A DNA stretch of 25,760 nt. Source: a virus. The notes below the pieces were generated by a model. The model searched no databases, was not told where the DNA came from, and was given only the letters and a program-made list of their open reading frames with translations. Position numbers and translations under genes: made by a program. Location: IMG/VR virus record IMGVR_UViG_3300025769_000738, positions 1 to 25,760 of that record. One strand, 5' to 3'. Below, piece after piece: positions 1-25,760 of the stretch. How positions within the stretch are numbered: the first letter of the stretch is position 1; every line of letters starts with the position of its first letter.

Positions 1-171
1 TCTGTTTACATTGCTTAACGCACCTTTAACAGTAGTATCAGATGTAGATTCTGTAATAGCTCCAGTGGTTGTGTTATAACTGCCAGCCGTTACTTGTCTG
101 ATAGTCACATCACCTCCAAGTTTACTAAGAGTTTTTGATGCTGCCTTTTTCAGTGCGTTGGCAAGACTCAT
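1..171 (-). CDS. Head-tail connector/neck protein, N-terminal part (runs off left edge)
   Basis: The frame is open from an ATG at 171 to the window edge, giving 57 residues beginning MSLANALKKAASKTLSKLGG. Phage head-completion or neck proteins often start with such an amphipathic, lysine- and alanine-rich helix followed by a 'DVTIRQVT..YN..TG' strand segment, which is present here. The start overlaps the stop of the upstream gene by ATGA, implying translational coupling in the virion operon. Its position after the DnaT-like connector gene fits a head-closure or tail-completion role. The C-terminus is missing, so the assignment is an inference from order and N-terminal character. Confidence 0.6.
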   Translation of the reverse strand, partial: MSLANALKKAASKTLSKLGGDVTIRQVTAGSYNTTTGAITESTSDTTVKGALSNVNR

Positions 172-407
172 AATGAATAAGCTATGACCTGACCACTTGC
201 AAGAGTGATGCTTGTAATTACACCTTCAATTTCTGAAGATGATTTCATGGTGATGCCATTGATTGTTGCAGAACCATTTTCTGTTAAGTTCTCAGCAACT
301 AAAGTTACCTCTGCATTTGATAAGCAATGCACCTTACCGAATCTGCCAGTATGGGCATTTGTATCTGTAATGATTATCCCTGCTGGATATTGGTAGCCGT
401 AGCCCAT
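168..407 (-). CDS. Small virion-operon protein, unknown
   Basis: This 79-residue protein starts MGYGYQYPAG and has alternating short strands with many Thr, Ser, Asn and Gly residues and no charged clusters, as expected of a small beta-rich structural or decoration protein. I do not recognise the family. It lies 2 nt after the DnaT-like connector gene and is coupled by ATGA to the next neck gene, so it belongs to the head-to-tail joining block. A plus-strand frame across the same bases is a shadow of this one. Confidence 0.6.
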   Translation of the reverse strand: MGYGYQYPAGIIITDTNAHTGRFGKVHCLSNAEVTLVAENLTENGSATINGITMKSSSEIEGVITSITLASGQVIAYSL

Positions 408-409
408 TT

Positions 410-970
410 TTAAGACCTCTTGATTGATAAGTTTGCTCTTCCACCTATTCTAATACCCATCAGGTAATGATCAACTATAGGTGGGATTCGATCAATACCA
501 ACTGCCCCATAAAATCTGGGGGTTGCATTTATATTACCGATACTAACAGTTGCAAAATCTTCCAGGCCACTCAACTCCAAACCGTTCCTATTGTTGTTGA
601 GATATACCGCTAAGATGACCTGTGCGTTTTTAACACGATCTGGGATTTCAGTATCGGTGTAATAATCAGCAACTAATCTGTTTGGAAAAGATAAGCCATA
701 AAGGTTGGTGTAAGTATCAGGTTTTCTTACTCCCGATCTTGGCCATTCAAGTGCCTGGGTATCATCTACCCTAGCCCCTAAAAACTTTTCACGATCAATT
801 CTTTGTGCAGCCGTGAATAAAGCACGGTTTTTATTGTCGTTGCTTGACCCATCCCATGCAGCAGCGTCATCACTGAGGACTAAACCCTCAATAAATGAGT
901 TTGCATCATCAAGTGTTATATAGGTGTTTGCGTTAGCACCACCAACAGTTGCATCAAGTGTTATCGCCAT
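410..970 (-). CDS. Head-tail connector, DnaT-like/gp6-type
   Basis: The protein has 186 residues. The opening 'DATVGGANANTYITLDDANSFI' region, then a helix-rich 'ALFTAAQRIDR' stretch and an 'ALEWPRSGV' motif near residues 70-80, match the pattern of phage proteins annotated as DnaT-like or gp6-like head-tail connectors, where T-Y-I/V-S/T-L-ADA and LAWPR are recurrent. The real role in this family is the adaptor ring beneath the portal, not DNA replication. It sits immediately downstream of the capsid and decoration genes, which supports that role. The start ATG overlaps the end of the upstream 45-residue gene by 17 nt. Confidence 0.75.
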   Translation of the reverse strand: MAITLDATVGGANANTYITLDDANSFIEGLVLSDDAAAWDGSSNDNKNRALFTAAQRIDREKFLGARVDDTQALEWPRSGVRKPDTYTNLYGLSFPNRLVADYYTDTEIPDRVKNAQVILAVYLNNNRNGLELSGLEDFATVSIGNINATPRFYGAVGIDRIPPIVDHYLMGIRIGGRANLSIKRS

Positions 971-1091
971 TTAGTTTTACCTTTTTGGGCTTTGGTTTTG
1001 GTTTTGGCTTTTCAAGAGTTGGAGTCAATGAAGCTGCCTTTTGAGCAGCCTCATTCCTCACTCTCATTCGCCTGAAAGCGAACATTCCCAT
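954..1091 (-). CDS. 45-residue basic protein, unknown
   Basis: ATG at 1091 follows directly on the TAA stop of the decoration-like gene (TAAATG context), and the frame runs to TGA at 954-956, overlapping the next gene by 17 nt. The protein opens MGMFAFRRMRVRNEAAQKAA and ends in a Lys-Pro repeat (PKPKPKPKK). The tight packing on both sides indicates a real gene. It may be a linker or scaffold-associated peptide, but I do not recognise it. Confidence 0.6.
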   Translation of the reverse strand: MGMFAFRRMRVRNEAAQKAASLTPTLEKPKPKPKPKKVKLNGDNT

Positions 1092-1457
1092 TTAGCTAGA
1101 TGCTCCCTTTAGAGCAACATAGTTAATAACGATAGCTTCACTTAGAGAGCCACCTGATACGTTAGAAACTGTGATCTTGAATGATCCAGCTGCGATTCCG
1201 TTAGCACTTACGATGTAAGCACCAGCAGTTCCAGCAGAACCATGACAAGCAACGACAACATCTGTTGCAGCGACTTTGCTGTTAGTAACTGTGAAAGATA
1301 CTTCAGCAGCATCAGCTAATGCAGCGTTATTCATTGTTATCTGTCCACTCTCAGTGTTGAGAGTTACACCTGTTGATTTGTTAGTAGCCTGAGTTACAGT
1401 ACCACCGTCTGTTGGGCCGATTAAACTACCAGCACCAATTTCAAAAATAGAAGCCAT
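1092..1457 (-). CDS. Decoration-like virion protein
   Basis: This 121-residue protein lies straight after the major capsid gene. It has the recurrent pattern 'GGTVTQATNKSTGVTLN...GQITMNNAALA...VSFTVTNS.VAATDVVV..' and closes 'GSLSEAIVINYVALKGA', a beta-sandwich-like module seen in many phage genomes next to capsid genes. Rich in Ala, Ser, Thr and Val, with no Trp. The likely role is capsid decoration or stabilisation, inferred from position and composition. An AGGA element lies about 9 nt before the ATG. Confidence 0.65.
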   Translation of the reverse strand: MASIFEIGAGSLIGPTDGGTVTQATNKSTGVTLNTESGQITMNNAALADAAEVSFTVTNSKVAATDVVVACHGSAGTAGAYIVSANGIAAGSFKITVSNVSGGSLSEAIVINYVALKGASS

Positions 1458-1492
1458 GATTTTAAAATCCTAGTTATAGCAAGGGTTTTCGT

Positions 1493-2783
1493 CTAATCCA
1501 TGTTGGACACGTTGGTCGCCCTGACAATCCCTATATTTTTAGTCTCATAAACTTTCGACCATGAAGCAACAGTTTCCAACACAGTTCTTGTTGGGTTTAC
1601 TGTTGAAACAGCGTATTTAAGACCTACAGGATGATAGATGTAGTGGAGATCCACAGCCATTGCTTCTTCTAAAGCAAGAATGTCTCTATCTGTTTGTGTT
1701 CTGATTGGTGCCTGCTCACCTGTGACAACTGCTCCTTCTGTAAAAAAGAACGTACTGAATTCCGTTGAAGCACCAGAACCTGTTGTTGGAACATCATCCG
1801 AAACAATAATTCTAAGACCTCCAAATGTTTCAACAACATTAGGGCCATCAAATGCTCTGACTGTGCTACCACCTGTCGCTCCTGTGTCGGGTGCGCCTGT
1901 GTTGTCGTAGATGCGATCAATCATATTTCGCTCTAACAAATCTCCATAGACGTTGGAGTGCATCGCAACTGTTGTTAGTTTTGATCCTTGATCTCCAAGT
2001 AAAGATTTTGCCTTTGCAATATGACGAGGACTTAATGTTGTTGGAGAATCACCTGATTCTGAATCAATTGTTAAATCAAACAAAGCAGAGTTGCTGTCGT
2101 TTGCATTGATAGAACCAAATGCACCAGTTAAACAGGAGAATAAATCCTTCTGCTTTTGGTTGTTAACATAAGCAGCCATCTTCTGAGCGATAGCAGCCAT
2201 TGGATCTGGGCCACCACCAACTGCAAGTGCGGCTAAATCCCGTGAAGAAAATGCTCGTCCACGATGTAGCACGGCTGCAATCTGGTTGTCAGCTGTGATC
2301 TTTCCAGGTGTTAATGATAATGAATCTGTGAGAACTTCAAAGTCTCCAGATAGGTTTGCTTTGTAGAACACTTTTGTTATCCCGAAAGCTCTTTATCTTT
2401 CGGTTCTACATCTTTGCCATTGATGTAGGTCGGACTATATCTTCAACCCAGAGGGTTGCAAGGCACTCGTGGAAGCATTACTCAGTTTCCTGTCGGCTTC
2501 TAGTCTCTGAACCTTCCAGCTTGTGGACTGGCTTGGCTGCTGATTATCCTTTAATGGTGGACTTCCAGCAATTCACCTTGTTTCATTATGCTGTTGCCAA
2601 CATAAGCCCCAACTACTCTTTAGGGATCTTAACGAAATCTCCTCCACGCTCTGCTGAAAGATTTAATTCTGCCAAAGGTGTTACTACCCCACTCTGTAGG
2701 AAGGCATCTCTATTAGTTGTCTCCTCAATAAGATAGGGCGTGAACACTTCTGGTATTATTAAATCACTGCGCAATGTCGCCAT
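1493..2783 (-). CDS. Major capsid protein, split by a group I intron (join 2783..2622, 2368..1493)
   Basis: Exon 1 (2783-2622, 54 codons) begins MATLRSDLIIPEVFTPYLIE and ends ...GGDFVKIP; exon 2 (2368-1493, 291 codons plus stop) begins FYKANLSGDFEVLTDS. Joined, they give 345 residues with the organisation of HK97-fold capsid proteins: N-terminal arm, then the 'VKIP/FYKANLSG..E.L' strand-turn, 'LTPGKI', 'LHRGRAFSSRDLAALA', and a long E-loop/P-domain remainder. Exon 1 alone meets TAG two codons past the splice point. Exon 2 alone would have to start at a GTG whose G is the intron's last base, and would lack the conserved N-terminus. An in-frame TAA lies three codons before the ATG at 2783, fixing the start. 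No strong Shine-Dalgarno is visible. It lies between scaffold-like and decoration-like genes, as expected. Confidence 0.93.
2369..2621 (-). ncRNA. Group I self-splicing intron in the major capsid gene
   Basis: On the minus strand all four core elements appear in order: P-like AATTGCTGGAAGT (2573-2561), Q-like AATCAGCAGCCAAGC (2545-2531), R-like TTCAGAGACTA (2511-2501) and S AAGATATAGTCC (2443-2432). GACTA in R pairs with TAGTC in S (P7). P1 forms between CCCTAA (2625-2620, spanning the splice site) and TTGGGG (2612-2607), placing the last exon base U opposite G. P2 is an 8-bp helix closed by GCAA (2605-2586). P8 is CAACCC/GGGTTG. Two 7-bp hairpins follow (2428-2406 and 2403-2382). The intron begins after U and ends in G (2369), the group I rule. 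There is no open frame for a homing endonuclease. Subgroup not assigned. Confidence 0.95.
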
Positions 2784-2811
2784 GAGAATTTAAGTAATAT
2801 GTTCACTTCGA

Positions 2812-2837
2812 GGCACAACCTCTGACATGGCACAACC
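2812..2837 (-). repeat. Two 9-nt direct repeats in the capsid gene leader
   Basis: The 68-nt leader before the capsid ATG carries GGTTGTGCC (minus strand) twice, at 2837-2829 and 2820-2812, at a 17-nt period. Purine-rich AGAGG lies at the junction before the second copy. It may be an RNA or protein binding site controlling capsid synthesis, or a processing site. Its function is unknown. Confidence 0.5.
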
Positions 2838-2851
2838 ACGTTGACTCTATA

Positions 2852-3523
2852 TTAACTAGAAACTGCGTTTTTTAACATATTATATTTATTTATATCTGTT
2901 CTATATAATCTAGCCTGCTCAGTTAGGTTGAAAGATTCTCTGGCAAATGGGTTGGCTTCTCCTGTAATTACATCAGCAGTGACTTTAGTTGTTGTAGCCC
3001 CACCTCCCTGTGGTCTTGGGTTTTTCTGTACCCATTGAGGCATTTTCTGTTGCGCCCAATCTTTCACAGGTGTTCTGTTATAACCATCAACAATGACAAC
3101 AGTGCCATCAGCTTCTCTTGCAAGTTGATCTCTGTTTATTCTTGACAAAACATATTGTGGGTCATGTACGACATCAGCTAATGCACTGACAGCAGGGGCT
3201 TCAACTTCAAGCTCTCTTTGTCTTTGCTCAAGCTCTTGAATCCTTTTGTTTTTGGCTGCTTCTTGTTCTCGATACTGAGTTGCAAGTTTTTCTCTTGCCT
3301 CTTCATATTTTCCCTGTGCCTCAAGTTCTTCCTGTTCTTTTTTCTGTTTATATGCAATAAGGGCATTCACATCAACATCCTGTGGAACAGCTTTTGCTGT
3401 CTCTTTTGCTTTTTTATAATCATCTAATAATTCAGCATTTTTCTTTCTCATTGATTCAACTTCTGCTTTCAAAGCATCAACTTCTGCCTGTGAAGGATTT
3501 GGTTTGATTGGTTCGTCTGACAT
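2852..3523 (-). CDS. Capsid scaffolding-like protein
   Basis: The protein has 223 residues. After a short Pro-containing N-terminus, residues about 13-115 form a long, highly charged coiled coil (Glu, Lys, Gln, Arg heptad-like, e.g. ELEQRQRELEVE). The C-terminal half holds a 'DPQYVLSRI' segment and a 'WVQKNPRPQGGG' linker, then 'NPFARESFNLTEQARLYRTD', which recurs in phage scaffold proteins preceding a capsid gene. It would direct assembly of the capsid shell and then leave the prohead. Its position immediately upstream of the major capsid gene is the classic scaffold location. Confidence 0.8.
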   Translation of the reverse strand: MSDEPIKPNPSQAEVDALKAEVESMRKKNAELLDDYKKAKETAKAVPQDVDVNALIAYKQKKEQEELEAQGKYEEAREKLATQYREQEAAKNKRIQELEQRQRELEVEAPAVSALADVVHDPQYVLSRINRDQLAREADGTVVIVDGYNRTPVKDWAQQKMPQWVQKNPRPQGGGATTTKVTADVITGEANPFARESFNLTEQARLYRTDINKYNMLKNAVSS

Positions 3524-3562
3524 AAAAAATCGTAATATTTATTTATAATATTATCGTGAAAA

Positions 3563-3862
3563 TTACCATTTGACCTTATGTGACCAAAATAACGGTGAAA
3601 ATATCGTTGGATTTGGGTTCTGGGCATTATGTCTTGCGTAATAACTAGCTCTTCTCTGCTTTTCTGCTTTTGTTCTTGGATTCTTGCCAGCACCTTTGAC
3701 TCCCTGCTGTCCAAACCTGATTAATTTAACCTCATCACCCTTTTTTGCAAGCACAACATGAGATTTTGTTGGATGACCTGGAGTTGGTTTTGCTTTGTTA
3801 ACTTCTGTTAAGCCATACTTTTTCAGCTTACGTTCTATCTTTTCTTTTTTACTTAATGTCAT
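3563..3862 (-). CDS. Conserved basic phage protein (DUF6321-like)
   Basis: This 99-residue protein has the pattern 'KPTPGHPTKSHVVLAKKGD..KLIRFGQQGVKGAGKNP' followed by an Arg-rich 'KAEKQRRASYYARHNAQN' and a C-terminal 'FSPLFWSHKVKW'. I recognise this as a conserved phage family of unknown function, often near head genes, and think it corresponds to DUF6321 (assignment from memory). The conserved RFGQQG and terminal W-x-x-KVKW suggest a small folded nucleic-acid-binding or virion protein. ATGA overlap couples it to the preceding 50-residue gene. Confidence 0.75.
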   Translation of the reverse strand: MTLSKKEKIERKLKKYGLTEVNKAKPTPGHPTKSHVVLAKKGDEVKLIRFGQQGVKGAGKNPRTKAEKQRRASYYARHNAQNPNPTIFSPLFWSHKVKW

Positions 3863-4011
3863 TTGCCTATCTTCTCCTGTGCCATTCTATGCGCTCTTGC
3901 AAAACTCATGCCTTCACGCATTTTTCTTACCATGTAATTCATGTGCCTTTTAGTGTGATGCACTGAATGAGCTTTCAAGGTTTCTTTTTGTTTTTTTGTT
4001 AGTGGAGCCAT
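3859..4011 (-). CDS. 50-residue basic protein, unknown
   Basis: ATG at 4011 overlaps the previous TAA (TAATG) and its TGA at 3861-3859 overlaps the next ATG (ATGA). The protein opens MAPLTKKQKETLKAHSVHH and continues with 'KRHMNYMVRKMREGMSFARAHRMAQEKIG', a His/Lys/Met-rich helical peptide. Peptides with a similar 'KHH..KHM..M...M..G..F..AH..A' layout recur in marine phage head operons. The function is unknown. Confidence 0.7.
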   Translation of the reverse strand: MAPLTKKQKETLKAHSVHHTKRHMNYMVRKMREGMSFARAHRMAQEKIGK

Positions 4012-4271
4012 TATCTTTTCTTTTGATATTTTGAATAAATTTTAGCGTCTGCTGTTCTTGCTCCACCTTTACCTGTCATATAACTATTCACTCTGCCCAT
4101 TGCCCACGCACCCATCGGTACATTACGAGAACCAGCAGAAAGATATGCACCCTGACCCTTGCGGTAAACTTCTGCAAGTTCACCATAAAAAAAGCGAGTA
4201 CCTTCTGCCTTTTTCTTAAGGCTAGCTTTTACGCTTTCGCTTAGTGGTTTTCTTCTTTTTGCTTGAGACAT
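4011..4271 (-). CDS. Conserved small protein (DUF5824-like)
   Basis: The protein has 86 residues: 'SLKKKAEGTRFFYGELAEVYRKGQGAYLSAGSRNVPMGAWAMGRVNSYMTGKGGART'. The pattern LKKKAEKSR-[FY]-YG-x-L-x-x-V-Y-x-[KR]-G then W-A-x-x-R-V-x-S matches a conserved phage family of unknown function that I believe is DUF5824. The N-terminus overlaps the upstream basic gene by 50 nt in another frame. It is the most obviously folded member of the small-gene train. Confidence 0.7.
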   Translation of the reverse strand: MSQAKRRKPLSESVKASLKKKAEGTRFFYGELAEVYRKGQGAYLSAGSRNVPMGAWAMGRVNSYMTGKGGARTADAKIYSKYQKKR

Positions 4272-4449
4272 TTTGCTTGGTGCGTGATTTAGATACAGCC
4301 TTTATATCAATAAATTCTCCTTTTCTGTAGGCTTCGGCAGTTCTCTTGATCTCAGCCGCTTTCGCTGCTCTATCTTTTGACCCAGACAGATATTTCTTTG
4401 GAACACCTGTCTTTTTGTCCTTTGGAACTCGCCTTCTTTTTCTAGTCAC
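4222..4449 (-). CDS. Lys/Arg-rich protein, unknown
   Basis: The 75-residue protein starts at GTG 4449, which overlaps the previous TGA as GTGA. It contains 'KDKKTGVPKKYLSGSK.RAAKAAEIKRTAEAYRKGEFIDI', a pattern I recognise from other phage head operons, and a very basic tail ending KKKTTKRKRKS. Nearly half of its residues are Lys or Arg. It could bind DNA or an acidic partner during packaging; its function is unknown. Confidence 0.7.
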   Translation of the reverse strand: MTRKRRRVPKDKKTGVPKKYLSGSKDRAAKAAEIKRTAEAYRKGEFIDIKAVSKSRTKQNVSSKKKKTTKRKRKS

Positions 4450-4547
4450 TTTTTAGATTTTTTCTTAGTTGTTTTAGGTTTGACTTCGCAGTTTTCAACC
4501 TTTGGCTTTGACTCATCATAAGTCTGAACTTTAAATGTATATCCCAT
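4446..4547 (-). CDS. 33-residue peptide, unknown
   Basis: ATG at 4547 shares its A with the previous TAA (TAATG) and is preceded by a strong GGGAGG ribosome-binding site. The frame ends at TGA 4448-4446 inside the next gene's GTGA. It opens MGYTFKVQTYDESKPK and ends in KTTKKKSKK. The strong SD and tight coupling argue that it is expressed. Confidence 0.55.
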   Translation of the reverse strand: MGYTFKVQTYDESKPKVENCEVKPKTTKKKSKK

Positions 4548-4612
4548 TATTTTTTACCTCCCTTTTTTTTCTTTTTACCCTTTGGCTTCATTGATCCATA
4601 GTGTGATGGCAT
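4547..4612 (-). CDS. 21-residue Lys-rich micropeptide
   Basis: ATG at 4612 to TAA at 4549-4547 encodes MPSHYGSMKPKGKKKKKGGK plus one Lys. Short 'MP..YG...KK' peptides with poly-Lys tails are frequent in marine phage head operons, which supports a real gene. Its codons for GGK also supply the GGGAGG ribosome-binding site of the next gene, so it could act chiefly as a leader peptide. Confidence 0.5.
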   Translation of the reverse strand: MPSHYGSMKPKGKKKKKGGKK

Positions 4613-4637
4613 AACAATAAAAGTAACTGTTTATATA

Positions 4638-4787
4638 TTACTTCCTTTTACGTTTCTTAGCTGTTTTCTTTTTGCCTGCTGTAGATAATGCAATGGCCTG
4701 TGCCTGCTTTAACGTCTTCCCTTCTCTCATCAGCAAACGGATGTTGCTTGAGATAACAGATTCAGATTTTCCTTTTTTTAATGGCAT
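4638..4787 (-). CDS. 49-residue basic phage protein
   Basis: ATG at 4787 lies 2 nt after the stop of the gp7-like gene. The protein 'MPLKKGKSESVISSNIRLLM' then 'REGKTLKQAQAIALSTAGKK' follows the 'MPLKKGKS..VIS.NI..L...G...KQA.AIAL..A' pattern of a common phage and metagenomic family of unknown function, with an added basic tail ending KRKRK. It is the first gene of the small basic train. Confidence 0.75.
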   Translation of the reverse strand: MPLKKGKSESVISSNIRLLMREGKTLKQAQAIALSTAGKKKTAKKRKRK

Positions 4788-4789
4788 AT

Positions 4790-6040
4790 CTATAGTTTAT
4801 ATTCTTTTTTTATTTGGTCTAATGTTTTTTCTGTGCCATCGCTTCTAATAATTTGTCTCAATGCCTTTTGACCAGAGCTACCTTTTTTATTTGCTAATCT
4901 TTTGAAAAATCTAACTCTCTGTTCATTGCCGAGAGTTTTTATCTGTAAATCTTTTTTTTGATTCAATAACCAATCACCATATGCAACATTTTGTGGAACT
5001 CGACCTGTGATGCTTGGTCTTGTATCAAGTGCAGTTTCGGGTGGCTTTTCAAGTCCAGGATATTTTTTTTGCAATCCATCAAAGTCAACAACAGGAATAG
5101 TGGTTGACCTACAGTTAAAATGCTGTGGAGGTGTCGGCCCCTTGTTATACGCAAACTGTTGGCCATCAAGTCTCTGGCAGATTGGTGTAGTTTTTGAATC
5201 CAATGTTGCAACATATTCATATTTAGGAGCAACTTTGCTATTTGCAGCATAAACAGCCTGTGATGCTTGGTTTTGTACTTGATTTACAGAAGTTCTTACA
5301 ATCGTTTGGATTTGATGATTTGCAAGTTTTGTAAGTTCTCCACCCGATGCTGCAAGTTGTTTGACAGATAATGGGCCAAAATCTGCAAAATTTAAATCTC
5401 CAACTAATCGTCTTGCAATCTGTTGTGTTGTCTCTCCACTAAATACACCTGATCTTATGGCTAATGCAAGTTTTTCTTGTGAACTGGCAGCAATACCTCT
5501 AAATGCTTTATTTACAGTTTCGCCATTAGGCAAAGTTACTGCTGATCCTTGAGTTGCGGTCAGTTCAAATTTGCCAGCACCGAATCTTTTGAAAGCATCT
5601 TCCTTAAATTGTTCAGTTGTAAATATATTTATCTGTGTTGGGTCTGTCATTATTACAGATTCTGCATATTTTGGACTTATGGCAACGCTATTAATCGGCA
5701 CATCACCAGATGCTGTCACCTTTTTTAGTTCATTTACAATAAAATCTCGCTGTAAAAGAGTTATCCCCTGTAATTCTTTCTTAAAATCTCTTGCCGTAGC
5801 ACCAGACCATGTATTCAGGCTATCTTTTGCCTGTTTTATGATTGCCCTTAGTCTTTTTCTTGTTTGTGGTGCAACAACAACTGCCTCTCCAGCCCTTCTC
5901 TGTCTTAATTCAATATTTCTTAATTGTTTAGCAGCATTTAAAATTACCTCGTTATAAGTAACGGCATATTTTTTTGCGACAGCATTACTGAAACGGTTGA
6001 GATCAATAGTCTCTCTAAAAAATACCTCTGGAATTGACAT
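4790..6040 (-). CDS. Head morphogenesis protein (SPP1 gp7/Mu gpF-like)
   Basis: The 416-residue protein is mainly helical at its N-terminus and carries the diagnostic minor-head domain near residues 240-315: 'IVRTSVNQVQNQASQAVYAAN', 'YEYVATLDSKTTPICQRLDGQ' and 'PPQHFNCRSTTIPVV'. The conserved 'R-T-x-x-N', 'D-x-x-T-x-x-x-C' and 'P-P-x-H-x-x-C-R-[ST]' elements are intact. SPP1 gp7-type proteins bind the portal and enter the capsid in a few copies. The gene begins just after the portal stop, as expected. Confidence 0.9.
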   Translation of the reverse strand: MSIPEVFFRETIDLNRFSNAVAKKYAVTYNEVILNAAKQLRNIELRQRRAGEAVVVAPQTRKRLRAIIKQAKDSLNTWSGATARDFKKELQGITLLQRDFIVNELKKVTASGDVPINSVAISPKYAESVIMTDPTQINIFTTEQFKEDAFKRFGAGKFELTATQGSAVTLPNGETVNKAFRGIAASSQEKLALAIRSGVFSGETTQQIARRLVGDLNFADFGPLSVKQLAASGGELTKLANHQIQTIVRTSVNQVQNQASQAVYAANSKVAPKYEYVATLDSKTTPICQRLDGQQFAYNKGPTPPQHFNCRSTTIPVVDFDGLQKKYPGLEKPPETALDTRPSITGRVPQNVAYGDWLLNQKKDLQIKTLGNEQRVRFFKRLANKKGSSGQKALRQIIRSDGTEKTLDQIKKEYKL

Positions 6041-6043
6041 TCA

Positions 6044-7438
6044 TTAAGCTGCGTCAGGTTCTGTTGGGGCTTCCATTTCGATCAGCCCACCAGCTTGTGT
6101 TGCCTCTACTTCTTCCTCTACTGAAAAATCATCACCGAGAATCTCACCACTGCTTAACTGTGTAAGTAATGTTTCTTGACTGATAGTACCAGCAGTAAAT
6201 AATGCAAGTAATGATTGAATCTCCTGTGGTTCTAATCTTGCGGTTACAAAATCTCTGTTAACAAAACTGCTGCCAGCATTTGGTTCGTTGAGATATTCAC
6301 TATGAAACTTGAGACAGTTATCAATCAGATCTTGCATCTGTTGGGCTACGACCATCATTGTGCTGTCATTCTGTGATCTATCTATCCTCTTGGCCTCTGC
6401 TGTCTCGCCAACTAACTTTTGCCCAAGCACCGCAGCCAGTGACAATGTATTGATCTGATCTTTCAAATCTTCAAGCCTTCTAAATTGACTTTCATAACTA
6501 TCACTTGATGGGCTGATATATTCCATCCTTGATTCGGGTGGTAATGATAGTGCTTCACTTGGCCCTGTTGTAATCTCATCACTGTTTGGATAACCAAAAA
6601 CTGCAAGTAAAGGAACTGAACTAATATGCAGAATATTGTCAAGGTCACTCTGTATCTGATAATGCTTGAGATTCAATTCTGCTATGTCATATAAAGGGCT
6701 TCGGCTTTCGTAATATCCAACTCGGTTTGAATATGCAACAGAAAAAGGAATTTTATCCTTTATGCTCATCTCTCCCTCATCATGTAATTTATATTCACCC
6801 TTTTTGTCTTTTCTATGTATCTCAAACCTTCCAGGTTCTAATACTCTGATCTGCTTTACAATCTTCTCTCCATACTTACCATCAGGTTCGACAACCTGTT
6901 CCATTAATCGTAATTGAGTAAGCTGTCTTACACCATCAATAACTTCTGTCCTCCATCCCAGAATATTTTTTGGCTCGTATGTTACCCAATATGGTCTGAC
7001 TTTATCTCCATCCTTCGGAGCATCTACAAGCACACCACAATGACCGTAAGAAATAACTGTTCTTGCCGTAGTGTAAAGCCACACATTCAAATCATCGCCC
7101 TCTAACGAAACGTCAAAAAGCTGCTCCCTTACTAAATCAGAAACACCATCAAGACGAACAGGTTTTCGCACTAACATTCCAGCTAACATCTTCTCGATTC
7201 GCTGCATAAAGGGAACTACATTTGACCTGGAGAGTCTACGATCATAGCTATCGTCTACCTCTCGTTCAAGTTGTGGAAGATATTTTCTATGTTCACTACG
7301 GATTTTGTATGTTCCCTCTTTCAAATCTTCAATCAGACCCCAGAAATTTGCCATCCTCTGATACGCAGCATTAGGACTTGCAACCGTTGTAGGAGCTAGT
7401 GTTACAGGCTGATTGTAAATATTCAGAGAGCTATACAC
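6044..7438 (-). CDS. Portal protein (DUF4055-type)
   Basis: The 464-residue protein starts at GTG 7438 behind an AGGA element. Upstream in-frame ATG choices run into a stop. Residues about 10-90 ('MANFWGLIEDLKEGTYKIR', 'RRLSRSNVVPFMQRIEKMLA', 'GMLVRKPVRL') match the DUF4055 portal family, followed by the beta wing ('PYWVTYEPKNILGW') and the helical stem region ('LNLKHYQIQSDLDNILHISS'). The C-terminus is acidic. It forms the dodecameric DNA gate and docks terminase. Its position after terL is canonical. Confidence 0.88.
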   Translation of the reverse strand: MYSSLNIYNQPVTLAPTTVASPNAAYQRMANFWGLIEDLKEGTYKIRSEHRKYLPQLEREVDDSYDRRLSRSNVVPFMQRIEKMLAGMLVRKPVRLDGVSDLVREQLFDVSLEGDDLNVWLYTTARTVISYGHCGVLVDAPKDGDKVRPYWVTYEPKNILGWRTEVIDGVRQLTQLRLMEQVVEPDGKYGEKIVKQIRVLEPGRFEIHRKDKKGEYKLHDEGEMSIKDKIPFSVAYSNRVGYYESRSPLYDIAELNLKHYQIQSDLDNILHISSVPLLAVFGYPNSDEITTGPSEALSLPPESRMEYISPSSDSYESQFRRLEDLKDQINTLSLAAVLGQKLVGETAEAKRIDRSQNDSTMMVVAQQMQDLIDNCLKFHSEYLNEPNAGSSFVNRDFVTARLEPQEIQSLLALFTAGTISQETLLTQLSSGEILGDDFSVEEEVEATQAGGLIEMEAPTEPDAA

Positions 7439-7464
7439 GGTTTTTCCTCATAGTACCATTACTT

Positions 7465-8811
7465 TTAATATATTCTAATACCAGTTGGCTTGCCTGTTCT
7501 ACCATAAAGAATATTAAATTCACGATAAATTAAATATCCAAGCGCATCGACATGATGGTCATATCCATTCTGTTTATCAGGATCTCCTGTCTTTTCATCG
7601 TAGCTCTGCAATTCAAGGCACTCAATCAAACGAGTGCAACTGGCATGAATCGCCAAACGTCTTTCCCCTTTGCCGTTCTGTAGTAACGCATTGACGGTTG
7701 CAACTCTATCTTTGATAAAGGGGTTGCTCTTGAGAGCCATTGAACTGAATCCGTAACTTTCGAGAATTGCAATGTCTGTTTTTGATGCATTAATCGTTGA
7801 ACGTGCTGAACCACTAGCGTCTGGGTAAACTAATATTCTGTTTGAAGGATAACGTCTTTTAATTTCTTGCGCCAAGGCATCTGTATCATTTTGTTTTGAT
7901 ATTTCATCAATGATAAATAACTTGTCTCCAGACTTGACACCGACTACGGCATTGCAGTTCATCACGTTAAAATCCACCCCGATTCTCAACACTTCCATCT
8001 TGATGTCAAACGGTATCTGATTAATTACATGGTCGTTACGATTAAAACGGTCATAAACCTGACCGCTGGTAAGGTTGACCCATTGGCCAAGGAGATAAGC
8101 TTTTATTAACTGCGGTGGATAATTTTCCTCAAGAGATTGAATAAAATTGTCGGGAAGAAAAGGATTATCTTTTGTTTTTGCCTGGATTAATCCTGTATCA
8201 GACTTTTTGTTTTTCTCGAAAGTTTCAAATGCCCAGCCATGGCCTTCGGGAGTTGTTGTGGCGTAGAACTGTTGAACATTTCCAGACCTAAGTCTTGCAA
8301 GTGCCATATTCATTGCCTGTTCTGCATCACGTTTTGGAACAGTATCTGCCTCATCAAATCCAACTGCACAGAGATTCTGGCCTCTCAATCTTTGATATGT
8401 AAGCATTGTTCTGAGCAAGATTGTATGAGTTCCTTCTGCAAATTCCAAATTGTACTCAGGTAATGGTGATGCTCTAAATGTGTAAGGAATCTGCCATTGA
8501 TCCAATAGTTCATTCATCGTTCTCTGCAAAATATCTCGAAGCATGGGCGCAGTCGGTTCAAAGATTGCCGACACATGACCCACATTGAGTGCAGCCAATA
8601 TGCAAGATTTTGAAATTAGCGCATGAGTTTTACCAGCACCAAAGCCGCAGACAAGAGCTAGTTTTCTATGGTCAAGGTCATCACAAAACTTTGATTGATG
8701 CGGAAGTAAATCTTGATTTATACGCTCTATTGCTTCAGTCGCAGTCGGTAAATCATAAGCACCGATCTGATATAAAACTTTTCCAGGTTGAACTGTATCT
8801 AAAATGCTCAC
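7465..8811 (-). CDS. terL: Terminase large subunit
   Basis: The protein has 448 residues. The ATPase has Walker A GFGAGKT near residues 56-62 and Walker B LCAVGFDEAD near 147-156, with a 'YATTTPEGHGW' coupling motif near 183-193. The RNase H-like nuclease shows acidic residues in 'GVDFN' (about 279), 'FIIDE' (about 300), 'YPDASG' (about 333) and 'HHVDALGYL' (about 425). It powers DNA packaging and cuts the concatemer. It overlaps terS by ATGA. Confidence 0.95.
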   Translation of the reverse strand: MSILDTVQPGKVLYQIGAYDLPTATEAIERINQDLLPHQSKFCDDLDHRKLALVCGFGAGKTHALISKSCILAALNVGHVSAIFEPTAPMLRDILQRTMNELLDQWQIPYTFRASPLPEYNLEFAEGTHTILLRTMLTYQRLRGQNLCAVGFDEADTVPKRDAEQAMNMALARLRSGNVQQFYATTTPEGHGWAFETFEKNKKSDTGLIQAKTKDNPFLPDNFIQSLEENYPPQLIKAYLLGQWVNLTSGQVYDRFNRNDHVINQIPFDIKMEVLRIGVDFNVMNCNAVVGVKSGDKLFIIDEISKQNDTDALAQEIKRRYPSNRILVYPDASGSARSTINASKTDIAILESYGFSSMALKSNPFIKDRVATVNALLQNGKGERRLAIHASCTRLIECLELQSYDEKTGDPDKQNGYDHHVDALGYLIYREFNILYGRTGKPTGIRIY

Positions 8812-9128
8812 GAAATAATCTGTGCAAGTCTAGCTGCTGTATTGATCGCACCGAGAGCAATATGCAAATGACCTTTTTCTCTTGCTTCCACTTGAAGCGT
8901 TGCAGCTTGCGATAAAAGATCTGCCACCATTTGAGGTCTTTCCATATCCCAATCGGCTTTCATCTCGGCTCTAGCAATCTCTAAATACTTATCTGCTGTT
9001 GTAGCACTGACCCCCCAATTCTTCAAAGCATATTTAACGCAATCAGATCTACGACCACCCTTGGCAATAATCTCGCCAAGTTTGCGTGACCTCATGAGAG
9101 TTTCTATTTTTGTGCCTTTTTTAGCCAT
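8808..9128 (-). CDS. terS: Terminase small subunit-like DNA-binding protein
   Basis: The 106-residue protein includes 'GGRRSDCVKYALKNWGVSATTADKYLEIAR', a helix-turn-helix-like N-terminus, then a helical oligomerisation segment 'MVADLLSQAATLQVEAREKG.LHIALGAINTAARL', typical of small terminases. It overlaps terL by ATGA. The small subunit would recognise the packaging site; a candidate site is the adjacent repeat-containing gap at 9129-9336. Confidence 0.8.
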   Translation of the reverse strand: MAKKGTKIETLMRSRKLGEIIAKGGRRSDCVKYALKNWGVSATTADKYLEIARAEMKADWDMERPQMVADLLSQAATLQVEAREKGHLHIALGAINTAARLAQIIS

Positions 9129-9177
9129 TACATAGATGTTACACGGAAAAGCGAAAATATGAATATTTGTGTAATTT

Positions 9178-9194
9178 GAGACTCATATGAGACT
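9178..9194. promoter_or_regulatory. Palindrome/direct-repeat operator candidate
   Basis: CTCATATGAG (9182-9191) is a perfect 10-bp palindrome, flanked so that GAGACT occurs directly repeated at 9178-9183 and 9189-9194. It lies about 50 nt upstream of terS, where a regulator of the packaging and head genes could bind. Confidence 0.35.
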
Positions 9195-9294
9195 AGGGGT
9201 TGTTCTCACGTTCCTAAGTGTACCCAGTAATGCTTAAGACTTACCTAACCCTATATATCCCCCTATATTATCTATTATTATATATATATATATA

Positions 9295-9318
9295 ACATAG
9301 AGAACATAGAGAACATAT
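9295..9318. repeat. Tandem 9-nt repeat in A/T tract
   Basis: ACATAGAGA occurs at 9295-9303 and 9304-9312, followed by a partial third copy ACATAT. It is flanked on both sides by TATATA runs. Tandem short repeats inside an A/T tract are common at phage origins; here the repeat number is small. Confidence 0.6.
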
Positions 9319-9336
9319 ATATATAAGATAGTAATT

Positions 9337-11409
9337 TCAAAGGTTTTGAGCGTTCCCAGTAGTGAGAACAGGGGTGAGATCAGGTAAGAACCATACCCAT
9401 TTAGGTGTTCCTTCCAATCGTTTTCTTTTACGTTCATATTGTAAGGATTTGAGAATGGATGAGACAGTCATGATGTCAGATTTTGTTTGCCTTTCGATTG
9501 GTTTCTCCACTGCTTCAGTTAATAAAAGTTCAATTGTGATGTCCTTTACAGCGTTAGCTGGATCATTTAAATATTTGGTTATTACTGAAAGCCATGGGGA
9601 ATCAACCATATAACCGAGATTTTCTTTTTCAATCTGGTTTTCCTGTTCAAAAGATAAAAAGTGCGATTCTTTATTTTTAAAGGCATGAACAGCAGCCGAC
9701 CAAATACTGTCTCTTTCTAGTTGTAAGGAATCGAGGTCGATTGATTTTAAGGTGCAGGGTATTATATGAAATCTTCTGTTTCCTGTGTCATCTATTAGCA
9801 AACCTGATTCCTTGTTTGTACTTCCGACAATGATGCCTCTTCTTGGCCACTCTTCAACAGCTTTACCGTAGGGAACTCTTAGCAGGTCTGTGGATCTTGA
9901 TAAAAAGGCTTTTATTGTTCCAGCGTGTTTGCGACTTGTAACTCCATCAATTTCGCTCCACTCCATTCCCCATGAACGGTGAAGGACTAAAAGATCATCT
10001 TTTGAAGAAATATCACCGAGAGCATCTGAGAAGAAGGGGCCGAATAATGTTTGCCAGAATGATGATTTCTTGATGCCTTGTGAACCTTGTAAAACAGTTG
10101 CCGAATCATGCTTACAACCTGGTATATAAACCCTCCTTACTGCGTTGATGAGAGTAAGCTTGAGCATCACATCATATATGGTTGGTTCTTTTAAATTTTG
10201 ATCCTGTGGCCTTAGATATGTAGAGGCAAGTCTATCTATATAAGTTGGTTGGATTTCGTTATAACAGTGATCAAGATATAGCTTTACAGGATCATATTCA
10301 TTCTCATGAGCTACTTTTAAAAGGCAGTCTATGGCCATTTCTTTTGGCACTTTATATCCAAGCTCTGCAAGTGTCAGGTAAAAAAGTTCAATATTTTTAA
10401 TTACTTTGCCATCCATTTCTATTGAATGGGAAAAGGTATTGAATCTGATTTCCTGTTTCAGGTTGCGCAAAAAATTTATAAGTTCCTGTGATGTAAGTTG
10501 TTCTAATTTGCGAGGAACTGTTGTTGGTTCTTCTGCTGGTTTGATTGAAGTGGGAAAAGATCGTGGTGGTGGAGTCCAACCATCTTCTGAAGCAAACTTC
10601 TGGAGAGTGCCAAGTGAAACCCCAGATGATTTAAATGATGCCCATTTCTTTTCACATTCCCCTGATTGATACTTGCTGTTTTTCTGTGATAACTGTTCCC
10701 AATCGTGGAGTAGAGAATTATCACCAACTGAATGAGCAGCCATGCCTATTTTGAGCCAGGCATCATAATCATCAAGTCGATTTGGATTTATTGATTGAAG
10801 GAGAGAACGTGCCTTATCAGTATCTGAATTTAATGTTTCTATTTGTGGTGTCTTTGTTTTTTTCTTCTGCTCCATCATCTTTTCGATTATGGCAAAGGGA
10901 GCTTCTGCAATTTCCAAGTCTTTTGGTGAACGGCCATCCATCCATCTATAACCATCAGTCTTTGGATGTTTACCAGATACTATTGATTGTGTACCATTCC
11001 ACCGCAGTTCTATTTGTTCAACAGAACCATCTTCATCTTTTACACCTGTCTGAAATTTGCGTGTCTTTATCTTTGACCAATATTTTTCTGGAACTTGGTA
11101 GATTATCTGAAATCTACCGACCCGACCTGATGTGACCATCCATGATGGAGGTAATGATGAAAGAGAAAAACCCCATTCTCCTAATATTTTTGCAGCTGAT
11201 GGACCATCGTGGTCGAGGAAAAGTAAACCACCTGAAGGAACACCGCAACATACACCAATTCCTGTTGATTTTTTTGAGGATATTTCTTTAAACAGTTGTG
11301 AGCGTGTAAGTGGATTATTCTGCCAATCGTTTTGATAGGGTCTTTTATTTTGAACGGCAACAAAACCCCAGTGCTTGGGAAGACCAAGCAGTTCTTCTTT
11401 TATGTCCAT
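9337..11409 (-). CDS. Primase-polymerase/VirE-type helicase (replication protein)
   Basis: The protein has 690 residues. Residues about 8-190 form a Prim-Pol domain: 'GLPKHWGFVAVQNKRP', catalytic acidic 'LLFLDHDG', 'TSGRVGRFQIIYQVP' and 'IELRWNGTQSIVSG', closely following the cyanobacterial version. A PriCT-2 segment follows at about 199-285 ('ARSLLQSINPNRLDDYDAW'). The C-terminal half is a VirE-like P-loop ATPase with Walker A 'GSQGIKKSS' near 442-450, Walker B 'MEWSEIDG' near 482 and sensor 'STNKESGLL..DTGNRRF'. It likely opens and primes the phage origin. It is transcribed with the upstream RHH gene. Confidence 0.92.
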   Translation of the reverse strand: MDIKEELLGLPKHWGFVAVQNKRPYQNDWQNNPLTRSQLFKEISSKKSTGIGVCCGVPSGGLLFLDHDGPSAAKILGEWGFSLSSLPPSWMVTSGRVGRFQIIYQVPEKYWSKIKTRKFQTGVKDEDGSVEQIELRWNGTQSIVSGKHPKTDGYRWMDGRSPKDLEIAEAPFAIIEKMMEQKKKTKTPQIETLNSDTDKARSLLQSINPNRLDDYDAWLKIGMAAHSVGDNSLLHDWEQLSQKNSKYQSGECEKKWASFKSSGVSLGTLQKFASEDGWTPPPRSFPTSIKPAEEPTTVPRKLEQLTSQELINFLRNLKQEIRFNTFSHSIEMDGKVIKNIELFYLTLAELGYKVPKEMAIDCLLKVAHENEYDPVKLYLDHCYNEIQPTYIDRLASTYLRPQDQNLKEPTIYDVMLKLTLINAVRRVYIPGCKHDSATVLQGSQGIKKSSFWQTLFGPFFSDALGDISSKDDLLVLHRSWGMEWSEIDGVTSRKHAGTIKAFLSRSTDLLRVPYGKAVEEWPRRGIIVGSTNKESGLLIDDTGNRRFHIIPCTLKSIDLDSLQLERDSIWSAAVHAFKNKESHFLSFEQENQIEKENLGYMVDSPWLSVITKYLNDPANAVKDITIELLLTEAVEKPIERQTKSDIMTVSSILKSLQYERKRKRLEGTPKWVWFLPDLTPVLTTGNAQNL

Positions 11410-11411
11410 TG

Positions 11412-11555
11412 TTATGCAGCCTGCTCCATCTTTTCTCGAATTAGGTTTCTTATGACACCACCACGTTTTAGTTCTGGCCCTTTATTATCATCAAGCCACT
11501 GGATTTGCTCTTCTTCTAAATAGATTTGAATTGCTTTCTTCGGTTTCTGTTGCAT
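11412..11555 (-). CDS. Ribbon-helix-helix DNA-binding protein (putative repressor)
   Basis: ATG at 11555 to TAA at 11412 encodes 47 residues with RHH layout: a strand 'KAIQIYLEEEQ', helix 'IQWLDDNKGPE' and helix 'KRGGVIRNLIREKMEQ'. The protein is the first gene on the minus side of the divergent promoter region and ends 3 nt before the primase ATG. RHH dimers usually bind short repeats and autoregulate, so it is a plausible switch between the two arms; that role is inferred. Confidence 0.75.
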   Translation of the reverse strand: MQQKPKKAIQIYLEEEQIQWLDDNKGPELKRGGVIRNLIREKMEQAA

Positions 11556-11560
11556 AGGTA

Positions 11561-11588
11561 TTGCATATATAGCGTTCCTAAGTACAAT
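11561..11588 (+). promoter_or_regulatory. Rightward sigma70-type promoter
   Basis: TTGCAT (11561-11566), 16 bp, TACAAT (11583-11588). Predicted start is about 11595, leaving a leader of about 16 nt before the helicase ATG at 11611, with no Shine-Dalgarno visible. The motif CGTTCCTAAGT (11573-11583) occupies the spacer. Confidence 0.65.
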
Positions 11589-11611
11589 AGCAGTAGTAAC
11601 AACACTGTCAA
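11584..11611 (-). promoter_or_regulatory. Leftward sigma70-type promoter
   Basis: On the minus strand TTGACA (11611-11606), 16 bp, TATTGT (11589-11584). It would drive the RHH protein, the primase and perhaps more. Its -10 box overlaps the -10 box of the rightward promoter, so the two should exclude each other. The downstream TTGACAGTGTTG core resembles two other promoters in this window. Confidence 0.65.
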
Positions 11612-12924
11612 TGGTAGTATTAAGAAAATATCAAAAAGCAGCAAGCAGTAAATTAACCAGGCTTTGTCAGATCAAGAAATGTGCATATTTAAGTGGTGAA
11701 TGTAGAACAGGCAAAACACTTGTTGCATTATCTGTTGTTAAGAATATGGCACTTGAAAAAGTGTTGGTGATAACTAAGAAAAAGGCAATACCAAGTATAA
11801 AAAGTGATGTTGAGAAGATGAATCTTGAGAGGGTAGTATCCATAACTAACTTTGAACAGTTAAAAAATTTTAAGGGTACAAGCTGGAATATGATCATCGT
11901 TGATGAGGCTCATAGTGTGGGAGCATTTCCAAAACCATCTCAACGATACCAGAATATCTTGCAGCTTAGATATAACAGCATCATTCTGATGAGTGGAACA
12001 CCAAGCCCTGAGAGCTTCAGCCAGCTTTACCATCAATGGTCTTTGACACCTTTTTTATGGAGTAAATATCAGAACTTTTACAGGTGGGCCAGTGATTATG
12101 TTGATATAAAGGAGAAGAGAGTTGGTACTGGTGTTGTTATCAAAGATTATTCAGAAGCAAAGCAAAGCAGAATTTTAAAGGACATTGAACCCTATACAGT
12201 GCAGATGACCCAGAAGGAAGCTGGTTTTACTCAGGAGGTTGAGGAGGAAGTGCATCTTGTGAAGATGTCCAGAAGAACTTACAGGTTAGCTTTGAGGATT
12301 ATAAAAAACGGTGTTATTGGCAGACCTGGAGGAAGATCAGCCGTGGCTGATACAGGGGCAAAGGTAATGAGCAAATTAAGGCAGATTTATAATGGTCATG
12401 TGATTACTGAGAATCATGGTGCTGTTGTATTTGATAAAAGCAAAATTGAATATATAAGAGATAACTTCAGTGGAAGGATTGCCATTTTATATTGTTTTAT
12501 AGCTGAAGGCAAAATGCTCAGAGAAAGTTTTGGTGCTAGGGCAACAGATGATCCAGATATATTTAATGCTGTAAGTGATTCTGTTTTTGTTGGTCAGGTC
12601 AAGAGTTGTCGTGAAGGTGTTAATTTAAGCAGTGCTGATCATCTTATATTTTTAGGAATAGATTATTCTGCATTAAGTTATTTACAGGGCAGGGAAAGAG
12701 CAAGTTTTCTTGGCAGGGATAGAAAGAATAAAATTCATTATATTTTTGCAGAAAAGGGAATTGAGCCAAAAGTTTATCAGGTAGTACAATCAAAGGAAAG
12801 CTATACGATCAAGCATTATAGAAATGACCGAAGCTCAATATCAGAAGAAGCTGATCGACAAGCACGAGAAAGAAGGATGGACAGTTATCAAGTTAATTAT
12901 GTGCAACAAAGCTGGTTTACCTGA
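11611..12924 (+). CDS. SNF2-like DNA helicase
   Basis: The protein has 437 residues. Motif I is a degenerate Walker A 'SGECRTGKT' (about 28-36), motif II 'VDEAH' (about 97-101) and motif III 'LMSGTP'. The C-terminal RecA fold shows 'CREGVNLSSADHLIFLG' and 'YLQGRERASFLGR' with the motif VI arginines. Phage SNF2-type helicases paired with a VRR-NUC nuclease are a common replication or recombination pair. The last 101 nt overlap the nuclease gene in another frame. First gene of the rightward transcript. Confidence 0.9.
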   Translation: MVVLRKYQKAASSKLTRLCQIKKCAYLSGECRTGKTLVALSVVKNMALEKVLVITKKKAIPSIKSDVEKMNLERVVSITNFEQLKNFKGTSWNMIIVDEAHSVGAFPKPSQRYQNILQLRYNSIILMSGTPSPESFSQLYHQWSLTPFLWSKYQNFYRWASDYVDIKEKRVGTGVVIKDYSEAKQSRILKDIEPYTVQMTQKEAGFTQEVEEEVHLVKMSRRTYRLALRIIKNGVIGRPGGRSAVADTGAKVMSKLRQIYNGHVITENHGAVVFDKSKIEYIRDNFSGRIAILYCFIAEGKMLRESFGARATDDPDIFNAVSDSVFVGQVKSCREGVNLSSADHLIFLGIDYSALSYLQGRERASFLGRDRKNKIHYIFAEKGIEPKVYQVVQSKESYTIKHYRNDRSSISEEADRQARERRMDSYQVNYVQQSWFT

Positions 12925-13063
12925 TCTGATATGTATGAAACCAGATGAGGTCAAGTTTATTGAGGTAAAAGGGCCGAAGGGAAGATTAAGTGAAATCCAG
13001 AAATATAGAATTGAGGAGTTGAAGGAGAAAGGATTTGATGTAAAAGTAATGAAACCTTGTTGA
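12824..13063 (+). CDS. VRR-NUC domain nuclease
   Basis: The 79-residue protein 'MTEAQYQKKLIDKHEKEGW' continues with 'NKAGLPDLICMKPDEVKFIEVKG' and 'LSEIQKYRIEELKEKGFDV'. The catalytic pattern is complete: N-terminal Glu (E3), Asp in GLPDL, E-x-K in FIEVKG, and a downstream Gln. Stand-alone phage VRR-NUC proteins are probably Holliday-junction or branched-DNA nucleases. It overlaps the helicase gene by 101 nt, and the -35 box of the next promoter overlaps its stop. Confidence 0.92.
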   Translation: MTEAQYQKKLIDKHEKEGWTVIKLIMCNKAGLPDLICMKPDEVKFIEVKGPKGRLSEIQKYRIEELKEKGFDVKVMKPC

Positions 13064-13089
13064 CAGTTGTTGATTCTTGTGTTTATAAT
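13060..13089 (+). promoter_or_regulatory. Consensus sigma70 promoter
   Basis: TTGACA (13060-13065), 18 bp, TATAAT (13084-13089): both hexamers match consensus exactly. Predicted start about 13096, 20 nt before the ATG at 13116. It should strongly express the two small genes and the methyltransferase. The core TTGACAGTTGTTGA resembles those at 14517 and 11611. Confidence 0.88.
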
Positions 13090-13115
13090 GAAGGTATAGC
13101 AACCCCACTAATCAA

Positions 13116-13253
13116 ATGAAAAAACTTTTTTATGCAGAACTTGAGCCTTGGGCTTGTGTTACTGCTGAAGCAGAAAACAAAATTGAATTTATAAAAAAAA
13201 TTCAAAAAGAATTTAAATTAAACGAAAAAATTGTATTTGTTACGGAGCTTTAA
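13116..13253 (+). CDS. 45-residue unknown protein
   Basis: It starts at ATG 13116 just downstream of the consensus promoter and ends at TAA 13251-13253, 1 nt before the next ATG. It begins MKKLFYAELEPWACVTAEAE and continues 'NKIEFIKKIQKEFKLNEKIVFVTEL', a beta-alpha-beta-like small fold. I do not recognise it. As the first gene behind the strongest promoter, it may be a host-takeover protein. Confidence 0.65.
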   Translation: MKKLFYAELEPWACVTAEAENKIEFIKKIQKEFKLNEKIVFVTEL

Positions 13254-13254
13254 A

Positions 13255-13404
13255 ATGACAAAATTCAAAGTAATTAAAGACAAAGATTCATATGCAATCT
13301 ATAAATGTTGGTTATGGAAAATTCAAGACGAAAATGGCATGACCATTTCACCAATTTTTGCTTCTAAAGAAGAGGCAGAAACATTTCTTAGGGAGGCTAA
13401 GTAA
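13255..13404 (+). CDS. 49-residue unknown protein
   Basis: ATG 13255 to TAA 13402-13404. It begins MTKFKVIKDKDSYAIYKCWL, followed by 'WKIQDENGMTISPIFASKEEAETFLREAK'. The pattern of a strand-rich start and a final 'SKEEAETFLREA' helix is that of small YozE/DUF-like modules, but no family is assigned. Its last codons contain the AGGGAGG that serves the methyltransferase, so the two are translationally linked. Confidence 0.65.
   Translation: MTKFKVIKDKDSYAIYKCWLWKIQDENGMTISPIFASKEEAETFLREAK
13390..13396 (+). promoter_or_regulatory. Strong Shine-Dalgarno deciding a non-ATG start
   Basis: AGGGAGG lies 8 nt before ATT 13405. No ATG, GTG or TTG lies in the methyltransferase frame between the in-frame TAA (13402-13404) and motif I, so this site points to ATT as the initiation codon. 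Confidence 0.7.
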
Positions 13405-14355
13405 ATTAAAAAACTTAAATTATTAGACACTTTCAGTGGTATAGGAGGATTCTCTTATGGTGCTGAAAAACTTGTTGGCGGTTTTGAAACTACACAATTC
13501 ATTGAAATTGAACCATACTGTCAAAAAGTATTAAAAAAACATTGGCCAAACGTACCCATTCACGATGACATCACAACATTCACAGCAGAGCCTTTTCAAT
13601 TTGACGCAGTTTGCGGAGGATTCCCCTGCCAGGACATCAGCACGGCAGGTCGAGGCAAAGGCATCACGCAAGAAACCAGATCAGGTCTTTTTTACGAACT
13701 CATCAGAGTCATACGCATGGTACGACCAAAATATGTCATCTTGGAAAACGTGGCAGCGATCCTTAATAACGGATTGGACATCGTTCTCGGAGAGCTTTCC
13801 GAAGCAGGGTACAATGCAGAATGGGCAGTTATATCTGCAAGTTCATTGGGAGCCTGTCATCAGAGGGCAAGATGGTGGCTCGTTGCCTACCCCGACAGTT
13901 TGCAACGACTCGATGTATTACGACAAAAGCCCGAAGAAAGACAAGAGACACAGCAAGGGATTGGCAACAGAACTGATGGATCTGCAAATGCTCCCAACAC
14001 CGAGGACAAGGGATTACAAAGGACATCAGAAGGAGGGATATCAGGAGAGAGGATATGGCCCGACCCTTCCAGATATAATCAGACAACTTCCGACACCATC
14101 AGCCAACGAACACAAATACAGTATGAGCAAAGAGGATCATCAATCTGGAACTTGCCTAGCAGCTATGGCAAGAAAGGATCGACTCTCAGCCCCAACTGGC
14201 AAGCCTATGAGTCTAAACCCTGCCTTCGTAGAGGAGATGATGGGTTATCCAATTGGACACACCGCCTGCGAGCATTAGGAAATTCCGTTGTGCCATTATG
14301 TGCTGCTATTCCTTTACAACGTGTTTTGGATTTAGAAAATGAACGACAAGCTTGA
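13405..14355 (+). CDS. C5-cytosine DNA methyltransferase (Dcm-like), AUU start
   Basis: The protein has 316 residues. Motif I 'LLDTFSGIGGFSYGAE' follows almost directly on the start; motif IV 'GGFPCQDIS' carries the catalytic Cys; motif VI 'ILENVAAI', motif VIII 'HQRARWWLVA' and motif X 'LRALGNSVVP' are all intact. Between VIII and X the target-recognition stretch is long, polar and low in hydrophobics, where a second frame (13565-14278) is also open. The enzyme would methylate cytosine in phage DNA, probably against host restriction. The frame is closed upstream by TAA touching ATT 13405, so initiation at ATT or a sequence error must be assumed. Confidence 0.92.
   Translation: MKKLKLLDTFSGIGGFSYGAEKLVGGFETTQFIEIEPYCQKVLKKHWPNVPIHDDITTFTAEPFQFDAVCGGFPCQDISTAGRGKGITQETRSGLFYELIRVIRMVRPKYVILENVAAILNNGLDIVLGELSEAGYNAEWAVISASSLGACHQRARWWLVAYPDSLQRLDVLRQKPEERQETQQGIGNRTDGSANAPNTEDKGLQRTSEGGISGERIWPDPSRYNQTTSDTISQRTQIQYEQRGSSIWNLPSSYGKKGSTLSPNWQAYESKPCLRRGDDGLSNWTHRLRALGNSVVPLCAAIPLQRVLDLENERQA
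13565..14278 (+). CDS. LPTP-repeat protein encoded inside the methyltransferase gene (+1 frame)
   Basis: The 237-residue frame starts at ATG 13565. It contains 'DSPARTSA', 'MSSWKTWQRSL', 'SESFPKQGTMQNGQLY', three 'LPTP' elements ('SLPTPTVCND', 'MLPTPRTRDYKG', 'QLPTPSANEH') and a C-terminal 'LNPAFVEEMMGYPIGHT'. I recognise this as a real family commonly found with phage C5-methyltransferases (SPARTS / SSWRT / LPTPTASD / LNPEWVEWLMGFPIGWT pattern), so this is not a chance frame. Function unknown; possibly an accessory or target-specificity partner. No clear ribosome-binding site precedes it. Confidence 0.75.
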   Translation: MTSQHSQQSLFNLTQFAEDSPARTSARQVEAKASRKKPDQVFFTNSSESYAWYDQNMSSWKTWQRSLITDWTSFSESFPKQGTMQNGQLYLQVHWEPVIRGQDGGSLPTPTVCNDSMYYDKSPKKDKRHSKGLATELMDLQMLPTPRTRDYKGHQKEGYQERGYGPTLPDIIRQLPTPSANEHKYSMSKEDHQSGTCLAAMARKDRLSAPTGKPMSLNPAFVEEMMGYPIGHTACEH

Positions 14356-14530
14356 GTATCAATTTAAAAAGGCTTTTCTTGAACAAGAGTCAGAAAAGTT
14401 TATTGAGTATCTTTGTAAACCCAGAACAAAGTCTGAGGTATATGCAGCAATAGAAAAAATTGCATTGATACATCTTCAGATAAAAAACTGCGAAGATATT
14501 ATTTATTCACGAACCGTTGACAAGTGTTGA
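14339..14530 (+). CDS. 63-residue helical protein, unknown
   Basis: It overlaps the methyltransferase end by 17 nt and runs MNDKLEYQFKKAFLEQESEK, then 'PRTKSEVYAAIEKIALIHLQIKNCEDI'. It is predicted all-helical and charged. The last codons include the -35 box of the next promoter. Family not recognised. Confidence 0.55.
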   Translation: MNDKLEYQFKKAFLEQESEKFIEYLCKPRTKSEVYAAIEKIALIHLQIKNCEDIIYSRTVDKC

Positions 14531-14544
14531 CCGTTAGTTATTAT
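14517..14544 (+). promoter_or_regulatory. Sigma70-type promoter
   Basis: TTGACA (14517-14522), 16 bp, TATTAT (14539-14544). Predicted start about 14551, shortly before the ATG at 14570. It would drive the regulator gene and the recombination genes. It shares TTGACAnnTGTTGA with the promoter at 13060. Confidence 0.7.
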
Positions 14545-14569
14545 TAGAAAGCCCCTGAAACCCAACCCC

Positions 14570-14707
14570 ATGAAACACGCTCTACTCTATCTTTGCATTT
14601 TTGGCATAGGATATTTTGCACTTACAGATTCATTACTTCAATCTACCAAGATTGATTGCTTTACATATAATGTCGAGGCTGCCTGCCAGGAGTTAGCCAA
14701 ACGATGA
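14570..14707 (+). CDS. Small single-span membrane or exported protein
   Basis: ATG 14570 to TGA 14705-14707 encodes 45 residues. MKHALLYLCIFGIGYFALTD is a hydrophobic N-terminal segment (signal anchor), followed by a short tail with two Cys about 10 apart (CFTYNVEAAC), which could form a disulphide. It overlaps the next gene by ATGA. Family unknown; it may alter the host envelope. Confidence 0.6.
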   Translation: MKHALLYLCIFGIGYFALTDSLLQSTKIDCFTYNVEAACQELAKR

Positions 14708-15399
14708 ACTATACAGAAATTGATGGTGTTATCAATGACAAAGTTCAATGGATTTTACGAGATATTGAAGCTTTTTCCTTTTTTGATAAACAATTAGGTC
14801 GAAAGGTTTTTGAGTTATTTATTTCCTTTTTCGATAAAAAAATATTTGAATCTTATCATGTTCAAGAATCTATTGTTGGCAAAGATGGACAACCAGAACT
14901 CAAAGATTTTTATTCTGATAAACAAATTGCCTTATTCTTTGAATTTAGAACAGCTTTGTACAGAGTTCAACAACAGCTAGAAAGCGAGTTAGAACCTTCT
15001 GATGCTCAACCTGAAAAAAAACAAGAGATGCTCACTGGTGATGATCTTCTTGCAAAAGTCAGAGAACTTGGTGATGTTAGCAAGTCTGACCTTGTCCGAG
15101 CTTGTGGTTATGTCATTACTCAGAAAAATGGTAAGGAACGATTAAATTACACCGCATTTTATAGGGCATTAATAGAGGCAAAAAAAGTTGATTCTAAAGA
15201 CAAAAAATGGAGTAACCAAAAAGATACTTCTAAATATTTCAACATTTCCGAACGAACTTTATTAACTTTGAGAAGTAGTGGTTTTTTAACTGAAGGTGAT
15301 TGTTGGATAAGAAAAAATCCAAATAATTTAAATTCTCACGTTTTATATGACATTTTTGCTTGTTGTAAAACTTTTAATAGAGTTGAGAAAAAACAATGA
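14704..15399 (+). CDS. cyAbrB-like/HTH fusion regulator
   Basis: The 231-residue protein has three parts. Residues 1-105 are an unfamiliar aromatic helical domain ('DIEAFSFFDKQLGRKVFELF'). Residues 110-161 ('LTGDDLLAKVRELGDVSKSD', 'LVRACGYVITQKNGKERLNY', 'TAFYRALIEAKK') match almost residue for residue the conserved region of cyanobacterial AbrB-type global regulators (cyAbrB). Residues 169-222 ('WSNQKDTSKYFNISERTLLT', 'LRSSGF', 'CWIRKNPNNLNSHVLYD') are a helix-turn-helix type common in picocyanobacteria. The usual cyAbrB C-terminal DNA-binding hairpin is absent. It probably binds DNA and may mix with host cyAbrB; this is inference. Confidence 0.8.
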   Translation: MNYTEIDGVINDKVQWILRDIEAFSFFDKQLGRKVFELFISFFDKKIFESYHVQESIVGKDGQPELKDFYSDKQIALFFEFRTALYRVQQQLESELEPSDAQPEKKQEMLTGDDLLAKVRELGDVSKSDLVRACGYVITQKNGKERLNYTAFYRALIEAKKVDSKDKKWSNQKDTSKYFNISERTLLTLRSSGFLTEGDCWIRKNPNNLNSHVLYDIFACCKTFNRVEKKQ

Positions 15400-15683
15400 T
15401 GACTGAATATGATCTTGGTCTGCGCTTCCATAAACAACCGAGGAAGAAGCGACCAACCCCTGAACGCTCCGACCTCGGCAACCCAATTTTAACTATGACC
15501 GACAAAGAAATCTTCAATACATTTGCATCTGTAATTGATTGCCCCAGTGCATCACCTTTTCTTAAGAGACTTGCACAAGCTGGTCTTGTTGCAATGCCAC
15601 AGGATAAGGCACTTATTTTAAAAACATGGCCACGTTTGATGATGCAATACGGCCCACACACAAAGAGGTACACAGACTCATGA
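15396..15683 (+). CDS. 95-residue unknown protein
   Basis: ATGA overlap with the regulator gene at its start and ATGA with the exonuclease gene at its end show operonic translation. It contains a basic N-terminus ('RFHKQPRKKRPTPERSDLG') and a helical body ('LTMTDKEIFNTFASVIDC', 'PFLKRLAQAGLVAMP'). Family not recognised. Confidence 0.6.
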   Translation: MMTEYDLGLRFHKQPRKKRPTPERSDLGNPILTMTDKEIFNTFASVIDCPSASPFLKRLAQAGLVAMPQDKALILKTWPRLMMQYGPHTKRYTDS

Positions 15684-16483
15684 CAACAGGATCAACCCAA
15701 ATATCAAACGAAAAATACCATGCTGATTCTGCGATCTCAGCATCAATGCAAAAAGTAATGGTATCTCATGGCCCTAGAGCTTACTGGAACTCTTTTCTTA
15801 ATCCTGAAAGGCCAGAACATAAACCGACAAGTGCAATGCTCTTGGGAACATTAACTCATTGTGCAGTTTTAGAACCTGATGAGCTTACAAAAAGATTTGT
15901 TGCAGTATCATCAAGGACTACCAAAAAAGGTAAGGAGGAGGCAAAGGAGGCTGAAGAAAAAGGCATGACTGCTGTTACCGAATCTGATATGGCAAATGCG
16001 ATTAAGATGAGAGATGCGGTCTTTGCAGAACCCCATGCCAAAAAGTTATTGAGTTTTGGTATTGCAGAAAAATCATACTGGTGGGAAGATACCACCTCTG
16101 GTTTGACCTGTAAGTGCCGACCTGACTGGTTAAATAAAGAAACTATTGTGGATCTTAAAACCAGTAGAACAGGAGCAAACCCCAGAGACTTTGCAAAGGC
16201 TGTCGCCAACTTTAAGTATCATCTTCAATGCGCTCACTATTTATCTGGTATCCCATCAGCAAAAAGATTCATCTTTCTTGTGGTGCAATCTGAATATCCA
16301 TTTGATGTTGGATTATGGGAGCTTGACGATGATGCGTTGCAAGAAGGGCAAAAACTGTCTAGAGAAGCTTTAGATAAGATTGCCGAATGTCGCCTGCTTG
16401 ATGATTGGCCAAGCTGGTGTAAAACAGGAGTTCAATCTTTATCCCTGCCCCGATGGGCATTTTCAACCCCCTTAGAAAAATGA
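15680..16483 (+). CDS. RecE/exonuclease VIII-like PD-(D/E)XK nuclease
   Basis: The 267-residue protein is taken from ATG 15680, which forms ATGA with the upstream stop; an in-frame ATG at 15626 is possible but lies inside that gene. 'YHADSAISASMQKVM' and 'MLLGTLTHCAVLEPDE' open the family domain. The nuclease core is 'CKCRPDWLNKETIVDLKTS' (R-x-D, then D-x-K) with 'YHLQCAHYLSG' supplying the conserved Q and Y. It would resect 5' strands to produce 3' tails for the annealing protein encoded next. Confidence 0.88.
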   Translation: MTTGSTQISNEKYHADSAISASMQKVMVSHGPRAYWNSFLNPERPEHKPTSAMLLGTLTHCAVLEPDELTKRFVAVSSRTTKKGKEEAKEAEEKGMTAVTESDMANAIKMRDAVFAEPHAKKLLSFGIAEKSYWWEDTTSGLTCKCRPDWLNKETIVDLKTSRTGANPRDFAKAVANFKYHLQCAHYLSGIPSAKRFIFLVVQSEYPFDVGLWELDDDALQEGQKLSREALDKIAECRLLDDWPSWCKTGVQSLSLPRWAFSTPLEK

Positions 16484-17112
16484 GTTTTAATGAAGAGCAG
16501 AAAAAACTGCTTAATCAAAAAATTAACAAAAACAATGTCTCTTTCCGTAACGGTGGAGGCGGTCAACAGTTAGCTTATGTTGAAAGCTGGCACGTTATAA
16601 AAGAAGCCAACCGTATTTTCGGTTTTGATGGCTGGAGTTCTGAAACATTAGAAACATCTTTAGTTGCTGAAGATTCCAAGTGTGTTTCTTACATTGCAAA
16701 GGTAAGAATTACCGTTGGAAATGTTATTAGAGAGGGAACAGGTGCTGGTCATGGCCGCATGGGTGGTATTGGCGATAAGCATGAATCAGCAATTAAAGAG
16801 GCAGAGAGTGACGCAAGAAAAAGATGTCTGATGCAGTTTGGAGATTCCTTTGGCCTGTCTTTATACGATAAGGACAAGGCATGGTTAAAACCTGATGATA
16901 GTAAACCAACTGTCTCAAGTAATAAACCGATTGACAGATCCGAAAGTGATAAGTTCATCAAAGAATGTGAAGCCTTCATAAATAAACCAGGCAACAAAGA
17001 CAAGCTCGGTTTGTTAAAGAAAAACATTTCAAAACGATATGAAACTAATGCTATTAGTGAAGATCAAAGAGATGGATTACTGACACTTATTTTAGAGAAG
17101 GAGGATTCATGA
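16480..17112 (+). CDS. Rad52-family single-strand annealing protein
   Basis: The 210-residue protein starts at ATG 16480 (ATGA with the exonuclease stop). It carries the Rad52/22 core: 'LAYVESWHVIKEANRIFGFDGWS', 'VRITVGNVIREGTGAGHG' and 'HESAIKEAESDARKRCLMQFG', with the conserved 'KEAESDA.KR.L..FG' helix. The C-terminal 60 residues are charged and variable. Together with the exonuclease and SSB it forms a complete phage homologous-annealing module. Confidence 0.92.
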   Translation: MSFNEEQKKLLNQKINKNNVSFRNGGGGQQLAYVESWHVIKEANRIFGFDGWSSETLETSLVAEDSKCVSYIAKVRITVGNVIREGTGAGHGRMGGIGDKHESAIKEAESDARKRCLMQFGDSFGLSLYDKDKAWLKPDDSKPTVSSNKPIDRSESDKFIKECEAFINKPGNKDKLGLLKKNISKRYETNAISEDQRDGLLTLILEKEDS

Positions 17113-17303
17113 ATGAACTTATAACCTCAGATCAATTAGCTGAAGAGCTTGGTGTAAAACCTCAAACTGTGCGACTTTGGAGAACCAAAACTCGCAAGGG
17201 TCATCCCAGTGGCCCGAAATGGACTGTCATCCTTAATAACACTATTCGGTACAACCGATTAGATATTGAGGATTGGCAGAACAAAACTAACAACCCTGAC
17301 TAA
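17109..17303 (+). CDS. Excisionase/MerR-like HTH protein
   Basis: The 64-residue protein 'LITSDQLAEELGVKPQTVRL' continues 'WRTKTRKGHPSGPKWTVILNN' and 'IRYNRLDIEDWQ', the winged-helix HTH_17 layout of excisionase-like proteins. Start overlaps the annealing gene by ATGA. With no integrase in view, it may be a recombination directionality factor for one outside the window, or simply a small regulator. Confidence 0.8.
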   Translation: MNELITSDQLAEELGVKPQTVRLWRTKTRKGHPSGPKWTVILNNTIRYNRLDIEDWQNKTNNPD

Positions 17304-17313
17304 TTAAATTATT

Positions 17314-17634
17314 ATGTTAAGCATTACAGCCGTTGGCAACCTAGCCTCAGATCCAGTACAGAAGGAAACAACAACTGGAATAAAAGTTACTAATTTCAGA
17401 CTACTTACAGACATTCAAGATGTGACTGTCCAGATTGATTGCACTGTATGGGGCAACAAAGGAGATGTTGTCATGGATTATATAAAGAAAGGCAGTCAAG
17501 TTACCGTTACAGGATCTGGCAACCTTAATACTTTTGAGAAAAGAGATGGTACACCTGGAGCATCCATTCAGGTAAGAGTGAATGACTTTACATTACCTGT
17601 AAAGAGTAGAAGCTCAGAAGCAATCCCAGCCTAA
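17314..17634 (+). CDS. ssb: Single-stranded DNA-binding protein
   Basis: The 106-residue OB-fold protein has 'ITAVGNLASDPVQKETTTG', 'KVTNFRLLTDI', 'IDCTVWGNKGDVVMDYIKKG' and 'QVTVTGSGNLNTFEKRDG'. It is shorter than typical bacterial SSB and ends SSEAIPA, without the acidic DDDIPF-type tip that recruits partner proteins. It would coat single strands made by the exonuclease and replication. Confidence 0.9.
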   Translation: MLSITAVGNLASDPVQKETTTGIKVTNFRLLTDIQDVTVQIDCTVWGNKGDVVMDYIKKGSQVTVTGSGNLNTFEKRDGTPGASIQVRVNDFTLPVKSRSSEAIPA

Positions 17635-17640
17635 TTTATA

Positions 17641-17770
17641 GGGGCATTAAAATTTTAAGGTATCTGAGTTCCCAATGCTCGGATTGAGTTCCTTCAATGT
17701 ATTGGTTCATCTAAGTCCTTTAGGTAACGAAAGACGGATACCGATTTGATTTCATGTAAGACCCCTTTTT
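17641..17770 (+). ncRNA. Candidate structured RNA with pseudoknot, after ssb
   Basis: This 135-nt gap has no gene but pairs extensively: GGGCATT (17642-17648) with AATGCTC (17674-17680); GGTATCTG (17659-17666), in that hairpin's loop, with CGGATACC (17735-17742), making a pseudoknot; GTCCTTT (17715-17721) with AAAGAC (17730-17735); and ATTGGT (17701-17706) with ACCGAT (17740-17745), which competes with the pseudoknot helix. It ends in CCCC plus six T. It could be a riboswitch-like leader for the small genes downstream, or a stable small RNA. It includes GTTCATCT...GACGG, reminiscent of but not matching the cyanobacterial glutamine riboswitch. Confidence 0.5.
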
Positions 17771-17775
17771 TATTT

Positions 17776-17871
17776 ATGACAACAGCCGAAAAAATTGCAG
17801 CAGCCAAAAAAAGAGTGGCTGAACTTGAACTTCTCATAAAATTATGGACAAAAAAATCACCTACAACTTAA
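17776..17871 (+). CDS. 31-residue peptide downstream of the structured RNA
   Basis: ATG 17776 lies just after the T tract ending the structured RNA. MTTAEKIAAAKKRVAELELL plus 11 residues forms an amphipathic helix. It overlaps the next gene by 28 nt. It may be a regulated leader peptide. Support is positional only. Confidence 0.4.
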   Translation: MTTAEKIAAAKKRVAELELLIKLWTKKSPTT

Positions 17872-18083
17872 AAATTGACGATGCTGACTTTAATCAGGCG
17901 ATAAGAGCCTTTGTGGTTGCTTCTAATTATATTTATTCTAGTTCTCCAAAAAAACCAACTATTGGAAAAGAAAAAAAAGAAGCAAAAGATTTGAGAACAA
18001 AAAATTTAAGGATAGCAATGGAACTAACAAAGGCTATGAACAATTTACTTTTCAAGTATCCATCAGAGGTCTTGAAAAAATGA
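17844..18083 (+). CDS. 79-residue unknown protein
   Basis: It starts MDKKITYNLKIDDADFNQAI and has a lysine-rich middle and a C-terminal helix ('IAMELTKAMNNLLFKYPSEV'). ATGA overlap couples it to the next gene. Family not recognised; it belongs to the early-region tail of small genes. Confidence 0.6.
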   Translation: MDKKITYNLKIDDADFNQAIRAFVVASNYIYSSSPKKPTIGKEKKEAKDLRTKNLRIAMELTKAMNNLLFKYPSEVLKK

Positions 18084-18286
18084 AAGTTTCTGCAAAGCCA
18101 AATAATGAAATCATGCTTGGCGGTGCTATTTTGTGGGAGGTCACATGGCAACGTAAAGATGAAGATATGTTTGGTCAGGTAATACAGTTACCTCCTAAAG
18201 GTTGGTCTGATCCATTATTAAAACAAGTACTGCCTGAAGATGTTGTAAACGCATTGATTACCAAGTATGAGTTAAATGAAAAATAA
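18080..18286 (+). CDS. 68-residue unknown protein
   Basis: Coupled by ATGA upstream and overlapping the next gene by 11 nt. 'GGAILWEVTWQRKDEDMFGQ' and 'LPPKGWSDPLLKQVLPEDVV' give a Trp-containing beta part and an acidic helix. Family not recognised. Confidence 0.6.
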   Translation: MKVSAKPNNEIMLGGAILWEVTWQRKDEDMFGQVIQLPPKGWSDPLLKQVLPEDVVNALITKYELNEK

Positions 18287-18422
18287 AGACCTGATAAAAA
18301 ATTATTATGACCAGCTTGCAGAATTACAGAAAAAATTCTGGTTTGAACGGTTAGATCTTAAGGAATATTGTGTAAGATATGATGCTATAAATAAAAGGAT
18401 AGCGGAACTGGAAAATGAGTGA
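18276..18422 (+). CDS. 48-residue helical protein, unknown
   Basis: ATG 18276 to TGA 18420-18422, overlapping both neighbours. MKNKDLIKNYYDQLAELQKK and 'FERLDLKEYCVRYDAINKRIAELEN' predict an antiparallel coiled coil. The overlaps at both ends support it as real. Confidence 0.55.
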   Translation: MKNKDLIKNYYDQLAELQKKFWFERLDLKEYCVRYDAINKRIAELENE

Positions 18423-18690
18423 TTCAAAAAAGCTGAGAGCTTTGAAAGAGATCAGACGTAAAAACTTAGAAAAAAATTTATTAGATGTGCAACTAAAAGG
18501 TCAGGATCATTATGTGTTCATTAATGAAAGGAATAAAGCACAGGTTGTAAATAAAGATGGTGCATGGGTTACTGAACACATCAGAACATCAATCCTGAAG
18601 TTTAATTTTGAAATTGATAAGATTGATAAATTATTGGTGAAAGATTTTACAAAAGAAGAACTTAACCAGTACGAAAGAAGCGTTTCATAA
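18415..18690 (+). CDS. 91-residue unknown protein
   Basis: It begins MSDSKKLRALKEIRRKNLEK, has a strand-rich centre ('DHYVFINERNKAQVVNKDGAW') and an acidic helical end. It is the last gene of the rightward early block and runs 29 nt into the end of the convergent minus-strand gene. Confidence 0.6.
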   Translation: MSDSKKLRALKEIRRKNLEKNLLDVQLKGQDHYVFINERNKAQVVNKDGAWVTEHIRTSILKFNFEIDKIDKLLVKDFTKEELNQYERSVS

Positions 18691-18934
18691 ATCCTCTTTT
18701 ATTTTTTCTTACCTGATGTGCAGCATTAGCAGCCTCAAGCTCTACAAGACGGCCAAGTAAGGATGCAAGAAATACATCCTGTTTCATTTGATGCCTTACC
18801 AGATGAGTGCAATACCGTTTGACGCTGTAGATATCATCAGAGGCCAAGATGTCACGGCATCTCTGTTCCACCGACAGTTCAAGCTCCAGTGGAGCATCTT
18901 CTATCTCGATGTTTAGAAATTTTCTCTTTTTCAT
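18662..18934 (-). CDS. 90-residue unknown protein
   Basis: It starts MKKRKFLNIEIEDAPLELEL and continues 'SVEQRCRDILASDDIYSVKR', 'QMKQDVFLASLLGRLVELEA', ending in a basic 'RKNKRGFMKRFFRTG'. The layout 'LELSVE.R.RD......VKRY..HL..HQM.QD.FLA..LGRI.ELE' resembles small proteins next to holin-like genes in marine cyanophages (from memory). It is coupled upstream by ATGA. Confidence 0.65.
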   Translation of the reverse strand: MKKRKFLNIEIEDAPLELELSVEQRCRDILASDDIYSVKRYCTHLVRHQMKQDVFLASLLGRLVELEAANAAHQVRKNKRGFMKRFFRTG

Positions 18935-19092
18935 TTTACTGGAAAGAGTTTTTCTTCAATCATCTTGACGATGGCATCGTCTACATCATTGTCTGATTTC
19001 TGTGCAAGATCTTTCAAAAGATTTAAAGCTGCCTTGCGTAGCGATTCACTTTTGCCGAACTTGATGAACAGATTGATTAAAAATTTAGACAT
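18931..19092 (-). CDS. 53-residue unknown protein
   Basis: ATG 19092 to TGA 18933-18931. MSKFLINLFIKFGKSESLRK continues 'AALNLLKDLAQKSDNDVDDAIVKMIEEKLF', a hydrophobic N-terminus plus an acidic helix. ATGA with the next gene. It resembles small proteins in cyanophage lysis or tail neighbourhoods; the role is unknown. Confidence 0.65.
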   Translation of the reverse strand: MSKFLINLFIKFGKSESLRKAALNLLKDLAQKSDNDVDDAIVKMIEEKLFPVK

Positions 19093-19126
19093 AAAAGTTT
19101 GTGTTCTTTCCCAAACATACCAAAGA

Positions 19127-19288
19127 TTAGCGATTCTGCCCCTCGATTCGACTTACGGCTTTCTCCAGCTGATTGATTCGGTTAAATATTTCTCTTATAT
19201 CTCTTTCTCTTCTGTTGCTTATGTTTGATAAAACCATGAGGAAGGCGGTGGCTGCTGCCCCAATCAGTGCTGCGTGTACCTCTGGCAT
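19127..19288 (-). CDS. Small holin-like membrane protein
   Basis: ATG 19288 to TAA 19129-19127, 53 residues. 'MPEVHAALIGAAATAFLMVL' is a single Ala/Gly-rich membrane span, followed by a charged coiled coil ('NRRERDIREIFNRINQLEKAV'). Class III-like holins and spanin-type phage proteins share this one-span-plus-charged-helix layout. No endolysin lies in view, so the holin call is tentative. Confidence 0.6.
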   Translation of the reverse strand: MPEVHAALIGAAATAFLMVLSNISNRRERDIREIFNRINQLEKAVSRIEGQNR

Positions 19289-19316
19289 TGATTTAAGCTA
19301 TATTTATGTATAGTAT
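19288..19316 (+). promoter_or_regulatory. Sigma70-type promoter for the exported-protein cassette
   Basis: TTGATT (19288-19293), 17 bp, TAGTAT (19311-19316). Predicted start about 19323, giving a very short leader before ATG 19335. It lies between divergent genes. Confidence 0.55.
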
Positions 19317-19334
19317 GACTAATAAACCCCAGTT

Positions 19335-19745
19335 ATGGCAGAGAAACCGAAAGAAACAAAACAATTAGAGGATGATAAGCCTGATTATCAGGAAAAAATT
19401 ACCTTTTTAGTTTCTACTATTGCACAGGCTTTTATATTAACTTGGTGTTTACTGGTTTTATCTCTTGGATATATAAAACTTCCTAATAAATTATTCGGCA
19501 TTGATATACCAGACCAACCAAGAGTGGATAGTACCTTTGCTGCTGGACTTTTAGGAAATATTTTAGGTGGGCTGGGAATAAGTGTTAATGCAGCGCAAGG
19601 AGCAAAGAAGAAAAAGAAAGAAGAAGGAGAAAATAGTGTTGTTGGTAACTCTAATGGTGGCACTCAAACCATCATAATAAAACAGCCATTAGAGATCGTC
19701 ACAACAAAACCTGACGTTATCAAAGTTGATCCTACAAAAAAATGA
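19335..19745 (+). CDS. Membrane protein, possible holin
   Basis: The protein has 136 residues. The charged N-terminus is followed by one strong span at about residues 22-46 ('FLVSTIAQAFILTWCLLVLS'), then a glycine-rich hydrophobic stretch ('STFAAGLLGNILGGLGISV') that may be a second, then a Lys/Glu cluster and a beta-like tail. Two-span organisation with charged ends suits a holin or pinholin. It heads the cassette of exported proteins and overlaps the next gene by ATGA. Confidence 0.6.
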   Translation: MAEKPKETKQLEDDKPDYQEKITFLVSTIAQAFILTWCLLVLSLGYIKLPNKLFGIDIPDQPRVDSTFAAGLLGNILGGLGISVNAAQGAKKKKKEEGENSVVGNSNGGTQTIIIKQPLEIVTTKPDVIKVDPTKK

Positions 19746-20302
19746 AAAAACTAATTCCATTTCTATTCTTAGTATCAGCACCAGCTTATGCTGATATAAC
19801 GGCAAAATATACAACTTCTGCCAGTATGCAAGTTGATATGCCTTATATTGTCACTCAAAGGGCAGCATCTTCCTATTCATTAAGTGGAAGCAATATTGAT
19901 GTAAAAGTGGCAACAGGATCAAATGATTCAGATGGCAACCCAACTTATTATGCAAACAGAATAGGTGGCTTGGATTATTCTGGGATCAGTGGTAATGACT
20001 GGAACGGTGTTCCTTCGGTTACTGCAAGTGTTAAGGAGGTAAAAACTGCTGGTAGTGCATTCAGTATTAATGAATCGCTGATGTTAGGTGACAAAGACCC
20101 AGGAGATTTAACAATTACAAATGGGGTTGCAACTTTACCAATATTAAGTGGACAGACAACAGTCGGGGCTGGTGGTTCTCATGCTGGGTTGACGATTACA
20201 AGTTTAAGTTCTGGAGTGCATACCTGTAGCGGTGCAGATGCTGAAAATGGTTCTGGTTCAAGTTGTGTGATTCAAAGTGCTGTTACAATTACGCTTGACT
20301 AA
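19742..20302 (+). CDS. Exported protein, paralogue A
   Basis: The 186-residue protein has a clean signal peptide (residues 1-17, MKKLIPFLFLVSAPAYA, cleavage before Asp). The mature part is Ser/Thr/Gly-rich and beta-like: 'SSYSLSGSNIDVKVATGSND' and 'GSAFSINESLMLGDKDPGDL'. Two Cys near the C-terminus could bridge. The same motifs recur in the next gene, so the two are diverged duplicates. Resembles small exported proteins of marine cyanophages; it could be a virion-associated or cell-surface protein. Function unknown. Confidence 0.7.
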   Translation: MKKLIPFLFLVSAPAYADITAKYTTSASMQVDMPYIVTQRAASSYSLSGSNIDVKVATGSNDSDGNPTYYANRIGGLDYSGISGNDWNGVPSVTASVKEVKTAGSAFSINESLMLGDKDPGDLTITNGVATLPILSGQTTVGAGGSHAGLTITSLSSGVHTCSGADAENGSGSSCVIQSAVTITLD

Positions 20303-20729
20303 ATTTTGGATATTAATTTTAATATTCCTACCGACAAGAGCATGGGCAAATGTGACCCCTACATTCCGCACTGGCTCTCAAACGACAAATTCCACGAGTC
20401 AGACTATAATAAACGAGCAAATATCGAGTTATCAATATCGGACAGGGTGGAGTTATTCAGTAAGTGGTCATAATATTGAAAGTACTGATACAGATGGTTA
20501 CATTAACCCTGCTGCAACCAAAGAAGATGTGCAGACTATTAATAACGTAAATTTTCAATGGCAAGCACCTGACATCCAATCAACCCCAAGATGGAAAATC
20601 ACAACCCCTGGACAATCCTTCAGTTTAGTCGAATCTGTAATTTCACCAGGACTCGACACGATAACGAATATCACAAGGACAATCACCACAACACAAACAA
20701 CTCAAATCGAAACTACCTTTGGGCAGTAA
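20277..20729 (+). CDS. Exported protein, paralogue B
   Basis: It can start at GTG 20277 or, more plausibly, TTG 20295, which gives a signal peptide of 18 residues (TKFWILILIFLPTRAWA, then Asn). The mature part shares 'YSVSGHNIESTDTDG' and 'GQSFSLVESVISPG..TITN' with the preceding protein. Thr-rich end ('RTITTTQTTQIETT'). Overlaps neighbours on both sides. Confidence 0.68.
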   Translation: MLLQLRLTKFWILILIFLPTRAWANVTPTFRTGSQTTNSTSQTIINEQISSYQYRTGWSYSVSGHNIESTDTDGYINPAATKEDVQTINNVNFQWQAPDIQSTPRWKITTPGQSFSLVESVISPGLDTITNITRTITTTQTTQIETTFGQ

Positions 20730-21310
20730 TATCAATATTATTATTTCCTGTTGAGGTGTTTGCCTCGACCACCGTGGCTAGTCCTCAATCACAAAGTACT
20801 GGAGTAGTTAACAACAATGCCACCATGATTACACCATCGGGAGTACCTACAAACAAGTATTCACAGGGAATTATATGTTCAAGCCCTTCATTGACGATCA
20901 CCCCTTATATGACCGATGCTTGGAGCTTTAACCGCCCCATAGAAACCGTTACGAAACAGAACATCTATGACGAGGATACTGGAGAGATCAAGTATGTACA
21001 GGAGACACCACGGTTTGAAAAGGATAATTATAATTTAAATTATGGAATCAGTATGCAGTTCAATATCCCACTTGGTAAGGGTCAGGATTTATGCCAGAGG
21101 GCAGCAAAGGTTAATATTAAGGCACAGGAATTATTAATAGAAAAAACCAAAATGGAGATGGCCTTGTATAGGCTCAAAATATGCGGGGAACAGGCAAAGC
21201 TTGGTGTTCAGTTCGTTGGTGATTATGCCGTTAGTTGTGAAGGGATAAAGGTTACAATCCCCCCTAATCAAGTAATACCTCACACCCACGAGATAAAGAA
21301 AGAAAAGTAG
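20591..21310 (+). CDS. Exported protein with coiled-coil end; start uncertain
   Basis: Up to 239 residues. A signal-like stretch 'WAVISILLFPVEVFA' ends near residue 58 if ATG 20591 is used, leaving an odd Asn/His-rich 43-residue lead that overlaps the previous gene. No ATG, GTG or TTG lies nearer the signal, so the start may be non-standard. The mature protein has 'ICSSPSLTITPYMTDAWSF', 'NYGISMQFNIPLGKGQDLCQ' and an Ala/Lys helix ('KVNIKAQELLIEKTKMEMAL'), with several Cys. Likely periplasmic, outer-membrane or virion-associated; function unknown. Confidence 0.68.
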   Translation: MENHNPWTILQFSRICNFTRTRHDNEYHKDNHHNTNNSNRNYLWAVISILLFPVEVFASTTVASPQSQSTGVVNNNATMITPSGVPTNKYSQGIICSSPSLTITPYMTDAWSFNRPIETVTKQNIYDEDTGEIKYVQETPRFEKDNYNLNYGISMQFNIPLGKGQDLCQRAAKVNIKAQELLIEKTKMEMALYRLKICGEQAKLGVQFVGDYAVSCEGIKVTIPPNQVIPHTHEIKKEK

Positions 21311-21342
21311 ATAGGAGAACAAAGAAAACCTACCTACTTTGG
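21302..21342 (+). terminator. Hairpin at the end of the exported-protein cassette
   Basis: AAAGTAGATAGG, starting at the stop codon, pairs with CCTACCTACTTT over 12 positions with one mismatch. No T tract follows, so it may stabilise the mRNA end or act as a weak terminator. Confidence 0.45.
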
Positions 21343-21393
21343 AGTGTGTGTGAGGAGTCGGTTTATGACCACCACTTTAATATTAGCCATCGC

Positions 21394-21434
21394 AAAAAAA
21401 TAAGACAAGTCACGGGCTGTGGTAAGACTTGTCT
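21394..21434 (-). terminator. Intrinsic terminator of the leftward tail-fibre transcript
   Basis: AGACAAGTC (21403-21411) and GACTTGTCT (21426-21434) form a perfect 9-bp stem. On the minus strand it is followed by TTATTTTTTT (down to 21394). It lies 6 nt past the end of the 206-residue gene, between convergent operons. Confidence 0.85.
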
Positions 21435-21439
21435 AGAAA

Positions 21440-22060
21440 TTATTCTACCTTATCTTTTTTCTTTGTAAGTTTTTTTACGATATTCTTAACTAATGGTTTG
21501 ATGATATTAAGTAAAAGTGGAGAACTGGCAGCGACCAAGCCAATAACAGCAGTAGATACAATGCTAGAAACTTCTGGAATGTACTGATCCTTGAACGGGA
21601 CATCCTCATAAAGCGTTATACATTCAATCCCATCATCCCCTCTTTTATGGCCAATGACACGTTCCAAGCGTTTTTCGTTACGAAAATCTCCAACTCGCTG
21701 GTTTGATTTACCAGGGCAGGGTGGCAAAATATCTTCATCTTTTTTCTTTTTTATTGGTGGTACTTCAGTTGACTGTGATTTTGGTAATGGTGGTGAATCT
21801 ATGGAGGGCAGACTTTCCTCGACTATTATCAACTGATCTGGCTGGTAGTTTAGAGGTATAAAGGTTGGATAAGGACAGCTTGTACTTGTACCGCTTGGAT
21901 CATCAAATATCAGATTAAAATTACCTGTATTTTTTGTATCTCTGTGAGTGGAAGTACAACCGAAAGTGGGTACTTGTGGAAATGATGGTTGTATTGTTAT
22001 CTGTGGATCATTTATTACAGGAATAGATATATCAGGAATATATATTTCTGGTATTTCCAA
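21440..22060 (-). CDS. Pro-rich membrane-anchored protein
   Basis: The 206-residue protein starts with an Ile/Pro repeat ('MEIPEIYIPDISIPVIND'), has a central Pro/Ser-rich region with several Cys, a conserved-looking 'NEKRLERVIGHKRGDDGIEC' segment, and a C-terminal membrane span ('VSTAVIGLVAASSPLLLNII') followed by 'KPLVKNIVKKLTKKKDK'. Proteins with 'EIPEI.IP....P' starts occur in marine cyanophages beside small membrane proteins such as the one encoded just upstream. The role is unknown; a tail-fibre or envelope association is possible. Confidence 0.65.
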   Translation of the reverse strand: MEIPEIYIPDISIPVINDPQITIQPSFPQVPTFGCTSTHRDTKNTGNFNLIFDDPSGTSTSCPYPTFIPLNYQPDQLIIVEESLPSIDSPPLPKSQSTEVPPIKKKKDEDILPPCPGKSNQRVGDFRNEKRLERVIGHKRGDDGIECITLYEDVPFKDQYIPEVSSIVSTAVIGLVAASSPLLLNIIKPLVKNIVKKLTKKKDKVE

Positions 22061-22282
22061 TTATTTAAATGGTAATGGTATAGATTTACCAGTTGTATCA
22101 GGTATATTTTTATCTAATACTTTGGGCATTAGCCCCTGCACATTGGAAAGTACTTCATTCATTAATTTGTTCTTAAATTGCTCAGAAGTCACATATTTGA
22201 ATGTAAAAAACCCACCGCCAAGGATTCCCAAGACAAGAATTGTCGTTACGATAGTTAAAGCATCAAGAACTTTTCTTAGCAT
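22061..22282 (-). CDS. Single-span membrane protein
   Basis: The 73-residue protein has one N-terminal span ('ALTIVTTILVLGILGGGFFTF'), then a helix ('SEQFKNKLMNEVLSNVQGLM') and a 'IPLPFK' end. This layout recurs in marine cyanophages next to Pro-rich proteins like the following gene. It abuts that gene with no gap, so the two probably act together at the membrane. Confidence 0.65.
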   Translation of the reverse strand: MLRKVLDALTIVTTILVLGILGGGFFTFKYVTSEQFKNKLMNEVLSNVQGLMPKVLDKNIPDTTGKSIPLPFK

Positions 22283-22412
22283 GATTAAATTTGCAATTTT
22301 AAAAGCACTATCTTTTACAAGTGTGCTTGTATTACTGCTTATTGTAGCCCTATCCCCTCTCTACGTCACTATGGGGATAATGACAAGACAATTAAACGAG
22401 AAAGTTAATTAG
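22281..22412 (+). CDS. Possible 43-residue membrane peptide on the opposite strand
   Basis: ATG 22281 shares bases with the divergent ATG at 22282. The frame encodes 'MIKFAILKALSFTSVLVLLL' plus 'IVALSPLYVTMGIMTRQLNE' and stops at TAG 22410-22412, exactly filling the gap between two minus-strand genes. It has one strong span. No promoter or Shine-Dalgarno was found, so it could be chance. Confidence 0.3.
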   Translation: MIKFAILKALSFTSVLVLLLIVALSPLYVTMGIMTRQLNEKVN

Positions 22413-22579
22413 TCAGCAGCTTCGGCTGTGTTTCCCTCTGCTACCCAAGCGAGGTACTCTTGGTAGTCGGTGTTTGCTTCGTCAAATGGGATACAAACAA
22501 AAATACCATTTCCCTTATTAAGAGTTACAGAACTTGGTTCTGATTCTGTGCTGTGTTTGTTTAATTTATATATAGCCAT
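22409..22579 (-). CDS. Small tail-fibre-associated protein
   Basis: ATG 22579 to TAA 22411-22409, 56 residues: 'MAIYKLNKHSTESEPSSVTL', 'IFVCIPFDEANTDYQEYLAW' and 'VAEGNTAEAAD'. The 'IP.D..NTDYQEYLAW.AEGN' pattern is common in phage genomes at the end of tail-fibre blocks and is of unknown function. It lies 2 nt after the 387-residue fibre gene. Confidence 0.8.
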   Translation of the reverse strand: MAIYKLNKHSTESEPSSVTLNKGNGIFVCIPFDEANTDYQEYLAWVAEGNTAEAAD

Positions 22580-22581
22580 AA

Positions 22582-23745
22582 TTAAAGTTCTGAATTAAAG
22601 GCAAGGTAAGCAGCTGCGTTTCTTAATGTTAAATGCACAGCTTGTCCTACTGTTAAAGTAGGGGATGGGTCTGCATAAAGATTGCAGCCATTAGTGCTAC
22701 CAAATTGTAATGTAAAATTATCATTTACATATTGTGATCCACCTACTGAATCGTTTTCAATACCTACATATCCAGAAGTTGCTACGTTTTGCTCTAAACT
22801 TGGTGTAGCCCTCATTGGAACAATAAATGATATTGGTAAATCTACTTCGTTAGTTCCAAATGCAAAAGCAAGACCTAAACTTTTGTTATTTCCTTCTCTA
22901 TATCTTTGATAATACCTCTGGCATAAAGCAAGCTCCTGTGCGAATGACCTATGCTCAAAATCTGTTGCCACGCTGCCTACTTCAACCTGTAATCCTGTCA
23001 TTTCCCAAGTACTTGCTCCTGCCGTGTACCATGTAGTTGCTTGGTCGGGAGTATGTGAACTACCTGCGGTTTCCCAAGTATCTAAATTACGAGTTCCAGT
23101 ATAATCTGTTCCGTAAAACATATAAAATTGAACTCTTAATCCTTCTCCATTATCAGTATTGAAAAGTAAATTAGCATTTCCAGGAATCGTTTTTGTTATT
23201 TTTGTCCAAGTATTATTTCCTGATGCTGTATAACTAAAGCAATAAGTTTTACTACCAGTATCATCTGCATATAATCTTACATAGAAAGTTTGATTTGTAC
23301 TAACTTTTACCCAAAAAGAAACTGTAATATTACTAGAGGAAGAAAGATAGTTCCAACCAGAAGTTGCCACATTTTGAGCTTCTATCTTTTGAAAACTATC
23401 AATATAACTATTACTATTTACTGTACCTGCTCCAGACATGCTTATTTTTAAGGCTTTTCTAAATCCTAAAGTATAGGGAGTAGTTCCACTTGCTACGTCA
23501 GCTTGTGCTTGCGTTACTGTATTTCCTGTATTCCCGTAAGAAGAAGTAAATCTATCAACAGTTTGATAACCAGTTGAAGTAGATGACGTACCACGTTGAG
23601 CCACTTGCATAGCTCCGTTAATTATTAAATTTTTATTGGTTCTGTTTGTAATATTGGCAGTACACGTTCCATCAGTATTGTTTACAGTAATAGCAGCCGT
23701 TGATGCTCCTACCCCTTTTATCGAATTTACTTTGAGTTCGCTCAT
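22582..23745 (-). CDS. Tail fibre protein with carbohydrate-binding-like region
   Basis: The 387-residue protein begins with a phage-typical start 'SELKVNSIKGVGASTAAITV', then 'NLIINGAMQVAQRGTSST..GYQTVDRF', a signature of marine phage fibres, followed by a jelly-roll-like sandwich ('ITVSFWVKVSTNQTFYVRLY', 'WTKITKTIPG', 'WEMTGLQVEVGSVATDFEHR') and a 'ELALCQRYYQRY' closing motif. It probably binds host surface sugars. ATG overlaps the end of the upstream fibre gene by 4 nt. Confidence 0.85.
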   Translation of the reverse strand: MSELKVNSIKGVGASTAAITVNNTDGTCTANITNRTNKNLIINGAMQVAQRGTSSTSTGYQTVDRFTSSYGNTGNTVTQAQADVASGTTPYTLGFRKALKISMSGAGTVNSNSYIDSFQKIEAQNVATSGWNYLSSSSNITVSFWVKVSTNQTFYVRLYADDTGSKTYCFSYTASGNNTWTKITKTIPGNANLLFNTDNGEGLRVQFYMFYGTDYTGTRNLDTWETAGSSHTPDQATTWYTAGASTWEMTGLQVEVGSVATDFEHRSFAQELALCQRYYQRYREGNNKSLGLAFAFGTNEVDLPISFIVPMRATPSLEQNVATSGYVGIENDSVGGSQYVNDNFTLQFGSTNGCNLYADPSPTLTVGQAVHLTLRNAAAYLAFNSEL

Positions 23746-24332
23746 TGTTTTACCTCCATTATTGACATATATCTAGATACAGCACTATAGTCTGTGTTTA
23801 ATGTACCACCACCACTAGATACTTTTACTCTTACTTGTGCAACTAAAGCTGTTGTATAACCTGAGTCACCAATTAATCTTATATTAAGACTAGGATAAGC
23901 ACTTGTTGAAGCATAATAATGGCTGGATATTCCCTCTGCTGCAATGACTCTACTGTTTGTTGTGTCATATAATTCATATCTAGTAAGGCCATCTTCGTCA
24001 TCTAATCTATTATTCACATTAGTTTCAAAGATTAATTTACTATTATTAAATTTTGGTGTAATAGTCAATTTCATATTGCCATAATTAACAAAAGTCGTAG
24101 AGGTAATATTTGAAAAATCACCTGAACTATAATCATTTGTAAATGAACCTGTTACCACCTGAACTATCTCCCCTGCTTTATATCGGTCTGCATCTGAACT
24201 TGTTGTTGTTAGTACTGTTCCATCTGCAACATCAGGCAAAGAATGAACCCTGTTATTACTAGATGATGAGGGTGCTTGTAAGCTGAAAGACCCACCACCT
24301 GATGCTGCGTTTAGTTTAATCTTTGCTGTCAT
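23742..24332 (-). CDS. Tail fibre/virion protein
   Basis: The 196-residue protein starts 'MTAKIKLNAASGGGSFSLQA', continues 'RVHSLPDVADGTVLTT', 'YKAGEIVQVVTGSF' and 'KLTITPKFNNSKLIFETNVN'. The 'L.AP.S..N...LPD.ADGT' followed by 'ITPK...SKI......' layout is a widespread phage tail-fibre module in marine genomes. It abuts the chaperone-bearing fibre gene. Confidence 0.8.
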   Translation of the reverse strand: MTAKIKLNAASGGGSFSLQAPSSSSNNRVHSLPDVADGTVLTTTSSDADRYKAGEIVQVVTGSFTNDYSSGDFSNITSTTFVNYGNMKLTITPKFNNSKLIFETNVNNRLDDEDGLTRYELYDTTNSRVIAAEGISSHYYASTSAYPSLNIRLIGDSGYTTALVAQVRVKVSSGGGTLNTDYSAVSRYMSIMEVKQ

Positions 24333-25388
24333 TTATCCAGCCTCCAGGGCAGCTACCCTTGCTGTAAGGGCTGTTAAGTCTGTTTGCATCTGTGTTTTTT
24401 CTGCCTCTAATGTTTCTATTCTAGCTTGTGCTTCCTGTAATGCTTTAATAGCTTTCATATAAAGAATCGAATATTTAACTGATTTTGTAGTTGTACCCAG
24501 CTCTTTATTATTTTCATCTTTATCTGGATGCTCATCAACTAAGGATGGACATACAGTTTCTATTTCTTGAGCTACTACACCAATACGTTTATCAGATGGT
24601 GTATCAGTTTTAAAGTTAAAATTACGGACTCTAATTGCTTTAATATCATCCCATTGAGATTTAGCATCAACAATATTTTCTTTTAATTTTACATCAGACG
24701 TTCCACCATAAGAATTATCGTGATTATCAATATCACCATCAGACCAAATAATTAATCTATCTGTGCCATCAGAACAACTTATGAAATAATTAGTATTGTT
24801 ATCTGGAGTAGCATCAGAAAACCTCAGAAATAATCCATATGGAGAAGAACCCCCAGAATGTTCTATAACACAAGCTGCACTACCGTTATTATCAGCCTGT
24901 AATATATGGCTATTATTATTACTGCCATAGATTGAACCTCCTTGTGATTCATAAGCCTGTAATAAACCAGTTACAATACATTGCAAATTTGCAGTTTCAA
25001 ATTTTTTATTGCCGTTATGAAAAAGCTCTACTGCTCCATTAGCATCAGCTACTATCATTTTTTCATCAGCAGCATCATTTTTAATTTGAAGCTGATTACT
25101 TTCAATTATTAATAATCCAGTACCAGAATCTTTAATATATGAATTTGATCCATCGTGATAAATTTGTAAATCTGAAGAAGTACCTAATTGAATTTTTCCA
25201 GAATCATTGGGAATATTTAAGTTTCCAGAACTATCGACAGTTGCCCTAGTCGTTCCACCTGTATTGATATTGACAGTATCAGTTCCAAAGCTAAGTCCTG
25301 TATTGCTGTCTGACCCTTGAATTGCTGGACTAGCATTTGACCCATCAACCCCAGAAATACCAGTAGTGCCGTTAATGTTTAAAGCCAT
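24333..25388 (-). CDS. Tail fibre with C-terminal S74 intramolecular chaperone
   Basis: The 351-residue protein has an N-terminal fibre part ('MALNINGTTGISGVDGSN', then 'LQIYHDGSNSYIKDSGTGLL' repeats of a beta-helix type). From about residue 230 an endosialidase-type peptidase S74 domain follows: 'TSDVKLKENIVDA' with the Ser-Asp of the self-cleavage site, 'IRVRNFNFK', 'KRIGVVAQEIETVCPSLV', 'YSILYMKAIKALQEAQARIE' and a C-terminal coiled coil. The chaperone domain trimerises the fibre and then cuts itself off before Ser. Confidence 0.92.
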   Translation of the reverse strand: MALNINGTTGISGVDGSNASPAIQGSDSNTGLSFGTDTVNINTGGTTRATVDSSGNLNIPNDSGKIQLGTSSDLQIYHDGSNSYIKDSGTGLLIIESNQLQIKNDAADEKMIVADANGAVELFHNGNKKFETANLQCIVTGLLQAYESQGGSIYGSNNNSHILQADNNGSAACVIEHSGGSSPYGLFLRFSDATPDNNTNYFISCSDGTDRLIIWSDGDIDNHDNSYGGTSDVKLKENIVDAKSQWDDIKAIRVRNFNFKTDTPSDKRIGVVAQEIETVCPSLVDEHPDKDENNKELGTTTKSVKYSILYMKAIKALQEAQARIETLEAEKTQMQTDLTALTARVAALEAG

Positions 25389-25390
25389 AA

Positions 25391-25760
25391 TTAAAGAATA
25401 ACAAGGATTGCACCAGATGGCACAGTTACAGTAACACCTGAGTTAATTGTAGGGGACACGGTGTGGGCGTGTTTGTTTGAACTTAATGTGTAATTGGTCG
25501 TTACATTTTGGTCTGACTCGAAGAACACCTCATCAGTTCCACCACCAGTAGCTCCAGCTCCTCCACCGATAGCACCCCAAGCACCATTGTTATAGCCTTC
25601 AAATTGGTTCAATGTTGAGTTATGTCTAAACATGCCAACAGCAGGGCTTCCGTCTCTCTGAGCCGTTGTACCAGATGGAATTGTAAGACTAGATGTATAG
25701 TTATGCGTTATCTTTCCTGTAAAAGTACCTCCAGCTTGAGGCATCAATCCTAAATTTGTA
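25391..25760 (-). CDS. Tail fibre protein, C-terminal part (runs off right edge)
   Basis: The frame is open to the window edge (TNLGLMPQAGGTFTGKITHN...), so the apparent start at 25747 or 25744 is internal. The end reads 'GTTAQRDGSPAVGMFRHNST', 'QFEGYNNGAWGAIGGG' and 'VTPSGAILVIL'-like closing. 'MPQ.GGTFTG.I', 'AQR....GM.R.NS....FEGY..GAW' is a recurrent fibre module of marine phages. It precedes the S74-bearing fibre by 2 nt. Confidence 0.85.
   Translation of the reverse strand, partial: TNLGLMPQAGGTFTGKITHNYTSSLTIPSGTTAQRDGSPAVGMFRHNSTLNQFEGYNNGAWGAIGGGAGATGGGTDEVFFESDQNVTTNYTLSSNKHAHTVSPTINSGVTVTVPSGAILVIL

What the first reader, a model, noticed from the sequence alone, without database searches (positions are those of the whole stretch)
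2369..2621. Group I intron interrupting the major capsid gene
Seen: P, Q, R and S core elements in order on the minus strand, including AAGATATAGTCC; P7 pairing GACTA/TAGTC; P1 with the splice-site U opposite G; intron preceded by U and ending in G; and exact restoration of a 345-codon capsid frame (...DFVKIP + FYKANLSG...). Known: phage group I introns favour essential, highly conserved genes. A simple gene caller would report an N-terminally truncated capsid starting at a false GTG and miss 54 residues. Introns in cyanophages are best known from psbA, so a capsid location is worth recording.
Basis: partly seen in the sequence, partly recalled or inferred. Interest (0 to 1): 0.87.

Follow-up and report, generated by a model that had tools for sequence, protein, structure and literature searches.

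The report
Self-splicing intron in phage capsid gene
A marine virus of bacteria carries a small self-splicing RNA insert inside the gene for its main shell protein, and close relatives of this insert sit at about seven different places in shell genes of two unrelated groups of sea phages, so an ordinary ribozyme seems to keep reaching new sites without carrying an enzyme of its own.

Summary
Window 2369-2621(-) is a 253-nt group I intron (Rfam RF00028, 80.6 bits, cut-off 50). Removing it restores a 345-aa major head protein (phrog_247) that reads continuously in relatives, including Prochlorococcus phages MED4-117, MED4-184 and P-HS2 (89% identical). It is IA-like (P7.1/P7.2) and holds no ORF.

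The intron is one of a family. Core scans without gene constraint found about 45 contigs: two sites in this siphovirus capsid gene (codons 17 and 54/55) and three in the unrelated T7-like capsid gene. A wider scan added two single capsid sites and a sister group in nrdB, so the family favours capsid genes but is not confined to them.

Across 31 introns 98.4% of proposed pairs form and 20 of 65 show double-sided changes. The guide strand re-matches the local 5' exon (P1), fully at all sites but one; a short P10 fits exon 2 in all variants but one. Presence is patchy: B needs 8 changes on the capsid tree. In phages with 96.8% identical capsid genes, introns differing at 2 of 224 core positions sit at different sites.

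The ribozyme is ordinary, and capsid-gene introns were already known. The endonuclease-free, multi-site, cross-lineage spread is the interesting part. Splicing itself was not shown.

The parts
2622..2783 (-). Capsid exon 1 (codons 1-54)
   Evidence: Translation of the joined exons; alignment to intronless homologues
2369..2621 (-). Group I intron, 253 nt, no ORF; ends in omega-G at 2369
   Evidence: Rfam hit; same insert in relatives
1493..2368 (-). Capsid exon 2 (codons 55-345 and stop)
   Evidence: phrog_247
2607..2625 (-). P1: exon CCCU (2625-2622) with guide GGGG (2610-2607); splice-site U opposite G
   Evidence: guide and exon change together across sites
2613..2616 (-). Proposed P10 strand GUAG, partner CUAC in exon 2 at 2366-2363
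   Evidence: own-site pairing reached by 3 of 120 permutations
2613..2615 (-). In-frame TAG early in the intron that ends translation of unspliced mRNA
2586..2605 (-). P2 hairpin with GNRA-type loop GCAA
2501..2505 (-). P7 5' strand GACTA (R element)
2472..2500 (-). P7.1 and P7.2, the extra helices between P7 and P3
   Evidence: Covary; two sequence versions
2433..2443 (-). S element AAGATATAGTC with P7 3' strand TAGTC (2437-2433)
2406..2428 (-). P9 hairpin characteristic of the family
2382..2403 (-). P9.1 hairpin
2734..2735 (-). Empty site A (codon 17, phase 1), occupied by the same intron family in relatives
   Evidence: L056, L057, L087, L088, L089, L098, L105
1493..2371 (-). Truncated ORF from a false GTG that spans the 3' splice site (gene-calling artefact)
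   Evidence: same ORF in L231

Best explanation
[quoted passage not shown] It is one copy of a mobile family that spreads horizontally among marine phages, probably those that co-infect the same hosts, and each copy keeps its guide and P10 strand fitted to its own site. Shown: fold, covariation, exact restoration of the exons, patchy presence, several insertion sites. Inferred: splicing itself, and the route of movement, for which I favour DNA exchange during co-infection (recombination or a foreign endonuclease) with exchange of intron cores between sites.
For: Rfam 80.6 bits and 77-89 bits for representatives of all five main sites. Exons restore phrog_247, continuous in isolates and most IMG/VR relatives. 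98.4% of cells paired, 20 of 65 pairs with double-sided changes, covariation 0.211 against 0.086 shuffled and at most 0.075 slid. Guide and 5' exon change together across sites; own-site P10 pairing reached by 3 of 120 permutations. No synonymous variation in codons 55-58 and almost none in 53-54 of intron-bearing alleles, normal variation outside. At least 8 changes of the site-B label on the capsid tree and 8 of intron presence on the T7-like tree. Introns differ by 4-7% where capsid genes differ by 18-22%.
Against: No RNA evidence. L099 has no convincing P10 and site C keeps only three guide pairs. No endonuclease was found to drive homing. Shuffle and Fisher statistics do not allow for relatedness of the sequences.
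Confidence: 0.93

Rival explanations
1. The family reaches new sites by RNA reverse splicing: the excised intron inserts into another target that fits its guide in an mRNA, and the product is copied into DNA and recombined into a genome.
For: Sites A and B share the target CCCU that fits the GGGG guide, lie 113 nt apart in one abundant late mRNA, and carry introns differing at 2 of 224 core positions in phages with 96.8% identical capsid genes. No endonuclease was found.
Against: A reverse-spliced intron would bring its own 5' end along, yet the stretch before the guide is site-specific (AGAUUUUU at A; AAAGnGUAGUU or other forms at B), even in the L056/L082 pair. No reverse transcriptase was sought or seen. 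Guides differ between lineages.
Confidence: 0.2
2. Collaborative homing: a free-standing endonuclease elsewhere in the genome cuts empty capsid sites, and the ORF-less intron is copied in during repair, as for F-CphI and the psbA intron of cyanophage S-PM2.
For: Narrow uniform exon tract around site B in otherwise diverse capsid genes and patchy presence. Precedent in cyanophages.
Against: No homing-type domain in 20 window ORFs or 10 ORFs of T7-like carriers. The uniform tract is very short for co-conversion and equally fits selection on P1 and P10.
Confidence: 0.35
3. Sites A and B are old, separately inherited positions, and their intron cores are kept alike by ectopic gene conversion between introns in co-infecting phages, not by recent jumps.
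For: 5' segments are site-specific while cores mix: A-site introns nest among B-site introns. Two P7.1 versions occur at sites A, B and C.
Against: Patchy presence still demands repeated gains or losses at each site; it does not by itself explain how new sites arise.
Confidence: 0.4
4. The insert is an assembly artefact or a dead capsid gene, or the two ORFs make two peptides that join after translation.
For: Gene finding reports a truncated ORF with its own GTG.
Against: The insert recurs in over 20 contigs and a single-cell genome; exons stay open; compensatory changes keep the ribozyme fold. The GTG codon lies partly inside the intron.
Confidence: 0.02

Closest known systems
Capsid-gene intron of mycobacteriophage LittleE (PMC3706429)
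   Same: Group I-type intron in a major capsid gene, U before the intron and G at its end, continuous in relatives without it; splicing proven there by RT-PCR and protein sequencing
   Different: About 819 nt with an endonuclease ORF, one site, unrelated host; here about 250 nt, no ORF, and several sites in two capsid families
psbA intron of cyanophage S-PM2 with the free-standing endonuclease F-CphI (PMC6083498, PMC5931967)
   Same: Group I intron in a marine cyanophage gene; intron with stops in frame; mobility by a separate enzyme is a candidate here
   Different: Photosynthesis gene, a known neighbouring endonuclease; none found here and a different gene
IA-type phage introns (T4 td and nrdB from general knowledge; Pf-WMP3 DNA polymerase intron, PMC3428280)
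   Same: Core architecture with P7.1/P7.2 between P7 and P3
   Different: The named Pf-WMP3 intron encodes an HNH endonuclease in a polymerase gene; this family has no ORF
rDNA introns at several sites taken as evidence for reverse splicing (PMC1299323, PMC3984707)
   Same: Closely related group I introns at different positions of one gene
   Different: Nuclear rRNA genes of fungi; here protein genes of DNA phages, with site-specific 5' segments

Membership tests
Group I intron | Match to the group I covariance model above the curated cut-off | tested here: met
   80.6 bits against 50
Group I intron | P3/P7 pseudoknotted core with P4-P6 and P8 | tested here: met
   All pairs form in 31 introns for P3, P4, P7 and P8; P2, P6a, P7.1, P8 and P9 covary, P3, P4 and P7 themselves are almost invariant
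Group I intron | U at the end of exon 1 opposite G in P1, and G as last intron base | tested here: met
   true at all sites A to E
Group I intron | Removal restores the host reading frame | tested here: met
Group I intron | Guanosine-dependent self-splicing of RNA | not testable with these tools
   Needs in vitro transcription or RT-PCR
Subgroup IA | Extra helices P7.1 and P7.2 between P7 and P3 | tested here: met
   Three of five P7.1 pairs and one P7.2 pair change on both sides; subgroup definition from PMC3984707 and general knowledge, no subgroup model was run
Endonuclease-encoding mobile group I intron | Homing endonuclease ORF inside the intron | tested here: not met
   253 nt with stops in the exon frame; no family member in alignment A1 exceeds 274 nt
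Collaborative homing system | Free-standing endonuclease that cuts the empty site | tested here: inconclusive
   No homing-type Pfam domain in the ORFs scanned; the contigs may be incomplete and cutting cannot be tested

The most novel reading that the evidence does not exclude
An endonuclease-free ribozyme lineage that is concentrated in highly expressed phage capsid genes and reaches new sites within one gene and across unrelated phage lineages by an RNA-guided or ectopic-conversion route, giving natural DNA-phage evidence for group I intron transposition of a kind so far cited mainly from rDNA.
Probability: 0.3. Interest if true: 0.8.

Novelty: new member of a known kind. Interest (0 to 1): 0.57.

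Why it matters
Major capsid genes serve as marker genes for marine phages, and ordinary gene calling truncates these copies. The family also supplies many natural alleles with and without the intron, and pairs of nearly identical introns at different sites of one gene. [quoted passage not shown] Short ORF-less introns in phage capsid genes would make that question easier to test.

Tried and rejected
I first concluded that the family lives only in capsid genes, because the core scan gave 34 stretches, all capsid. I dropped that after a scan for the P9 hairpin found a sister group in the ribonucleotide reductase beta gene (phrog_6799) and introns in other genes. A P4-P6 scan also hit more distant introns in other genes (RNR-like and dUTPase-like by eye), many beside HNH-like ORFs. 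No isolate phage holds a close copy of the intron; the best are partial matches of 70-84%. The S-EIVl relative of the multi-intron gene shows no intron at Rfam's threshold. One looser core pattern added nothing. I did not build a covariance model of my own because of its length limit and used nhmmer instead. Structure prediction was not needed.

Full report
What is there. Rfam's group I intron model matches the minus strand at 2631-2406 with 80.6 bits (cut-off 50) and is the only Rfam hit in the window. The intron proper is 2369-2621, fixed by comparison with intronless genes. Joining 2783-2622 to 2368-1493 gives a 345-aa protein that matches phrog_247, major head protein, E 7e-82. The ORF finder instead reports a truncated 292-aa ORF from a false GTG at 2371.

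Homologues. Isolated Prochlorococcus phages MED4-117, MED4-184 and P-HS2 have this capsid protein at 89% identity without interruption. In IMG/VR, 75 of 81 loci (the window's own locus included) read through the junction, and five contigs carry the insert, or its 3' end, at the same place. Two of the 75, L056 and L057, have the same kind of intron at codon 17 instead, 113 nt upstream (site A).

Family. DNA scans for parts of the intron, with no gene constraint, returned 27, 27 and 34 stretches, all in major capsid genes as judged from the flanking reading frames. In the siphovirus gene these are site A (codon 17, phase 1; 8 contigs) and site B (codon 54/55, phase 0; about 23 contigs with the window and L231). 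In the T7-like gene (phrog_267; nearest isolate Prochlorococcus phage P-SCSP2, 95%, intronless) they are site C (LFL^KVF), D (AA^YHT) and E (DEL^KNH). A scan for the P9 hairpin added members at C and D, one further T7-like capsid contig with its own site (L233), one site in a divergent phrog_247-type gene (L247), a sister group in the ribonucleotide reductase beta gene, and a gene of unknown product with three introns in L244. The family favours capsid genes but is not confined to them.

Structure. On 31 distinct introns from sites A to E, a model of 12 named helices including the P3/P7 pseudoknot pairs in 98.4% of cells. Twenty of 65 pairs have double-sided changes; the covariation score is 0.211, against 0.086 in shuffles and at most 0.075 when the partners are slid. 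P2, P5, P6a, P7.1, P7.2, P8, P9 and P9.1 each hold at least one such pair; P3, P4 and P7 are nearly invariant and so neither support nor oppose. P7.1/P7.2 point to subgroup IA. Rfam recognises representatives of all five sites.

Fit to the site. Exon 1 ends in U at every site, and the guide changes with it: CCCU/GGGG at A and B, UCCU/GGGA in L099, GCCU/GGGC at D, GCUU/GAGC at E; site C keeps three pairs. The stretch between splice site and guide can pair with the start of exon 2: AGAU/AUCU (A), GUAG/CUAC or UAGA/UCUA (B), ACUUUA/UAAAGU (C), UGAU/AUCA (D), UGAUU/AAUCA (E). Own-site pairing is reached by 3 of 120 permutations of the sites. L099 lacks a convincing P10. All introns in this set have a stop in the exon frame within about 40 nt, which would end translation before the ribozyme core.

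Footprint in the exons. Among 14 complete site-B alleles, the share of differing synonymous codons is 0.07, 0 and 0 for codons 53-54, 55-56 and 57-58, against 0.52, 0.50 and 0.35 in 66 intronless alleles; codons 45-52 and 59-62 vary normally. TTCTACAAAGCA follows the site in 14 of 14 intron alleles and 9 of 55 intronless ones; TCCCT precedes it in 13 of 14 and 3 of 55 (the Fisher values ignore relatedness). This fits selection on P1 and P10, or a narrow target or conversion tract.

Mobility. On the siphovirus capsid tree the site-B label needs 8 changes, all forced by well-supported branches, and site A needs 3; L056 (A), L082 (B) and L038 (none) form one tight group. On the T7-like tree intron presence needs 8 changes. 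Introns differ by 4-7% where the capsid genes differ by 18-22%, with no significant correlation. The L056 and L082 introns differ at 2 of 224 core positions although they sit at different sites, and A-site introns nest among B-site introns. Yet the 5' segment stays site-specific. That speaks against a simple recent reverse splicing of the whole intron, and for exchange of cores between resident introns or quick re-fitting of the 5' end. Two P7.1 versions (GAAGC/GCUUC and CUCC/GGAG) occur at sites A, B and C, which also suggests exchange.

Endonuclease. There is none inside the intron. No homing-type domain was found in 20 window ORFs or 10 ORFs of T7-like carriers. A small VRR-NUC nuclease ORF at 12824-13063 is present but is not known as a homing enzyme. 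The window is a 25.8-kb virus record that may be incomplete, so a free-standing enzyme is not excluded.

Known and new. Introns in phage capsid genes are known: LittleE, with proven splicing and an endonuclease ORF, and Tuc2009 as cited in the same paper (PMC3706429). Cyanophage introns are known in psbA, with collaborative homing by F-CphI (PMC6083498, PMC5931967). I found no paper in the held library on introns in marine phage capsid genes, but most subscription papers are not held.

Limits. Splicing is inferred, not shown. The host is inferred from isolate relatives; one near-identical phage contig sits in an alphaproteobacterial single-cell genome, by infection or contamination. Pattern scans need exact matches and miss divergent members, so the tallies of sites and genes are lower bounds.

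Noticed in passing
L231 (CACGZD010000010.1), intron at about 3042-3288: A near-identical phage with the intron at site B lies in a contig of an alphaproteobacterial single-cell genome (AG-426-I04), so the host may not be a cyanobacterium, or the cell sample carried a free phage.
   Followed up: partly
L244:7514-8591; also L238, L242, L248: A gene of unknown product, related to an unannotated stretch of Synechococcus phage S-EIVl downstream of its terminase gene, carries three group I introns in L244; L238, L242 and L248 also show several intron matches.
   Followed up: partly
L234, L235, L237, L240, L252, L257, L259, L262: A sister group of the intron interrupts the ribonucleotide reductase beta gene (phrog_6799) at ISRD^EQIH.
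   Followed up: partly
KJ410740.1:60784-61545 (L263:5782-6543): In Synechococcus phage S-EIVl the annotated hypothetical ORF lies on the opposite strand to the protein match (61003-61503 +), so the true gene appears to be missed in the record.
   Followed up: partly
L065, L068, L096, L100: 5' end of the intron: Their site-B 5' segment CGTCTAGATTGGGGG contains CTAGATT, which resembles the site-A exon-intron border CCCTAGATTTTTGGGG; it may be a trace of a move between sites.
   Followed up: no
window 13565-14355(+): Two long overlapping ORFs in different frames; one (13717-14355) matches part of a C-5 cytosine methylase, the other has no Pfam match, which suggests a frameshifted or split methylase gene.
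   Followed up: no
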